Made by a program: the position numbers and the translations under genes
Shown here: positions 1 to 64,000 of the stretch, in pieces
Layout: the number at the start of each line of letters is the position of its first letter
How positions within the stretch are numbered: position 1 is the first letter of the stretch
Assembly: GCF_003012935.1 (NCBI RefSeq)
Contig: NZ_PUDR01000002.1
Coordinates: 248,001 to 312,000, forward strand
Direction: 5' to 3'
DNA length: 64,000 nucleotides
From: Pannonibacter carbonis
GTDB taxonomy: Bacteria; Pseudomonadota; Alphaproteobacteria; Rhizobiales; Stappiaceae
Notes under the pieces: generated by a model
Told to the model about the DNA's origin: nothing
What the model saw: the letters and a program-made list of their open reading frames with translations, nothing else
Database searches by the model: none

Positions 1-644
1 CGATCGGTCTTTCCGCCTTGCCGGCTGCGATTATCCTGCTGGCTGTGGCGCTCGAACGTCGCGGCGGTTCGGGTGCCCATCTGGCCCGTATGGGTGGCGG
101 ATTGCGTCTGCTCGCCCGTTCGGCGAGCGAGGCCTCGCTCTTGGTCCTTCTGGCGCTTCTAATCATTACGCTTGTTGTGGCACTGGATGGCGCGAACCCG
201 TTGCCGGCGTCGGTCTATCTTGCCGTGCCGGTTGGTCTGGCGCTGGCATTGATGCTGGTCGGGATCGGGCTGCTCATTCCCGTGGCCCGGCAGGACCTGA
301 CGGCGCTTCTGGTGCTTCTGGCGGTGCCTGGTGCTGTCGTCTGCGTGCTGATGGTGGTCTCTGTCCCGCACCAGGTTGTCCTGATTGCAGCGCTAGGGCT
401 CGCAGTTTCCGTTGGTATTGCCATGGCCGGCGTCGTGTCGCATCAGTCGTTCTGGACGCTGGCCGGCCACGGCGCCTTTACGGTGCTGGCGCTGTGGCTG
501 CTGTCTGAAACGGTTGGCAGCCTGCTCGGACAGGCCGTCTTCTTCCTCGTGGCCGGTCTGGTGCTGATCGGCATGGCACTGGTCACCGCCCGCAGCCTGA
601 AGGCCGCCGCGCGCCGGGACGCAGTGAAGGCAGGTGCAGCATGA
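1..644 (+). CDS. Membrane protein, C-terminal part (DUF2157/DUF4401-like), cut by window edge
   Basis: The reading frame is open from the first bases of the window, so this is the C-terminal end of a longer gene. The visible ~213 residues consist almost entirely of hydrophobic segments separated by short polar turns, giving about six or seven membrane helices and a basic C-terminus. The stop overlaps the ATG of the next gene by 4 bp (ATGA), so the two are translationally coupled. Genes for GDYXXLXY proteins usually follow DUF2157 or DUF4401 membrane proteins; the assignment rests on that context plus the helix pattern, not on a clear motif. Function is unknown. Confidence 0.7.
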   Translation, partial: IGLSALPAAIILLAVALERRGGSGAHLARMGGGLRLLARSASEASLLVLLALLIITLVVALDGANPLPASVYLAVPVGLALALMLVGIGLLIPVARQDLTALLVLLAVPGAVVCVLMVVSVPHQVVLIAALGLAVSVGIAMAGVVSHQSFWTLAGHGAFTVLALWLLSETVGSLLGQAVFFLVAGLVLIGMALVTARSLKAAARRDAVKAGAA

Positions 645-1240
645 CGATGCCATCTCAGTCCGGAACGGCCGAACCGGTTGGCGCAATCCGGCCGCTGCTG
701 GCCGCGCCTTACCTGCGCTGGGGCCTGATCATCCTGCTGCAGCTTCTGCTCATCGGCCTGCCCCTGGCCGAGCGGGCAAGCGTGCATCTTCTCGGGCAAG
801 AGGTGCGGCTGGAAGTGCGTCCCGTCGATCCGCGTGACCTGCTGCGGGGCGACTATGTGATCATCAACCTCGCGATCACGCAGCTGGATCCAGCCCTGCC
901 GGGCCTCGAGCGGGAGATCCGGACCGGCGAGACGGTCTATGTTGAACTGGCAGCAGATGAAGGAGGCCTGTTCCAGCCTGTGGCGGTTCATCGCGATGCC
1001 GGCATGGCCAAGGGACCAGTGATCGCCGGAACCGCCGAGTATACCCGCCGGCCCGGCACCGCGCTCAACCTCGACTATGGCATCGATGCATTCTTCGTTC
1101 CCGAGGGGGAAGGGCTCGCCATCGAGAACACCGCGCCGGAGCGTATCAGCCTTGTGGTTTCGCTCGACAGGGCCGGACGTTCGGCTCCCCTGCGGCTGCT
1201 CGTCGATGGCCGGGAGATCCTGAACGACGCCGGCTTTTGA
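641..1240 (+). CDS. GDYXXLXY domain protein
   Basis: 199 residues. A single membrane helix at about residues 28-47 is followed by a soluble, probably periplasmic domain. The family signature is visible as RDLLRGDYVIINLAI (about residues 63-77), the GDYxxLxY-type motif that names the family, with the final tyrosine replaced by a hydrophobic residue. It overlaps the preceding membrane-protein gene by 4 bp, and such pairs are commonly found together. The molecular function of the family is not known; a membrane-associated two-gene unit is the safest description. Confidence 0.8.
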   Translation: MTMPSQSGTAEPVGAIRPLLAAPYLRWGLIILLQLLLIGLPLAERASVHLLGQEVRLEVRPVDPRDLLRGDYVIINLAITQLDPALPGLEREIRTGETVYVELAADEGGLFQPVAVHRDAGMAKGPVIAGTAEYTRRPGTALNLDYGIDAFFVPEGEGLAIENTAPERISLVVSLDRAGRSAPLRLLVDGREILNDAGF

Positions 1241-1301
1241 CCCGGACCGCCGACACCTGTATGAGGGGCGCCCGAACCTCCAATCCAAGAGACCTGCCGC
1301 A

Positions 1302-2348
1302 ATGACCGATCCGGTGCTTGAGACCCTGCTGCTGCCGCTGGAAAATGGCACCTTCGACCTGCCGGACGCGCCGCAGCGCGTTCTGTTCCTGCGTGCCCGC
1401 ATGGGCAAGGATCTGGGATTGCTCGACAAGTCCCGCCTCGATCTGGTGCAGAGTTTCGCCCCTGACCGCGAGGCGCTGGCCGCTGGCGGCTATGAAGCGC
1501 AGCCCGACATTCGCGGCGAGACCTATGGCCTGGTGCTGCTGCTGCCGCCGCGCCAGAAGCAGGAAGCCCGTGCCCTGATCGCCGAGGCCTTCCGCCGGGT
1601 GGCGCCTGGGGGGCGCGTTGTCCTGTGTGCCGCCAACACCGAAGGCGCCAAGGCGTTCGAAAGTGATGTCGAGGCGCTGGCCGGAGAGTTGGAAGGCAAG
1701 CAGTCCAAGGCCAAGTGCCGCGTGGTCTGGGCGATCCGCGATGATGCGCGGCTGAATGCCTCGCTGCAGGCAGAGTGGGCCGAGGGCGATGCGCCGCGTC
1801 CGATCCTGGATGGCCGCTTTGTCAGCCGCCCGGGCCTGTTTGCCTGGGACCATGTCGATGCGGCGACGGACCTCCTCGTGCGCACGCTGCCCGTTGGCCT
1901 GTCCGGCATCGGGGCGGATCTGGGGGCGGGCTTCGGCGTCCTGACGGCCGGGGTGCTGGCCCGGTGCCCGAAGGTGGCAGCGCTGGACCTCTATGAGGCG
2001 GAGAAGCGCGCGCTGGATCTGGCGCGTCAGAACTTGGCTGCCGAGGCCGCACCGCGTCACTTGCAGTTCTTCTGGGCCGATGTCACCAAGGGACTTGGCC
2101 GGCCGCATGATTTCATCGTCATGAACCCGCCGTTCCATCAGGCGACCAAGGCCGACCGGACCGATGTTGGCCATGCCTTCATCCGCGCCGCTGCCAAGGG
2201 ACTGAAGCCCGGTGGCAACCTCTGGATGGTCGCAAACCGGCATCTGCCCTATGAGGGCGTCATCAACGAGGTGTTCTCCGAGATGACCATTGTCGCCGAT
2301 GAAGGCGGCTTCAAGGTCATCCATGCGCGCAAGGCCCGCGGCAAATGA
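1302..2348 (+). CDS. rsmC: RsmC-like class I SAM-dependent methyltransferase
   Basis: 348 residues, close to the ~343 of E. coli RsmC. The N-terminal half is the degenerate domain typical of RsmC/RlmG. The C-terminal half is a Rossmann methyltransferase: SAM-binding loop GADLGAGFGVLTAG near residue 205 and the N6/N2-purine-type catalytic motif NPPFHQ near residue 273. By family it would make m2G at a guanine of 16S rRNA (G1207 in E. coli). The stop overlaps the next ATG by 4 bp, linking it with an rRNA pseudouridine synthase. RlmG-type specificity for 23S rRNA cannot be excluded from sequence alone. Confidence 0.82.
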   Translation: MTDPVLETLLLPLENGTFDLPDAPQRVLFLRARMGKDLGLLDKSRLDLVQSFAPDREALAAGGYEAQPDIRGETYGLVLLLPPRQKQEARALIAEAFRRVAPGGRVVLCAANTEGAKAFESDVEALAGELEGKQSKAKCRVVWAIRDDARLNASLQAEWAEGDAPRPILDGRFVSRPGLFAWDHVDAATDLLVRTLPVGLSGIGADLGAGFGVLTAGVLARCPKVAALDLYEAEKRALDLARQNLAAEAAPRHLQFFWADVTKGLGRPHDFIVMNPPFHQATKADRTDVGHAFIRAAAKGLKPGGNLWMVANRHLPYEGVINEVFSEMTIVADEGGFKVIHARKARGK

Positions 2349-3046
2349 GGCTGGTGAAGCTTCTGGCCAATCTTGGCTATGGCACGCGCAAGGAAATCCA
2401 GACGGTCATCCGCAATGGCTGGGTGACGGACCGCGCAGGCAATGCGCTGAAGGCTGATGCTCGCAACGAGCATGACGACATCCTGTTCGATGACGAGCCG
2501 CTGGATCCGGCGCAGGGCATGCTGCTGCTGCTGAACAAGCCGGTCGGCTACACCTGTTCGACCAAGGATCAGGGCAAGCTGGTCTATGACCTCCTGCCCG
2601 ACCGGTTCCGCTATCGCAAGCCGGTGCTGTCCACCGTCGGCCGGCTGGACCGGGAGACCTCCGGCGCGCTGCTCTTCACCGATGACGGCACGCTGCTGCA
2701 CCGGATCATCAGCCCCAAGGCCGAGGTGCCCAAGGTGTATGAAGCCGTGCTGGACCGGCCGCTGAAAGGCGACGAGGCCGCACTGTTTGCCTCCGGTGGC
2801 ATGATGCTGGAGAGCGATGACAAGCCGCTGAAGCCGGCAGAACTGGAAGTGCTCGGCGAGAAACATGCCCGCCTCACGCTGCACGAGGGCCGCTATCATC
2901 AGGTCCGCCGCATGTTCGCTGCCACCGGCAATCACGTGAACGCTCTTGCCCGCGTCAGGATCGGCAACCTCACGCTTGACGGCCTGGAGGAAGGCAAGTG
3001 GCGGCTGCTGGATGCTGGCGATCTGGCGAGGGTGTTCGGGGAGTAG
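2345..3046 (+). CDS. rsuA: RsuA-family rRNA pseudouridine synthase
   Basis: 233 residues, the size of E. coli RsuA (231). An N-terminal S4 RNA-binding segment (residues 1-45, RLVKLLANLGYGTRKE) precedes the catalytic domain, with motif GRLDRETSGALLFTDDG (about residues 99-115) carrying the catalytic aspartate. The C-terminus has the family pattern EGRYHQVRRMFAATGNHV. RsuA isomerises a 16S rRNA uridine (U516 in E. coli). Coupled by a 4-bp overlap to the RsmC-like gene, so two ribosome modification enzymes are co-expressed. RluE/RluF-type substrates are possible alternatives. Confidence 0.85.
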   Translation: MRLVKLLANLGYGTRKEIQTVIRNGWVTDRAGNALKADARNEHDDILFDDEPLDPAQGMLLLLNKPVGYTCSTKDQGKLVYDLLPDRFRYRKPVLSTVGRLDRETSGALLFTDDGTLLHRIISPKAEVPKVYEAVLDRPLKGDEAALFASGGMMLESDDKPLKPAELEVLGEKHARLTLHEGRYHQVRRMFAATGNHVNALARVRIGNLTLDGLEEGKWRLLDAGDLARVFGE

Positions 3047-3144
3047 GCGGAAGGGCCTTCATGCGCGGATTTTGAGCGGTTGAGGTCGATTGGCATTTGC
3101 CAATCGACGCACGCTTCTGCATCCTTCAGTGCAGGAGGCAGGCA

Positions 3145-3444
3145 ATGTCCCAAAGCACGATCGACCTTGAGTTTGTACTGCGCCAGCAACAGCAATTGCT
3201 TGACGAACTGCGCCTGTTGCGCAAAGACGTGTCCGATATACGCTCGCTTGCGGTGCAGACCGTTGAATACAGCCGCCGGATTGAACGGCGAGTGAGCGAG
3301 ACTCGCGATGACATCGAGCTCATGCTCAAGGCGGAGCTCAGCGGTCGGCTCGCACACCTCGAGACGACCATCGAAGGCCAGTTGATGACCTTGTCATCCC
3401 GCATAGACGAAGCGGTTGCCGGATTTGCTTCGCCGAACTCCTAA
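3145..3444 (+). CDS. Small coiled-coil protein of unknown function
   Basis: 99 residues from ATG at 3145, chosen because AGGAGG-like sequence at 3133-3138 sits 6 nt upstream; the longer frame from 3097 has no such site. The protein is highly charged and helical throughout (residues 8-90), with heptad-like spacing of leucines and arginines, indicating a coiled coil. No signal peptide, membrane helix or cysteine is seen. It stands alone between the rRNA modification genes and the convergent ABC-F gene. I do not recognise a family. Confidence 0.65.
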   Translation: MSQSTIDLEFVLRQQQQLLDELRLLRKDVSDIRSLAVQTVEYSRRIERRVSETRDDIELMLKAELSGRLAHLETTIEGQLMTLSSRIDEAVAGFASPNS

Positions 3445-3481
3445 GCCAGCAATCGTGCCAAGCCCGTCAAATGCCGGACTG

Positions 3482-5293
3482 TCACCCCTCGGCTTCTTCC
3501 TTCAGCATCTCCAGTTCCAGCCACTGTTCTTCGGCTGCGTCCTTTTCGCCGGTCAGCTTGGTGATCTCGGCTGACAGTTTGGCGAAGCGGTCCGGGTTTT
3601 TGGTGTAGAGCGCAGGGTCGGCCATTTCGGTCTGGAGCTTTTCCAGCTTCTTCGTCAGGGCTTCGATGGTGCCTGGCAGGGTTTTCAGCAGGTGTAACTG
3701 GCTGAAGGACAGCTTTGTCTTGGCGGCAGGTTTTTGCGCTGCTGGAGCCGAAGCCTTGGCAGCCTTGGCCTGCTGCTTCTCGGCCACCTTGCGGGCCGTG
3801 ACGCCCTCGCCGCGCTGGGCCACCATGTCGGAATAGCCGCCCGCATATTCCTGCCACTTGCCTTCCCCCTCCGACACGATGACCGATGTGGCCACCCGGT
3901 CGAGGAAGTCGCGGTCATGGCTGACGAGCAGAACCGTGCCGTCGTAGTCGCCGAGCAATTCCTGCAGCAGGTCCAGCGTTTCGAGATCAAGGTCGTTGGT
4001 CGGTTCGTCAAGCACCATGATGTTGGACGGGCTGGCCAGCGCGCGGGCCAGCATCGCACGGGCCCGCTCGCCGCCGGAGAGCACGCCGACGGGGGTTCTT
4101 GCCTGTTCGGGAGCGAACAGGAAGTCCTTCATGTAGGCGATCACGTGCTTGGTCTCGGTGCCGAGCACCACGGTGTCGCCGCGCCCGCCGGTGAGGACGT
4201 TCGACAGCGTTTCGTCCGGATTGAGCTTCTCGCGCTTCTGGTCGAGCGTCACCATCTGCAGGTTGGTGCCCAACCGGATGCTGCCGGTATCGGGGGCGAG
4301 TTCACCGGTCAGCATCTTCAGCAGTGTTGTCTTGCCCGCGCCATTGGCACCGATGAAGCCGACACGGTCGCCGCGCTGGATGCGGGTCGAGAAGTTGGCG
4401 ACGATGGTCCGCTCGCCATAGGTCTTGGAGGCGGACTTGGCCTCGACCACCAGCTTGCCCGAGGTTTCACCTTCGGTCACGGCCAGTTTGGCCGAGCCTT
4501 GCGGGCCACGGTGGTTGCGGGCCTTGTCGCGCAGATCGGCAAGCTCGCGCACGCGGCGCATGTTGCGCTTGCGCCGGGCGGTGACGCCATAACGCATCCA
4601 GTGCTCCTCGCGCTTGATCTGCTGCGCGAGTTTCTGCTGGTCGCGTTCCTCCTGCTCGAACACCTCGTCCCGCCAGGCCTCGAAATGCTCGAAACCCCGG
4701 TCCATGCGGCGGGTGGTGCCGCGGTCGACCCAGATGGTGGCACGGGAGAGATTCTCCAGGAATCGCCGGTCATGCGAGATCAGCACGATGGCTGACTTCA
4801 GTCCCTTCAACTCGCTTTCCAGCCATTCGATGGCCGGTAGGTCGAGATGGTTCGTCGGCTCGTCCAGCAGCAGGATGTCCGGCTCGGGGGCCAGCGCCCG
4901 GGCCAGCGCCGCGCGGCGCGCTTCGCCACCGGACAGGCTGCGCGGATCCTCCTTGCCGGTGAGGCCGAGAACCTCCAGCAGATAGGGCGCGCGATAGGGA
5001 TCATCGCCGGGCGCCAGGCCGTCGTTCACATAGTCCAGAATGGTGGCATAGGCCGACAGGTCAGGCTCCTGCGGCAGGTAGCGCAGGGTGCGGCCGGGCT
5101 GCAGGAAGAACTCGCCCTGATCGGCCTCGATCAATCCCGCAGCAATCTTCAGCAAAGTCGACTTGCCGGATCCGTTGCGGCCGACGAGGCAGAGCCGGTC
5201 GCCCTCTGATACGCTGAGGTCTGCTCCGGTCAGGAGCGGGGTCGAGCCGAAGGTCAGGTGAATGTCACGCAGGATCAGAAGCGGAGGAGCCAT
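3482..5293 (-). CDS. uup: ABC-F ATPase, Uup type
   Basis: 603 residues from the ATG at 5293 (protein begins MAPPLLILRDIHLTFG); the frame is open a further 73 codons upstream, but this extension is low-complexity basic sequence and unlikely to be translated. Two ABC domains without membrane helices: Walker A GRNGSGKST, signature LSGGEARRAALA and Walker B ILLLDEPTNHLD in the first; GANGAGKTT, LSGGERARAMLA and IMVLDEPTNDLD in the second. The C-terminal ~75 residues are a charged coiled coil as in Uup, after an Ala/Lys-rich linker. ABC-F proteins act on ribosomes or nucleic acid rather than in transport. Monocistronic, divergent from the opp-type operon. Confidence 0.88.
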   Translation of the reverse strand: MAPPLLILRDIHLTFGSTPLLTGADLSVSEGDRLCLVGRNGSGKSTLLKIAAGLIEADQGEFFLQPGRTLRYLPQEPDLSAYATILDYVNDGLAPGDDPYRAPYLLEVLGLTGKEDPRSLSGGEARRAALARALAPEPDILLLDEPTNHLDLPAIEWLESELKGLKSAIVLISHDRRFLENLSRATIWVDRGTTRRMDRGFEHFEAWRDEVFEQEERDQQKLAQQIKREEHWMRYGVTARRKRNMRRVRELADLRDKARNHRGPQGSAKLAVTEGETSGKLVVEAKSASKTYGERTIVANFSTRIQRGDRVGFIGANGAGKTTLLKMLTGELAPDTGSIRLGTNLQMVTLDQKREKLNPDETLSNVLTGGRGDTVVLGTETKHVIAYMKDFLFAPEQARTPVGVLSGGERARAMLARALASPSNIMVLDEPTNDLDLETLDLLQELLGDYDGTVLLVSHDRDFLDRVATSVIVSEGEGKWQEYAGGYSDMVAQRGEGVTARKVAEKQQAKAAKASAPAAQKPAAKTKLSFSQLHLLKTLPGTIEALTKKLEKLQTEMADPALYTKNPDRFAKLSAEITKLTGEKDAAEEQWLELEMLKEEAEG

Positions 5294-5688
5294 GGATTTC
5301 CGGAACTTGGAGGCGAAAGGCGGGTAGCGCCGCCGTATTGTGGCGAGAGGAACGCCATCTTGGCCCCGGTTGCAAGGGGCTCGCCGGATACGACAGGATT
5401 GTTTTTTCTTTTTTGTGTGATCGCGCCGCGCTCCACCCGCTGTGGACAACGCAAGACTCCTTGTTGCCCAAAGGGGAAGTCTGCAAATCCAGATTGAAAG
5501 ATGGTTGTTCAAGGGTGCGGTGGGGTGAATATAATTTCCTGAATGAACTGTTAACCGGATGAAATTCGCTTATTCAATGCAGAACGCGGAAAGCGCCGTT
5601 GCGGCACGGTTGATCTCCAATCCGACGCGTGGAATCGTCGGCACCCTACCGGAACAGGTAGCCTTCATTGCGAAGAGGGGAGACAAAC
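5294..5688. other. Divergent intergenic region between uup and oppA-like gene
   Basis: 395 bp without a convincing gene. It is more AT-rich than its surroundings, especially 5395-5600, and must hold the promoters for both divergent genes. A TATAAT hexamer at 5530-5535 is the only clear promoter element seen. Confidence 0.6.
5505..5535 (+). promoter_or_regulatory. Candidate sigma-70 promoter for the oppA-like gene
   Basis: A perfect TATAAT lies at 5530-5535 and TTGTTC at 5505-5510. The spacer is 19 bp, longer than optimal, so the -35 assignment is weak. The start codon is about 150 bp downstream, leaving a long leader. Confidence 0.3.
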
Positions 5689-7275
5689 ATGTTTAAATCA
5701 GCCCGGATGTCTATTCTGGCGACGGCCCTTATGGCCGCCACGTCGATGAGCGCCATGGCCGAGGTGGTCTACCACCGCGGCAACTCTGGTGATCCCGAGA
5801 CCCTGGATCAGCACAAGACTTCGACGGTTGTCGAGGCCCACGTCCTGCGTGACCTTTACGAAGGTCTCGTTGCCTATTCCGCCGCTGGCGAGATTATCCC
5901 CGGCGTTGCGGAAAGCTGGACCACGTCTGAAGACGGCAAGACCCTCACCTTCAAACTGCGCCAGAACGCCAAGTGGTCGAACGGTGACCCGGTCGTTGCC
6001 GGCGACTTCGTGTTCTCGCTCCAGCGCATCATGAACCCGGAGACTGGCGCTAAATACGCCAACATCCTCTACCCGATCCTCAACGCCGAGGAAGTTAACA
6101 AGGGCACCGCCAAGCCGGAAGAGCTGGGCGTGAAGGCCGTCGACGACCTCACCCTGGAGATCACCCTGAAGGCTCCGACGCCGTACTTCGTCGACCTTCT
6201 GGCCCACCAGACAGGACTGCCGGTGCATCCGGCGACCGTGCAGAAACACGGCACCGACTTCGTCAAGCCGGAGTTTTTCGTCAGCAACGGCCCCTTCGTC
6301 CTGAAGGAGTTCGTTCCGAACTCCCACATCAAGGCGGTGAAGAACCCGAATTTCCATGACGCTGCCAACGTCAAGATCGACACGGTGATGTTCCACCCGA
6401 CCGAAGATCGCGGCGCTGCGCTGCGCCGTTTCCAGGCCGGTGAACTTCACTCCAACGATGATATCCCGACCGAACAGGTCGCCTTCATCCGCAAGGAACT
6501 GGGCGACCAGTTCAAGGTTGCCCCATATCTCGGCACCTATTATTTCGCCGTCAACATGAAGAACGAATCCTTGGCCAAGAAGGAAGTGCGTCAGGCGCTC
6601 TCGATGGCCGTTGACCGTGACTTCCTTGCCGAGGAAATCTGGGGTGGCACCATGGTGTCGGCCTACTCGCTGGTGCCCCCGGGCATCAACAACTACGGTG
6701 AGCCGGCATTTGCGTCCTACAAGGACATGTCGCAGATCGACCGCGAGGAAAAGGCCGCCGAGTTGCTGAAGGCTGCCGGCTACGGCCCGGACAAGCCGCT
6801 GAAGATCGAAATCCGCTACAACACCTCGGAAAACCACAAGAACACGTCGGTTGCCCTGGCTGACATGTGGAAGCCGCTCGGTGTCGAAGTGACGCTGCTC
6901 AACACGGACCTGAAGACCCACTATGCGCATCTGCGTGACAAGGGAGCCTTCGATCTCGCCCGTGCCGGCTGGATCGGGGATTACTCCGACCCGCAGAACT
7001 TCCTGTTCCTCGTTGAATCCGACAATGACGGCTTCAACTACGCAAACTACAACAACCCGGACTACGACAAGCTGATGGATGAGGCGGCCGCAACGACCGA
7101 CCTCGAGAAGCGTGCCGAGATCCTGAAGCAGGCCGAGACCATCTTCATGGACGACCTGCCGTTCATCCCGATGCTGTACTACGCATCCAAGAACCTGGTG
7201 TCCCCGAAGCTCAAGGGCTTCGAAACCAACCTGCAGGACGTACATCCGACCCGCTTCATGAGCATTTCGGAATAA
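5689..7275 (+). CDS. oppA: Periplasmic oligopeptide-type ABC substrate-binding protein (SBP family 5)
   Basis: 528 residues. ATG at 5689 is preceded by GAGGGGAGA at 5675-5683; an upstream TTG in frame would add seven residues before the signal peptide. A Sec signal peptide (basic start, hydrophobic core, cleavage after SAMA near residue 24) leads to a family 5 binding domain with GDPETLDQHK near the mature N-terminus, WSNGDPVVAGDFVFSL and an RAGWIGDYSDPQNFL segment close to those of OppA/MppA proteins. It should deliver peptides to the permeases encoded next. It is the first gene of the transporter unit; a terminator-like hairpin separates it from the permease genes. Confidence 0.9.
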   Translation: MFKSARMSILATALMAATSMSAMAEVVYHRGNSGDPETLDQHKTSTVVEAHVLRDLYEGLVAYSAAGEIIPGVAESWTTSEDGKTLTFKLRQNAKWSNGDPVVAGDFVFSLQRIMNPETGAKYANILYPILNAEEVNKGTAKPEELGVKAVDDLTLEITLKAPTPYFVDLLAHQTGLPVHPATVQKHGTDFVKPEFFVSNGPFVLKEFVPNSHIKAVKNPNFHDAANVKIDTVMFHPTEDRGAALRRFQAGELHSNDDIPTEQVAFIRKELGDQFKVAPYLGTYYFAVNMKNESLAKKEVRQALSMAVDRDFLAEEIWGGTMVSAYSLVPPGINNYGEPAFASYKDMSQIDREEKAAELLKAAGYGPDKPLKIEIRYNTSENHKNTSVALADMWKPLGVEVTLLNTDLKTHYAHLRDKGAFDLARAGWIGDYSDPQNFLFLVESDNDGFNYANYNNPDYDKLMDEAAATTDLEKRAEILKQAETIFMDDLPFIPMLYYASKNLVSPKLKGFETNLQDVHPTRFMSISE

Positions 7276-7288
7276 GGCACTCGTCAGG

Positions 7289-7324
7289 AGCCGGCCGCGC
7301 TTTTCAATGCGCGGTCGGCTTTTC
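7289..7324 (+). terminator. Hairpin terminator/attenuator after oppA
   Basis: AGCCGGCCGCGC (7289-7300) pairs with GCGCGGTCGGCT (7309-7320) with one G-U pair, followed by a T tract. It lies inside the transporter unit, so it probably lets the binding protein be made in excess over the membrane parts. Confidence 0.8.
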
Positions 7325-7438
7325 TGCGGACATCAAATGCACAGGCTGTGGATGCCGCGTGCACTGATCTTGCCGACAGGACGGGATCAGTTCGCAGCTA
7401 AGCTTTGAGCTGAACAAGAAAATCACAAGGGCAGGGCC

Positions 7439-8362
7439 ATGTCGCGCTACGTGCTGGAAAGGCTGCTCGGGGCTATCCCGACGCTGTTCCTGATCGTCAC
7501 CATTTCCTTTTTCCTGATCCGAATTGCGCCGGGGGGGCCGTTCGATCTGGAGCGGCCACTGGAAGCCAAGGTGATGGAGAACCTCAACCGGATCTATCAT
7601 CTCGATGAGCCGCTCTGGCAGCAGTACCTGATCTACCTGAAGAGCGTTGCCCAGCTCGATTTTGGCCCGAGCTTCTATTTCCGCGACTTCTCGATCAACG
7701 AGTTGTTCGCAGCCAGCCTGCCGATCTCCATCCAGCTCGGCCTGACGGCCCTGGCGCTTGCGCTGGTCGTCGGCGGTGTTCTGGGTGTCGTGGCCGCGCT
7801 GCGCCAGAACCATGGCACCGACTATGCGGTAATGGCAGCGGCAACCCTCGGCGTGACGGTGCCGAACTTCGTGGTGGCCCCGGTGCTGACGTTGATCCTT
7901 GGCGTCTGGCTCGGCTGGCTGCCGGTTGGTGGCTGGAATGGCGGGGCGATCGTGAACACGATCCTGCCCGTCGTCACCCTGGCCTTGCCGCAGATTGCCG
8001 TCGTGGCGCGCCTGACCCGTGGGTCGATGATCGAAGCCCTGCGCTCCAACCATGTGCGCACGGCTCGCGCCTATGGCCTGTCGTCCTGGACGGTGATTGT
8101 CGTCCACGCGCTGCGCGGGGCGATCCTGCCGGTCGTCTCCTATCTCGGGCCAGCTGCTGCGGCACTGCTGACCGGGTCTGTGGTGGTCGAGACGATTTTT
8201 GGTATCCCCGGGATCGGGCGCTATTTCGTGCAAGGGGCCCTCAACCGCGACTACACCCTTGTGATGGGCACGGTCGTGGTCGTTGCCTGTTTCGTCATCC
8301 TGTTCAACCTGATCGTGGACCTGCTCTATGCAGTCCTTGATCCGCGCGTTCGCTTTGATTGA
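7439..8362 (+). CDS. oppB: Oligopeptide-type ABC transporter permease, OppB family
   Basis: 307 residues, the usual OppB/DppB length, with six predicted membrane helices: one near residues 9-30 and five from about residue 95 on. The cytoplasmic EAA loop is seen as RGSMIEALRSNHVRTARAYGL (around residues 190-210), which contacts the ATPase subunit. Nine bp separate it from the OppC-like gene. It pairs with that protein to form the inner-membrane channel for peptides. Regulation would come from read-through of the upstream hairpin. Confidence 0.9.
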   Translation: MSRYVLERLLGAIPTLFLIVTISFFLIRIAPGGPFDLERPLEAKVMENLNRIYHLDEPLWQQYLIYLKSVAQLDFGPSFYFRDFSINELFAASLPISIQLGLTALALALVVGGVLGVVAALRQNHGTDYAVMAAATLGVTVPNFVVAPVLTLILGVWLGWLPVGGWNGGAIVNTILPVVTLALPQIAVVARLTRGSMIEALRSNHVRTARAYGLSSWTVIVVHALRGAILPVVSYLGPAAAALLTGSVVVETIFGIPGIGRYFVQGALNRDYTLVMGTVVVVACFVILFNLIVDLLYAVLDPRVRFD

Positions 8363-8371
8363 GGAGAAAGC

Positions 8372-9502
8372 GTGATGAGTGTCTCCTCCGTGGAAGCCGT
8401 TCCGCTGCCGGTCAAGGGGCGTTCCCTCTGGGACGATGCCCGTGATCGCCTGCTGAAGAACCGCGCGGCTGTTGCCAGCATGATCGTGCTGACGCTGATT
8501 ACCCTGATCTCTATTATTGGCCCCTGGTTGTCGCCGCATGGCTATGACCAGGTGTACCGGGACTATGTCAAGGTTCCGGCGAGCCTGACGGCCTATCCGC
8601 TGCCGGAACAGGTCGAGCCGGCTTTTCTGTCGGCATTGAGGAGGGCGCGCCTCGAGACCGAAGGTTTCCTGCAGGAGGGCAACACGGTCTCGGTCCGCGT
8701 CTCGTCGAGCCGCGAGATCGATCCGCGCTCGGTGCAATATGTCGATCGCAGTGACCTGTTCAAGAATGCAAGGTTCGAGGACTTTGCTGACGACAAGACC
8801 TCGGCCGTCATCAAGGCCGACATTCGCCATCTGCATTTCTATTTCGGCACGGACGCCAATGGCCGTGACCTGATGACCCGCACGTTCATCGCCGGTCGCG
8901 TGTCGCTGACCATCGGCTTGCTCGCCACCTTCGTCGCGATTTCGATCGGTGTGGTCTATGGCGCTGCCTCGGGCTATCTCGGCGGACGGATCGACCAGGT
9001 GATGATGCGAGTCGTCGACGTGCTCTACTCGCTGCCCTTCATCTTCTTCGTCATCATGCTGGTGGTGTTCTTCGGTCGGAATTTCGTGCTGATGTTCATC
9101 GCGGTCGGCGCTGTCGAATGGCTCGACATGGCCCGGATTGTGCGAGGCCAGACGCTGACCATCAAGCGGCAGGAATATGTGCAGGCGGCCGAGGCCATGG
9201 GCGTGTCGAATGGTGGTATCCTGCGCCGGCATGTTATCCCGAACACGCTGGGTCCGGTCGTCGTCTACATGACGCTCCTGGTGCCGAAGGTGATCCTGCT
9301 GGAGAGCTTCCTGTCCTTCCTGGGCCTTGGTGTTCAGGAGCCGATGACGAGCTGGGGCGTGCTGATTTCCGAAGGCGCGCGCAACCTGCAAGGCTCGGTC
9401 TGGATGCTCGTGTTTCCGTCGATTTTCCTGACGTCGACACTGTTCGCGCTGAACTTCATCGGCGACGGGCTGCGCGACGCTCTTGATCCGAAGGACCGCT
9501 GA
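8372..9502 (+). CDS. oppC: Oligopeptide-type ABC transporter permease, OppC family
   Basis: 376 residues, longer than typical OppC (~300) because of a ~100-residue hydrophilic insertion between the first helix (about residues 28-50) and the transmembrane core (from about residue 170); long OppC proteins of this kind accompany MppA/OppA-type systems. The EAA loop is visible as VQAAEAMGVSNGGILRRHVIPN near residue 270. A GTG at 8372 and an ATG at 8375 are both possible starts after GAGGAGAAAG. It ends 5 bp before the ATPase gene, consistent with one operon. Confidence 0.88.
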   Translation: MMSVSSVEAVPLPVKGRSLWDDARDRLLKNRAAVASMIVLTLITLISIIGPWLSPHGYDQVYRDYVKVPASLTAYPLPEQVEPAFLSALRRARLETEGFLQEGNTVSVRVSSSREIDPRSVQYVDRSDLFKNARFEDFADDKTSAVIKADIRHLHFYFGTDANGRDLMTRTFIAGRVSLTIGLLATFVAISIGVVYGAASGYLGGRIDQVMMRVVDVLYSLPFIFFVIMLVVFFGRNFVLMFIAVGAVEWLDMARIVRGQTLTIKRQEYVQAAEAMGVSNGGILRRHVIPNTLGPVVVYMTLLVPKVILLESFLSFLGLGVQEPMTSWGVLISEGARNLQGSVWMLVFPSIFLTSTLFALNFIGDGLRDALDPKDR

Positions 9503-9507
9503 GGGAC

Positions 9508-11124
<1,617 letters not shown>

Positions 11125-11159
11125 TCTGATTGTCTATGCGAAGGCACAAGACGCAAAAG

Positions 11160-11189
11160 ACGGGGCGATCCGGTGATCGTCCCGTTTTC
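11160..11189 (+). terminator. Rho-independent terminator of the opp-type operon
   Basis: CGGGGCGATC (11161-11170), loop CGGT, GATCGTCCCG (11175-11184), then TTTTCT. One G-U pair in the stem. It lies 36 bp after the ATPase stop codon. Confidence 0.85.
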
Positions 11190-11233
11190 TGTATGAGATC
11201 CGCTGTGCTGCCTTTCAGGCTGCCTGCCTTGCT

Positions 11234-12001
11234 TCAGGATGGGGCAACGGTGGACCCGGGCGGCAATTGCGCCAGATCCTCGGATTGTGCGTTGCCAAAC
11301 ACTTTCTGATAGATCGCCGGCGCGAAAGCCTGGATGTTGCTCATGATATGTTCCCGCATCCGCTGACGGCACAGAGCGGGATCGCCACCCTCAAGCGCCT
11401 CGATGACGAGCCGGTGCGGGTCCGGCCGCAATTCGCGCCAGAGTTCTGGCCCCTGCCGCTTCGAAATCGTGTAGCGATGCAGTTGCAGGAGAACGCGGCT
11501 GAGCAGGGGCATCAGGTTCGGCATGTCCGCCTGCTCGAACAGGCGCAGGTGAAAGGCCCGGTCCAGCAGCACAAGGTTATAAAGATCACCCGTTGCCTGG
11601 ACAGCCCTGTACTCTGCGGCTGACTGGGTCAGGAACTGGCGCACCTCGGGATCAAGGCGAAGGGCTGCCCGTTCGATCGCGGTGCATTCCAGCTCCAGCC
11701 GCAACCGCACAAACGCCTCGGCTTCTGCCTCCGACAACTGGGTCACATAGGTGCCGTGATAGCCCTTGCGGTCAACGAGACCATCCTGTTCGAGGCGCAG
11801 CAAGGCTTCGCGCACGGTGCCTTGCGCGCAGGAGTAATCCTGCGCGATCGCCTGCTCGGTCAGGATGCTTGCACCGGTCAACTCGCCAAGCACCATCTTG
11901 CGCTTCAGGTCGCAATAGACGTGGTTGCTCTTGCGACCGCCTTCAGCGGCATGAAGTGCGTGCAGCGTGGTCAGGACGATGGAGGATGCCACTTCGCTCA
12001 T
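11234..12001 (-). CDS. GntR-family transcriptional regulator, FCD (FadR-like) subgroup
   Basis: 255 residues. The N-terminal winged helix-turn-helix is at about residues 25-90: YCDLKRKMVLGELTGASILTEQAIA leads into the recognition helix CAQGTVREALLRLEQDGLV. The C-terminal two-thirds is an all-helical FCD effector domain with the metal/ligand-type histidines and acidic residues expected (FHLRLFEQA, DPHRLVIEALEGGD, REHI). Such proteins are mostly ligand-released repressors. It converges on the peptide importer and lies beside a dipeptidase gene on the same strand, so control of peptide use is plausible but not shown. The ligand cannot be read from sequence. Confidence 0.88.
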   Translation of the reverse strand: MSEVASSIVLTTLHALHAAEGGRKSNHVYCDLKRKMVLGELTGASILTEQAIAQDYSCAQGTVREALLRLEQDGLVDRKGYHGTYVTQLSEAEAEAFVRLRLELECTAIERAALRLDPEVRQFLTQSAAEYRAVQATGDLYNLVLLDRAFHLRLFEQADMPNLMPLLSRVLLQLHRYTISKRQGPELWRELRPDPHRLVIEALEGGDPALCRQRMREHIMSNIQAFAPAIYQKVFGNAQSEDLAQLPPGSTVAPS

Positions 12002-12224
12002 GCTCCCCCCCGGTCAGCCACATCTGGCGAGACTATTAAATGGCAGTGCACGCGAGGGCGCGCTGATATCTGGACCAACTTGTCCCATCCCCTTCAGGCA
12101 GTACGTTTGCGAATTACAAATCAAACAACAAAAATAAACGGACCCTACTATAGACAGATCCGGCATCCTGCTACCGCATTTGGCGGGAGGAAGGCGATAA
12201 CATCTTCGCGAGTTGAGCCCTGAT

Positions 12225-13355
12225 CTACAGGCCGGAGCTCTCGATCACACCCAGCCAGTTGCGCCAGGCGATGCGGGCAATCAGGTCTTCGCCATAGCCG
12301 GCCTTCCGGAAGGCCTCCATCAGCGCGGGCAAGCCGCCGACATCGCCAATCGCGCGCGGGACGACACAGCCATCAAAGTCAGATCCGAGCCCGACATGAT
12401 CTTCGCCAAGCCGGCTGATCAGATGGTCCGCGTGGCGGATGATGGTCTCCAGCGCTGTATCGGCATCGTGCCGTCCGTCCTCGCGCAGGAAGGCGACGTG
12501 GAAATTGATGCCGACAAGCCCCTTGCTTTCTGCGATGGCGTCGAGCTGCCGGTCTGTGAGGTTGCGGGCGGTCGGGCAGATGGCATGGGCGTTGGAATGC
12601 GAGGCGATCAGCGGTCGTTCGCTGAGCCTTGCCACGTCCCAGAACCCCTTTTCGGTGATATGCGACAGGTCGATCAGCAGGCCCATGCGATTGCAGCGGC
12701 GCACCAGGTCGCGGCCAAGATCGGTCAGGCCGTCGCCGGTATCAGGGGACGAGGGAAACGCCATCGGGACCCCGTCGCTGAAGATGTTGCGCCGGCTCCA
12801 GACAGGTCCGATTGACCTCAGTCCGGCCGCATGGAGTACATCCAGTGCAACAAAGTCCGGGTCAATCGCCTCGGCGCCCTCGATGTGCAGCACCATCACC
12901 AGCTGCCCTGCGGCCATTGCGTCCCTGATATCCCTGGAACTGCGGCATATCCGGATGGCCTCCGGGGCTTGCTGTTCGAGCCGGAAGGCGCGCGCCATCA
13001 TGCGCAGGGTGTAGTCGAGTGCATCTGGCTGGGACAGGCGCCCAAAATGTCGTGGGTCCGAATTGGGTATGGCCCGGATTTCAGCTTGGGATCGAACCGA
13101 GGGGACGAACATTGCAAACAGTCCCCCGGCAAATCCGCCTTTGCGGGCCCGGGACAGGTCAATGTGGTCCTCTGTGCTCTCGTCGAAAAACGAACGGGCT
13201 CGGCCGCCCTGCTCACGCATTTCCAGCTTCAGCAAAGTATCGTTGTGGCCATCGAACACGGGAACGAGCGGCTGCGAGATCGGCGAATCACTCACGAAGC
13301 AGTCTTTCGGCAGGGTATGGACAGGGCAGGGGCGGAAACTCACGATTGCCGCCAT
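12225..13355 (-). CDS. Membrane dipeptidase-like zinc peptidase (family M19)
   Basis: 376 residues from ATG at 13355; a GTG at 13295 would give 356 residues, closer to family length, and the frame stays open upstream to 13493, so the start is uncertain. Zinc-site motifs of renal-dipeptidase-type enzymes are visible: FDGHNDTLL (His and Asp ligands) near the N-terminus, HIEGAEAID with the bridging glutamate in the middle, IDLSHITEKGFWDV, ASHSNAHAICPTARNL and GSDFDG near the C-terminus. It would cleave dipeptides in the cytoplasm, since no signal peptide is clear. It lies beside the peptide importer and GntR regulator, a sensible functional neighbourhood. Confidence 0.85.
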   Translation of the reverse strand: MAAIVSFRPCPVHTLPKDCFVSDSPISQPLVPVFDGHNDTLLKLEMREQGGRARSFFDESTEDHIDLSRARKGGFAGGLFAMFVPSVRSQAEIRAIPNSDPRHFGRLSQPDALDYTLRMMARAFRLEQQAPEAIRICRSSRDIRDAMAAGQLVMVLHIEGAEAIDPDFVALDVLHAAGLRSIGPVWSRRNIFSDGVPMAFPSSPDTGDGLTDLGRDLVRRCNRMGLLIDLSHITEKGFWDVARLSERPLIASHSNAHAICPTARNLTDRQLDAIAESKGLVGINFHVAFLREDGRHDADTALETIIRHADHLISRLGEDHVGLGSDFDGCVVPRAIGDVGGLPALMEAFRKAGYGEDLIARIAWRNWLGVIESSGL

Positions 13356-13564
13356 CTTATAAGACACCGGTGGTATGGGGCTGGCAAGTCTTCGCCGATG
13401 CGACGGACGGGTGCTTTCGGGGCGAAGTGCAGCACAAATGTGACGGATCCGCTTCTCTCGCGCGGTTTTGATCGGGCAAAGCCGATGCCCCATTGCCTTT
13501 TGCTCCGGTCACGGCGCAAAAGGGGCATTATTGCTTGCCTCCTGAATTTCTGAAGGTGACCTGA

Positions 13565-14344
13565 ATGGCAGTTGATCATGCAGATGAGACTCCGATTGCA
13601 GACCTGGGCCTGAGCCGACGGGGCTTTCTGGGCGGTGCATCCCTGTTGCTGGCCAGCGCGCTCGCGGGATGCCAGTCCGTCGGCCTTCCAACCACAGTCG
13701 GCCTGCCTGGCCAGCCGCCGTTGCCAGATCAGACGTTCGACTACGCCCTGGCCTATGCCGGCCGGAAGGATGGCGAGTTTGAGATCCCCGCGATCAAGTA
13801 CCAGAACTTCGATCGCAAGTTCTGGCGACAGGTCGTGCATTATCCCAATGATCTGGATCCCGGCTCGATCATCGTCGATCCGCACCACCACTTCCTCTAC
13901 TGGACGCTTGGCCGTGACAAGGCGCTGCGTTACGGCATCGGCGTCGGCAAGGCCGGCTTTGCCTGGGCCGGGGTTGCCGTGATCCGGATGAAGCAAGAAT
14001 GGCCGCGCTGGTTCCCGCCGAAGGAAATGATCGCGCGCCGTCCGGAACTGAAGAAATACGACAAGGAGCCGATGGAAGGCGGGCCGAAGAACCCGCTGGG
14101 TGCGCGTGCGCTTTATCTCTGGCAGGGCAATGTCGACACCCTGTACCGGATCCATGGCACATATGAACCGGACAGCATCGGCCGCAGCGTTTCAAGCGGT
14201 TGTATCCGCATGTGGCATCAGGACGTCATCGATCTGTACCAGCGCGTCCCGATGAAGACCCATGTCTTCGTCATCGGCCCGGACGGCTCGATCCCGAAGG
14301 CCCCGCCGAGGCCGCAGGATCCGGTGCTGACGATCCCGAATTGA
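13565..14344 (+). CDS. L,D-transpeptidase (YkuD family), Tat-type/lipoprotein signal
   Basis: 259 residues. The N-terminus has a twin-arginine motif SRRGFLGG (about residues 18-25), a hydrophobic stretch and a lipobox-like LAGC, so it is exported and possibly lipid-anchored. The YkuD catalytic domain occupies about residues 90-235, with HGTYEPDSIGRSVSSGCIRM containing the conserved His and the catalytic Cys of the S-x-GC-[IV]-R motif. These enzymes form 3-3 peptidoglycan crosslinks or attach proteins to peptidoglycan. Single gene; transcription probably ends at the hairpin at 14554-14578. Confidence 0.9.
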   Translation: MAVDHADETPIADLGLSRRGFLGGASLLLASALAGCQSVGLPTTVGLPGQPPLPDQTFDYALAYAGRKDGEFEIPAIKYQNFDRKFWRQVVHYPNDLDPGSIIVDPHHHFLYWTLGRDKALRYGIGVGKAGFAWAGVAVIRMKQEWPRWFPPKEMIARRPELKKYDKEPMEGGPKNPLGARALYLWQGNVDTLYRIHGTYEPDSIGRSVSSGCIRMWHQDVIDLYQRVPMKTHVFVIGPDGSIPKAPPRPQDPVLTIPN

Positions 14345-14394
14345 TTGGCGTTATCGTTTGATGAAAGGCCCAGACTGCTGACAAACCCTCAATG

Positions 14395-14522
14395 GTCATC
14401 CCGGACGCAGCGAAGCGAAGATCCGGGACCGGAGAGCCAAAGTCTCTCCGAGGTTACCTCATTGAAACATAGGGGCCTCGACTCTCCGGTCCCGGCTCGG
14501 CTCTACGCTTGGCCGGGATGAC
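14395..14522. repeat. Palindromic intergenic repeat element
   Basis: A 128-bp non-coding unit bounded by perfect inverted ends GTCATCCCGG (14395-14404) and CCGGGATGAC (14513-14522). A second perfect inverted pair, CGGGACCGGAGAG (14424-14436) and CTCTCCGGTCCCG (14482-14494), lies inside. The whole could fold into one long cruciform or RNA hairpin. This resembles the dispersed palindromic repeats of many alphaproteobacteria. There is only one copy in this window, so its repeat nature is inferred from structure. Confidence 0.7.
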
Positions 14523-14553
14523 TTCGGTGAGGTAGAGGTTTGTCATCAAGCTC

Positions 14554-14578
14554 AGGCCCTGCATTGCAGGGCCTTTTT
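14554..14578 (+). terminator. Rho-independent terminator
   Basis: GGCCCTGC (14555-14562), loop ATT, GCAGGGCC (14566-14573), TTTTT. The T tract is on the plus strand, so it serves the L,D-transpeptidase transcript, which would include the palindromic element. Confidence 0.75.
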
Positions 14579-14604
14579 GATTTCAGGAGAACAACACGGC
14601 CAGT

Positions 14605-15255
14605 TCAGGCGCCAATCACAGGCGTGAGCGCAACGTCGGTTAGGATTGCTGCGAAATGGCAGACCGCGGCGGCAAGGACGAAGACGTGCCAGATGGCGTT
14701 CTGGAACGGCAGGGACTTCCAGGCGTAAAACGCTGTGCCGGCCGAATAGAGCGCGCCGCCGGCCACAAGCAGCCAGAACCCGGCCGGTGAGGCGTTCTCG
14801 ATCAGCGGCTGGTAGGCAAAGACGATTACCCAGCCAAGTGCGAGGCAGATCGGTACGGTGAACTTGTCGAAGCGTTTCAACTGGATCAGCTTGAGGGTCG
14901 CCCCCGCGAGTGCGCCGGCCCAGACTATGGCGAGCACGATTGCGCCAGGCCAGCCGCCAATCACCATCGCGGCAAAGGGCGTATAAGTGCCTGCGATCAT
15001 CAGGAAGATCGCCGCATGGTCCAGGCGCCGGAACAGGCTGGCGTGGTTGTTCTTGGCCAGCATGTTGTAAAGCGCGGAGCAGATGAGCATGGCCATCAGA
15101 CAGGCCGTGTAGACGGAAATGCTGGCGATGCGGCCGGCGCCTGCATCGGGTATCACCAGCGACAGCAGGATGATGGTGGCCGCCAGTCCAAGCGCAATGC
15201 CGATGATGTGAACTGTGCTGTCTGCGATATATTCGGCTTTTGTCTGCGCGCGCAT
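14605..15255 (-). CDS. trhA: TrhA/hemolysin III family membrane protein (PAQR superfamily)
   Basis: 216 residues with seven predicted membrane helices. Conserved family residues are visible: a histidine in the first helix (STVHIIGIALG), LDHAAIFLMIAGTYTPFAAM in the middle, and HVFVLAAAVCHFAAIL near the C-terminus. In E. coli TrhA affects membrane energetics and fatty-acid homeostasis; the hemolysin III name is historical and does not imply a toxin here. Single gene on the minus strand, with an inverted repeat just upstream of its start. Confidence 0.85.
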   Translation of the reverse strand: MRAQTKAEYIADSTVHIIGIALGLAATIILLSLVIPDAGAGRIASISVYTACLMAMLICSALYNMLAKNNHASLFRRLDHAAIFLMIAGTYTPFAAMVIGGWPGAIVLAIVWAGALAGATLKLIQLKRFDKFTVPICLALGWVIVFAYQPLIENASPAGFWLLVAGGALYSAGTAFYAWKSLPFQNAIWHVFVLAAAVCHFAAILTDVALTPVIGA

Positions 15256-15580
15256 GCGGGCTCCCCTGAATTTGGCCGCAGATTACCGTTGACGTAACCG
15301 GTAAGGCAACCTTGCTTCACATGACAATTCGGAGGGATCGTAAAGGCGCAGGGCGAATGTGCTTGTCTCCTCGTCGCATGGCAACGGGCATGCGGTGGAA
15401 AAGCCGCCTTTCCTGTGGTGAAACACTCAAGGGTCAGGCTCACGGCGGCCATGGGGTTTTGACCTTGCTCCCGAATCGCGGGACTGTTCGCACCGTGGTA
15501 TTCCGGCGTGCGACACCCGTTGCCCCGGGCCGTTTCCCGCACTACAGGAGACGGGCAGGGCACCGGTTACGGGACATGGA
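15256..15580. other. Divergent intergenic region between trhA and the DUF87 ATPase gene
   Basis: 325 bp. Apart from the inverted repeat at 15283-15304 I see no gene, RNA or clear promoter. Small open frames here lack ribosome binding sites. Confidence 0.5.
15283..15304. promoter_or_regulatory. Inverted repeat upstream of trhA, possible operator
   Basis: Arms TTACCG (15283-15288) and CGGTAA (15299-15304) flank the 10-bp centre TTGACGTAAC. It ends 28 bp before the trhA start codon. No regulator is assigned. Confidence 0.35.
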
Positions 15581-17068
15581 ATGACGGTCAGCATCGATAT
15601 CGGCGAAATGACGGGCGGCGCCCGGGCCCTGATGGATCTTGAGGAGCTTCTGGCGACCCGGTTGCTGGTTCAGGGCAATTCCGGCTCCGGAAAGTCGCAT
15701 CTGCTGCGCCGTCTGCTGGAGCAGTCCGCCGGCTGGGTGCAGCAGGCCATCATCGACCCGGAGGGGGATTTTGTCAGTCTGGCTGACAAGTTCGGCCATG
15801 TGGTGGTCGATGCCGTCGGCACCGAGCGCGATCTGCAGATGATTGCCGCCCGCGTGCGTCAGCACCGTGTGTCGGTCATTCTCAATCTTGAGGGGCTCGA
15901 CGCTGACCGGCAGATGAAGGCTGCGGCGACCTTCCTCGATGGGCTGTTTGATGCCGATCGGGATCAATGGTATCCGATGCTGGTCGTTGTGGACGAGGCG
16001 CAGCTGTTTGCGCCGGCCGCTGCCGGAGAGGTCTCCGAAGAAGCCCGCCGCCGCTCGCTGACGGCCATGACGAATCTGATGTGCCGTGGCCGCAAGCGCG
16101 GTCTTGCCGGCATTATCGCCACGCAACGTCTGGCAAAGTTGGCCAAGAATGTGGCGGCTGAAGCGTCCAATTTCTTGATGGGCCGCACGTTCCTCGACAT
16201 TGACATGGCCCGGGCCGCAGACCTCCTCGGCATGGAACGCCGACAGGCGGAGGCATTCCGCAATCTGGATCGGGGGCACTTCGTGGCGCTTGGCCCGGCC
16301 ATGTCCCGCCGTCCGGTCCCGGTGAAGATCGGTCCGGTAGAGACCATGGGGCGCGGCGGCGGACCGAAGCTCACCCCGCTGCCGGAGCAGCCGGCCGAGG
16401 ACGCCAAGGATCTCATCTTCACCCCGACCGCAGACGAAGCGATCCGCATCAGGACCCGCGCGCCGGAGCCGGTGTCCACGGCGGAGATCCTGAGCCAGTT
16501 GTCGGCAGCCGGGCGTCATGAGGCCGCACGCAACAGCGCGCCCGCCCAGCCGGACGAGCCGCCGATCGATCTGGCGGCGCGGGAGGCGGCCGTCGAGGAC
16601 ATCATGACCGCGATCCTCGCCGAGCAGGATGCCGCGTTCCTGCCGGTGGCGACGCTGTACCAGGATTTCCAGGTGCGTTGCCGCATCGCCAAGGTGCCGG
16701 GCGGTGTCCCGGATCTGGCCTATTTCCGCGAGAAGCTCTCCGTTGCCCGCGCCGGTGTCGATGCGGGGGAGGTGGACACTGGCGACTGGGAGCGGGCGGC
16801 TCTGATCGCGGCCGAACTTCCCGAAGACATGCGCGGTGTCTACTTGCTGCTGGCCAAGGCGGCGCTTGCCAAGGCGCCGTGCCCGCCCAATGCCGAGATC
16901 GCCAAAGCCTATGGCACAAGGTCGCCCGGCCGCGCCCGCTGGCTACTGGCCCATATGGAGGAACGCGGTTTTCTCGTCTGCGCGACCGACATGCGCGGCA
17001 ACCGGATCGTCACCTTGAGCGATCTTGGCTGGCAGACGGCGCCGGGCGACGCGGAAGCCGCTGCCTGA
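15581..17068 (+). CDS. HerA-like/DUF87 ATP-binding protein
   Basis: 495 residues. Walker A is QGNSGSGKSHLLRRLL (about residues 31-46) and Walker B is PMLVVVDEAQLFAP (about residues 131-144), both typical of the DUF87/HerA branch of FtsK-like motor ATPases. An arginine-rich segment (MCRGRKRGLAGIIATQR) follows. The C-terminal ~190 residues, after an Ala/Pro-rich linker, look like a winged-helix-containing tail and are less conserved. HerA relatives translocate DNA, but solitary alphaproteobacterial versions such as this are uncharacterised. No NurA-type nuclease is adjacent. Confidence 0.82.
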   Translation: MTVSIDIGEMTGGARALMDLEELLATRLLVQGNSGSGKSHLLRRLLEQSAGWVQQAIIDPEGDFVSLADKFGHVVVDAVGTERDLQMIAARVRQHRVSVILNLEGLDADRQMKAAATFLDGLFDADRDQWYPMLVVVDEAQLFAPAAAGEVSEEARRRSLTAMTNLMCRGRKRGLAGIIATQRLAKLAKNVAAEASNFLMGRTFLDIDMARAADLLGMERRQAEAFRNLDRGHFVALGPAMSRRPVPVKIGPVETMGRGGGPKLTPLPEQPAEDAKDLIFTPTADEAIRIRTRAPEPVSTAEILSQLSAAGRHEAARNSAPAQPDEPPIDLAAREAAVEDIMTAILAEQDAAFLPVATLYQDFQVRCRIAKVPGGVPDLAYFREKLSVARAGVDAGEVDTGDWERAALIAAELPEDMRGVYLLLAKAALAKAPCPPNAEIAKAYGTRSPGRARWLLAHMEERGFLVCATDMRGNRIVTLSDLGWQTAPGDAEAAA

Positions 17069-17081
17069 CCTGAGATACGAA

Positions 17082-17107
17082 AAGGGCGCCACAAGGGCGC
17101 CCTTCTG
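17082..17107. terminator. Bidirectional terminator
   Basis: AAGGGCGCC (17082-17090) pairs perfectly with GGCGCCCTT (17096-17104) across a 5-nt loop, between two convergent genes. Confidence 0.7.
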
Positions 17108-17126
17108 CATTCAATTGAGGTGAATG

Positions 17127-19160
17127 TCAGGCCGCGCGAACCTGTGACAGGAAGGTCGCGATGGTCGACTGCAAGGTTTGCGCCTGGCGCGACACATCCT
17201 GCGAGACGTGCAGGACATCACCGGCCGACTGGCTGGTCTCCTGCGCCGACTGCATGACGTTGCCGACATTTTCGCTCATGTCGGTGGTGCAAGACGCTGC
17301 CTTCTGGACGTTGTAGGTGATCTCCCGCGTCGCCTCGCCCTGCTGCGAGATCGCATCGGCAATGGTGGCGGTGAACTGGTTGACCTCGTTCATGGTGGAG
17401 GCGATTTCCTGGATCGACGTCACGGCCTCGCGGGTGGAGGTCTGGATGCCGCCGATCTGGTTGGAAATTTCCTCCGTCGCCTTGGCCGTCTGGTTGGCCA
17501 GTTCCTTCACTTCCGCAGCAACCACCGCAAACCCGCGGCCGGCTTCACCGGCACGGGCCGCTTCGATGGTGGCATTGAGCGCCAGAAGGTTGGTCTGCTC
17601 GGCGATGGCCTGGATGAGGCTGACGACTTCGCCGATCTTCTGCGCGGCCGTATCGAGGCTGCCAACGCGTTCGTTCGAGGTTGCAGCTGCCCGGGTGGCG
17701 ACGCTGACGACGCCCTTGGTCTGGTCGACCTGGCGGCTGATCTCGGCGATGGAGGCCGACAGTTCCTCGGCAGCCGAGGCCACGGTCTGCACGCTGATCT
17801 GCGTCGTCTCGGAGGAGGAGGCGACCGAGGACACTTTGCCGGAGGTCGCCTGGGCGATGGCATTGAGCGAGCCTGCGGTGCGTTCCATGCGCTCGGTGTT
17901 GCCGGCAACCTGGCTCAGTGCCTGCTGCACATCGGCCTCGAATGTCGAGATCATCTTCTCGATGGTCTTCTGCCGCTCCAGACGGGCCAGCTGTGCCTGC
18001 TCGCTTTCGCCCTGCAGTTTCTGGCGTTCGATTGCGTTTTCGACGAACACGCCGAGGGCGCCGGCCATCTGGCCGATCTCATCCTTGCGTTCGGTATGGG
18101 TCACGGCGGTGGTGACATCGCCGGCGGCAAGCTGGCGCATCCGCCCGGTCAGTTGCAGGATCGGTCCAGCGATGGTGTTTCCGAGCAACCACATCAGGCC
18201 GGTGCCGAGGGCGACAATCACCGCCGCAATCAGCATGGCGATGTTGCGGGTGCGGTCGGCAACGGCGGTCAGCTCGCTTTCGGCAACCGTCAAGACGACG
18301 AACCACTTCTGGTCCGTGTTGACGAGCTGGACCGGGCGCATGGCTTCGATCATGCCACCATTGGTCGAGAGGTTGAGGTCGCCGGTGACACCCTTCAGCC
18401 GGTTGACGAGCGAAGCGTCGGCGGTCTTGCCCAAAAGGCTTGTATCGGGATGCGAGACCCAGATGCCACTGCCGCTGAGCAGGCCGAGGTAGCCTGTCTC
18501 GTAAGGATCGCTGGCCGAAATCTGCTTCTGCAGCACCGCGAGTGACACGTCGACTGTGGTTCCGCCGACAGCCTTGCCGCTGGCATCAAGGATCGGGGAA
18601 GAGGCGGTGGCCATCAGCACGTCAACGCCATCCACCGGATAGAGATAGGGTTCGGTGACCGTATCGCGCTTCAGCTGCTTCGGCTTGTCGTACCATTCCT
18701 CGGAACCGCTATCGCCGCCGAACATCAGCGGATCAAAGGCGACGCTGCTGCCCTTGTGATAGAAATAGGGGATGAAGCGGCCATTCGGGTCATTGAACCC
18801 GGTGCCCTTGTTGTCGGCATCCAGGCCACCGACATCCGGTTCGAGGACCGCGCCAGCCCCGACGAACTGCTTGTTCTGCGACGTCAGCTGCTGCATCACC
18901 GCACCATAGGCGTTGCGGTCGGTGATGCCGGACTGGACCAGCCCCTCCAGCGCATCGGCTGCAGCACGGGCGGTAAGCTGGGCTTCCGCCACGGTCTTGC
19001 TGACCTCGGTGGCAATCGCGAGCGTGACGTCCGCGACCTGCTTGCGGCCGGCTTCCTCTGCCGCATTGCGCATCATCATGGATACGACCGTGAGGAGAAC
19101 GATGAATCCAACCAGAAAGATTGCACTCGCTGACAGGAAGATTCGATTGCGCAGGGACAT
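17127..19160 (-). CDS. Methyl-accepting chemotaxis protein with Cache sensor domain
   Basis: 677 residues from ATG at 19160, preceded by CGGAGTG; a longer frame from 19232 adds 24 residues that do not look like a receptor N-terminus. Membrane helix 1 at about residues 7-30, periplasmic dCache-like domain (about 40-300) with [17 protein letters not shown] and the [12 protein letters not shown] strand, helix 2 near 310-335, HAMP, then the methyl-accepting coiled coil. The hairpin tip [19 protein letters not shown], which binds CheA/CheW, is intact. Cache domains typically sense amino acids or organic acids. No che genes lie nearby. Confidence 0.92.
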
Positions 19161-19336
19161 GAATTCACTCCGGGGAGAGAGCGGGACATTTTCCTCATAG
19201 TTAGGTCGTTGTTGTAAAGTAAACCTTACCACACCCTCGATTTGATCTATGTCAACAGGAGCAAATCTGTCGTTATTTTAGCCGGTTATGGAGCCGGTCG
19301 CTTCGGAAGGCGTGTGATCGGGCGTCTTGAGCACTT

Positions 19337-19591
19337 TCAGTTGGCGCGCCGCATCCGCGTAATGCGTTGATCTTCCTTGGCAGCTGATGGAAACTCGGGG
19401 TCAGCCAGCAGAAAGCGAAGCTGAGCCAGCTCAAGTTCCAGTCCCTCGATGGTTCGGCTGAGCACGCTGTCCAGATAGCTGCCGGCGGGCGCGTTGGAGC
19501 GGATGCGGTTGGCCTGGTTGAGTGTTGCACGCAAATAGCGTGCAATGTCTTCGACCTCGAAACGGGTGACGCTGATCTCGTTCGGCTGCAT
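19337..19591 (-). CDS. Small helical protein of unknown function
   Basis: 84 residues from ATG at 19591, preceded by GAGG 9 nt upstream; the frame is open upstream to 19729 but this part overlaps the operator of hmgA and is not needed. Sequence is helical and charged (VEDIARYLRATLNQANRIRSN, then ELELAQLRFLLADPEF), with no membrane segment. It is divergent from hmgA and could share the control region at 19592-19752, although it is too small and lacks a recognisable DNA-binding motif to be called the regulator. A competing frame at 19273-19668 has no start signal. Confidence 0.6.
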   Translation of the reverse strand: MQPNEISVTRFEVEDIARYLRATLNQANRIRSNAPAGSYLDSVLSRTIEGLELELAQLRFLLADPEFPSAAKEDQRITRMRRAN

Positions 19592-19705
19592 GGCTTCTGC
19601 CTCATGAAGTTCTCGTTTTGTTCTATATCTGAGAGTCGTCCTTCTATCAAGAGGCTGTGTCGCGGCACGTGAATTGCCGGTAAGCACTTGCGCGTAGGTG
19701 TTCAA

Positions 19706-19726
19706 ATGGTTACATACGTAACCAAT
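19706..19726. promoter_or_regulatory. Palindromic operator upstream of hmgA
   Basis: The core GGTTACATACGTAACC (19708-19723) has perfect 6-bp arms. A near copy lies at 23908-23928, upstream of the FAD monooxygenase gene; the two 21-bp sites agree at 17 positions. TTGCGC at 19688-19693 lies 17 bp before TACATA (19711-19716), so the site would overlap the -10 region of a promoter and suit repression. Confidence 0.65.
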
Positions 19727-19752
19727 CAATCGGCCATGGAGGGGACACGATC

Positions 19753-21069
19753 ATGGGCGTGAATGAACTTCAGTACATGCCGGGCTTCGGCAATGACTTC
19801 GAGACCGAGGCGCTGCCCGGCGCGCTGCCGCAGGGCATGAACAGCCCGCAGAAGTGCAATTACGGCCTCTACGGCGAGCAACTGTCGGGCACGGCATTCA
19901 CCGCTCCGAGCCACCAGAATGAACGCACCTGGTGCTATCGCATCCGCCCCTCGGTGAAACACACCGGCCGCTTCCGCAAGATCGACATGCCGTACTGGAA
20001 GTCGGCGCCCAACGTCGACCCGGATGTCGTGTCGCTCGGCCAGTACCGTTGGGACCCGGTGCCGCACACCGGCGAGGACCTGACCTGGATCACCGGCATG
20101 CGCACCATGACGACGGCCGGCGACGTGAACACCCAGGTCGGCATGGCGAGCCACGTCTATCTCGTCACCAAGTCGATGCAGGATGCCTATTTCTTCTCTG
20201 CCGACAGCGAACTGCTGGTGGTGCCGCAGGAAGGCAAGCTGCGGTTCTGCACCGAATTGGGCGTGATCGACCTGGAGCCGAAGGAAATTGCTGTCATTCC
20301 GCGCGGTCTCATCTACCGCGTCGAGGTGCTGGAAGGTCCGGCGCGCGGCTTCGTCTGCGAGAACTACGGCCAGAAGTTCGAGCTTCCGGGCCGTGGCCCG
20401 ATCGGCGCCAACTGTATGGCCAACCGCCGCGACTTCAAGACGCCCGTCGCCTGGTACGAGGACCGCGAGGTGCCCTCGACGGTGACTGTGAAATGGTGCG
20501 GCCAGTTCCACACCTGTGACATTGGCCACTCGCCGCTCGACGTGGTCGCCTGGCATGGCAATTACGCACCTGTCAAATACGACCTGCGCACCTATTGCCC
20601 GGTCGGCGCGATCCTGTTCGACCATCCCGACCCGTCGATCTTCACGGTGCTGACCGCGCCGTCGGGCGTACCGGGCACGGCCAATATCGACTTCGTGCTG
20701 TTCCGCGAGCGCTGGATGGTGGCCGAGAACACCTTCCGTCCGCCGTGGTACCACCGCAACATCATGTCGGAGCTGATGGGCAACATCTATGGCCAGTATG
20801 ATGCCAAGCCCCAGGGCTTTGTTCCCGGTGGCATGAGCCTGCACAACATGATGCTGCCGCATGGGCCCGACCGTGATGCCTTCGAGCATGCCTCGAACAT
20901 GGAACTCAAGCCGCAGAAGCTGGACGAGACCATGTCCTTCATGTTCGAGACCCGCTTCCCGCAGCACCTGACGCAGTTTGCCGCCAAGGAAGCGCCTTTG
21001 CAGGACGACTATGTCGACTGCTGGGATGGTCTTGAAAAGAAGTTTGACGGCACGCCCGGCGTGAAATGA
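19753..21069 (+). CDS. hmgA: Homogentisate 1,2-dioxygenase
   Basis: 438 residues, the normal length for bacterial HmgA. The N-terminus ([19 protein letters not shown]) and central segments ([26 protein letters not shown]-type strand) match the family, and the iron-site region is seen in [16 protein letters not shown] and [13 protein letters not shown] near the C-terminus, with His and Glu ligands. The enzyme opens the homogentisate ring to maleylacetoacetate. It starts at ATG 19753 shortly after a palindromic operator. It heads a unit with a fumarylacetoacetase gene 132 bp downstream. Confidence 0.95.
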
Positions 21070-21201
21070 CGTCCGTTTCAAAACGGGCATAAATTGACGG
21101 TGACGGCCGGCTACAGGAGGCGCTAGCCTTGAACCTGTGTCCGGTGATCCGGCGAGCGTGGGCTTGCCGGGTCTGACAAAGACAAGACCCAGGGAGAATC
21201 C

Positions 21202-22212
21202 ATGAAACTCGCCACGCTCAAGGACGGCAGCCGCGACGGCAGGCTGGTGGTTGTGAACAAGAGCCTGACTCGCTGCACGGAGGCGGCCCATATTGCCCCG
21301 ACCCTGCAGGCGGCGCTGGACAACTGGGCAGCGGTCGCGCCGAAGCTTGCGGTTCTTGCCGAAAGCCTCGAGCACGATGCCGTGCCGTCCATGCGGTTTC
21401 ACGAGCACAACGCCCATTCGCCGCTGCCGCGCGCCTATCAGTGGGCGGATGGTTCGGCCTATGTCAATCACGTGGAACTGGTGCGCAAGGCGCGTGGCGC
21501 CGAACTGCCCGAGAGCTTCTGGACCGATCCGCTGATGTATCAGGGCGGCTCTGACAGTTTCCTCAGCCCACGCGATCCGGTCGTGATGGCAGACGAGGCC
21601 TATGGCATCGACATGGAAGGCGAGGTTGCGGTGATCGTCGATGACGTGCCGATGGGCGCGAGTGTCGATCAGGCCCGTGCCGCTATCCGGCTCATCATGC
21701 TGGTCAACGATGTCTCGCTGCGTGGCCTGATCCCGGCGGAACTGGCCAAGGGCTTCGGCTTCTTCCAGTCCAAGCCCTCATCGGCCTTCTCGCCGGTTGC
21801 GGTCACGCCGGAAGAACTGGGCGAGGCCTGGGACGGCGGCAAGGTGCATCTGCCGCTGCGCGTTGACGTCAATGGCAAGCCGTTCGGCCGGGCGAATGCC
21901 GGGATCGACATGACCTTCGACTTCCCGGCCCTCGTCGCCCACGCGGCCAAGACCCGGCCCCTGACAGCCGGCTCGATCATTGGTTCGGGCACGGTTTCCA
22001 ACAAGCTGGACGGCGGCGCCGGCAAGCCGGTTGCCGAGGGCGGCGTCGGATACTCTTGCATTGCGGAAATCCGCATGATTGAGACTATCCGTGATGGCGC
22101 CCCCAAGACCCCCTTCCTGCAGTTCGGCGACACCGTGCGCATCGAGATGCTGGATCGTGACGGCCATTCCGTGTTCGGTGCCATCGAACAACGGATCGAG
22201 AGACATGCTTAA
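21202..22212 (+). CDS. Fumarylacetoacetate hydrolase family protein (fumarylacetoacetase)
   Basis: 336 residues. The FAH-fold core spans about residues 80-330, with metal-binding acidic motif GIDMEGEVAVIVDDVP (Glu-x-Glu) and LVNDVSLRGLIPAELAKGFGFFQSKPSSAF, as in the short bacterial fumarylacetoacetases found beside hmgA. It would split fumarylacetoacetate into fumarate and acetoacetate. No maleylacetoacetate isomerase (maiA) is in the window, so the cis-trans step must be encoded elsewhere or bypassed. The stop overlaps the start of the next gene by 8 bp. Confidence 0.88.
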   Translation: MKLATLKDGSRDGRLVVVNKSLTRCTEAAHIAPTLQAALDNWAAVAPKLAVLAESLEHDAVPSMRFHEHNAHSPLPRAYQWADGSAYVNHVELVRKARGAELPESFWTDPLMYQGGSDSFLSPRDPVVMADEAYGIDMEGEVAVIVDDVPMGASVDQARAAIRLIMLVNDVSLRGLIPAELAKGFGFFQSKPSSAFSPVAVTPEELGEAWDGGKVHLPLRVDVNGKPFGRANAGIDMTFDFPALVAHAAKTRPLTAGSIIGSGTVSNKLDGGAGKPVAEGGVGYSCIAEIRMIETIRDGAPKTPFLQFGDTVRIEMLDRDGHSVFGAIEQRIERHA

Positions 22213-22720
22213 GGCTGGTTTGATTGCCCTTGGACTGCTCCTGCCCACGGCGGCGCTTGCTGCCGATGCCCTGGTTCCGGTGCGCGAAGTGATGAGCGCA
22301 ACGGAGGCCAACTGGCAGGAGGGAGCGAGCGAATTCCAGGATGTTTTTGCGGAAGACCGGCTTGTCCGGCTCTTCAGCAAGGACTTCGTCGAGCGCTACC
22401 GCAAGGCGGCCAACACGGAATATGCCAAGGAGTCCGGTTCGCCCTTCAGCTACGACGTCATCGTCAATGGCCAGGACGGCTGCGCATTGCGGAACATCAC
22501 CATCACTCCGGGCCCTGCCAAGGGCGGGGCGACCGAGGTGCTGGCGAAGTTCCAGAACCTGACCTGCTTTGGCAACGACCAGGAATACCAGGCCTTCACG
22601 GAAACCCGCTTCAAGGTGATCACCGAAGGCGGCAAGCCGGTCATCGATGACATCATCACGATGATGGATGGCAGCGCCTTGTCGATCAAGTCTGAGCTGG
22701 ACGCACTCGCGGCCCAGTAA
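22205..22720 (+). CDS. Secreted protein of unknown function in the homogentisate cluster
   Basis: 171 residues from ATG at 22205, which overlaps the fumarylacetoacetase gene by 8 bp and so is translationally coupled. A clear Sec signal peptide (LIALGLLLPTAALAADA, cleavage near residue 19) precedes a ~150-residue soluble domain with two cysteines (about residues 93 and 121) that could form a disulfide. No known domain is recognised. Its place inside an aromatic catabolic unit is unusual, as the neighbours are cytoplasmic enzymes. Confidence 0.75.
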   Translation: MLKAGLIALGLLLPTAALAADALVPVREVMSATEANWQEGASEFQDVFAEDRLVRLFSKDFVERYRKAANTEYAKESGSPFSYDVIVNGQDGCALRNITITPGPAKGGATEVLAKFQNLTCFGNDQEYQAFTETRFKVITEGGKPVIDDIITMMDGSALSIKSELDALAAQ

Positions 22721-22875
22721 GGGGCAGGGGACATTACCGCCGCACCCTGTGCGGACTGAAGCACACCAGTCTCTGGTGTGAACGACTTTCTGCTGCCGTG
22801 CCTCATCCAGCCGTGCAGCCGTGCCAGCCAAGTGGCCTGCGAATGCAGGCGATCGGAAAATGAGGGAGGACCGTG

Positions 22876-23826
22876 ATGTCCAAGCAATTCGCATCCGCCG
22901 GCGACATGGCCGAAAAGAAGATCTCCTTCACGGAGATTGGCCGCGACCTGTGGGCCTTTACGGCTGAGGGGGATCCCAACTCCGGCGTCATCATCGGCGA
23001 TGACAGTGTCATGATCATCGAGGCGCAGGCCACGCCGCGGCTCGCCAACAAGGTGATCGAGAAGGTCCGTGAAGTCACCGACAAGCCGATCTCGCATCTG
23101 GTCCTGACGCACTATCACGCCGTGCGCGTCCTCGGTGCGTCCGCCTATAATGCGCCCACCATCATCATGGGCGATGCCGCTCGCGGCATGGTCGAGGAAC
23201 GTGGCCAGGAAGACTGGGACAGCGAGTTCGGCCGCTTCCCGCGCCTGTTCCAGGGGCACGAGTCCATCCCGGGCCTGACCTATCCGACCACGACCTTCTC
23301 CGAGCGCATGACCGTCTATCTCGGCAAGCGCCGCGTCGACCTGATGCATCTGGGCCGGGCGCATACGGCCGGGGACATCGTGGCCTGGGTGCCGGACGAG
23401 GAGGTCATGTTCACCGGTGACATTGTTGAGTATCACTCGGCCTGTTACTGCGGCGACGGTCACTTCAACGACTGGGGCGACACGCTCGACATGATCCGCT
23501 CCTTCGATCCGCGCGCCATCGCGCCGGGCCGGGGTGATGCCCTGATCGGCCATGACATGGTCGAGGCGGCGATTGCCAGCACCCGTGACTTCGTCGAAAG
23601 CACCTATCGCCCGGTCGCCCGCGTCGTGGCGCGCGGCGGCAGCCTCAAGGAAGCCTGGGACGCGGTGCGCGCCGAGTGCGATCCGAAGTTCAAGGACTTT
23701 GCCATCTACGAGCACTGCCTGCCGTTCAACGTCGCCCGCGCCTATGACGAAGCGCGCGGCATCGACACACCGCGCATTTGGACCGCCGAACGCGACCGCG
23801 AGATGTGGGCCAAGCTGCAGGGCTGA
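22876..23826 (+). CDS. MBL-fold metallo-hydrolase with altered metal motif
   Basis: 316 residues from ATG at 22876; the GTG at 22873 is only 2 nt from the ribosome binding site GGGAGGA. It has the beta-lactamase fold: N-terminal strands, the motif-2 loop LTHYHAVRVLGAS (about residues 76-88), HLGRAHTAGDIVAW (His ligand, about 152-165) and MFTGDIVEYHSACYCGDGH (Asp ligand). The canonical HxHxDH is here HYHAVR, so the Asp and last His that bind the second metal are replaced by Val and Arg. Likely a cytoplasmic hydrolase or thioesterase-like enzyme of the aromatic pathway; substrate unknown. A terminator follows. Confidence 0.82.
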   Translation: MSKQFASAGDMAEKKISFTEIGRDLWAFTAEGDPNSGVIIGDDSVMIIEAQATPRLANKVIEKVREVTDKPISHLVLTHYHAVRVLGASAYNAPTIIMGDAARGMVEERGQEDWDSEFGRFPRLFQGHESIPGLTYPTTTFSERMTVYLGKRRVDLMHLGRAHTAGDIVAWVPDEEVMFTGDIVEYHSACYCGDGHFNDWGDTLDMIRSFDPRAIAPGRGDALIGHDMVEAAIASTRDFVESTYRPVARVVARGGSLKEAWDAVRAECDPKFKDFAIYEHCLPFNVARAYDEARGIDTPRIWTAERDREMWAKLQG

Positions 23827-23833
23827 GGAATCA

Positions 23834-23867
23834 GGGCCGCCGGGACAAGTTCCGTGCGGCCCTTTTT
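23834..23867 (+). terminator. Rho-independent terminator of the hmgA unit
   Basis: GGGCCGC (23834-23840), 15-nt loop, GCGGCCC (23856-23862), TTTTT. It separates the hmgA unit from the monooxygenase unit. Confidence 0.8.
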
Positions 23868-23907
23868 GCAGGCGGCCGGATACGGGATCACCCGTACTTG
23901 CGCGCAA

Positions 23908-23928
23908 ATGGTTGCAAATGTAACTAAT
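23908..23928. promoter_or_regulatory. Operator upstream of the FAD monooxygenase unit
   Basis: The core GGTTGCAAATGTAACT (23910-23925) is a slightly degenerate copy of the operator before hmgA. The preceding ACTTGCGCG (23896-23904) is also shared, giving TTGCGC as a possible -35 with TAACTA 17 bp further on. Both units therefore appear to answer to the same regulator. Confidence 0.62.
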
Positions 23929-23950
23929 TCATCGTTCATCAGGAGGAGAG

Positions 23951-25561
23951 ATGACGAAGATCTTCGAAACGCCGCTTTATCCCTACGCGCGCAGCAGCGA
24001 TCAGGATGCGGCCCAGCCGGTCCGGCACACGGTGGTGATCATTGGCGCAGGTCCCGTGGGACTGGCGGCGGCGATTGACCTTGCCCAGCAGGACGTGCCT
24101 GTCCTGGTGGTCGACGACAATGACAAGGTGAGCTTCGGCTCCCGCGCCATCTGCTTTGCAAAACGTCCGCTGGAAATCCTCGACCGTCTGGGCTGTGGCC
24201 AGCCGATGGTCGACAAGGGCGTCCTGTGGAACCTCGGCAAGGTGTTCTTTGACGAACGCCAGGTCTATGGCTTCAATCTCCTGCCGGAGGATGGCCACAA
24301 GCGCCCGGCTTTCATCAACCTGCAGCAGTACTATTTCGAGCTCTATCTGGTCGAGCGCGTCCGTGCCCTGCAGGCTGAAGGCAAGGCAATCGAGATCCGT
24401 GGCGGCAACAAGGTCGTGTCCATCGATCCTCGCGCTGACCATGTCGGCCTGACCATCGACACTGCGGATGGTCCTTACAGGATCGAGGCAGACTGGCTGA
24501 TTGCCTGCGACGGCGCCAATTCGCCCGTACGCCGCATGATGGGCCTCGATTTCGTCGGTCGCATCTTCGAGGACAACTTCCTCATCGCCGACGTCAAGAT
24601 GACGGCGGACTTCCCGACCGAACGCTGGTTCTGGTTCGATCCGCCGTTCAATCGCAACCAGTCTGCGCTCTTGCACAAGCAGCCGGATGATGTCTGGCGC
24701 ATTGACCTGCAACTTGGCTGGAACATCGACAAGGAAGCCGAAAAGCAGCCGGAGCGGGTCATCCCGCGTCTCAAGGCGATGCTCGGTGAGGACGTCGAGT
24801 TCGAGCTGGAGTGGGTGTCGATCTACACCTTCCAGTGCCGCCGAATGGAAAAATTCCGTCATGGCCGGGTCCTGTTTGCCGGTGACAGCGCGCACCAGGT
24901 CTCGCCCTTCGGCGCCCGCGGGGCGAACTCGGGCCTGCAGGATTCCGACAATCTCGTCTGGAAGCTCAAGCTGGTCATCGATGGCAAGGCGGGAGACGCG
25001 CTGCTCGACAGCTATGACGACGAGCGCATCTACGGGGCCGACGAGAACATTCTGAACTCCTCGCGCTCGACCGACTTCATTACGCCGAAGTCGGACATCA
25101 GCCGGATCTTCCGCAATGCGGTGCTTGATCTCTCCGAGAAATTCGAGTTTGCCCGGCCCTTCGTCAACTCCGGTCGCCTGTCCGTGCCCTGCACCTATGA
25201 CGGCTCGCCGCTCAATGGCCCCGATGCCTCCGGCCTGCCGGCACGCACAAGGCCGGGCTCGCCGGCTGCCGACGCCCCGCTCGGGGATGGGTGGCTGCTG
25301 GACAGGCTGGGAAATCGCTTCCAGCTTGTCGGGATCAACAGTCCCGTTCCGGCGCAATCGGATGTCGACGGCATCCTGGTCGAGGGCCTGTCTCTTGAAA
25401 CCGCTGCCGACCCGAGCGGTGCCCTGTCCGCCCGTTACCTCGGTTCCGCCGATGCTGCCGTCTATCTGATGCGTCCGGACCAGCATGTTGCTGCCCGCTG
25501 GACATCCTTTGATGAAGCGGCTGTGCGCAAGGCACTGGCAACCGCGTTGGCGCGCCACTGA
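23951..25561 (+). CDS. FAD-dependent aromatic monooxygenase (class A, MhpA-like)
   Basis: 536 residues. FAD dinucleotide-binding motif VVIIGAGPVGLAAAIDLAQQ (about residues 29-48), the class A DG motif in DWLIACDGANSPVR (about 180-193) and the ribityl-binding GD motif RVLFAGDSAHQVSPFGARG (about 307-325). Length and C-terminal thioredoxin-like tail fit phenol-type hydroxylases such as MhpA. Next to homogentisate dioxygenase, the likely job is ring hydroxylation of a hydroxyphenylacetate-type compound to homogentisate, an inference from context. First gene of a three-gene unit under the shared operator. Confidence 0.87.
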   Translation: MTKIFETPLYPYARSSDQDAAQPVRHTVVIIGAGPVGLAAAIDLAQQDVPVLVVDDNDKVSFGSRAICFAKRPLEILDRLGCGQPMVDKGVLWNLGKVFFDERQVYGFNLLPEDGHKRPAFINLQQYYFELYLVERVRALQAEGKAIEIRGGNKVVSIDPRADHVGLTIDTADGPYRIEADWLIACDGANSPVRRMMGLDFVGRIFEDNFLIADVKMTADFPTERWFWFDPPFNRNQSALLHKQPDDVWRIDLQLGWNIDKEAEKQPERVIPRLKAMLGEDVEFELEWVSIYTFQCRRMEKFRHGRVLFAGDSAHQVSPFGARGANSGLQDSDNLVWKLKLVIDGKAGDALLDSYDDERIYGADENILNSSRSTDFITPKSDISRIFRNAVLDLSEKFEFARPFVNSGRLSVPCTYDGSPLNGPDASGLPARTRPGSPAADAPLGDGWLLDRLGNRFQLVGINSPVPAQSDVDGILVEGLSLETAADPSGALSARYLGSADAAVYLMRPDQHVAARWTSFDEAAVRKALATALARH

Positions 25562-25577
25562 AGCGAAGGGCAGGACC

Positions 25578-25793
25578 ATGACCAAGCTGACCACGACCAC
25601 AAATATCACCGGCGCGGATGACTTCTACGCCGAACTCCTTGCCGCCCATGAGGGGCTCACCAAGGCGGACAGCGATGCCCTCAATGCCCGCCTGATTCTG
25701 ATCCTTGCCAACCACATCGGTGATCGCGCGGTTCTGACCGAGGCGCTTGCTGCGGCGGCGGGTGCCGGCACGGATCGCAAACAGCCGGCATGA
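25578..25793 (+). CDS. DUF2783 small protein
   Basis: 71 residues from ATG at 25578, 16 bp after the monooxygenase stop; the longer frame from 25485 overlaps that gene and is not used. Sequence ITGADDFYAELLAAHEGLT and NARLILILANHIGD match the DUF2783 pattern, a short helical family that is regularly found next to FAD monooxygenase genes. It may assist or stabilise the monooxygenase, but this is not established. Confidence 0.78.
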   Translation: MTKLTTTTNITGADDFYAELLAAHEGLTKADSDALNARLILILANHIGDRAVLTEALAAAAGAGTDRKQPA

Positions 25794-25822
25794 AGCCGGA
25801 CACCTCTGGAGGAGGACCTGAC

Positions 25823-26365
25823 ATGAAAATCGAACAGATCCATCACGTTGCCTATCGGTGCAAGGACGCCAAGGAAACCGTGGAATGGTATGTGAAGAAC
25901 CTGAACATGGATTTTGTTCTGGCCATCGCCGAGGACCATGTTCCCTCCACCCATGAGCCGGATCCCTACATGCATGTGTTCCTCGATGCAGGAAACGGCA
26001 ACGTGCTGGCCTTCTTCGAACTGCCGACCAAGCCGGAGATGAGCCGGGACCTCAACACGCCTGTCTGGGTGCAGCACATCGCCTTCAAGGTGAAGGACCG
26101 TGACACGTTGGTCGCCTTCAAGGACCAGCTGGAGGAGAACGGCATCCCGGTGCTCGGTGTCACCGATCACTCCATCTTCCATTCGATCTATTTCTTCGAC
26201 CCGAATGGCCACCGTGTCGAACTGGCCTGCCCGGATCCGGAGGAGGACGCTCTCCTGAAGAAACTCGACAGCGTCAAGTGGGACATGCTGGAGGAATGGT
26301 CGAAGACCAAGCGGGCACCGAAACACGCGGCCTGGCTGCACCAGAAGGAACTGTCCGGCGTTTGA
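25823..26365 (+). CDS. VOC-family (glyoxalase/extradiol dioxygenase-like) protein
   Basis: 180 residues from ATG at 25823, 7 nt after GGAGGAGG (25808-25815); an in-frame ATG at 25790 overlaps the DUF2783 stop but lacks a site. Two VOC modules with metal-ligand candidates: HHVAYRC (about residue 7), WVQHIAFKV (about 82) and DPNGHRVELACP (Glu near 129), the His-His-Glu set of metal-dependent VOC enzymes. It could open or isomerise an aromatic intermediate. It ends the monooxygenase unit and is followed by a terminator. It is far too short for 4-hydroxyphenylpyruvate dioxygenase. Confidence 0.83.
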   Translation: MKIEQIHHVAYRCKDAKETVEWYVKNLNMDFVLAIAEDHVPSTHEPDPYMHVFLDAGNGNVLAFFELPTKPEMSRDLNTPVWVQHIAFKVKDRDTLVAFKDQLEENGIPVLGVTDHSIFHSIYFFDPNGHRVELACPDPEEDALLKKLDSVKWDMLEEWSKTKRAPKHAAWLHQKELSGV

Positions 26366-26410
26366 TCCCGTGCGGCGGCGACCTTTCTAAAGACCGATAT
26401 CAGTCGGTAT

Positions 26411-26439
26411 TCCGGGCCCTGCGGGGCCCGGATTTATTT
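26411..26439 (+). terminator. Rho-independent terminator after the VOC gene
   Basis: TCCGGGCCC (26411-26419), loop TGCG, GGGCCCGGA (26424-26432), then TTTATTT. Confidence 0.82.
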
Positions 26440-26621
26440 CGCCTCCGCAAAACTGCCGAGTCCGCCAGGAAATCTGCTGCCGATGCAGGAAGCAAAGCCC
26501 TTGTCGGGATTTGTCTTTTCTTGAGAGGCAGAGTCTTCCCGCAGCCGGTCATTTATTTCGGAGTCTGGTTTTACGCTTTGTTTATTCCGTTCTCCCGTAA
26601 TTGCTTCAAGGATTGGGGGGA

Positions 26622-29048
26622 ATGATGGCTTCTTTCATCAAATGGCTTTCGGGTGTCCGGATTTCCGCAAAGGTTGGCGGTGGCTTCGCTGCGATGGTGA
26701 CGCTGACAACTCTGGTTGGCGGGATCGGCGCCTATTCGGTTCTCGGGCTGAGTGAGCAAACGCATACAAGCGCGGCAGCAACGGCTGCTCTCGCCGGCTT
26801 GCAGGAAGTCACGGCTTCCAAGGAAGTCTATCTCGACACCCGCGAGCCAGCTGCAGCCGACCTGGTGGTCAGCCATCTTGACGCGCTGAAGGGGCAGCTT
26901 CGCCACCTGAAGGCCGCCGGCGCGGATGCCTCGGCAGTCGATGCCGCCAACATCGCTGTCGACGGGCTCGCCGCGAACTTCTCCGCTGTCACAAGCGCAA
27001 TCGACGAGCAGCAGCAGCAGGTCGGGCGCCTGCTGGCCAGTTCCAGCAAGATCGAGAACCTCTCGACCGAAATCGGCGACGTGATGCTGACGCAGCAGCG
27101 CGGTGCTGCGGAGGAGGTCAAGACCGCCAGCCGCACCCGTGACCGGGCCGACAAGGCCGCCCGTCTCCTTGCCCAGGTGCAGGAACAGGCCCTTGAAGTG
27201 CAGAACCTGCTGCTGATTGCCGGACGGGCTGGGGATGCCGACGTGCTGCAACAAGCGCGGGACAAGGCGCTGGCAATGGTTGAAGCCTCGGCGGCAGCGG
27301 GCGCGGTGAAGGGGAGCGGCCTGGACGAAGCCGCCGGCGCGGCGCTGACCGTGAGCGCCACGGCCCTGGCCGAAACGCTGACGCCCATTGCAGCCATGCC
27401 CGATGCCTGGGGACGCCGGGCCGCTGCAACCGCGATTGCCAATGACAGCCTGGAAACGCGCCGGAAGTCGGCCGATCTCCTGTCGGGGCTCTACGCGACC
27501 CTCGACGAGGCACGTAAGACTGCCGCTGGTGCCCAAAGCCGTCTGAGCATCGTCGAACTGGTGAAGGTCAATGCCGACAAGTTCGCACGGGCATCGCTGG
27601 AACTGCGGGCGGCAACGATGGAATCGCTGGCCCGTCCGTCCGGCTTCGAGCTGAAGCCGGTGGCGATGCGTGTCGACATGCTGCGCAGCCTGTCCTCGGT
27701 CCTTGCTGCCGATGTGGCAGCCTTCCCGCAGATTACGGATACGGTTGCCCGGATCACCGGTGAGGTTGACGCCTATGCGCTGGAGCTTGCTGCCCTTGAC
27801 GCTGCTTCCATTCGGCTTGCCGACAGCCGCAAGGCGCTGGACGCCCTGTCGACGCAGGTGATGGGCGAGATCACGACCATGACCGAGCGCCAAAGTGCGG
27901 CCACAGAACAGGCGGCCAGGACGGCTCTCTTGGTGATCGCTGCCACCGTACTTGCTGCCATTGTTCTGGCAACTGTGCTGGGTATTGCCTTGTCGCTGCT
28001 CATCTCCCGCCCGACCCGCGCCCTGACGGCCGTGATGGACCGCCTGGCCCGTGGTGACACGAGCGTTACCGTCACCACCGCCGATCGCGGCGACGAGATC
28101 GGTGACATGAGCCGCACGGTCGAAGTGTTCCGCGACAATGCCATGGAACGCCTGCGCCTGGAGGCCGAAAGCCGCGCCGAACAGGAGCGCGCCGGGGCCC
28201 GGCAGGACCGGATCGAGCATTTGATTGAAGACTTCCGGGAGACGGCCAGCCGGTTGACGTCGCAACTTGGCCAGACGGCCGGCAGCATGGAGACCACGGC
28301 GCGCAACCTCTCTGCCATTGCCGAGGAAAGTGCCCGCAAGGCCGGCGACACGCTGACGGTCAGCGACAGCGCGACCCATAGCGTCGAGAATGTTGCGAGC
28401 GCTGCGGAAGAACTGGCAGCCTCCATCGGCGAGATTGGCGGGCAGGTTCGCCGCACCAGTGCCATCGTCAACACGGCCAGCCAGTCGGTCGAGGACACCA
28501 ACCGCAAGGTCGAAAGCCTGGCCGAAGCCGCTCACCGGATCGGCGAGGTCGTGACCCTCATCCAGGCGATTGCCGAACAGACAAACCTTCTCGCGCTCAA
28601 TGCCACCATCGAGGCGGCGAGGGCAGGTGAGTCGGGCAAGGGCTTTGCCGTCGTCGCTGCCGAGGTCAAGGGCCTCGCCAACCAGACCTCGAAGGCAACC
28701 GAGGAAATCAGCGCCCAGATTGCCGCGATCCAGTCCTCGACGGCTGAGGCGGTCACGGCCATCTCCGGGATCGTCCACACCATGGGCGAAGTCGACAGCT
28801 ACACGGCAGCCATCGCCGCGGCAGTCGAGCAGCAGGGCGCAGCGACGTCCGAGATCTCCGGCAATGTCCAGCGCGCGGCGCAGGGCACCCTGGCCGTAAA
28901 GGCCAATATGGATGGCCTTGCCGGTACAGTGGAAGAGACCCAGTCGTCTTCGCAGGCGGTGCTGTCCGCAAGCGCCGAACTGGGAACCAAGACCACTGCC
29001 CTGCGCAACGAAATCGACCGGTTCCTGGCCGAGGTGGCCGCAGCCTGA
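26622..29048 (+). CDS. Methyl-accepting chemotaxis protein with large periplasmic domain
   Basis: 808 residues from tandem ATGs at 26622/26625 after GGGGGG (26615-26620); an upstream TTG at 26601 is unlikely. Helix 1 at about residues 19-45, an unusually long (~390-residue) all-helical Ala-rich periplasmic region with no recognised Cache or 4HB signature, helix 2 near 430-455, HAMP, and the signalling coiled coil with intact tip [19 protein letters not shown]. The periplasmic part suggests a long helical-bundle sensor such as a HBM-type domain. Single gene; no che genes nearby. Confidence 0.9.
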
Positions 29049-29195
29049 CGCTCCTGCGGGGCGTGGTTTTCGGGAATGTCCCGGCCTTCGCGAGGCTTGT
29101 GACTTTGATCACACGCCTTGCGCGTTTCTTCCGACACAGTCGCGCCCGGGCCGATAAAGTATGGCACCTGGGCATGACACGAAGGGGGAGAACGG

Positions 29196-31211
29196 ATGAT
29201 ATTCTGTCCAAACGGGCGAAACGGAGCATGGATCGGGGCGTTGCTTGGACTGGCCTCGTTGCTTCCTGGCGTCGTCCACGCGCAATCGGGCACGACGCCC
29301 GATACGATGATTGTGCTCGACGTTTCCAACTCCATGTGGGGGCAGATCGACGGCGTTGCCAAGATCGAGATCGCCCGCGAGGCGCTCGGCAGTTTGCTGG
29401 ACGAGTTGCCGGACGGTGGTCGAACCGGTTTGATGGTTTATGGGCATCGCCGTGAGGGCGACTGCTCCGATGTTGAACTGGTGGCGCCCCTGACGCCCCT
29501 CGACCGGGCCGCGCTCAAGGCAGCTGCTGCAAAGGTCAAGCCGAAGGGCAAAACGCCGATCACCGAGGCCCTGCGCCAGGCAGCAACAAATCTCGGTGTT
29601 GCCGATCGGCCTTCGCGCCTGATCCTCGTGTCCGATGGCATCGAAACCTGTTCCGGCGATCCTTGCGCCCTGGCGGCGGAACTTGCCCGCGCCGGCGTTG
29701 ATTTCAAGGCGCATGTCATCGGCTTTGATATCGCCTCGCGTGCCGACCAGGCGAAAATCGCCTGTATCGCCAGCCTGACGGGTGGCAGCTACACCAATGC
29801 CCGCGACGCTGCAGAACTTTCTGAAGCCCTGAAGAAATCGGCTGCGACCGTCTCGCAGGAGGCACCTGCGTCAAAACTGCCCGAACTGACCTTGACCGCA
29901 ATTGACGGCGCAACCGGCAAGCCGATCGAGGGACCGGTCAACTGGACGGTAAGCGGCCGCGACAGCGAAGCCGTCGTGGCGGCCGGGCTCACCGGCGGGA
30001 CAGTCAGCCTGCCGCTTCCACCCGGAGCCTATACGGTTTCAGCGACGCTTCTGGAGAAGTCCGGCGGCGCTGAGGCAAGTGTCACCGACGCTGGAGGTTC
30101 GGCGACCGTGGTCCTGGACGGCGTGGTCCCCAAGGCCAGCATCAGCCTTGCAGCAGCCTCGGCTCCTGCCTCGTCGGTTCTCGCCGTCAGCTTCGAGGGG
30201 CCGAAGGAGCCCGGTGATTTCCTGCGTATCGTGACGGCGGATGGCGAGCGGCTTGAAACCGATCTGTGGGTGCGGGTCGACGATGGCAGCCCCGTTGACA
30301 TGCGCTTGCCCTCCGAACCTGGCACCTATGAAATCGTCTATGTTTGGAATGCCGGTGATGACCGCATCATCGCGCGTGCGCCCTTGACCGTTATGCCGGC
30401 CGAACTGTCCCTCGAACTGCCGGCAACCGTTCCTGTCGGAGCGCAGGTTTCCGTCGACTGGAAAGGTCCTGGCGGCAAAGGCGACTGGATCGGCTTCGTC
30501 CCGCAGGGCGGGGGGGCCGGAGACTATGCCGGCCGCTATGTCTTCGTCGAGACGAGCCCCGCCACGCTGATGGCCCCTTCCGGGACGGGGACATATGAAG
30601 CGATCTATGTCACCGGGCATGACGGCGCGGTGGTGCAGCGCAAGGCGTTCGAGGTTACCGAGGGCAGCAGTGCCCTTGTTGCCCCCACCTCTGCGGAAGC
30701 TGGCGCTTTGATCGAGGTGACTTGGCAAGGGCCTGGCGGCAGCAGCGACTGGATCGGCATCTCCGAGCCGGGATCTGCCGCCGACAGCTATCTTGCCTGG
30801 GCCGCGCCGTCAGATCCTGTGGTGCGCCTGAGATTGCCGTCGACGCCCGGGGCCTATGAACTGCGCTATGTACTGGCAGCGCCCGAGGGAGCCAAGGTGA
30901 TGGCAGCGCAGGCGCTGACCCTGATTGAGCCGGAAATCGAACTCGGTGTTGCGGGGGAAGTCGCAGCATCGACCGCTGTCACCTTCGCGGCCAAAGGACC
31001 CTCAAATGGGTCCAACTGGATCGGCTTCGCACTGCCTGGCGCGGAGCCCGGCGCTCATGTCTCCGGGATGTGGGTTGGAGCTGACAACATTACGGTCGGT
31101 CAGCTGACGATGCGTACTCCAGATGAGCCCGGCACCTATGAATTGCGCTTCGTCCTGTCGGGTGTCGGAGAGGAGCGGATCGGCAAGGCTGTACCGGTTG
31201 TTGTGAAATAA
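29196..31211 (+). CDS. Secreted von Willebrand factor A protein with four tandem C-terminal repeats
   Basis: 671 residues. Signal peptide (core GALLGLASLLPGVVHAQ, cleavage near residue 30) is followed by a VWA domain (about 37-215) with MIDAS motif DVSNSMWG, the threonine in GKTPITEAL and Asp in LVSDGIE. The remainder holds four units of about 90 residues beginning near residues 326, 416, 505 and 594; each has a x-W/F-x-GP-x(4-6)-DWIGF-like core and ends with a GTYE(I/L)(R)YV strand. These look like beta-sandwich modules resembling SKICH/Ig-type folds with a DWIG motif. The role is probably periplasmic or surface adhesion or complex assembly. RBS GGGGGAG precedes ATG 29196. Confidence 0.85.
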   Translation: MIFCPNGRNGAWIGALLGLASLLPGVVHAQSGTTPDTMIVLDVSNSMWGQIDGVAKIEIAREALGSLLDELPDGGRTGLMVYGHRREGDCSDVELVAPLTPLDRAALKAAAAKVKPKGKTPITEALRQAATNLGVADRPSRLILVSDGIETCSGDPCALAAELARAGVDFKAHVIGFDIASRADQAKIACIASLTGGSYTNARDAAELSEALKKSAATVSQEAPASKLPELTLTAIDGATGKPIEGPVNWTVSGRDSEAVVAAGLTGGTVSLPLPPGAYTVSATLLEKSGGAEASVTDAGGSATVVLDGVVPKASISLAAASAPASSVLAVSFEGPKEPGDFLRIVTADGERLETDLWVRVDDGSPVDMRLPSEPGTYEIVYVWNAGDDRIIARAPLTVMPAELSLELPATVPVGAQVSVDWKGPGGKGDWIGFVPQGGGAGDYAGRYVFVETSPATLMAPSGTGTYEAIYVTGHDGAVVQRKAFEVTEGSSALVAPTSAEAGALIEVTWQGPGGSSDWIGISEPGSAADSYLAWAAPSDPVVRLRLPSTPGAYELRYVLAAPEGAKVMAAQALTLIEPEIELGVAGEVAASTAVTFAAKGPSNGSNWIGFALPGAEPGAHVSGMWVGADNITVGQLTMRTPDEPGTYELRFVLSGVGEERIGKAVPVVVK

Positions 31212-31245
31212 TCCGGAGACGACTAGGACAGCTCAGATATGGCAG

Positions 31246-31273
31246 GAGCCGGGCAGGGGAACCCTCCCGGCTC
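31246..31273. terminator. Hairpin between convergent genes
   Basis: GAGCCGGG (31246-31253) pairs with CCCGGCTC (31266-31273). The following T tract is poor, so this is a weak candidate terminator. Confidence 0.45.
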
Positions 31274-31309
31274 TCGTCATTTGGTTGGGAAATGGATCTT
31301 CCCTTCTCG

Positions 31310-32977
31310 TCAGGCGGCCCGGATGTTGGAGAAGAAGGCGTCCAGTTTGGACTTCAGGATGTGCGACTGGCGGGCCAGTTCCTGCGAGGACGAAAGCACC
31401 TGGACTGAGCCGGCACCCGTCTGTGTTGCCGAGCCGGTGACATTGGTGATGCTCGACGACACCTGCTGCGTCCCATAGGCGGCCTGATTGACGTTGCGTG
31501 CGATTTCCTGTGTGGCTGCCCCTTGCTCCTCGACGGCTGCCGAGATCGCGGTGGAGGCAGAATTGATCCGCCGGATGATTTCGCCAATGCCCTGGATGGC
31601 GAGCGCAACCTGATTGGTGGCGCTCTGCATTTCATCAATATGCGCCCCGATTTCGCCGGTTGCGCGGGCCGTCTGGGCGGCGAGCGTTTTCACTTCGGTG
31701 GCAACCACGGCAAAGCCCCGGCCAGCCTCTCCTGCACGCGCCGCCTCGATGGTGGCGTTCAGCGCCAGGAGATTGGTCTGGCCGGCGATGTTGTTGATCA
31801 GTTCCAGCACGCCGCCAATACGCGACGCCGACGAGACAAGGCCATTGACGGTCGCCTCGGTCTCCGTCGCAGCTCTCAATGCCTGGTCGGAGATATTCGC
31901 CGACATCTGCACCTGGTTCGAGATTTCACCGATCGATGCTGCCAGTTCGTCTGAAGCGGCTGCAACGGTCTGGACGTTCGCGGCTGCTTGTTCCGATGCT
32001 GCTGCCACGGTTGTCGCGGTCTGCGCGCTGGTCTCCGCGATTTGCGACAGGGATTCGGCTGTCGCCTCAAGCTCGGATGAGGCCGAAGCCACCGTGCGCA
32101 GGATCACGCCGACATCCTCGTCGAGGGTGGAGACCAGTTCCTCGATCAGCAGGGCACGCCTTTCCCGGGCCGCACGCTCCGTTGCCTGTTCTGCTTCGAG
32201 ACGCTGCCGCTCAAGCCCGTTTTCCTTGAAGACGGAAACGGCGGAGGCCATCCCGCCGATTTCGTCCTTGCGGCCAATGCCCGGGACTTCAACCGCGAAA
32301 TCCTGGTCGGCCAGCCGCTTCATGGCGTCTTGCATGGCCTGGATTGGCCGAAGGACGCTGCGGATCACGAACACGGCGACAAAGCCGGCAATCGCTGCCG
32401 AGAGCACCGCCAGCACTGCCATGATCGTCAGCGACAACTGGTTCGTCGCCTTGGCAGATTCATACTCATGCCCGGCAACATCGATCTGCAGGTCGACGAG
32501 CTTGGAGATCGGATCGCCGATCGGGTCGATGGTCGAGTAAAGCGAGGCGTTGATATACGTCTCCAGCGCAGCCTGGTCCCGTGATTGCAGGATGTACTCA
32601 AGCCGGGTGATGGAGGGTTTGGCCGCAGACATGGCAGCATAGACCTCTTCGGCCAGCGCCTTCTCGTCCGCAACCATGTAGGTGGCACTGTAGGCAGACC
32701 ATTCCTTGTTGATGATCGAGAGAGCATCTGAAACTGAGGATTGTCCCTGCTCCCATGTCAATGCACCACTGCGGACCTTGTGCGCCGTGTCGACAATGCT
32801 GACAGCATAAGAATCTGCAACCCTTTTCAGTTGTTTCATCGGAACAACGCGATCATCGACAATTGTGCGGATGGATTCATAGGATGCAGACAAGGCGATA
32901 TAGCCACAAAGGCCCATGACGGCGAGCATCAAAGTCATGATGACAAGACTGGCCAGAATCCGAAACTTTATGGTCAT
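31310..32977 (-). CDS. Methyl-accepting chemotaxis protein with four-helix-bundle sensor
   Basis: 555 residues. Helix 1 at about residues 8-30, a ~150-residue periplasmic helical region with the pattern of 4HB_MCP domains ([20 protein letters not shown] and the later [16 protein letters not shown]), helix 2 near 188-210, HAMP at about 212-265 and the signalling domain with tip [19 protein letters not shown]. The conserved glutamate-glutamine start of the tip is changed to AGQTN, a normal variant. Single gene, no adjacent che operon. It is the third chemoreceptor in this window. Confidence 0.9.
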
Positions 32978-33290
32978 CGGGTTCCCCTAAGGAAAATTGC
33001 ATGGCCAGTGTGCTCAAAAATGATGCAGGGGCGTAAGGGGGGAGCCGTAGTGAAGGGGTTATCAACAAGTTAATTACACGTAGAGCGAGTATTATTCTAT
33101 TGTAAAGTAACTTTTGCGACGCATCTCAACTGCAGAGTGGTCTGGTTGTATATTTTGGTTGCTGAAATGATGGATTGTGCAGGGGGGCTCAGGCCCGAGA
33201 TGCCGACAAAGGTCAGGCAAGCTGATTCGAAATCGCGTAGGCGCGGCTTTCAAATCTCTCTGCAACAGTAATTTTGAGAAAGAAACTGGA
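32978..33290. other. Intergenic region upstream of the 4HB chemoreceptor
   Basis: 313 bp, locally AT-rich at 33060-33115, probably including the chemoreceptor promoter. No gene or RNA is seen. Confidence 0.5.
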
Positions 33291-33367
33291 TGGTCGGAGT
33301 GGAGTGATTCGAACACTCGACCCCCTCGTCCCGAACGAGGTGCGCTACCAGGCTGCGCTACACTCCG
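33291..33367 (-). tRNA. tRNA-Pro (anticodon CGG)
   Basis: Complete cloverleaf on the minus strand: acceptor CGGAGTG/CACTCCG, D arm with GCGC stems, anticodon stem CCTCG/CGAGG enclosing loop TTCGGGA (anticodon CGG), and T arm GAGTG-TTCGAAT-CACTC. The 3' CCA is encoded (33291-33293). Confidence 0.96.
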
Positions 33368-33646
33368 ATCCAGTCATGCCGGTCTTGCGACCGCCGGGAA
33401 CGGCAGAGCTAGGTGCGCCGCCGATGTGGGGGGTAATTAGCACCGCGATTTGAGGTCCGCAAGAGCGCAATGCGAAGAAGACGAAAAAAGTTCGTGGCTA
33501 GGGTCCAAGGCGTGGATAAGTCACGGGAATTTCGCAGAAAAATGGCTGCACACAGGCATTTCCGATGTTTCGGAGAGGTGCTTGCACCGTCTGGCGGCAG
33601 GAGGTATACAGCGCCTCACCCGCCCGGACCAAGCCGTCCGGCCTGC

Positions 33647-33721
33647 TGGGGCGTCGCCAAGTGGTAAGGCATCGGTTTTTGGTACCGACATTCCCAGGTT
33701 CGAATCCTGGCGCCCCAGCCA
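33647..33721 (+). tRNA. tRNA-Gln (anticodon TTG)
   Basis: Acceptor TGGGGCG/CGCCCCA, D arm GCC/GGC, anticodon stem TCGGT/ACCGA with loop TTTTGGT (anticodon TTG), and T arm CCAGG-TTCGAAT-CCTGG. CCA is encoded at 33719-33721. Confidence 0.96.
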
Positions 33722-34072
33722 ATCTCTTCCATCGTCCCGGATGACGTCCTGCTGCTGGCGCTTTCGCGCGCTGCGGTGGTCTGTCGTGCTTTGTCGTCGT
33801 TTTCGGCTGCTATGGCAGGCGCAACCGGTTTGACAAGGGCGTTGATGGGGCTGAACGCTCAAGCCTCACGCAAGTCCGCCGCATCACACCTGCCATGCGC
33901 TTGCGTCCAATTCGGCGACGGAAAGTTTGTCGCGCCTGTCTGGACTGATGCGGACGGTGCGCTGAGGTCTGCCCTGTTCTGGCACAACTTGGACCCAGGA
34001 CGTCACTGCCTGACTTTAACACTTGTTAAGCAGTGCAGCTTATTTTCCGGAATTGGGTTGATGGGCAAGGAC
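33722..34072. other. Intergenic region after tRNA-Gln
   Basis: About 350 bp. A frame runs through it from 33776 into the small membrane gene, but it has no ribosome binding site and coding-like composition starts only near 34061. An AT-rich tract at 34010-34050 may hold a promoter. Confidence 0.45.
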
Positions 34073-34264
34073 ATGAGCAAGCCGATGTTTCGCGCAGATG
34101 GCCTCACCCGGACTGAACGACTGGCAGCAAGCCGGCGCCTGCGGCAAGGCGTTGGCAAACGCGCTTCGGGTCTGGTGTTCCTGCTGGCAAAGAACCTGTT
34201 ATTCTGGGGTTCCATGCTCCTGAGTGGCTTTGCTGTCTACAGTCTCGCGTCCTGGTTTTTCTAG
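34073..34264 (+). CDS. Small single-helix membrane protein, unknown function
   Basis: 63 residues from ATG at 34073, with AAGG a few bases upstream; ATG at 34061 (67 residues) is the alternative. The N-terminal 35 residues are basic (RLAASRRLRQGVGKR) and the rest form a hydrophobic stretch (FLLAKNLLFWGSMLLSGFAV), so the N-terminus is expected in the cytoplasm. I recognise no family. Support is the start context and helix pattern only. Confidence 0.5.
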   Translation: MSKPMFRADGLTRTERLAASRRLRQGVGKRASGLVFLLAKNLLFWGSMLLSGFAVYSLASWFF

Positions 34265-34350
34265 GTCTTCAGGCTGGTGAACTGAAACTATGTCCGCTGG
34301 GGAAAGCCCTGGCGGAGTTAACCTTAACAGGTGGACTGGAGCCATAAGTC

Positions 34351-34647
34351 ATGACCGGCGCAATGATCCTGATGTTTCTCGGCGCGTTGCTCTACGGTGT
34401 CGTGGCCTTGATGTTCCTTGCTTTTTCCTGTGCTGAACTGATTGACACCAACCGGTCGAGCCGGCTTCGGCTGGCCCTTGCAATTGGCGCTGCCCTTGTC
34501 TGGCCTGTGGCCTTGGTGCTGGCAAGCGTTGCCGCCGTGCTGATGGCGCGCCCGCGAGCCGCTGTCCATGGGCAGTCCCGGACCACAGCCCGCCACGCGC
34601 CGGCCCAGCCGGCTGAAGGCCTTCCTGGCAAACGCATTGCTGCCTGA
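34351..34647 (+). CDS. Small membrane protein with two helices, unknown function
   Basis: 98 residues. Two hydrophobic stretches at about residues 4-26 and 39-66 form a helical hairpin; the last 30 residues are hydrophilic, with Ala, Arg and Pro. The ribosome binding site before ATG 34351 is weak. It follows the previous small membrane gene by 86 bp on the same strand. I do not recognise a family and the function cannot be stated. Confidence 0.5.
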   Translation: MTGAMILMFLGALLYGVVALMFLAFSCAELIDTNRSSRLRLALAIGAALVWPVALVLASVAAVLMARPRAAVHGQSRTTARHAPAQPAEGLPGKRIAA

Positions 34648-34901
34648 TCTGTCAGACTGACCCGGCGCCCTGCACGAGCCAGACTGAGAAGAAAGATTTT
34701 TCCAGGCGAGGGGCAAACCTGCGCGTTGATGCCTCCGTTAGCGCTCCGATAAGTGCTACATCCAAGCCAGATCCACTGTCGCTGGACCTTGCGTCTTCCG
34801 TTCCAGCCGGGCGGGGATAGCTTTTGGACGGTCCCGGGAGCCCACGCGATGGGTCTGCCCGACTGGCGATGGCGCATCAGCCTTTGCAGGAAGTAGCGGA
34901 C

Positions 34902-35795
34902 ATGAACGACCCGAGAGCCCAAGCCCACCCTATTCAATCCGAGCCCGGGTTGCCGGCTGATCCGGTCGCCCGAGCCCTTCTGGCGATGGCGCTCGAGTCC
35001 GGCGAAGCCATTCTTGCGATCTATGCCGAAGCGACCGACTACATCAGCAAGGGTGATGGATCACCCGTGACCGCTGCCGATCATGCGGCGGAAGCGATCA
35101 TCCTGCGCCGTCTCGCTGAGGCTTTTCCGGCATTGCCTGTCGTGGCCGAGGAAGCCATTGCCGCCGGTCACATTCCAGCCATCGGACCGGATTTCATCCT
35201 CGTCGATCCGCTGGATGGTACCCGCGAGTTCATCAGCCGCAATGGCGAGTTCACCGTCAACATCGCCATCATACGTGGCGGCGTTCCGGTGCAGGGCGTC
35301 GTCTATGCTCCGGCGTCGGGCGATATCTACTGGAATGTGGAAGGGGAGGCCTTCCATGCCTGCGTGAGGGATGGGACGATCACCGAGATCGCATCCATTG
35401 CCGTGCGTCCCGCCCCGGCAGAGGGCATCTCCATCCTGGCCAGCCGCTCGCATCTTTGCGGCCAGACGCAGTCGATGATCGAGGCCCTGAAAGCGGCTGA
35501 CGTTGTCTCGGTCGGCTCGTCACTCAAGCTGTGCTGGCTGGCCAGTGGCAAGGCGGACGTTTACCCGCGCCTGTCGCCGACCATGCAATGGGATATTGCA
35601 GCCGGACATGCCGTGCTGCGGGCCGCCGGTGGCACGGTCCGTAACATCACAGAGCCCGGTTGGCCGGAACTCGCCTACAGGCTCGTGCCGGAGACGGATG
35701 TGGTCACCATGCTGCGCAATCCTGCCTTTGTCGCTGTTGGCGACGCGGCACTGGTTGGTGATGTCCGCAAATGCCTGGAAAGCAAGTCCGGATAG
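34902..35795 (+). CDS. cysQ: 3'(2'),5'-bisphosphate nucleotidase CysQ
   Basis: 297 residues from ATG 34902, preceded by AGGAAG; the frame from 34824 adds an unlikely extension. Inositol monophosphatase-fold motifs are clear: EEAIA with the metal-binding glutamate, DPLDGTREFISRNGEFTVNI (about residues 104-123) and WDIAAGHAVLRAAGG (about 229-243). The enzyme dephosphorylates PAP/PAPS to AMP, recycling by-products of sulfate assimilation, and needs Mg. Its stop is 3 bp from the end of the convergent galE gene. Confidence 0.9.
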   Translation: MNDPRAQAHPIQSEPGLPADPVARALLAMALESGEAILAIYAEATDYISKGDGSPVTAADHAAEAIILRRLAEAFPALPVVAEEAIAAGHIPAIGPDFILVDPLDGTREFISRNGEFTVNIAIIRGGVPVQGVVYAPASGDIYWNVEGEAFHACVRDGTITEIASIAVRPAPAEGISILASRSHLCGQTQSMIEALKAADVVSVGSSLKLCWLASGKADVYPRLSPTMQWDIAAGHAVLRAAGGTVRNITEPGWPELAYRLVPETDVVTMLRNPAFVAVGDAALVGDVRKCLESKSG

Positions 35796-35798
35796 ACG

Positions 35799-36788
35799 TC
35801 AGATCCGGTTGCGCCGGGCGAGCGCTGCCTCCCAGTCGAGCGCATGGCGCACGATAACGTTCAGGTCCTGGTGCTTTGGCTGCCAGTTCAGCTCCCGCAG
35901 GATGACCTCGTTGGCGGCCAGAACTTCCGGCATGTCGCCCGGGCGGCGTTCACCAAGGCGCACGTCGAACGTTGCCCCTGAGGCAGCCTGCACAGCATCG
36001 ATGACCTGTCGAACGCTCGACCCTTTGCCATAGCCGCAGTTCATCACCACGCTGCCGCCGCCGGCCCGCAGGCGCAGCAGGGCCAGACGATGTGCCTCGA
36101 CCAGATCCCAGACATGGATGTAGTCGCGAACTCCGGTGCCATCGATGGTGGGATAGTCGGTGCCGAAGATCGTCATGTGATCGCGCTTTCCGAGCGCGGT
36201 TTCGCAGGCGATCTTGATCAGGTTGGTGGCATTCAGTGTTGCCTGTCCGGTCCGGCCCTGCGGATCCGCACCGGCAACATTGAAGTAGCGCAGCGCCGTG
36301 TAGCGGAAGGGATGGGCGGCGGCCACATCCTTCAGCATCAGTTCCGTCATCAGCTTTGACAGCCCGTAAGGCGACTGCGGCCGCAGCGGTGCATCCTCGC
36401 GCACCGGTACCTCGTCAGGATCGCCGTAAACGGCCGCCGTCGAGGAGAAGATGAACTTGTCGACGCCGGCATTGACGCAAGCCTCGATGACATTGCGCGA
36501 GACAGCCGTGTTGTTACGGTAATATTTCAGCGGATTGGAGACGGATTCCGGCAGCACGACGGACCCGGCGAAGTGGATCATCGCCTCGACGGCGTGTTCC
36601 TTCAGGATCTGCTCCATCCGCGCGACGTCGCCGACATCAGCCTGGATGAAGGGCACACCCTCCGGCACCAGCCAGTCAAAGCCGGTGACAAGATTGTCGA
36701 CGACAAGGGGTGTTTCCCCCGCGTCGAGCAGGCATCGCACCATGTGGCTGCCGATATAGCCGGCGCCGCCAGTGATCAGGACGGTCAT
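35799..36788 (-). CDS. galE: UDP-glucose 4-epimerase
   Basis: 329 residues. NAD-binding ITGGAGYIGSHM at residues 5-16, catalytic SSTAAVYGDP (serine) near 117 and YGLSKLMTEL (Tyr-x3-Lys) near 142, then the substrate-binding YFNVAGADPQGRTGQ segment. It interconverts UDP-glucose and UDP-galactose for polysaccharide synthesis. Closely related epimerases with other sugar specificity cannot be ruled out from sequence. Single gene on the minus strand, 69 bp after the YbaK-like gene on that strand. Confidence 0.9.
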   Translation of the reverse strand: MTVLITGGAGYIGSHMVRCLLDAGETPLVVDNLVTGFDWLVPEGVPFIQADVGDVARMEQILKEHAVEAMIHFAGSVVLPESVSNPLKYYRNNTAVSRNVIEACVNAGVDKFIFSSTAAVYGDPDEVPVREDAPLRPQSPYGLSKLMTELMLKDVAAAHPFRYTALRYFNVAGADPQGRTGQATLNATNLIKIACETALGKRDHMTIFGTDYPTIDGTGVRDYIHVWDLVEAHRLALLRLRAGGGSVVMNCGYGKGSSVRQVIDAVQAASGATFDVRLGERRPGDMPEVLAANEVILRELNWQPKHQDLNVIVRHALDWEAALARRNRI

Positions 36789-36857
36789 GCTGTCTCCTCA
36801 TCCAGTCATGGAGGCAAGACATACCCTGAAAAGATTGACGAGGCTTTGAGGCGGCTC

Positions 36858-37331
36858 TCAGTCGCCCTCGGGATCCTTGCAAACATCAACCCAGTCAGCC
36901 CCTGTCAGCGCCGCCATCCGGTCGGGCGAGAGGCAGACAGCGGCATTGACCGCGCCGGCGGCTGGATAGACGAGGTCAAACGCTTTGAGTGAAACGTCGC
37001 AGCAGACGCGCAGCGGCCGGGCAAGGCCGAAGGGGCAAACGCCGCCAACCGGATGACCGGTTATCTCCTCGACCACATCAAGGCCCAGCATCTTCACCTT
37101 CGAGCCGAAGGTCGCCTTGGCCTTCTTGTTGTCGAGGCGGGCATCGCCGCGCGTCACGATCAGCACCACATCCTCTCCGGCCTGGATCGACAGGGTCTTG
37201 GCAATCTCCGCCGGCGTGACGCCGAGGGCAGCCGCTGCTTCCACCACCGTTGCGGTGCTCGCCTCCTTCACCGTGACTGTGATGTCAGGCGCGTGTTCGG
37301 CAAAGAAAGCGCGGACACTGTCGAGGCTCAT
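36858..37331 (-). CDS. YbaK/EbsC-type aminoacyl-tRNA deacylase-like protein
   Basis: 157 residues from ATG at 37331 with GGAGAGACAG directly upstream; the longer frame to 37427 is not needed. Family features: TRGDARLDNKKAKATFG around residue 60 with the catalytic lysine region and TGHPVGGVCPFG (about 92-103), the glycine-rich loop of YbaK/ProX deacylases. These remove mis-attached amino acids from tRNA, typically Cys- or Ala-tRNA-Pro. A tRNA-Pro gene lies 3.5 kb away, which is probably coincidence. Confidence 0.86.
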   Translation of the reverse strand: MSLDSVRAFFAEHAPDITVTVKEASTATVVEAAAALGVTPAEIAKTLSIQAGEDVVLIVTRGDARLDNKKAKATFGSKVKMLGLDVVEEITGHPVGGVCPFGLARPLRVCCDVSLKAFDLVYPAAGAVNAAVCLSPDRMAALTGADWVDVCKDPEGD

Positions 37332-37484
37332 CTGTCTCTCCGGGACCAGGAAGAAATGCGTACCGAACCGTTCGGTTCTGATCCCAGCAAAGCAGGTCAT
37401 GATGACCCTGTCCAGCCATCGCGTCACAGGATCGGTTCGCCTGCGTCCCTTCCAGCTGAGAGCAGCCAGTTCCAGGGAGCTACC

Positions 37485-38963
37485 ATGGCGAAGGATCCGA
37501 TCATCATTTATGGCCGTGCGGTCCAGGATGCGCGCAACCGGCTGCGGTCAGCCCAGATTTCGACCATGACCGATGTGTTGGTGGCCGAATTGTTCAAACC
37601 GGGGACTGGCGATGGGACAGCCTTTGCCACTGTCTTCGCGGGCTGGGTCAAGAAACTGCCGGCCATGGATGACACCGTCGGCAGTTCCCTCGACAAGCGC
37701 GCGGCGAAGGCGGCCAATCGGGCCGTCAGCGCGGCGCAGGTCCGGGCGGATGACTTCGTAACGCCCAATGGCGCGATCCAGGACATCTATGCCATCGGCG
37801 ACATGCTGCGCTACGTCGGCGAGTATTTCGAGTTTGGCGGTGGCGGACAGGACGCAACCGTCAATGCCGTGAACCAGTTTCGCGACGGGCTGCGCAATCA
37901 GCTCGCCTTCAACAAGGCCAACCGCGCCCGGCGGCCGGTGACGGACTATGACCTCACCGAATGGCCAGATCTCGGCATTTTCAAGAATGAACTGCTCGAC
38001 CGCTCCGTGGTCAAATACATGGAGCGCTTCTACGGCCCCTACATCGGCGCCGACATTTCCGGCACGACGACCGATGCGCTGGATGTGCTGGCGTATTTCA
38101 TTGCCGGCGCGAATGGTACCGGGCTTCTGGACGTCTATGCGGGCACAGCCATCGGCCTCGGTGAGGAGATGGTGCCGATCGCCACGATGGTCCTGCAATA
38201 TCACCACAGCCTGATGGAATGCGGGCTGGCGCTGAGCCTGTCGAGCAAGTCGATGGAAAACATTGCTTCAACGAATGGGGCCGCCCTGAAGCGCTTCAAC
38301 TTCTATGACTATGCGACCTTCATCAACGGCTCGGCCCAGGATCCCATCGCCGGCGTCATGACACGCGGCAACCAGACGCTGACCCGGGATCTCGCCGGGC
38401 GCGGGTTGGTCATCATCCGCGACGCCATCGACATCAACGACAATCCCTACGCCGACACCGAAATCGCGCTGCTGCTGGACGATCCGTCGAACAATCGTCT
38501 CTTTGACCTGAACAGCCAGTACACCCCCTTCGCCGAAAAGCGGCGGGAGGTGATGATGACCGAAGACGGCTACTACCAGAACTGCAATCCGAGCCTGACG
38601 GCCTATGCGTCCCGTCAGTTCGGCAACCTGGCCGTGGCGAGCAAGAGCTACGATGATATCATCCGCATGAACTCCATTGACCTTGCTGCACTTCAGGCAA
38701 CGGCACCGGCGCTGGTATTTGACAACCTTGATGCTGCGCTAAAAGCCGATCGCCCCGGCGCAGCGCTCTACGCGCAGCAGGTGGCAGCGGCGCTGAAGCT
38801 GCCACCTCAGCCGCAATCCTCTGCCCAGCCAGCGGTCCAGCCTCAACCCGCGCCGCAGTTGGCGCCGGGTGATGAGCCGGACGCTGATGAAGCCTCCTTG
38901 CGCGGCATCGATCCGAACCGCCTGCGCAAGGCGCTGGCCATTGCCAGCCTGTTCGACAACTGA
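37485..38963 (+). CDS. Large protein of unknown family
   Basis: 492 residues from ATG 37485 (AGGGAG upstream); the open frame further 5' overlaps the YbaK-like gene and is not used. No signal peptide or membrane helix. Residues ~1-425 appear to be a globular, mostly helical domain rich in Asp and Asn, followed by a Pro/Gln-rich linker (about 430-465) and a short conserved-looking tail RLRKALAIASLFDN. Codon use matches the neighbours, so it is unlikely to be a recent arrival. I do not recognise any domain and assign no function. Flanked by ybaK-like and a FAD oxidoreductase gene without operon linkage. Confidence 0.8.
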   Translation: MAKDPIIIYGRAVQDARNRLRSAQISTMTDVLVAELFKPGTGDGTAFATVFAGWVKKLPAMDDTVGSSLDKRAAKAANRAVSAAQVRADDFVTPNGAIQDIYAIGDMLRYVGEYFEFGGGGQDATVNAVNQFRDGLRNQLAFNKANRARRPVTDYDLTEWPDLGIFKNELLDRSVVKYMERFYGPYIGADISGTTTDALDVLAYFIAGANGTGLLDVYAGTAIGLGEEMVPIATMVLQYHHSLMECGLALSLSSKSMENIASTNGAALKRFNFYDYATFINGSAQDPIAGVMTRGNQTLTRDLAGRGLVIIRDAIDINDNPYADTEIALLLDDPSNNRLFDLNSQYTPFAEKRREVMMTEDGYYQNCNPSLTAYASRQFGNLAVASKSYDDIIRMNSIDLAALQATAPALVFDNLDAALKADRPGAALYAQQVAAALKLPPQPQSSAQPAVQPQPAPQLAPGDEPDADEASLRGIDPNRLRKALAIASLFDN

Positions 38964-38984
38964 GGGAGGCCAATGATGCGTCGC

Positions 38985-40130
38985 TCAGGCGAAATGCGCC
39001 TCGGGGCGGAAGGAGGCGGGCAGGGGATACTGCGGCGCCTCGTCCGCCAGCTCCGCCACAAGGGCGTCGGCGATGCGGTGCGCGAGACTAAAGCCGGTCT
39101 TGAAACCGCCCGTGGCGACGAAAGCGCGGCTCAGCCCCGGAACCGCGCCAACCAGCGGATCGCGCGCCTTCGGCTTCGGACGAATGCCCGCCCAGGCCTC
39201 GATGACGGGGCGTCCGGCGAGCTGGGGGCAGAAGCGGATGGCGCGGGCCACGAGGTCAGCCGTCGCCGCCGCTTCCGGCTCGGTATCGGTCACGCCGGCC
39301 AGCGCCGTGCTGCCGATGGCGACGCTGCCGTCGCTGTGCGGGACGACGTAGAGCCCGTCGCAGTAGACGGCGGGCATGTCGGAAAGACCCGCGCCATCGA
39401 TCCGAAGCGCCTGCCCCTTCTGGCCCTCGCCAAGCGTCTGGCCAGTGAGGGCCGCCAGCGCATCAAACGCGGCAAAGCCTTGCGCCAGGACGATGCGGCC
39501 GGCACAGATCCGGGTGCCGGAGGAGAGGGTGACCGTCCCCGTTTTGTCGTCCAGCTCACCAAATCCCTCGCCGAGGCGAAGTTCCGTCCGGTTCCCGTCC
39601 GCGCTGCGGCCGGTGGCGGTGAACGCGGCAGCGAGCGCTCCGAGATAGGCACGGGGCGCCACGCGGGCCGCAAGCGTTTCCCGGACAACGCCGAAGGGCG
39701 CCGCCTCGGGGGCAATCCAGCCGCCAAGCGTGCCGGCATCCTCGACCGCATAAGAAAAACCGGTGACCGGGGTCGCCCAGTGGGTCAGCGCCTCGGCCGC
39801 GCGCGCCTCGTGATGCGCCCGAAGGTCCGCCGTGGTGATCGGCAGAACCCGGCCGCAGCGGCGGTAGCCGCACTGAAGGCCCGTTTCGGCCTCAAGGGCG
39901 GCAATAAAGCCGGACAGGGAGGCAAGCGCCTCGAACTGAAACGCCTTTTTCGCGTTCCAGCGGGCCGGCATATGCGGCATCAGTGCGCCAAGAACGCCCC
40001 CGCTCGCCCCTGAGCCAATGGCCTTCTGCTCCACGAGCGTTACCCGTAAGCCCTTGCGGGCGGCGCAGAGCGCGACCGACAGGCCAAAGACGCCAGCACC
40101 AATAACGAGCACATCCGGGGACTTGGACAC
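38985..40130 (-). CDS. FAD-dependent oxidoreductase of DAO family (MnmC C-domain-like)
   Basis: 381 residues. FAD-binding VLVIGAGVFGLSVALCAARKG at the N-terminus, GSGASGGVLGALMPHMPARWN (as in MnmC/glycine oxidase) and the C-terminal dinucleotide/flavin strand ATGGFKTGFSLAHRIADAL. It is divergent from mnmD 70 bp away. In E. coli the two activities are one protein, MnmC, whose FAD domain removes the carboxymethyl group of cmnm5s2U34 in tRNA. The context therefore supports a tRNA-modifying role; a glycine or amino-acid oxidase remains possible. Confidence 0.82.
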   Translation of the reverse strand: MSKSPDVLVIGAGVFGLSVALCAARKGLRVTLVEQKAIGSGASGGVLGALMPHMPARWNAKKAFQFEALASLSGFIAALEAETGLQCGYRRCGRVLPITTADLRAHHEARAAEALTHWATPVTGFSYAVEDAGTLGGWIAPEAAPFGVVRETLAARVAPRAYLGALAAAFTATGRSADGNRTELRLGEGFGELDDKTGTVTLSSGTRICAGRIVLAQGFAAFDALAALTGQTLGEGQKGQALRIDGAGLSDMPAVYCDGLYVVPHSDGSVAIGSTALAGVTDTEPEAAATADLVARAIRFCPQLAGRPVIEAWAGIRPKPKARDPLVGAVPGLSRAFVATGGFKTGFSLAHRIADALVAELADEAPQYPLPASFRPEAHFA

Positions 40131-40200
40131 GAGGCGCGGGCTCCGCTAGGAAGGAAAGGCATCGGGACACAGGCTGTGCCGCCTCAGCGGGTTCTATCGC

Positions 40201-40986
40201 ATGGCTCAGGACGAACAAGGGAAATTGCCGCAACAGGTTGCCGCGCCAGAGCTTGAATGGCTGGACGATGGCGTGCCCCGCGCGCCGCGATTTGGCGACA
40301 CCTATTTTTCGCGCGCCGGAGGCCTTGCCGAAACGGCCCATGTCTTTCACGCCGGCAACCGCCTGCCAGCGCGCTGGCAGGGCAGGGACCGGTTCGTGAT
40401 CGGGGAACTCGGCTTCGGCACAGGACTGAACCTGCTTGCCACTCTGGCACTGCTGCGCGATCAGCGGACCGCGCCGCATCTGACCTTCATCTCGGTCGAG
40501 GCCTTCCCGCTGTCGATCGCCCAGCTCGAGAAGGCCCATGCCGCCTTTCCGGAGCTGGGCCTGCTTGCCGGCAATCTGCGGCAGCAGCTGGCAGCTGCCC
40601 GCATCGGGGAGGGAACTGCTGCGGGCTGGCACCGGATGGAAATGCCGGGTCTGACATTCTGGCTTGGTCTTGGAGATGCCAACCGGCTTGTCCCAGAGCT
40701 GGTGAACAAGCGGGCCCCTGTTGCCCTGTGTTCCTGTCTTCCCGTGGATGCCTGGTTCCTCGACGGCTTTGCCCCATCGCGCAACCCGGAGCTCTGGCAG
40801 CCGGGTCTGATGCAGGCGGTCTATGCGATAACAGCCAAGGACGGGAGCTTCGCAACCTACACATCCGCCGGCTGGGTTCGCCGCGCTCTGGCGCAGGTCG
40901 GCTTCACCGTCGAGAAGCGCAAGGGCTTCGCGGGAAAGCGTCAGATGTCGGTGGGGTGGAGAGGCGAGGTTACCCCCGGCCAATAA
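40201..40986 (+). CDS. mnmD: tRNA 5-methylaminomethyl-2-thiouridine methyltransferase domain protein MnmD
   Basis: 261 residues, the length of stand-alone MnmD (DUF752). SAM-binding motif VIGELGFGTGLNLLATLALL (about residues 66-85) and the family hallmark WFLDGFAPSRNPELW (about 184-198), then TYTSAGWVRRALAQVGF and a KRQMSVG end as in MnmC N-domains. It methylates nm5s2U34 to mnm5s2U34 in tRNAs. It is divergent from the DAO oxidoreductase gene and its end overlaps the convergent SDR gene by 17 bp. Confidence 0.93.
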   Translation: MAQDEQGKLPQQVAAPELEWLDDGVPRAPRFGDTYFSRAGGLAETAHVFHAGNRLPARWQGRDRFVIGELGFGTGLNLLATLALLRDQRTAPHLTFISVEAFPLSIAQLEKAHAAFPELGLLAGNLRQQLAAARIGEGTAAGWHRMEMPGLTFWLGLGDANRLVPELVNKRAPVALCSCLPVDAWFLDGFAPSRNPELWQPGLMQAVYAITAKDGSFATYTSAGWVRRALAQVGFTVEKRKGFAGKRQMSVGWRGEVTPGQ

Positions 40987-41728
40987 AGGGCATCGCGGTG
41001 GCCATCACGGTCATGAACTGCACATTTGCCTCAAGCGGCAGGCTGGCCATGTACAGCACCGAGCTTGCCACGTGCTGCACGTCCATGACGGGCTCGGCGG
41101 CGACCGTGCCGTTGGCCTGCGGCACGCCCTTGCTCATCGCATCCGTCATGTCCGAGGCGGCGTTGCCGATGTCGATCTGGCCGCAGGCGATGTTGAAGCG
41201 GCGGCCGTCGAGCGACAGGCTGCGGGTTAGGCCGGTGATGGCGTGTTTCGACGTGGTGTAGGCAACCGAGCCCGGACGCGGCACATGCGCGGAAATCGAG
41301 CCGTTGTTGATGATGCGCCCACCCTGCGGCGACTGCCGCCGCATCAGGGCAAAGGCGGCACGGGCAATCAAAAAGGCACCGATCACGTTCACGTCGATGA
41401 CAGTCCGGAACTCCTGAGGACTAATCTCGTCGATCGTGCGCGAGTGAAGGCTGATGCCCGCGTTGTTGAAGACCACATCAAGCCGGCCAAACCGCGCTTC
41501 CAGAGCGGCAAACAGCCCATCGACGAAGGCCTCGTCGCTGACATCGCCGGCAAGACAAAGCGCCCGCCCGGCTGGCGCGCCGGAGAGGGCCAGCGTCTCA
41601 TCGAGGGCGTCCAACCGGCGCCCTGTCAGGACAACCTGTGCCCCGGCCTCAAGGAAGGCAATCGCAGTAGCCCGGCCAATGCCGGCGCTGGCACCCGTGA
41701 CGAGAATAGTCTTTTCCGACAAGGACAT
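40970..41728 (-). CDS. Short-chain dehydrogenase/reductase
   Basis: 252 residues, classical SDR length, from ATG 41728 (AAGGA-like region upstream is poor). NAD(P)-binding TGASAGIG (about residues 11-18), NNAG, catalytic Ser in NNGSISAHVP, and YTTSKHAITGL (Tyr-x3-Lys, about 157-167). Asp or Arg after strand 2 (TGRRLDAL) suggests NADP. Substrate is unknown. The open frame continues 180 codons upstream on the minus strand, antisense to coxC, and is a shadow. Confidence 0.85.
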   Translation of the reverse strand: MSLSEKTILVTGASAGIGRATAIAFLEAGAQVVLTGRRLDALDETLALSGAPAGRALCLAGDVSDEAFVDGLFAALEARFGRLDVVFNNAGISLHSRTIDEISPQEFRTVIDVNVIGAFLIARAAFALMRRQSPQGGRIINNGSISAHVPRPGSVAYTTSKHAITGLTRSLSLDGRRFNIACGQIDIGNAASDMTDAMSKGVPQANGTVAAEPVMDVQHVASSVLYMASLPLEANVQFMTVMATAMPFIGRG

Positions 41729-41909
41729 GATCGCTTGGCCCGGTGTTGTGGTGGCGTTGAAACGGCGCGGAGAGGGCAGGTTAGAGGCCTCGTCCCGCCC
41801 ATGCAATGGCTGGCGGGCTGTGGACATTTCACAGACTTTCCTTATCCTTACGGCAGTGCCGGGGAGGAGGCTGCGTTCATCGCGGTGCCGGCAGGAGGGA
41901 GACGCGAGG

Positions 41910-43223
41910 ATGGGACTCACCCATGAGCCCTGGCTCGTTGCCTTGTCCGTTCTGGTTGCCTTCCAGGGCAGCTTTGTCGGATTGAGCATGGCCATCCGCG
42001 TGCGTGACGCGCGCGATGCACGCCGGCGCATGCTGCTGGCGGGCTCCGCATTGACCCTCGCCCTCGGCATCTGGTCCATGCATTTCGTCGGCATGCTGGC
42101 GGCGCAGCTGCCGGTGGCGGTTGATTTCCTCGTGCTGCCGACGTTGCTGTCGTTTCTGATCTGCGTCCTGGTGGTCGGGCTGGCGGTGTTCACGGCAGCA
42201 CGGCGAAGGGGCGGGCTTACGCGGCTGCGATTGCTCATCTCGGCCTTTGTCATGGGCGCGGGCATTGCCACCATGCACTACCTCGGCATGCTGGCGCTGC
42301 ATGCCTCGTCGCACATGACCCATGATCCGCGATTTGTCGGCGCCAGTTTTCTGGTGGCCTTCTGCGTGTCCGGCCTGGCGCTCTGGCTTGCCTTCGGCAC
42401 GGTTCGCCGTCCGCCCGTGCTGGTGTCGGCGCTGGCGCTCGCACTTGCCATCGCCGCGATGCACTACATTGCCATGGCCGGCATGTCGCTGATGCCGATG
42501 GAAGGTGGCGGTACGGGCGCGCCGGCTGTGTCGCCAGGCATTCTTGCAATCATCGTCTCGGTCGTCGCCTTTCTCGTTTCCGGCCTGTTCCTGCTGACCC
42601 TTGTGCCGGAAACCGAGGAGGCGGAGCCGCCGCTGGCGCTGTCAGCACCAACGCCGGCCGCTAAGTCAGGTCCTGCCATTGCCGCCAATGAAACCGTACA
42701 TCCGGGCGAAGACGACGCGGCAGCGCAAATGACCAGCGTTGCCTCTCTGGCAGCGCTCTCTCCCATGCCGGCACCCACGCGCGACGGTCTTGCCGAACCG
42801 CTGCGGCGCGCGGCGCTTGGCCTGCAGAGCGCGCCGGACGAGGCGCGCCTGCGGTCTCAGCTCGCCGTCGGCGGCCTGTCCCTGCCCATCGAGCGGGACG
42901 GTGGCAAGGCGCGTCTGGCCGTGGGCGAGATTGTCGCCGTGCAGGCGGATGCCCATTACACCCGGGTGTTCGATCTGCAGCGCGCCTATTTCTGTCCCCT
43001 GTCGATCACGGAAGTCGAACGCCTGCTCGACGGACGCCATTTCACGCGCGTGCATCGCTCGCACATCGTCAATCTCGGCCGGGTCCGCGCGTTGCGGCGG
43101 GCTGGGGACAGCGGAATGGTGCTGCTGGAAGGCAGTCATGGCCACTGCGCGCCGGTCAGCCGGTCCAAATGGCCAAGGCTCAAGTCGCGCGTCGCGGGTG
43201 ATACGGTCAGCGCGGCCGAGTAG
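41910..43223 (+). CDS. coxC: MHYT-LytTR membrane sensor/regulator, CoxC-like
   Basis: 437 residues from ATG 41910 (AGGAGGGA upstream). Seven membrane helices (residues 1-235) carry the three MHYT repeats, seen as SMHFVGM, TMHYLGM and AMHYIAM, whose Met/His/Tyr residues are thought to bind a copper-like metal that could sense CO, O2 or NO. A ~100-residue linker leads to a C-terminal LytTR DNA-binding domain (about 330-430; IVAVQADAHYTRVF, RVHRSHIVNLGRV). The same architecture is found in CoxC/CoxH of Oligotropha. It lies directly upstream of coxM and probably controls it. Confidence 0.9.
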   Translation: MGLTHEPWLVALSVLVAFQGSFVGLSMAIRVRDARDARRRMLLAGSALTLALGIWSMHFVGMLAAQLPVAVDFLVLPTLLSFLICVLVVGLAVFTAARRRGGLTRLRLLISAFVMGAGIATMHYLGMLALHASSHMTHDPRFVGASFLVAFCVSGLALWLAFGTVRRPPVLVSALALALAIAAMHYIAMAGMSLMPMEGGGTGAPAVSPGILAIIVSVVAFLVSGLFLLTLVPETEEAEPPLALSAPTPAAKSGPAIAANETVHPGEDDAAAQMTSVASLAALSPMPAPTRDGLAEPLRRAALGLQSAPDEARLRSQLAVGGLSLPIERDGGKARLAVGEIVAVQADAHYTRVFDLQRAYFCPLSITEVERLLDGRHFTRVHRSHIVNLGRVRALRRAGDSGMVLLEGSHGHCAPVSRSKWPRLKSRVAGDTVSAAE

Positions 43224-43479
43224 ACCGCACTCTCCCTGATATTCCAAAAAGGCCGGTGAGCTTCGGTCGCGGCGCCGCCGGGACAGCTCATCTCCATGCG
43301 CCAGATGCGGCAACCCTGCTGACGCATTTCGTGCAAGTCGCGCCGCATTTCGTGCAGGGGCAGCGCGAATGGTGCAGCTCCCGTTGTGCGTGCACCGCAC
43401 ACACCGCCAGCCTCCGGATCAGGAGCAAGCGGTTTGGCCCGGCATCCCCGAGTTGACCGCACCGGTGAGGGAGGAAGCC
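43224..43479. promoter_or_regulatory. coxC-coxM intergenic control region
   Basis: 256 bp between the sensor gene and coxM. Besides the direct repeats at 43324-43376 it holds an inverted GTGCGTGCAC at about 43386-43395. No consensus sigma-70 -10 box is obvious. Confidence 0.5.
43324..43376 (+). promoter_or_regulatory. Tandem direct repeats, candidate LytTR (CoxC) binding sites
   Basis: GCATTTCGTGCA occurs perfectly at 43324-43335 and 43345-43356, a 21-bp period (two helix turns). A weaker third copy, GCGAATGGTGCA (8 of 12 matches), is at 43365-43376. LytTR proteins bind direct repeats with this period, and the coxM start is about 105 bp downstream, a position suited to activation. Confidence 0.6.
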
Positions 43480-44346
43480 GTGATCCCAGGACAGTTCACC
43501 TATCACAGACCATCGACCGTACAGGAGGCGGTGGCCCTTCTCGCCAGCCACGGCGAGGAAGCCCGGCCGCTGGCCGGCGGCCACAGCCTGATCCCGATGA
43601 TGAAGCTGCGCATGGCTGCGCCCGAGCATCTTGTCGACCTCGGCGGGGTCGCCGAGCTGAAGGGCATTCGCGAGGACGCAGGTCACATCGTCATCGGCGC
43701 GATCACGACGCAGCACGAAGTGATCGGATCCGAGCTTCTTGCGAGCAAGTTGCCGATCCTGCGCGAGACCTCGCTGGTTATTGCCGATCCGCAGATCCGT
43801 TATGTCGGCACCATCGGCGGCAATGTCGCCAACGGCGATCCGGGCAATGACATGCCGGCGCTGATGCAGTGCCTTGATGCCGGCTACGTGCTCGTCGGCC
43901 CGTCGGGCGAACGTCATGTGGCGGCGCGCGAGTTCTACGAGGCGGCCTATTTCACGGCGCTGAGCCCTGACGAGATCGTGGCTGCGATCCGCATTCCCGT
44001 GCCGGCCGCCGGCCATGGCTACGCCTACGAGAAGCTGAAGCGCAAGGTCGGCGACTACGCCACGGCGGCAGCTGCCGTGATGCTGACCCGCAGCGGGCAT
44101 CAGATCACCTCCTGCGCCATCGGCCTCACCAATGTCGCCGATACGCCGCTGTTTGCCGAGGAGGCGGGCCGCATCCTGACCGGATCGTCCATGGAAGCCG
44201 ATGTGGTCACCCGCGCCGTGGCTGCAGCCGAAGCAATCACCAATCCCGCCTCCGACGGCCGTGGGCCGGCGGAATACCGCACGCGCATGGCCGGCGTGAT
44301 GCTGCGCCGGGCACTTGCCCGCGCCTATGACCGCGCAGCGGCCTGA
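43480..44346 (+). CDS. coxM: CO dehydrogenase medium (FAD) subunit CoxM
   Basis: 288 residues from GTG 43480 after GAGGGAGGAAG (43468-43478); the same length as Oligotropha CoxM. FAD-binding motifs of the family are intact: [14 protein letters not shown] (about residues 31-44) and [14 protein letters not shown] (about 110-123). The subunit takes electrons from the Fe-S clusters of CoxS and passes them to the quinone or cytochrome chain. It is the first structural gene of the cox operon. The GTG start rests on the ribosome binding site. Confidence 0.93.
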
Positions 44347-44357
44347 GGGAGACAAAG

Positions 44358-44867
44358 ATGAGCGAAATCGAACAGCATCCCCTGACCCTCACGGTCAATG
44401 GCAAGAAGGTGCAGCGCTTCGTCGAGCCGCGCACGCTGCTGATCCACTTCCTGCGCGAGGAACTGTCCCTGACCGGACCGCATATCGGCTGCGAGACATC
44501 CCACTGCGGCGCCTGCACCATCGAGCTGAACGGCATGTCGGTGAAATCCTGCACCATGTTTGCCGTCCAGGCGAACGGGGCGGAGATCACCACCATCGAA
44601 GGCATGGCCGCTGCCGATGGCACCCTGTCGGCATTGCAGGAAGGCTTCCGCCAGATGCATGGCCTGCAGTGCGGCTATTGCACGCCCGGCATGATCCTGC
44701 GCGCGCATGTGCTCCTGAAGGAAAACCCGAACCCGACCGAAGCGGAAATCCGCGCCGGTATTGCCGGTAACCTGTGCCGCTGCACCGGCTACCAGAACAT
44801 CGTCAAGGCGATCCAGTACGCCGCCGCCAAGCTGGCCGGGCGTGACTTCCAGGAGGCAGCAGAATGA
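44358..44867 (+). CDS. coxS: CO dehydrogenase small [2Fe-2S] subunit CoxS
   Basis: 169 residues. The plant-type [2Fe-2S] site is seen as [16 protein letters not shown] plus a later SC (about residues 43-65), and the second cluster as CGYCTPGM...CRCTGYQN (about 104-145), as in xanthine-dehydrogenase-family small subunits. It carries electrons from the Mo-Cu site in CoxL to FAD in CoxM. It starts 11 bp after coxM and its stop overlaps coxL by 4 bp (ATGA). Confidence 0.95.
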
Positions 44868-47284
44868 ACGACATGACGCTGACCAAGGAACAGCGCGAGG
44901 CCCGCCTTGAAGGCATGGGCTGCAAGCGCAAGCGCGTCGAGGACATCCGCTTCACGCAGGGCAAGGGCCAGTATGTCGATGACATCAAGATGCCCGGCAT
45001 GCTGTTCGGCGACTTCGTCCGCTCCCCCTATCCGCATGCGCGGGTGAAGAAGATTGATGCCTCGCGGGCCCTGGCCCTGCCGGGCGTGATCGCGGTGCTG
45101 ACGGCGGAAGACCTCAAGGGCGTCAACCTCGCCTGGATGCCGACGCTCGCCGGTGACGTGCAGATGGTGCTGGCCGACGGCAAGGTGCTGTACCAGAACC
45201 AGGAAGTCGCCTTCGTGCTGGCTGAGGACCGCTATCTCGCCGACGACGCGATCCAGCTTGTCGATGTGGAATATGAGGAACTGCCGGTACTGGTTGACCC
45301 GTTCAAGTCGATGGACTCGGACGCGCCGGTGCTGCGTGAGGATCTTGTCGGCAAGACCAGCGGTGCGCACGGCCCGCGCAAGCACCACAACCACATCTTC
45401 ACATGGGATGTCGGCGACAAGGACCTGACCGACAAGGCCTTCCACGAGGCAGATGTCACGATCAAGGAGCTGATCTCGTATCACCGCACCCATCCCTCGC
45501 CGCTGGAAACCTGCCAGTGCGTCGCGGCGATGGACAAGGTGAAGGGCGAGCTGACGCTCTACGGCACCTTCCAGGCGCCGCATGTCATCCGCACCGTGGC
45601 CTCGCTGCTCTCGACGATCCCGGAGCACAAGATCCACGTCATCGCGCCGGATATCGGCGGCGGCTTCGGCAACAAGGTCGGTGCCTATCCCGGCTACATC
45701 TGCGCCATCGTCGCCTCCATCGTCACCGGGCGTCCGGTGAAATGGGTCGAGGACCGCATGGAGAACCTCTCCACTACGTCCTTTGCCCGCGACTACCACA
45801 TGACCACCGAGATTGCCGCCCGCAAGGATGGCACGGTGACAAGCCTGCGCGTGCACGTGCTGGCTGACCACGGCGGCTTCGATGCCTGCGCCGATCCGTC
45901 CAAGTGGCCGGCCGGCTTCTTCAACATCGTCACCGGCTCGTATGACTTCCCGGTCGCCCATCTCTCGGTCGACGGCGTCTACACCAACAAGGCGCCCGGC
46001 GGCGTTGCCTACCGGTGTTCCTTCCGCGTGACGGAAGCCGCCTACTGCATCGAACGGGCGATGGACATCCTGGCGCAGAAGCTCGGGATGGATCCGGCGG
46101 ACCTCAGGATGAAGAACTTCATCCGCCGCGACCAGTTCCCCTACCAGTCGGCGCTGGGCTGGGAATATGACAGCGGCGACTATCACCTCGCCATGCAGAA
46201 GGCGATGGACACGCTGAACTATCGCGCGCTGCGCGAGGAGCAGAAGCAGAAGCAGGAGGCGTTCAGGCGCGGCGAGACCCGCGAGATCATGGGCATCGGC
46301 ATTTCGTTCTTCACCGAGATCGTCGGTGCGGGGCCGTCCAAGAACTGCGACATCCTGGGCGTTGCCATGTTCGACAGCGCCGAGATCCGCGTCCATCCGA
46401 CAGGATCGGTGATCTCGCGCATGGGCACCAAGAGCCAGGGCCAGGGACACGAGACCACCTGGGCCCAGATCATCGCCACCGAGATCGGCATCCCGGCCGA
46501 AAACATCATGGTGGAAGAAGGCAACACCGACACGGCTCCCTATGGCCTTGGCACCTATGGCTCGCGCTCCACTCCGGTCGCCGGTGCGGCCATCGCGCTG
46601 GCGGCGCGCAAGATCCGCGCCAAGGCGCAGATGATCGCGGCCCACATGCTCGAGGTCTCCGAGTACGATCTGGAATGGGATGTCGATGGGTTCCAGGTGA
46701 AGGGCAACCCGCAGGCGCGCAAGTCCATGACCGAGATCGCCTGGGCCGCCTATCATCTGCCGCCCCCGGGCATGGAACCGGGGCTGGAAGCGGTCAGCTA
46801 CTATGATCCGCCCAACATGACCTATCCGTTCGGAGCCTATTTCTGCGTGATGGACATCGACGTCGATACGGGCGTTGCCAAGACCCGGCGCTTCTATGCG
46901 CTCGATGACTGCGGCACCCGCATCAACCCGATGATCATCGAAGGCCAGGTCCATGGCGGCCTGACGGAAGCCTTCGCCATCGCGATGGGGCAGGAGATTC
47001 GCTACGACGAGGCCGGCAACGTCATGGGGGCGTCCTTCATGGACTTCTTCCTGCCGACCGCCGTCGAGACGCCGCACTGGGAAACGGACTTTACCGTCAC
47101 CCCCAGCCCGCATCACCCGATCGGGGCCAAGGGCGTGGGCGAAAGCCCGAATGTCGGCGGCGTGCCGGCCTTCTCCAACGCGGTCAACGACGCCTTCGCC
47201 TTCCTCGGCTCCACCCACATCCAGATGCCGCATGACAGCTGGCGCCTCTGGAAGGTGGCAAAGGAGCTCGGCGCGACGGCCTGA
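44864..47284 (+). CDS. coxL: Form I CO dehydrogenase large (Mo-Cu) subunit CoxL
   Basis: 806 residues versus 809 for Oligotropha CoxL. The active-site loop AYRCSFR is present at residues 382-388, with Cys385 corresponding to the Cu-ligating Cys388; this loop defines form I (true CO-oxidising) enzymes. The catalytic Glu is Glu760 in GVGESPN, matching Glu763 by the same 3-residue offset. The molybdopterin cytosine dinucleotide sites (GGGFGNKVG near residue 266, QGQGHETTW near 525) are also intact. It oxidises CO to CO2 in aerobic bacteria and needs the CoxD/E/F maturation proteins encoded downstream. Confidence 0.96.
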
Positions 47285-47724
47285 CACTGCCTGTGGCCGG
47301 ACGGAGCGCATGCGTTCCGTCCGGGGCGCGGGGTCGACGCTGTCTGGTGCAGGCTGGATGTCACCTAGTGTTTTCCGGCAGGCCTCTCAGCCCCCCTCCC
47401 CCTCGTGGGGAGGGGTGAGGGGTGGGGGGCACGGGAGGTCGTCGGATCACAAGGCGTCTGAAGATCACTTGGCCAAGAACGCAAGCTGCTTGGATCTAAG
47501 TCCGCTCCCCCCACCCCCAACCCCTCCCCACGAGGGGGAGGGGAGCGGAGAGGATCCGACGGGTTAAACGTTATGGGCACAGTCCTTCACATCGAACACG
47601 TGCCAGATTTCACTTACGACGGCCCTGCCTCAAGGGGGGAGAGGGACTGCGGCCTTGCCAGATGCGCATGGGGAACACTGAGCGTCCGCACTCGCTTCAC
47701 CCCACACCAGGACCGGACTGATCC
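47285..47724. other. 440-bp gap between coxL and coxD
   Basis: No gene. It contains the GC-rich inverted repeat 47393-47543, which may end the coxMSL transcript and split the cox locus into structural and maturation units. A CACGTG lies at 47599-47604. Confidence 0.55.
47393..47543. repeat. GC-rich inverted repeat element inside the cox locus
   Basis: Arms 47393-47430 and 47504-47543 are inverted copies, identical over about 24 bp at the outer side. Each arm is itself a hairpin of CCCCTCCCC and GGGGAGGGG. Between them is a 73-bp non-coding loop. G-runs could form G-quadruplex structures. Similar CCCCTCCCC/GGGGAGGGG elements are common in intergenic alphaproteobacterial DNA; there is only one in this window. 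Confidence 0.7.
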
Positions 47725-48603
47725 ATGACCCGAACCAAGGACAGCATCGCCAAGGCCTTTGCCAGCGCCGGCTACATCGCCGACGAGGGATTGCTGACGG
47801 CCGTGCTGCTGATGGAGGTGCTGGCGCGGCCTCTGCTGCTGGAGGGCGAGGCCGGGGTCGGCAAGACGGAGGTCGCCAAGGCCCTGGCAGCCAGCGAGGG
47901 CACCGACCTGATCCGGCTGCAGTGCTTCGAAGGGCTCGACCGCTCCGATGCGCTTTACGAATGGAACTACCAGCGCCAGCTCCTCGCCATCAAGGCGCAT
48001 GAGGGGCAGGGCGATCCGGACGCCCTCGAGAGTGCCATCTTCTCGGAAAGATACCTCCTGCAGCGGCCGCTGCTGGCTGCCATCCGCAGTGAGCGCCCGG
48101 TGGTTTTGCTGATCGACGAGGTCGACCGGGCCGACGAGGAGTTCGAGGCCTTCCTGCTGGAAGTCCTGTCGGACTATCAGGTCTCGATCCCGGAGCTTGG
48201 CACCATTTCGGCCACCAGCATTCCCCGCGTCGTGCTCACCTCGAACGGCACGCGCGAACTCGCCGATGCCCTGCGCCGCCGCTGTCTTTATCATTACGTC
48301 GACTACCCGGATGTCGGGCGCGAGGCCGAGATCCTGCGCGCCCGGGTTCCCGGCATCGACACGGCCTTTGCCCTGCAGATCGCCGAGCTGATGAGCCGGC
48401 TGCGCAAGGAGGATCTCGCCAAGGTGCCGGGCGTCGCCGAGACCATCGACTGGGCGGCCGCGCTGACGGGGCTGGGCGGCACCCATCTCGCCCGGGACCG
48501 GGAGCTGGTCTTCGATACGCTCGCCTGCGTCCTGAAGACGCGCGAGGACCGATCCCGCATCACCCGCGAGGTGACGGACCGCCTCATCGGCAAGGTTGCG
48601 TGA
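47725..48603 (+). CDS. coxD: MoxR-family AAA+ ATPase CoxD
   Basis: 292 residues, very near the CoxD of Oligotropha (295). Walker A LLEGEAGVGKTEVAKALA (about residues 42-59), Walker B VLLIDEVDRADEEFEAF (about 129-145), and sensor/arginine-finger region LTSNGTRELADALRRRCLYH (about 171-190). CoxD acts with CoxE in sulfuration and copper loading of the [CuSMoO2] centre of CoxL. Starts at ATG 47725 after a long gap from coxL, and its stop lies 7 bp before coxE. Confidence 0.92.
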   Translation: MTRTKDSIAKAFASAGYIADEGLLTAVLLMEVLARPLLLEGEAGVGKTEVAKALAASEGTDLIRLQCFEGLDRSDALYEWNYQRQLLAIKAHEGQGDPDALESAIFSERYLLQRPLLAAIRSERPVVLLIDEVDRADEEFEAFLLEVLSDYQVSIPELGTISATSIPRVVLTSNGTRELADALRRRCLYHYVDYPDVGREAEILRARVPGIDTAFALQIAELMSRLRKEDLAKVPGVAETIDWAAALTGLGGTHLARDRELVFDTLACVLKTREDRSRITREVTDRLIGKVA

Positions 48604-48610
48604 GGCGGAC

Positions 48611-49816
48611 ATGAGCCAGACCGCTGCCCCCCAGACCGCCGCGTTTGAACCGGGTCCCGCCCTGCGCCTGACGCTGGCTGCCTTCGTCGCGCTGCTGCGC
48701 GACAAGGGCTTCCGCATCGGCCCGAGCGAGGCGGCGGATGCAGGCCGGCTGGTGACGGGTGCCGCTGGCCAGCGCGCGGCGACGTTACGCCCGGCCTTGA
48801 AGGCTCTGTTCTGCGGCCGGCGCTCGGACTGGCTCGCCTTCGATGCGCTGTTTGATGCGCACTTCCTGCGCAAGGGCATGAAGAAGGCGGTGACGCTCGC
48901 GGGCTCTGCAGGCGAGAGCGGCGGTGCCCGCACGCTGAAGCAGATGCAGGACGACCAGGCCGCGCGCCGCTCGTCGCCCGCGCTGGACGTCAGCCGCGAG
49001 GCAGAAGCCCCCGAGGCCGGCGAGGAAGATCCGGCGGGCACCCGCGAGGGCGCAAGCCGGGCGGAGAACCTTGCGGAGACCGACTTCCGCAAGATCCGCG
49101 ATCCGGAGCTGGAGGCCGAGGCGCATCGGCTGGCCGAACGGCTGGCGCTGGTGATGCGCCGTCGTCTCACCCGCCGCGACCGCATCCGCAGCCAGGGCCC
49201 GCGCCTCGACCTGCGTCGCACCTTGCGCAAGTCGGTGGCCCGCGGCGGCCTGCCGCTGGATCTGGTGCGCAAGGGGCCGAAGCTGCGCCAGCTGCGCCTC
49301 GTCGTGCTGCTGGATGCCTCGGGCTCGATGAACAACTACACCGGCGTTTTCGTCCGCTTCGTGCATGGTCTGCTGGATGCCTTCCGACAGGCCGATGCCT
49401 TCCTCGTCCACACGCGGCTGGTGCATGTGTCCTCTGCGCTCAAGGAGCGGGATGCGGCGCGGGCGCTGGACCGGCTCGGGCTGATGGCGCAGGGCGTCGG
49501 CGGCGGCACGCGAATCGGCGCGGCGCTGGCCGACTTCAACCGCTGGCACGCGGCCCGGGTGCTGACCTCGCGCAGCTGCGTCATCATCCTCTCCGATGGC
49601 TATGACACCGGCCCGGCCGAGGAGATCGGCGCGGAAATGGCCCGGCTCGCCCGCCGCTGCCGCCGCATCGTCTGGCTCAATCCGCTCATCGGCAGCGACG
49701 GCTATGCCCCGGTTGCCGCCGGCATGGCAGCCGCGCTGCCCCATGTCGACCTGTTCGCGCCCGCCCACAACCTGAAAAGCCTGGCAGCGCTCGAACCCTA
49801 TCTGGCCAAGGTGTGA
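48611..49816 (+). CDS. coxE: VWA-domain CO dehydrogenase maturation protein CoxE
   Basis: 401 residues (Oligotropha CoxE 399), using ATG 48611; the TTG at 48596 would overlap coxD. The C-terminal VWA domain has MIDAS motif LLDASGSMN (about residues 232-240), the threonine of GGGTRIGAAL and an Asp in IILSDGYDTGP (about 325). The N-terminal half is helical with an Arg-rich middle. It is the usual partner of the MoxR ATPase CoxD and assists copper insertion into CO dehydrogenase. Confidence 0.92.
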   Translation: MSQTAAPQTAAFEPGPALRLTLAAFVALLRDKGFRIGPSEAADAGRLVTGAAGQRAATLRPALKALFCGRRSDWLAFDALFDAHFLRKGMKKAVTLAGSAGESGGARTLKQMQDDQAARRSSPALDVSREAEAPEAGEEDPAGTREGASRAENLAETDFRKIRDPELEAEAHRLAERLALVMRRRLTRRDRIRSQGPRLDLRRTLRKSVARGGLPLDLVRKGPKLRQLRLVVLLDASGSMNNYTGVFVRFVHGLLDAFRQADAFLVHTRLVHVSSALKERDAARALDRLGLMAQGVGGGTRIGAALADFNRWHAARVLTSRSCVIILSDGYDTGPAEEIGAEMARLARRCRRIVWLNPLIGSDGYAPVAAGMAAALPHVDLFAPAHNLKSLAALEPYLAKV

Positions 49817-49826
49817 GGATCAAAAC

Positions 49827-50696
49827 ATGACCCCATCGACCACCCCACAACCACCACACTGGGACGCCAGAGACGTCAACTCCGTCATGGACCGCCTGCG
49901 CCGGGTGGGCGCTCCTTTCGCACTTGCCACCGTGGTTCGCACCGTTTCTGTCACGGCGGCCAAGGCGGGGGCGAAGGCGGTGATCGCGCCCGATGGCACG
50001 ATGCTCGCCGGCTGGATCGGCGGCGGCTGCGCCCGCGGCGCCGTGCTGAAGGCCGCGCGCGAGGCGCTGGCCGATGGCAAGACGCGGCTCATCTCGGTGC
50101 AGCCCGAGGATCTCCTGGCCGAACAAGGCGTCGCAGCGGGGGATGAGCGTCAGGGCGTGCGCTACGCCAGAAGCATGTGTCCGAGCAAGGGCACGATGGA
50201 TGTCTTTGTCGAACCGGTGCTGCCCCGTCCGCGTCTGATCGTTCTGGGCGCGAGCCCGGTCGCCGTTGCTCTTGCGGACCTTGGGCCGCGTCTTGGGTTT
50301 GACCTGACCGTCTGTGCCCTGCCGGAGGATCAACCGGTGTTTGCGTCGGCGGACGAGCGGATCGAGGGCTATGCCCTGCCGGTTGAAAGTCCGGCGGCCC
50401 GCTATGTCGTGGTCGCCACGCAAGGGCGCGGCGATCTGGCGGCACTGAAGGCAGCACTTGCCGTCGATGCCGAACACGTCGCTTTTGTCGGCAGCCGAAA
50501 GAAGGCGGAGGCCCTGTCACAAAAGCTGCAGGGGGATGGTATCGGTTTGAACCAGATTGGCCGGATGAAAGCCCCGGCCGGGCTTGACCTTGGCGCCATC
50601 ACTCCTGAAGAAATCGCCCTGTCCGTGCTGGCCGAGATCATCGTGTTGCGGCGCAAGGGACAGCGTGACACCCCAGAACTGGCAAAAAATCCGTAG
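49827..50696 (+). CDS. coxF: XdhC-family maturation protein CoxF
   Basis: 289 residues with the N-terminal XdhC/CoxI domain (about 20-80; PFALATVVRTVSVTAAKAGAKAV, GWIGGGCARGAVL, where a conserved Cys binds molybdopterin in relatives) and the C-terminal Rossmann part (LIVLGASPVAVALADLG; VAFVGSRKKAEALSQKL). XdhC-like proteins deliver sulfurated molybdenum cofactor to their enzyme. It begins 10 bp after coxE and precedes coxG by 26 bp, matching the known coxE-F-G order. Confidence 0.92.
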   Translation: MTPSTTPQPPHWDARDVNSVMDRLRRVGAPFALATVVRTVSVTAAKAGAKAVIAPDGTMLAGWIGGGCARGAVLKAAREALADGKTRLISVQPEDLLAEQGVAAGDERQGVRYARSMCPSKGTMDVFVEPVLPRPRLIVLGASPVAVALADLGPRLGFDLTVCALPEDQPVFASADERIEGYALPVESPAARYVVVATQGRGDLAALKAALAVDAEHVAFVGSRKKAEALSQKLQGDGIGLNQIGRMKAPAGLDLGAITPEEIALSVLAEIIVLRRKGQRDTPELAKNP

Positions 50697-50722
50697 TCCG
50701 ATCAAGCCGAGGAAACAGCCCC

Positions 50723-51277
50723 ATGCAGATGGCCGACAGTCAACGAATTGAAGCCCCGCGCCAGAAGGTGTGGGAGGCTCTGAACAATCCGGACGTGCTC
50801 AAGGCCGCGATCCCCGGCTGCGAGGAACTGATCAAGCATTCCGACACAGAGCTGGAAGCCAAGGTGACGCTGAAGGTCGGGCCGGTGAAGGCGACCTTCG
50901 GCGGCAAGGTGACCTTGAGCGAGCTGGATCCGCCGAAGGGCTACCGGATTGACGGCGAAGGCTCCGGAGGCGTGGCCGGCTTTGCCCGGGGCGGTGCCAA
51001 GGTCTGGCTCGAGGAAGACGGCCCGGACGCCACCATTCTCAACTATGAGGTCGACGCCAATGTCGGCGGCAAGCTCGCCCAGCTCGGCGCGCGCCTGATT
51101 GATTCCACCGCCAAGCGACTGGCCGGCGAGTTCTTCAAGAGCTTCGGCGACATCGTCGCTCCTCCGGCACCGGATGCTGACGCTGCTGCCGAGCAAGCCG
51201 AGGGCGAGAAGAAGGGCTGGTTCGGTGGCCTATTCGGCAAGAAGAAAGACGAGCCAGCAGTTGACGCCGAGGCGTGA
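50723..51277 (+). CDS. coxG: CoxG, SRPBCC-fold CO dehydrogenase-associated protein
   Basis: 184 residues with a helix-grip SRPBCC fold over residues 1-145 (ADSQRIEAPRQKVWEALNNP, KVTLKVGPVKATFGGKVTL, GGVAGFARGGAKVWLEED). CoxG is thought to link CO dehydrogenase to the membrane quinone pool, and its fold suits a lipophilic ligand. Here an acidic Ala-rich linker leads to a short amphipathic tail with KKGWFGGLFGKKKDEP instead of a clear membrane helix, so any anchoring would be peripheral. Last named cox gene. Confidence 0.9.
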   Translation: MQMADSQRIEAPRQKVWEALNNPDVLKAAIPGCEELIKHSDTELEAKVTLKVGPVKATFGGKVTLSELDPPKGYRIDGEGSGGVAGFARGGAKVWLEEDGPDATILNYEVDANVGGKLAQLGARLIDSTAKRLAGEFFKSFGDIVAPPAPDADAAAEQAEGEKKGWFGGLFGKKKDEPAVDAEA

Positions 51278-51309
51278 GCGGGTCCTTCCAGAGGTAAGGA
51301 GAAGAACAG

Positions 51310-51519
51310 ATGACAGTCATGACCATCAATCTTGAGGTAGGCCAGGGCCAGGGCGGCAATGAAACACTGGCGGAGATCTTTGCCGATCCGTCGATCCGTC
51401 TCGCCCTTGGAACAGGTGCGGTTCTGTTGTCGGCGTTGGCCGCCGTGCATGCCTGTTGTCTTTTGCCGTCGACGGAAAGCTGGCATGGGCTGGCAGCCCT
51501 CTGCAGTTCCGCAGTTTAG
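51310..51519 (+). CDS. Small membrane-associated protein after coxG
   Basis: 69 residues from ATG 51310, 13 nt from AAGGAGAAG and 32 bp after coxG, so it may be the last gene of the cox unit. Residues 30-53 form one hydrophobic stretch (LALGTGAVLLSALAAVHACC) with two adjacent cysteines at its end; the N-terminus is acidic. No known family. It is supported by the start signal and position only. Confidence 0.45.
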   Translation: MTVMTINLEVGQGQGGNETLAEIFADPSIRLALGTGAVLLSALAAVHACCLLPSTESWHGLAALCSSAV

Positions 51520-51663
51520 CTGGCCAGTGCCTGTAAAGGCGGCATAGCCCGGCGTTTTCTGGGTGCAGGTTCAAACCATCTCCTCTTGATGCTGAGCAGC
51601 TTATCGTCATATGATTTCAGCTAACATTGATATCTGAAGCATCAGAATCGACAGGGCGAAATC

Positions 51664-51927
51664 ATGTTGACTTCGGCACAGCTCAAGGCCGCCCGGGCCT
51701 TGCTCGGCATTGACCAGAAGACCCTGGCCGAGATGGCTGGTGTCTCCGTGCCGACGATCCAGCGCATGGAAGCCAGCAACGGCACGGTGCGCGGCGTCAT
51801 CGAGACACTGACCCGCGTCGTCGAGGCGCTCGAAGGTGCCGGGATCGAACTGATTGGTGACAATGTCGCCAGCCTGTCCGGTGGCCGCGGGGTTCGCCTG
51901 CGCGACCGGTCCTCTGCCGGCAGCTAG
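51664..51927 (+). CDS. XRE-type helix-turn-helix regulator
   Basis: 87 residues. The N-terminal domain has the phage-repressor-like helix-turn-helix SAQLKAARALLGIDQKTLAEMAGVSVPTIQRME (about residues 4-36), and residues 46-70 make a dimerisation-like helix. There is no effector domain. It precedes a SulP transporter gene by 81 bp, a frequent pairing in alphaproteobacteria, which suggests it controls that transporter or itself. Confidence 0.85.
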   Translation: MLTSAQLKAARALLGIDQKTLAEMAGVSVPTIQRMEASNGTVRGVIETLTRVVEALEGAGIELIGDNVASLSGGRGVRLRDRSSAGS

Positions 51928-52008
51928 CGTTGGGCTTGTGGACCGGCCGTTGCAGCCCCCGGCGCGCGGTCAGTTCCCCAAAGCCAGCGCCGGGGCCGTG
52001 AGGATGCC

Positions 52009-53769
52009 ATGTCCAGTGGTTCGGGGCCGTCAGCATTGCAGTCCGGCAAACCTACATTTGCCGAATTGTTCACGCCCAAACTCGTCACGGCCTTGCGCGA
52101 AGGCTATGGCCCGGCGCGCTTCAGGGCCGATGCCATTGCCGGCCTGACGGTTGCCATCGTCGCCCTGCCATTGTCGATGGCGATTGCGATTGCGTCCGGG
52201 GCCTCGCCCGGGGCAGGGCTGACAACGGCCATCGTCGGCGGCTTCCTCGTGTCGGCGCTGGGCGGCAGCCGCTATCAGGTCGGTGGCCCGGCGGGTGCCT
52301 TCATCGTGCTCGTCGCTGCCTGTATCGCGCGCCATGGCATGGAGGGGTTGATCCTTGCCACCCTGATGTCCGGCGTGTTCCTTGCCCTGATCGGTGCCTT
52401 CCGGCTTGGCACCTACATCAAGTATATCCCGCACCCGGTGACGGTCGGCTTCACTGCGGGCATCGGCGTGATCATTCTCGCCAGCCAGCTCAAGGACCTG
52501 TTCGGTCTGACCCTGAGCGGACCGGAGCCAGGACCTCTGGCGGAGAAACTGCCGGCCCTGGTCGGCGCTCTGCCGACGGTCAGCGGGGCCACAGTTGCCG
52601 TTGCAGCGGGAACGATTGCCGTCATTCTGCTGTTGCGGCGTTACAAACCACACTGGCCCGGGCTGTTGATCGCCGTTGTCCTGGCCTCCGCTTGTGCCGC
52701 TGCCTTTGGCTTGCCGGTGGACACAATCGCCTCGCGGTTCGGTGGCATCCCGGCCGGTCTGCCGGCCCCCGCGTTGCCCGATTTCTCAGCCGCTAAGATG
52801 CTGGCCGTCCTGCCGGAGGCGATCAGCTTCGCCCTGCTGGGGGCCATCGAGTCGCTGCTCTCGGCGGTGGTCGCCGACGGAATGACGGGCCGCCGTCACC
52901 GGTCAAACTGCGAGCTGGTGGCACAGGGCATTGCCAACATCGGCTCGGCGCTGTTCGGCGGCATCTGCGTGACCGGCACCATTGCCCGCACGGCCACGAA
53001 TGTCCGCGCCGGGGCTACATCACCAGTCGCCGGCATGCTGCACTCCGTGTTCCTGTTGCTGTTCCTTGTCGTCGCTGCCCCCCTCGCCGGCTTCATCCCG
53101 CTGGCTGCGCTCGCCGGGGTGCTGGCGGTGGTGGCCTGGAACATGCTGGAGCGGCATGCCATTGGCACCATCCTGCGCAATTCGCGCGCGGACACGCTGG
53201 TCTTTACCGCAACGTTCTTCCTGACGCTGTTCCGTGACCTGACAGAGGCGATCCTCGTCGGTGTGGCGCTCGGCGCGGCCATCTTCATCGACCGCATGGC
53301 CAAGCTTGTGCAGGTCGAGCAGCAAAAGCCGTTTGTCGGTGAGGATGTTGCCGACAGGATGCAAGGGGATGACAGCGGTCTGACCTATCTGCGCGGCGAG
53401 CGGCCTTTCGAGCCGGGCCTTGCCAGCGATCCCGATCTGGTCGTCTACCGTCTGTCCGGTGCGTTCTTCTTCGGTTCGGCCGCAACCGTCGGGGCCGTGC
53501 TGGAACGGATTGCCGATCAGCACAGGGCGTTGGTGCTGGATTTCTCCGGCGTGGCCCTGATCGATTCTACCGCAGCCCTGACGATGATCGGCGTTGTGCG
53601 CAAGGCATCCGGACGCAACGTGGCGCTCTATCTTGTCGGAGCGAGTCCTGCCATTCGCGGCGCGCTGGCGACCCATGGCCTGAAGGATGGCGAAGTGCAC
53701 TTCCAGCCTGATCTGGAGACGGCTGTCCGCGCCGCCCGTCTTGCGCTTGATGAGGCTCGCACCAGTTAA
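52009..53769 (+). CDS. SulP-family inorganic anion transporter with STAS domain
   Basis: 586 residues. The N-terminal ~400 residues hold the 12-14 helix transport domain, including the SulP signature area DAIAGLTVAIVALPLSMAIAIASG near residue 42 and GGSRYQVGGPAGAFIVLVA (about 85-104). The STAS domain occupies the last ~110 residues (LVLDFSGVALIDSTAALTMIG). Members carry sulfate, bicarbonate or other anions; bicarbonate is tempting beside a CO oxidation locus but is not supported by a motif. Ends at a strong terminator. Confidence 0.9.
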   Translation: MSSGSGPSALQSGKPTFAELFTPKLVTALREGYGPARFRADAIAGLTVAIVALPLSMAIAIASGASPGAGLTTAIVGGFLVSALGGSRYQVGGPAGAFIVLVAACIARHGMEGLILATLMSGVFLALIGAFRLGTYIKYIPHPVTVGFTAGIGVIILASQLKDLFGLTLSGPEPGPLAEKLPALVGALPTVSGATVAVAAGTIAVILLLRRYKPHWPGLLIAVVLASACAAAFGLPVDTIASRFGGIPAGLPAPALPDFSAAKMLAVLPEAISFALLGAIESLLSAVVADGMTGRRHRSNCELVAQGIANIGSALFGGICVTGTIARTATNVRAGATSPVAGMLHSVFLLLFLVVAAPLAGFIPLAALAGVLAVVAWNMLERHAIGTILRNSRADTLVFTATFFLTLFRDLTEAILVGVALGAAIFIDRMAKLVQVEQQKPFVGEDVADRMQGDDSGLTYLRGERPFEPGLASDPDLVVYRLSGAFFFGSAATVGAVLERIADQHRALVLDFSGVALIDSTAALTMIGVVRKASGRNVALYLVGASPAIRGALATHGLKDGEVHFQPDLETAVRAARLALDEARTS

Positions 53770-53787
53770 GGCCAAGAGGGACAAAGC

Positions 53788-53813
53788 AAAAGCCCCGGAA
53801 TGACCGGGGCTTT
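53788..53813. terminator. Bidirectional rho-independent terminator
   Basis: AAAAGCCCCGG (53788-53798), loop AATGA, CCGGGGCTTT (53804-53813). The A and T tracts allow use in both directions, for the SulP gene and the small minus-strand gene. Confidence 0.85.
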
Positions 53814-53835
53814 CATGCTGTCCGCTTGGGATGCG

Positions 53836-53967
53836 TCAGGCTTTGCGATTGGCCTTCACCGCTTCGGCGAAGAGGCGATAGAGGCTGGACGGCAGCCAGG
53901 GCAGCCGGTCGCGGTTGTAGTCCTGCCGATGATCGATGATCAGGGCACGGGCAGTGTAGACGTTCAT
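53836..53967 (-). CDS. 43-residue protein of unknown function
   Basis: Start ATG at 53967 has a good ribosome binding site (CAGGAGAAC, about 8 nt upstream) and the stop is the TGA at 53836-53838, followed by the terminator at 53788. The protein begins MNVYTARALIIDHRQDYNRD and ends in a basic helix (LFAEAVKANRKA); it is amphipathic, with no membrane segment or cysteine. It lies below usual length cut-offs. Good start, stop and terminator support reality; I recognise no family. Confidence 0.6.
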   Translation of the reverse strand: MNVYTARALIIDHRQDYNRDRLPWLPSSLYRLFAEAVKANRKA

Positions 53968-54028
53968 GGTCTTGTTCTCCTGCGTCTGGTGGTATGGGGC
54001 GCTTACGCGTTCTTCTTTCCGCTAAGGT

Positions 54029-54156
54029 ATGTGCATTGAGTGCACATTTCAAGGCGTACCATGTGCGTTTTGCTCCGAATGTATAGATAACTAGACCAAT
54101 ATGTCGGTTTCACGACATTCGACCGTCGGTTGCGGAATAAATGTGCAACGTGCATT
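54029..54156. promoter_or_regulatory. Two TGTGCA/TGCACA inverted repeats upstream of the 43-residue gene
   Basis: ATGTGCA-TTGAG-TGCACAT (54029-54047) is a perfect 7-bp inverted repeat. A related AATGTGCA-ACG-TGCATT is at 54140-54156. The intervening DNA is AT-rich, so the promoter of the small gene is probably here. The sites may bind one regulator; none is identified. Confidence 0.4.
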
Positions 54157-54178
54157 GCCGGCTCAGGTTCATGCGAAA

Positions 54179-54203
54179 GGGGCCGGACCCTTCGGTCCAG
54201 CCC
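54179..54203 (-). terminator. Candidate terminator for the cyclase gene
   Basis: GGGGCCGGACC/GGTCCAGCCC hairpin with a CTTC loop, followed on the minus strand by CCCCTTTCG. The T tract is short, so confidence is modest. Confidence 0.4.
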
Positions 54204-54229
54204 ATCAGTGATGTGCGATTGCTTGTGAT

Positions 54230-55543
54230 TCAGGCGTCGCGCGGTCTGATCGGCGCGAACAGATCCATCGGTTCGGGCAGTCCGCGCAGGTTGTGGCGGC
54301 CCAGGCTTTCGACCGCGACCGTCGCCATCGCTGCAACGGCAACTGAATTGGCGACAGGCGCCGTCATGATGATGGGCTGTGCCAACGGCTTGGTAAGGCC
54401 TTCGACCCGACTGGCCGTGTTGACCGCTGATCCGATGACCGTGAAGTCCAGCCGGTTGGCAGCTCCGACGTTGCCGAAGAAGACGTCCCCGACATGCAGG
54501 CCGATGCCAGACAGGAGCGGCGCCCAGCCCTCGATGCCGGACAGCTCATCGGGTGGGTTCAAACCCAGTTCGGCGACGGCGATCTCCGCGTCCAGCGCCG
54601 CTGCAAGGGCTGCGGTGGCGGCATTTGCTTGGTCGTAGGTCCGGTCGAGCGGGAACACAGCCAACAGGCCATCGCCGACAAACTTCAGGACATCGCCGCC
54701 ATGTCGCGTGATGGCCTCGACCAAGGCCGAAAAATAGGCGTTGAGGATCAGCAACATGTCGTCTGGGGCCAGCCGGTCGGACAGATCGGTGAAACCGCGG
54801 AGGTCCGAGACCCAGATGACCGCTTCGATGCGGCTGCCCTTGCCGCGCTTGATGACGCCGTCGAGTACGGCCTTGCCTGCATCAGCGCCGAGATAGGTGG
54901 CGACCACATTCTGTGAAATCCGGAGTGCGATATGCCGCTCGACATGCAGGGCAAACAGGCGCAGCAGCGAGCACAGGATCTCGTGCTGTTCGGGCGAGAA
55001 CCCGTCCGGATGCCTTGTGGCGACGGTTGCGACATTGTGATAGTCGCCAGCTCCCAATGGAGTTGCGATATATTGGGTAAAGCCGGTCTGGCGCAGGTCG
55101 GCCATGATGCCGTATTGGGCAACGGTTGCGTCATCGCGCGGATCAAGCACGAGTTCCTCGCCGGTCTGGAAGACAACGGACAGCGGGCTGCGCAGGAACG
55201 CCGGATGCTGCAAGGCCTCCTCGCTGACCTGAACCTCGTCACAGAACCCGTCGGCTTCGCTCCAGTTCCAGGCAAAACCCAGCAACTGGGGATGCAGGGT
55301 CCCGACATGCAGGCTCGCCCTGTGCAAGGGAACATCCGCAGCAACGAGATGCCAGCAGAATGCCTCGAACAGGGCATGAAGGGTCGGTATCCGTCCGCCC
55401 TCATCCAGCAGCCAACGCTCGATGTCGCGCCAGTCCTGCTTGCCGGGCATATGATCCCGGCCGCCGGACGACCGGGCCAGCAGCCGGACCATCGACGGGT
55501 AGACACGCTCAGGAACTTCTGACGTCTCGGGCGACTGGACCAT
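54230..55543 (-). CDS. Class III adenylate/guanylate cyclase domain protein with GAF-like sensor
   Basis: 437 residues from ATG 55543 (AGGAAGGTCC upstream); the frame runs on past the start codon and is not used beyond it. Residues ~40-225 look like a GAF-type sensor region. The cyclase homology domain (about 245-430) has both metal-binding aspartates, in VSDLRGFTDL and FVGDGLLAVF, so it is likely active. It begins 31 bp after malate synthase G on the same strand and may share its transcript. cAMP or cGMP product cannot be told apart; a cyclic-nucleotide-binding antiporter is encoded 3.5 kb away. Confidence 0.87.
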   Translation of the reverse strand: MVQSPETSEVPERVYPSMVRLLARSSGGRDHMPGKQDWRDIERWLLDEGGRIPTLHALFEAFCWHLVAADVPLHRASLHVGTLHPQLLGFAWNWSEADGFCDEVQVSEEALQHPAFLRSPLSVVFQTGEELVLDPRDDATVAQYGIMADLRQTGFTQYIATPLGAGDYHNVATVATRHPDGFSPEQHEILCSLLRLFALHVERHIALRISQNVVATYLGADAGKAVLDGVIKRGKGSRIEAVIWVSDLRGFTDLSDRLAPDDMLLILNAYFSALVEAITRHGGDVLKFVGDGLLAVFPLDRTYDQANAATAALAAALDAEIAVAELGLNPPDELSGIEGWAPLLSGIGLHVGDVFFGNVGAANRLDFTVIGSAVNTASRVEGLTKPLAQPIIMTAPVANSVAVAAMATVAVESLGRHNLRGLPEPMDLFAPIRPRDA

Positions 55544-55574
55544 GGACCTTCCTGTCAACGGGCACGTCGACCGG

Positions 55575-57752
55575 TCAGCGAGACACCATCTCGCTGGCCT
55601 TGCGTGCCTTGGCCTCACGCCGCCGGGCGTGGAGCACGGGTTCGGTGTAGCCGTTTGGCTGGCGGGTGCCTTCAAACACCAGGTCGCAGGCGGCCCTGAA
55701 GGCGATGGAGCCGTCGAAATCGGCGGCCATCGGCTGGTACAGCGGATCGCCTGCGTTCTGGGCGTCCACCACGGCGGCCATGCGCTTCATCGTTTCCATC
55801 ACCTGGGCCTCGCTGCAGACGCCGTGGCGCAGCCAGTTGGCGATGTGCTGCGAGGAGATGCGCAGCGTCGCCCGGTCTTCCATCAGGCCGACATTGTGAA
55901 TGTCCGGCACCTTGGAGCAGCCGACGCCCTGATCCACCCAGCGCACCACATAGCCGAGAATGCCTTGCGCGTTGTTGTCCAGCTCCGCCTGGATGTCCTC
56001 TGCCGACCTGTTCGGACGGGTGGCCACCGGGATCGACAGGATGTCGTCCAGCCTTGCCTTCGCCCGGCTGGCGAGCTCGCCCTGGCGGGCCTTCACGCTG
56101 ACCTTGTGATAATGCAGCGCGTGCAGCGTCGCGGCCGTCGGGGAGGGGACCCAGGCGGTGTTGGCGCCGGCCATCGGATGGGCGATCTTCTGCTCGATCA
56201 TCGCCTTCATCAGGTCCGGCATCGCCCACATGCCCTTGCCGATCTGCGCATGACCAGGCAGGCCACAGGCCAGACCGACGTCCACGTTGTTGGCTTCATA
56301 GGACGCGATCCAGGTGGCGGCTTTCATGTCGCCCTTGCGGATCATCGGCCCGGCTTCCATTGAGGTGTGCATCTCGTCGCCGGTGCGGTCGAGGAAGCCG
56401 GTGTTGATGAAGAACACCCGGTCCTTGGCCGCCCGGATGCATTCGGCAAGGTTCACCGTGGTCCGGCGCTCCTCGTCCATGATGCCCATCTTCAGCGTGT
56501 TGCGGGCCATGCCCAGTACATCCTCGATGCGGGCGAACAGGCGGTCGGCGAAGGCGACTTCCTCCGGCCCGTGCATCTTCGGCTTGACGATATAAACCGA
56601 GCCGGCGCGGGAGTTCGCCCGGCGGCCATTGGCGCCGATGTCGTGCAGCGCGATGGCCGCCGTCACCATGCCGTCGAGAATGCCCTCCGGCACTTCGTGG
56701 CCCTCGGCGTCAAGCACTGCGTCGATGGTCATCAGGTGGCCGACGTTGCGCACCAGCATTAGCGAGCGGCCATGCAGGGTGAGCGTTTCGCCGTCAGCTC
56801 CGGTGTAACTGCGGTCGCCGTTGAGACGGCGGGTGACGCTCTTGCCGCCCTTTTCGAACGTGTCGGTGAGGTCGCCCTTCATCAGGCCGAGCCAGTTGCC
56901 ATAGACGACGACCTTGTCCTCGGCGTCGACGGCAGCAACGGAGTCTTCGCAGTCCATGATCGTGGACAGGGCGGATTCCAGAACCACGTCGGCAATGCCG
57001 GCAGGGTCCGTGGCGCCGATCGGATGGGCGCGGTTGATCTGGATGTCGAGATGCAGTCCGTTGCGCGCCAGCAGCACCGAGGCGGGTGCGTCCGGCGCCC
57101 CGGTGTAGCCCTTGAGCTGCGCCGGATCGGCAAGTCCCGTTTCGCCCGCGTCATTCGTCACGCTCAGCATGCCGCCCGCCAGGCTGAGGCCCGTCACCGT
57201 GCTCCAGGAGCCGACCGCCAGCGGGGCCGCGTCATCAAGCACCTTGCGGGCATGGGCGATGACCTCAGCGCCGCGCGCCGCATCATAGCCGCCGGCGGCC
57301 GGCAGGGAGCCCATCGCATCCGTGCCGTAAAGCGCGTCATAGAGCGAGCCCCAGCGGGCGTTGGCGGCGTTGAGCGCGTAGCGGGCGTTCATCACCGGCA
57401 CGACGAGCTGCGGCCCGGCGACGGAGGCGATTTCCGGGTCGACATTGGCCGTGCCGACGGAGAACCGGTCGCCCTCCGGCACGAGATAGCCGATGTCCGT
57501 CAGGAAGGCCTTGTAGGCGGTCATGTCCGGCGCGCCCGGATTGGCCCTGTGCCAGGCATCGATCTGCGCCTGCAACGCATCGCGCTTGGCCAGCAGCGCC
57601 CGGTTTTCCGGCGCAAGATCGGTCAGGATCGCCGCAAACCCGCTCCAGAACGCATCGGACGACACGCCCGTTCCGGGCAGCACCCGGTCATTGACGAAGT
57701 CATGCAGTTCGCGTGCGATCTTGAGGCCATGCGTCTCGACCCGTTCCGTCAT
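55575..57752 (-). CDS. glcB: Malate synthase G
   Basis: 725 residues, the length of E. coli GlcB (723). Start at ATG 57752 has GGAGAG 6 nt upstream; an in-frame ATG at 57764 would add four residues. Family sequences are clear: [20 protein letters not shown] near residue 265, [20 protein letters not shown] and [16 protein letters not shown] near 525-560. It condenses glyoxylate with acetyl-CoA to malate in glyoxylate and glycolate use. No isocitrate lyase or glc operon lies alongside; a cyclase gene follows 31 bp downstream. Confidence 0.95.
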
Positions 57753-58028
57753 GCCGCTCTCCATTGCGTTGTCCGCGACCCTGCCGTGCAGGGGGACGAT
57801 CCATCTGATTGGCGATCACTTTTGTCAGCCCCAGCGATTTCGTCAATCACATGGTGGTCCACATGACCTTTTCCATCAGGGAAACAATCATCCTTGATCC
57901 ATCGCCAAACGCGAGGCGATGTCGGACGCGGCTTGCCAGCGTCGCATTTTCCGGTCACAGGTGGCGGCAATCAACTAGCGCCCGCCGCCGGTCTCCGGGC
58001 GCTCTCCCCGCCACAAAGGAACTCCCTG

Positions 58029-58952
58029 ATGATCGAAGCTGCCCGCAGCCTCGGTGCTCGTCTCAACACCAGCCCGGTTCTTCTGCTGACATTGGCCATG
58101 CTGTTCTGGGGCGGCAACACCATCGCCGGACGGCTGGCCATCGGCGAAGTCTCGCCCATGGTGATCGTGTTCCTGCGCTGGATCATCGTGGCGGCGCTGA
58201 TGGGCATGCTGATGCGCGGCCGGCTGGCCGAGGAGTGGCCTCTGGCGCGGCCGCACCTTCCCGCCATGATCGCCATGGCGCTGTTCGGCTTCGTCGGCTT
58301 CAACATCCTGTTCTACATCGCGGCCTATTACACCTCCGCGATCAACCTCGGCATCATCCAGGGCTCCATGCCTGCGCTGGTGCTGGCTGGCACGGTTCTG
58401 GTGTTCCGGGCAAAGGTGAAATTGTTGCAGCTGGCCGGCATTCTGGTGACGATCGTCGGTGTCGCGCTGGTGGCGGCCCAGGGTGATTTCGCCAATCTGG
58501 CCAAGCTGGAGATCAATCCTGGCGACGGCATCATGCTGATCGCCAGCCTGTTCTATGCGGGCTACACGCTGGCGCTGCGCAACCGGCCGAAGTTGTCGGG
58601 CCTCGTCTTCTTCACGCTGCTGTCGATCATTTCCGCCATCGCCTCCGTTCCCGCCGTAATCTACGAAATGGCCGCAGGCGCTGCGATCTGGCCTGGCGTC
58701 ACCGGTTGGGCCATCGTCCTGTTCATCGCGCTGTTCCCCTCGTTGCTTGCACAGATCTACTTCATGCGCGGGGTCGAACTGATCGGACCAGGGCGCGCCG
58801 GTGTCTTCATCAACCTTGTGCCGATCTTCTCCGCGATTCTTGCCGTGGTGCTGCTCGGAGAGCCCTTCCGCTGGCACCATGCCGTGGCGCTGGTGCTGGT
58901 TCTTGGCGGGATCTGGCTGTCGGAACGAAAGAACGCCGGTCCCTTGCAGTAA
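58029..58952 (+). CDS. EamA-family (DMT superfamily) transporter
   Basis: 307 residues from ATG 58029, after AAAGGAA. Ten membrane helices in two EamA units (about residues 15-145 and 160-295), with FWGGNTIAGRLAIGE in the first helix and a short basic C-terminus, as in RhtA/YdcZ-like exporters. It probably exports amino acids or other metabolites. The longer upstream frame overlaps the glcB promoter area and is not used. Single gene. Confidence 0.88.
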   Translation: MIEAARSLGARLNTSPVLLLTLAMLFWGGNTIAGRLAIGEVSPMVIVFLRWIIVAALMGMLMRGRLAEEWPLARPHLPAMIAMALFGFVGFNILFYIAAYYTSAINLGIIQGSMPALVLAGTVLVFRAKVKLLQLAGILVTIVGVALVAAQGDFANLAKLEINPGDGIMLIASLFYAGYTLALRNRPKLSGLVFFTLLSIISAIASVPAVIYEMAAGAAIWPGVTGWAIVLFIALFPSLLAQIYFMRGVELIGPGRAGVFINLVPIFSAILAVVLLGEPFRWHHAVALVLVLGGIWLSERKNAGPLQ

Positions 58953-59045
58953 CGTCTTGTCCAGACACGGCGTGTGCAGCTAAAATTGAAACAAGCTCTG
59001 AAAAACTCACCATAATTTGCCACGTGGCACTGGAAGGTCGGCGCC

Positions 59046-61601
59046 ATGCACACCCCGGTCGTCATCGCCGCCTTCGCGGTCCTGCTGATCGTCATCTCGC
59101 TGCTGCAGCCACTGGCGCGGCGGCTGGATCTTGCGCCGAGCGTGCTGCTCGCCGCAGTCGGCGCCCTGATCGGTGCTCTCGCGGCCTATCTGCTCTATAC
59201 CCCGCGCACCGATGCGCTGAACGATCTGGCGCAGGTCTTCGTCGACCCTCCGATTGATTCCGAGACGATCCTCTACGTCTTCCTGCCGCTGCTTTTGTTC
59301 CAGACGACACTGACCCTGGAAATCCGCCGCATCTTCGAGGACATCGGTCCGATCCTCGTGCTGGCCGTGGTGGCGGTGCTGGTGGCCACGGCCTGCATCG
59401 GGCTCGCCATCTATCCGCTCTCGGGCGTGCCGCTGGTTGCCTGCCTTCTGCTTGGGGCCATCGTGGCAACGACCGATCCTGTCGCCGTCGTCTCGATCTT
59501 CCGCGACATCGGCGCGCCGGCCCGCCTCGGGCGGCTGGTGGAGGGCGAAAGCCTGCTCAATGACGCCGCCGCCATCGTGCTGTTCGTCATCCTGTTCGGC
59601 ATGCTGACCGGGGCCCAGGCACCTGAACTGTCCACTGCGGTGATGACCTTTTTCCGGTCTTTTGTCGGCGGCCTTGTCTTTGGTCTCGTGATTGGCCGGA
59701 TCGCGGTCGCCATCCTGCCCGTGATGCGGGAGCACAAGCTGGCACAGGTGACCTTCTCGGTGGCGCTGCCTTATCTCGTCTATGTGCTGAGCGAGCAGGT
59801 GGTCGGTGTCTCTGCGGTGGTGGCCGTGGTCTCCAGCGGCATCATGTTCAATCTCTATGGCCCGGCCCGCGTGACGCCGGATGCCTGGTCCTATCTGCAT
59901 GATGTGTGGGAGCAGATCGCCTTCTGGGCGGCGTCTCTCATCTTCGTCATTGCATCGATCCTGATCCCGGAAATGCTCGACGGTTTCCGGCTGCTGGATG
60001 CTCTTATCCTCGTGGTGCTCATCCTTGCCGCCTTTGTCGGGCGCGCGGTGGTGATCTTTGGCCTGTTGCCCCTGCTGGGCGTCATGCGGCTTGGGGAGGG
60101 GGTCAGCAACAAGTACAAGACCGTGATCCTGTGGGGCGGCATGCGCGGCGCGGTGACGCTGACGCTGGCCCTGTCGGTAACCGAACACCGCAATATTCCC
60201 GACGACATCCAGCATTTCATCGCGGTCCAGGCCACCGGCTTCGTGCTGTTCACGCTGCTGGTGTACGGTACGACCCTGAAGCCGCTGATCAAGGTGCTGA
60301 AGCTCAACAAGCTGTCGCCGCTCGACGAGGCCCTGCGTAACCAGTTCCAGGCCCTGGTCCTGTCGGATGTGCGCGATGGCGTCGACCAGATGGCGTCCGC
60401 CTACGCGATCTCGCCGACTGTCGCACGCAAGGTCAGCGACGGCTACGCCGCGCGCTCGGCTGCCGCCGCCGAGGCGAATGCCTTCTCCGAAGACATCATG
60501 GACAAGGAACGGGTCCAACTCGGACTGATCGCCCTGGCCGACCGCGAGCGTGTGCTTGTGCTGCATCATTTCCGAGAGAACACCGTATCCAACCGGACGA
60601 TCTCGGCGCATCTGGCCATTGTCGGGGCGATTGCCGATCTGGCGCGCACCAAGGGCCGCGCAGGCTACAACCGGGCCGCCCGGCGCCTCGTCGCCTTCGA
60701 TGTCAGCTTTCGGGCCGCGCAATGGGTATTCCGTTGGCTGAAAACAGATGCTTTCCTCGGGCGTGTGGTTGCAGACCGGTTCGAGCGGCTGCTTCTCACA
60801 CGTATCGTTCTCAACGAACTGATCCTGTTCAACGTCAAGCGCATTCGTCCGATGGTGGGCGACCGGGTGTCGACGATCCTGCATGAGGTGCTGGACAGCC
60901 GGAAGGATGATGTGCTGCGCGCGCTGGAAGCTCTCCGCCTGCAGTATCCCGATTACGCGGATGCGCTGGAACTGGAGTTCCTGCGCCGCACGGGCGAACG
61001 GATGGAAGAGACGGCCTATGCTGAAGCCTATGCCCAGCGGCTGATTGCTTCGGAGCTCTATAACGACCTGCAGCGCGAACTCGCAGTGCAGATGGGCGAG
61101 ACCCGCCAGCGCCCGCATATCGATCTGGGGCTCAAGACGCGGGATCTCATTGCCTCCAATCCGCTGTTCGCGAGCCTGCCCGACCAGCAGCGGGAGACGA
61201 TCTCGCGCCTGTTGCGACCCCTGTTCGTGTTGCCGGGGGAGCACATCATCCGCAAGGGCCAGAAGGGCGATGCGGCCTTCTTCATTTCCTCTGGCGCGGC
61301 CGAAGTGCGGACAGCTTTCGGCGTGCATCGCATGGGACGCGGCGATGTGGTCGGCGAGATGGCGCTGCTGACCGGCCAGCCGCGCAGCGCCGATGTGGTG
61401 GCGCTTGGCTACTGCACCCTGCTTGTGCTGTCTGCGGCAGATTTCCGCAATCTGATCCGGACCTCGCCGGAACTGAAGGCGCATGTGGAGCATCTGGCCC
61501 AGACCCGTCTCGGCATGAATGCCGCAGAGGCTGCCGCCCTGGCTGAGAAGGCCGCTCAGGATGTGCCGGATCCCGCAAGTGAGCACTCAGCTCAAGCCTG
61601 A
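59046..61601 (+). CDS. CPA1 Na+/H+ antiporter with C-terminal cyclic-nucleotide-binding domain
   Basis: 851 residues. The first ~410 residues carry about 12 membrane helices of the CPA1 family; the helix with ATTDPVAVVSIFRDIG (about 139-154) and ESLLNDAAAIVLF (about 167-179, with the ND ion-binding pair) are typical. A ~290-residue helical cytoplasmic linker leads to a CAP_ED domain (about 705-820): VLPGEHIIRKGQKGDAAFFI, then GEMALLTGQPRSADVVA, the phosphate-binding cassette with its conserved glutamate and arginine. cNMP binding would gate ion exchange, as in sperm-type exchangers. A nucleotide cyclase gene lies close by. Confidence 0.9.
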   Translation: MHTPVVIAAFAVLLIVISLLQPLARRLDLAPSVLLAAVGALIGALAAYLLYTPRTDALNDLAQVFVDPPIDSETILYVFLPLLLFQTTLTLEIRRIFEDIGPILVLAVVAVLVATACIGLAIYPLSGVPLVACLLLGAIVATTDPVAVVSIFRDIGAPARLGRLVEGESLLNDAAAIVLFVILFGMLTGAQAPELSTAVMTFFRSFVGGLVFGLVIGRIAVAILPVMREHKLAQVTFSVALPYLVYVLSEQVVGVSAVVAVVSSGIMFNLYGPARVTPDAWSYLHDVWEQIAFWAASLIFVIASILIPEMLDGFRLLDALILVVLILAAFVGRAVVIFGLLPLLGVMRLGEGVSNKYKTVILWGGMRGAVTLTLALSVTEHRNIPDDIQHFIAVQATGFVLFTLLVYGTTLKPLIKVLKLNKLSPLDEALRNQFQALVLSDVRDGVDQMASAYAISPTVARKVSDGYAARSAAAAEANAFSEDIMDKERVQLGLIALADRERVLVLHHFRENTVSNRTISAHLAIVGAIADLARTKGRAGYNRAARRLVAFDVSFRAAQWVFRWLKTDAFLGRVVADRFERLLLTRIVLNELILFNVKRIRPMVGDRVSTILHEVLDSRKDDVLRALEALRLQYPDYADALELEFLRRTGERMEETAYAEAYAQRLIASELYNDLQRELAVQMGETRQRPHIDLGLKTRDLIASNPLFASLPDQQRETISRLLRPLFVLPGEHIIRKGQKGDAAFFISSGAAEVRTAFGVHRMGRGDVVGEMALLTGQPRSADVVALGYCTLLVLSAADFRNLIRTSPELKAHVEHLAQTRLGMNAAEAAALAEKAAQDVPDPASEHSAQA

Positions 61602-61740
61602 CAGGCGACGCGCGGCGGCGCATCCGGTCGTCTGGATTGAACTCCGCCCGGAAGTCCGGCACAGGCACGGCCTCGCGCGACACTTGCGCTTCACGGGCAG
61701 CCAAGGTTCCATGCCGATGGAACAGGGAGAAACTGGATCG

Positions 61741-62136
61741 ATGAACATTCACAAGGCCGGCAGCCGCCCGACGCGGCGGGCAAATCCCGATTATTTTACC
61801 GGCACCGTCTGGCAGGATGTCGTGGCTGAACCGGAAGGCTCGGCCCGCGTTGCAGCACTGTTCGTGCATTTTGAGCCCGGCGCCCGCACGAACTGGCATA
61901 CCCATCCGCATGGCCAGACGATCCATGTCCTGTCCGGCATCTGCCGGGTGCAGCTCCGCGGTGAGCCGGTGGTCGAGCTTCATCCCGGCGACACTGTCTT
62001 CTTCCCGCCGGAGACAGAACACTGGCACGGCGCCGCGCCGCACTCGGCGATGACCCATCTTGCGATCCAGGAAGCCGAGGGCGGTGTCACAGCGCATTGG
62101 CTGGAGCCGGTCAGCGAGAGGGACTATTCCGGCTGA
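61741..62136 (+). CDS. Cupin-domain protein (single cupin)
   Basis: 131 residues from ATG 61741 (AGGGAGA upstream). One cupin barrel with motif 1 EPGARTNWHTHPHGQTIHVLSG (about residues 44-65; His ligands) and motif 2 LHPGDTVFFPPETEHWHG (about 80-97). It closely resembles the small metal cupins with a C-terminal His that accompany carboxymuconolactone decarboxylase-like proteins. Same strand as the CMD and sigma genes, though a promoter match at 62152 separates them. Substrate unknown. Confidence 0.87.
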   Translation: MNIHKAGSRPTRRANPDYFTGTVWQDVVAEPEGSARVAALFVHFEPGARTNWHTHPHGQTIHVLSGICRVQLRGEPVVELHPGDTVFFPPETEHWHGAAPHSAMTHLAIQEAEGGVTAHWLEPVSERDYSG

Positions 62137-62151
62137 TTTATTCAGGGGCAA

Positions 62152-62180
62152 TGTCACATGTCCGGTCAGCTCACTCGTCA
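62152..62180 (+). promoter_or_regulatory. ECF41-type promoter upstream of the CMD gene
   Basis: TGTCACA at 62152-62158 and CGTCA at 62176-62180 with a 17-bp spacer. This matches the ECF41 promoter form (TGTCACA in the -35 region, CGTC in the -10 region, about 16 bp apart). It precedes the AhpD-like gene by 60 bp and the cognate-type sigma gene. Confidence 0.65.
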
Positions 62181-62241
62181 TGGCAGTGGACCCGCCTGTT
62201 TTGCCGGCCGTTGCCGGCAGCGTGTTCATAGGAGTGTTGTG

Positions 62242-62706
62242 ATGTCCCCTCGTTTGACCAACCAGTTTGAACTTGCGGCCGATGCCTATCAGGCGATGGT
62301 TCAAGTGGAGGTGGCCCTTCAGTCATCCGGAGTGGATCTGCGGCTGCTTGAACTGGTCAAGCTGCGTGTTTCCCAGATCAATGGCTGCGCATTCTGCCTC
62401 GACATGCATCTTCGTGTTGCTCGCTCGCTTGGCGAGAACGAGTTGCGGATCCAGTTGCTTAATGCCTGGAGGGACAGCTCTCTCTACTCCGAGCGTGAAC
62501 GGGCCGCACTTGATTGGGCGGAATGCCTGACACTGTTGTCTGACAGGGGTGCGCCTGATGAGGTCTATGATCGGCTCTCGGCCCAGTTCGATGCGCGTGA
62601 GCAGAGTTATCTGACCTTTGCAATTGGCGCGATCAATCTATGGAACCGATTGCAAGTCGGCTTCCGTGCGGCTCACTCGCAAGAGGCGCTCCGTGTCGCA
62701 GGCTAG
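62242..62706 (+). CDS. AhpD/carboxymuconolactone decarboxylase-family protein
   Basis: 154 residues from ATG 62242 (GGAGTG upstream). Helical AhpD-like fold with the redox motif CAFC (Cys49, Cys52) followed by His56 (INGCAFCLDMH), as in peroxidase-type CMD proteins. It probably reduces peroxides or a small carbonyl substrate. The gene is followed by, and overlaps by 14 bp, the ECF sigma factor gene; such CMD-ECF pairs define the ECF41 group, where the CMD-type gene is the main target. Confidence 0.88.
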   Translation: MSPRLTNQFELAADAYQAMVQVEVALQSSGVDLRLLELVKLRVSQINGCAFCLDMHLRVARSLGENELRIQLLNAWRDSSLYSERERAALDWAECLTLLSDRGAPDEVYDRLSAQFDAREQSYLTFAIGAINLWNRLQVGFRAAHSQEALRVAG

Positions 62707-63586
62707 TTCTGACCTGCAACTTTATGAGACGCAGCGGCCACGGCTGCTGCGTCTTGCTTATCGCATGCTCGGGTCCCTCGTGGAGGCCGAGGACGTGGTG
62801 CAGGAAGCCTGGCTGCGTTGGCAGGGGCGCAGTCAGGCTGAGATCCGCGAACCGGCAGCTTTTCTCACGCGGGTCGTGAGCCGTTTATGTCTAGACGTCA
62901 TGAAATCGGGACGGTGGCGCAAAGAGACCTATGTCGGGATGTGGTTGCCGGAGCCATTGGTCGAGCCGGTTCTACCCGATGAGGAGAGCCGTCTGGATAA
63001 TCTCAACCTGACATTGATGCTGGCATTGGAAAGGCTGTCGCCGCTCGAGAGAGCGGCCTTTCTGCTGCATGATGTCTTCGGTTTGCCGGCAGGTGAAGTT
63101 GCAACAACCCTCGAACGGGATCCGGCTGCAGTGCGCCAGCTGGCCAGCCGGGCCCGTCGGCATCTGCGCAGTGAAACTCCTCGGTACCAGATCGAAAAAG
63201 GTGAAGGGCAGCGGATCAGCAAAGCGTTCCATGAGGCGTCCACGAGCGGGAACATCGCCATGCTCGCAACACTCCTTGCCGAGAATGTCGTGCTGAAATC
63301 TGATGGCGGCGGCAAGGTTCTGGCGTTTCCCAATGCGATTGTGGGCCGTGATCGCGCTCTGCGCCTGTTTGAAGGTCTGTCGCGCAAGTTCGCGGCCGCA
63401 CGCACTGAGTTGCTCAGCTTCGGCTGGATCGATGGATTGCCAGGCTATGTGAGCCGGGATGCAGCAGGTAACCTTCAGACAACGGCTCTGGCGATCGAAA
63501 ACGAGTTGATTGTGGCGGTTTTCATCACCCGAAACCCCGACAAGCTTCAGGCACTTGGCGGAATGCCTGATCGAAAGCCCGCCTAG
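62693..63586 (+). CDS. ECF sigma factor, ECF41/SigJ type with SnoaL-like C-terminus
   Basis: 297 residues from GTG 62693, preceded by AGAGG and overlapping the CMD gene by 14 bp; upstream start codons would extend further into that gene. Sigma region 2 (about residues 12-75, LLRLAYRMLGSLVEAEDVVQEAWLRW) and region 4.2 (about 120-165, RAAFLLHDVFGLPAGEVATTL) are followed by a ~110-residue SnoaL/NTF2-like extension (about 180-290). No anti-sigma gene is present; in ECF41 proteins the C-terminal part controls activity. Its stop overlaps that of the convergent kinase gene. Confidence 0.9.
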   Translation: MSQASSDLQLYETQRPRLLRLAYRMLGSLVEAEDVVQEAWLRWQGRSQAEIREPAAFLTRVVSRLCLDVMKSGRWRKETYVGMWLPEPLVEPVLPDEESRLDNLNLTLMLALERLSPLERAAFLLHDVFGLPAGEVATTLERDPAAVRQLASRARRHLRSETPRYQIEKGEGQRISKAFHEASTSGNIAMLATLLAENVVLKSDGGGKVLAFPNAIVGRDRALRLFEGLSRKFAAARTELLSFGWIDGLPGYVSRDAAGNLQTTALAIENELIVAVFITRNPDKLQALGGMPDRKPA

Positions 63587-64000
63587 ACCGGCAGAAGCAC
63601 AATCGCCCTGAGGCCACCTTCGGCGCGGTTTTCCAGGGTGATTGTGCCGCCATGGGCGTGGATGATCGAGCGGGCGATGGCAAGGCCAAGGCCGATGCCT
63701 CCGGTTTCGCTGGAGCGGGAGGTTTCAAGCCGGACGAAGGGCTCAAACACATCCGCGAGCCGGTCTTGCGGGATGCCCGGGCCGTCATCGTCGATGATCA
63801 GGCGCAGCTGGCCGTCCTCGACACTCTGGCTGACGCGGGCAACCGCGCCATAGCGCACGGCATTCTCGATCAGGTTCCGGATGGCCCGTTTCAGGGCGAG
63901 CGGCCGACAAGTGAGCTGTAGCGGCGACGTTCCGGTCAGCCGCACGTCGCGGCCCATGTCAATCTGGTCATCGGTCAGCGCAACCAGGAGGGCGGGAAAA
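63583..64000 (-). CDS. Sensor histidine kinase, C-terminal part (cut by window edge)
   Basis: The frame is open to the end of the window, so only the last ~138 residues are seen. They form the ATP-binding domain: N box NLIENAVRYG, G1 DDDGPGIP, F box FEPFVRL and G2 GIGLGLAIARSIIHAHGG, all intact. The sensor, HAMP and His-box parts lie beyond position 64000. The EnvZ/PhoR-like C-terminus is typical of two-component sensors; its partner regulator is not in view. Confidence 0.88.
   Translation of the reverse strand, partial: FPALLVALTDDQIDMGRDVRLTGTSPLQLTCRPLALKRAIRNLIENAVRYGAVARVSQSVEDGQLRLIIDDDGPGIPQDRLADVFEPFVRLETSRSSETGGIGLGLAIARSIIHAHGGTITLENRAEGGLRAIVLLPV

Follow-up and report, generated by a model that had tools for sequence, protein, structure and literature searches.

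Three direct repeats upstream of coxM in Pannonibacter carbonis as a predicted operator for the MHYT-LytTR regulator CoxC

Described LytTR operators and the cox locus of Pannonibacter carbonis

The closest described system is that of Afipia carboxidovorans OM5, in which CoxC binds three direct repeats at the promoter PcoxB through its LytTR domain and represses PcoxB without CO, as measured with an E. coli reporter (PMC11347149). CO is sensed by the MHYT domain of CoxC together with copper, which is required, and the regulator then leaves the DNA and repression is relieved; the operator is reported as overlapping the -35 box of PcoxB, and by the authors' account no MHYT protein before CoxC had been shown to act as a CO-sensing transcriptional regulator (PMC11347149). 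The original prediction for the locus described here had supposed that the DNA site of CoxC-type proteins was undefined, a statement that this operator, published in 2024, has made outdated (PMC11347149). The CoxC switch is therefore already proven in one relative, OM5, at PcoxB; no published test of CoxC at coxM was found in the literature searched, and in a word search of the OM5 study coxM appears twice, within coxMSL (PMC11347149). Among other LytTR proteins, RcoM1 of Paraburkholderia xenovorans is a haem-sensing activator of cox genes with three TTCNNGCA repeats, and the sites of LytTR response regulators consist of two 9-bp repeats 10-13 bp apart (PMC11347149).

In the window (the whole 64-kb stretch of DNA that was analyzed), coxC (41910-43223, plus strand) encodes a 437-aa MHYT-LytTR membrane regulator, per Pfam matches to MHYT (E 1.3e-41) and LytTR (E 3.4e-15). 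It is followed on the same strand by coxM (43480-44346), the presumed target, which encodes the medium (FAD) subunit of CO dehydrogenase (Pfam FAD_binding_5 and CO_deh_flav_C) and has a GTG start with GGAGGAA just 5' of it at 43470-43476, and then by coxS and coxL (44358-47284, plus strand), assigned from Pfam matches (Fer2_2, MoCoBD) and gene order as the structural genes of the presumed operon. CoxC has an N-terminal MHYT domain with three motifs, a C-terminal LytTR domain and a gene adjoining coxMSL, all as expected of the family. In an alignment with OM5 CoxC that begins the window protein at an internal Met, the two share 46.0% identity over 374 aligned positions; MHFV, MHYI and MHYT of OM5 CoxC are the counterparts of the window protein's motifs MHF, MHY and MHY, and the motif histidines are kept in 99-100% of 69 aligned homologues. 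CoxC had been proposed as the sole LytTR protein of the window, which holds, and it is also the one PF04397 (LytTR) match found in the 4.78-Mb genome.

Of the named relatives among the best 80 genome contigs, Pannonibacter sp. SL95 (L059) comes nearest, with a CoxC at 97%. In the two members of the same genus that were sampled, CoxC was not matched at E 1e-20 and the coxM-like matches are at about 40% only; the cox cluster (window positions 41910-51277) is accordingly patchy and may be accessory within the genus.

Upstream of coxM lie three plus-strand repeats, which we predict to be CoxC operator repeats: I (43323-43335) and II (43344-43356), both CGCATTTCGTGCA, and III (43364-43376), the degenerate copy CGCGAATGGTGCA, 20 bp beyond repeat II. 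The array had been described as a perfect 12-bp repeat with a 21-bp period and a degenerate third copy, about 105-155 bp upstream of coxM. Each of these elements was recovered: GCATTTCGTGCA occurs at exactly 43324-43335 and 43345-43356, 21 bp apart, the perfect repeat extends to 13 bp, and the distance from the 8-bp cores (43328-43376) to the downstream GTG at 43480 is 104-152 bp. Repeats I and II match TTNNNGCN, the unit that a CoxC operator would carry three times, in full, and the core of repeat III, ATGGTGCA, lacks the first T and keeps the rest; repeat III is the copy of lowest conservation across the arrays of relatives as well. A candidate fourth copy, TGCGTGCA at 43387-43394, which overlaps the predicted -35, was set aside since its spacing of 18 bp past repeat III departs from the family period.

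The locus resembles the OM5 CoxC-PcoxB system in having a MHYT-LytTR regulator with three MHYT-type motifs (the first being MHFV in both), three direct repeats, and cox genes downstream of the operator. In contrast to PcoxB, the operator here stands before coxM and 3' of coxC, its repeats I and II are perfect, and its period is 20-21 bp rather than the published 29 and 26 bp. With the two-repeat sites of LytTR response regulators, of which AgrA is an example, it shares direct repeats spaced by about two helical turns, whereas here there are three copies and the unit is extended to 13 bp. Likeness to RcoM1 extends to the three TTCNNGCA repeats, the 12-13 bp spacers, the cox genes and the LytTR domain, but RcoM1 is a haem sensor and an activator, and no such protein was found in this genome.

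Within the genome, the pair of 8-mers at 21 bp occurs once with 0 mismatches, at the coxM array, with one mismatch at two more places (L199 and L200) and with two at 9, for 12 pairs with up to two mismatches in 4.78 Mb versus 3 for the reversed pattern. The spaced motif TTCNNGCA-N12/13-TTCNNGCA occurs 4 times in the genome, versus 0 for its reversed pattern. Judging from the one-mismatch pairs at L199 and L200, the genome may hold further CoxC targets besides the coxM array. Using a matrix trained without Pannonibacter loci, the coxM array scores 52.4 bits, and the best non-overlapping site in the 64-kb window scores 11.8.

Conservation of the repeats between coxC and coxM

Homologues of CoxC were sought in 397 genomes drawn from the larger order, 76 of which gave a match at E 1e-20, and more CoxC loci were taken from the best 80 genome contigs and from plasmids. 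A coxM search of an equal number of genomes matched 116 at E 1e-40; the coxM matches listed split in two, at 52% identity or more and at 42% or less, and from the 57 listed at 52% or more, one partial match (G379) was left out. Matches below 50% or beginning past residue 6 were dropped, as were duplicates sharing the same 120 bp at the start of coxM, so that 117 loci with coxM of at least 50% identity were reduced to 83 with distinct coxM starts; in 76 of these coxC lies immediately before coxM, and in 7 it does not. The LytTR domains of this set are 25-100% identical to that of the window's CoxC, and the loci share kinship, such that counts over the 76 gaps are not counts of independent events.

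Comparison of the coxC-coxM gaps, which had been put forward as a check on the array, shows that the repeats recur at 20-21 bp. The exact 7-mer TTCGTGC is present on the coxM strand in 62 of the 76 gaps (14 lack it) and on the antisense strand in 4, versus a mean of 2.31 and a maximum of 8 gaps in 200 shuffles; a second copy at 18-22 bp is present in 53/76, versus a shuffle mean of 0.13 and a maximum of 1. Around the 88 exact copies, second matches of at least 6 of 8 bases concentrate at +20 (33), +21 (22) and +40 to +42 (25) against a background of 0.5% per offset, and frequencies over 4% are confined to offsets of 19-21 and 40-42 bp and to offset 4 (4/88). Because GCA and the core entered the scoring, conservation measured on anchored arrays is partly circular, and the flanks of the exact copies were used instead; in these 88 copies the flanking CGCA, unused in picking them, is conserved at frequencies of 0.90 (C), 0.94 (G), 0.89 (C) and 0.68 (A). 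The family repeat unit is thus CGCA-n-TTCGTGCA with a period of 20-21 bp.

Scored as whole arrays, 71/76 gaps exceed 22 bits and 5/76 do not, the 71 being mostly training data. Across 861 kb from the 76 loci, both strands summed, the only sites above 22 bits outside the sense-strand gaps are OM5 PcoxB and one antisense site within a gap. Upstream of coxC, the exact-7-mer test found no sense-strand pair in 66 stretches and one antisense pair, so that an array positioned as at coxB is not the rule.

The presence of the array was also compared with that of CoxC. Among the 7 coxM loci that coxC does not immediately precede, the 7-mer is present in 3 and the pair in 2. In three genomes with coxM and no LytTR protein (G041, G081 and G274) the site was found in none, the best score in the stretches fetched being 7.1 bits, and in four genomes with the MHYT-LytTR gene elsewhere (G043, G355, G167 and G256) the scores near coxM are 40.0, 28.4, 23.0 and 16.1 bits, three of them above 22. 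Given this conservation, a genome search that found no LytTR protein besides CoxC, and the match to the OM5 operator described below, the proposal that the repeats are CoxC operators is well supported, and we consider it very probable that the three repeats form a CoxC operator at the coxMSL promoter, to which CoxC is predicted to bind.

Several loci depart from this arrangement. Two Sinorhizobium meliloti plasmids carry a strong three-copy array after a MHYT-LytTR gene (L119:4243-4290, 40.5 bits; L206:5242-5289, 42.4 bits), with no cox genes in the stretches fetched and an EAL-domain gene annotated next in L119; in these plasmids a CoxC-like switch may be rewired. In Roseibium album (L037) and in L040 the coxM arrays are degenerate, and about 65-84 bp past the coxC stop TTCGTGCA is followed three bases on by its own reverse complement, so that the two make up a perfect dyad. 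A lone TTCGTGCA or TTCGTGCG stands at +58 to +71 past the coxC stop in several Roseibium, Labrenzia and Stappia loci.

The OM5 operator, the coxM promoter and the direction of control

To relate the family consensus to the proven operator, the 13-kb cox region of OM5 was scored using a matrix built without OM5 and B. betae. The two highest sites are at coxM (7229, 30.2 bits) and PcoxB (4189, 29.2 bits), and the next scores 11.7. A matrix from other species that ranks both OM5 sites first recovers the proven operator and predicts a second one at OM5 coxM. The OM5 plasmid pHCG3 (L116) would therefore carry two CoxC-type arrays, at PcoxB (4189-4237) and before coxM (7229-7276), and an experimental test was found for PcoxB alone.

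At PcoxB, the units read here are TTCATGCG (4189), TTGGTGGA (4210) and TTTGGGCA (4230), 21 and 20 bp apart, with TTGATG beginning 15 bp (III+15) and TATCGT 39 bp (III+39) past the start of the third. The published repeats are TTACCGCC, TTTGGGCA and TTGCGGCA, at 4201, 4230 and 4256 of the same sequence, 29 and 26 bp start to start with spacers of 21 and 18. The published site-1 mutation also changes the conserved G in the CGCC ahead of proposed unit II, and it costs only 3.4 bits in the matrix, though binding turned very weak (PMC11347149). The published clone of PcoxB begins at CAGTTCATGCG after an EcoRI site and thus lacks the CG of the proposed first unit. The third published site lies outside the proposed array, yet its mutation abolished residual binding (PMC11347149). 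These comparisons suggest that the published operator was read in a shifted register, a proposal that leaves the effect of the third-site mutation unexplained.

No sigma-70 consensus promoter was detected in a promoter scan of 43224-43500. The predicted -35 of PcoxM, TTGTGC (43384-43389, plus strand), begins 15 bp past the core start of repeat III, and a weak, tentative -10, CAGCCT (NAnnnT; 43408-43413, plus strand), follows after 18 bp. Promoter and palindrome counts were made on 68 of the 76 arrays, with 6 low scorers and two loci with misplaced or degenerate arrays (L037 and L185) left out. The trinucleotide TTG is at III+15 in 33/68 arrays, versus a top count of 7 at any offset in 500 shuffles, and is commoner in arrays with the palindrome described below (25/31) than in those without it (8/37). 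In the 31 palindrome arrays, T is at III+44 in 26 (-10 position 6) and A at III+40 in 15 (position 2), which tentatively fits a weak -10 past an 18-bp spacer; TTG and TAnnnT occur jointly at 15-19 bp spacing in only 2/68 loci, and the -10 is for this reason called tentative.

With TTG beginning 15 bp past the start of repeat III, the operator would adjoin the -35 on its upstream side, the array ending 7 bp before TTG here and, in the proposed register, at OM5 PcoxB also, and the repeats are centred near -47, -67 and -88 of the estimated transcription start. The array does not overlap the -35 as the published PcoxB operator does; the -35 being predicted, this is a weak ground for exclusion.

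We would like to note that the operator and the sign of its action are separate questions. That CoxC controls coxMSL through the repeat array in response to CO, in either direction, is likely, and CO-relieved repression is the direction we favour, with some reserve, because it was measured at OM5 PcoxB. On this account, CoxC would bind the three repeats on one helix face just 5' of the -35, and bound CoxC would hold coxMSL off; CO at the membrane would release CoxC and coxMSL would be switched on. The evidence presented here is sequence comparison, and binding and expression were measured at OM5 PcoxB, with repression from the E. coli reporter. Counting against repression is the position of the operator just 5' of the -35, which is usual for activators (PMC11347149). 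CoxC might instead activate coxMSL from the same array in the manner of RcoM, or act as a dual switch, which would leave the operator unchanged and differ in sign. This is a possibility that we rate clearly lower, although RcoM1 and most LytTR regulators activate from 5' of the -35 (PMC11347149), the array ends 7 bp before a TTG that stands at one offset in about half of the arrays counted, and the predicted -10 is poor. OM5 CoxC, however, is freed from DNA by CO and repressed PcoxB in E. coli (PMC11347149), and PcoxB has the same geometry in the proposed register, so geometry alone does not imply activation.

Regarding the signal, the original prediction named CO, redox or copper. CO together with copper stands for OM5 (PMC11347149), and a redox input would be possible via a separate element, the palindrome at repeat I.

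The palindrome, other candidate binders and significance

The palindrome TGCGGCAA-CCCTG-CTGACGCA (43306-43326), a possible Reg/ActR/PrrA-type box with a putative binder, abuts and overlaps repeat I, and its TGCGTCAG-N5-CTGACGCA form overlaps the CGCA of that repeat. The conserved block could thus serve mainly another regulator, such as one of the Reg/ActR/PrrA type on the palindrome, with CoxC secondary. The left arm (at least 5 of 8 bases) stands at one register in 31/68 arrays, versus 0-5 at 24 other registers, and the genome encodes an ActR/PrrA-family protein above the curated cut-off. Putative RegR boxes of Bradyrhizobium japonicum begin much like the arm variants TGCGGCA, TGCGACA and TGCGTCA, but the spacing of the second half differs in the palindrome here (PMC4064962). 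This likeness is weak because the putative RegR boxes vary in both spacing and sequence (PMC4064962). By the same measure of the arm, 37/68 arrays keep the repeats without it, and pairing at the variable dyad position is not above chance (14/31, p 0.28). The palindrome by itself gave little information in a genome search, with 18 matches per strand versus 13 for the reversed pattern. We consider a mainly non-CoxC function of the block very unlikely. Should the palindrome be an activator site, CoxC on repeat I would block the activator.

An RcoM-type haem PAS-LytTR activator was also considered as the binder, since for RcoM1 the consensus is TTCNNGCA with 12-13 bp spacers, identical to the core here (PMC11347149). 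It was rejected as very improbable: no PAS-LytTR protein was found in the genome as assembled, the sole PF04397 match is CoxC, with its MHYT domain, and the arrays track CoxC. That the array arose by chance or is left over from a local duplication is scarcely credible, for although single 12-mers with up to two mismatches occur at chance frequency (7 in the window versus 7.71 expected), the repeats are conserved over the 76 gaps with a fixed period and a strand bias, in loci whose LytTR domains diverge as widely as stated above.

Returning to CoxC as the binder, what is added here to the switch proven at PcoxB is a predicted coxM operator that recurs in many relatives, at a promoter undiscussed in the OM5 study, together with the TTG offset and the overlap with the palindrome. 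More speculatively, the coxMSL promoters of Alphaproteobacteria might combine CO and redox control in one composite switch whose geometry is fixed, made up of the palindrome (in about half), three CGCA-n-TTCGTGCA CoxC units, the first of them overlapping the palindrome, and then the -35. CoxC at coxM, and not only at coxB, would then be ancestral and the principal control point, and the OM5 operator would be shifted in register. With CoxC at coxM as the principal control point, CO and respiratory redox state would compete or cooperate on one shared stretch of DNA.

As a CO-sensing regulator, CoxC has so far been known from a single promoter of a single strain. With an operator consensus for the whole family, CoxC targets could be predicted from sequence; the consensus already predicts a CoxC site at coxM of the model strain OM5 itself and suggests another register for the repeats of the published operator. 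Repression versus activation at the main CO-dehydrogenase promoter thereby becomes directly testable.
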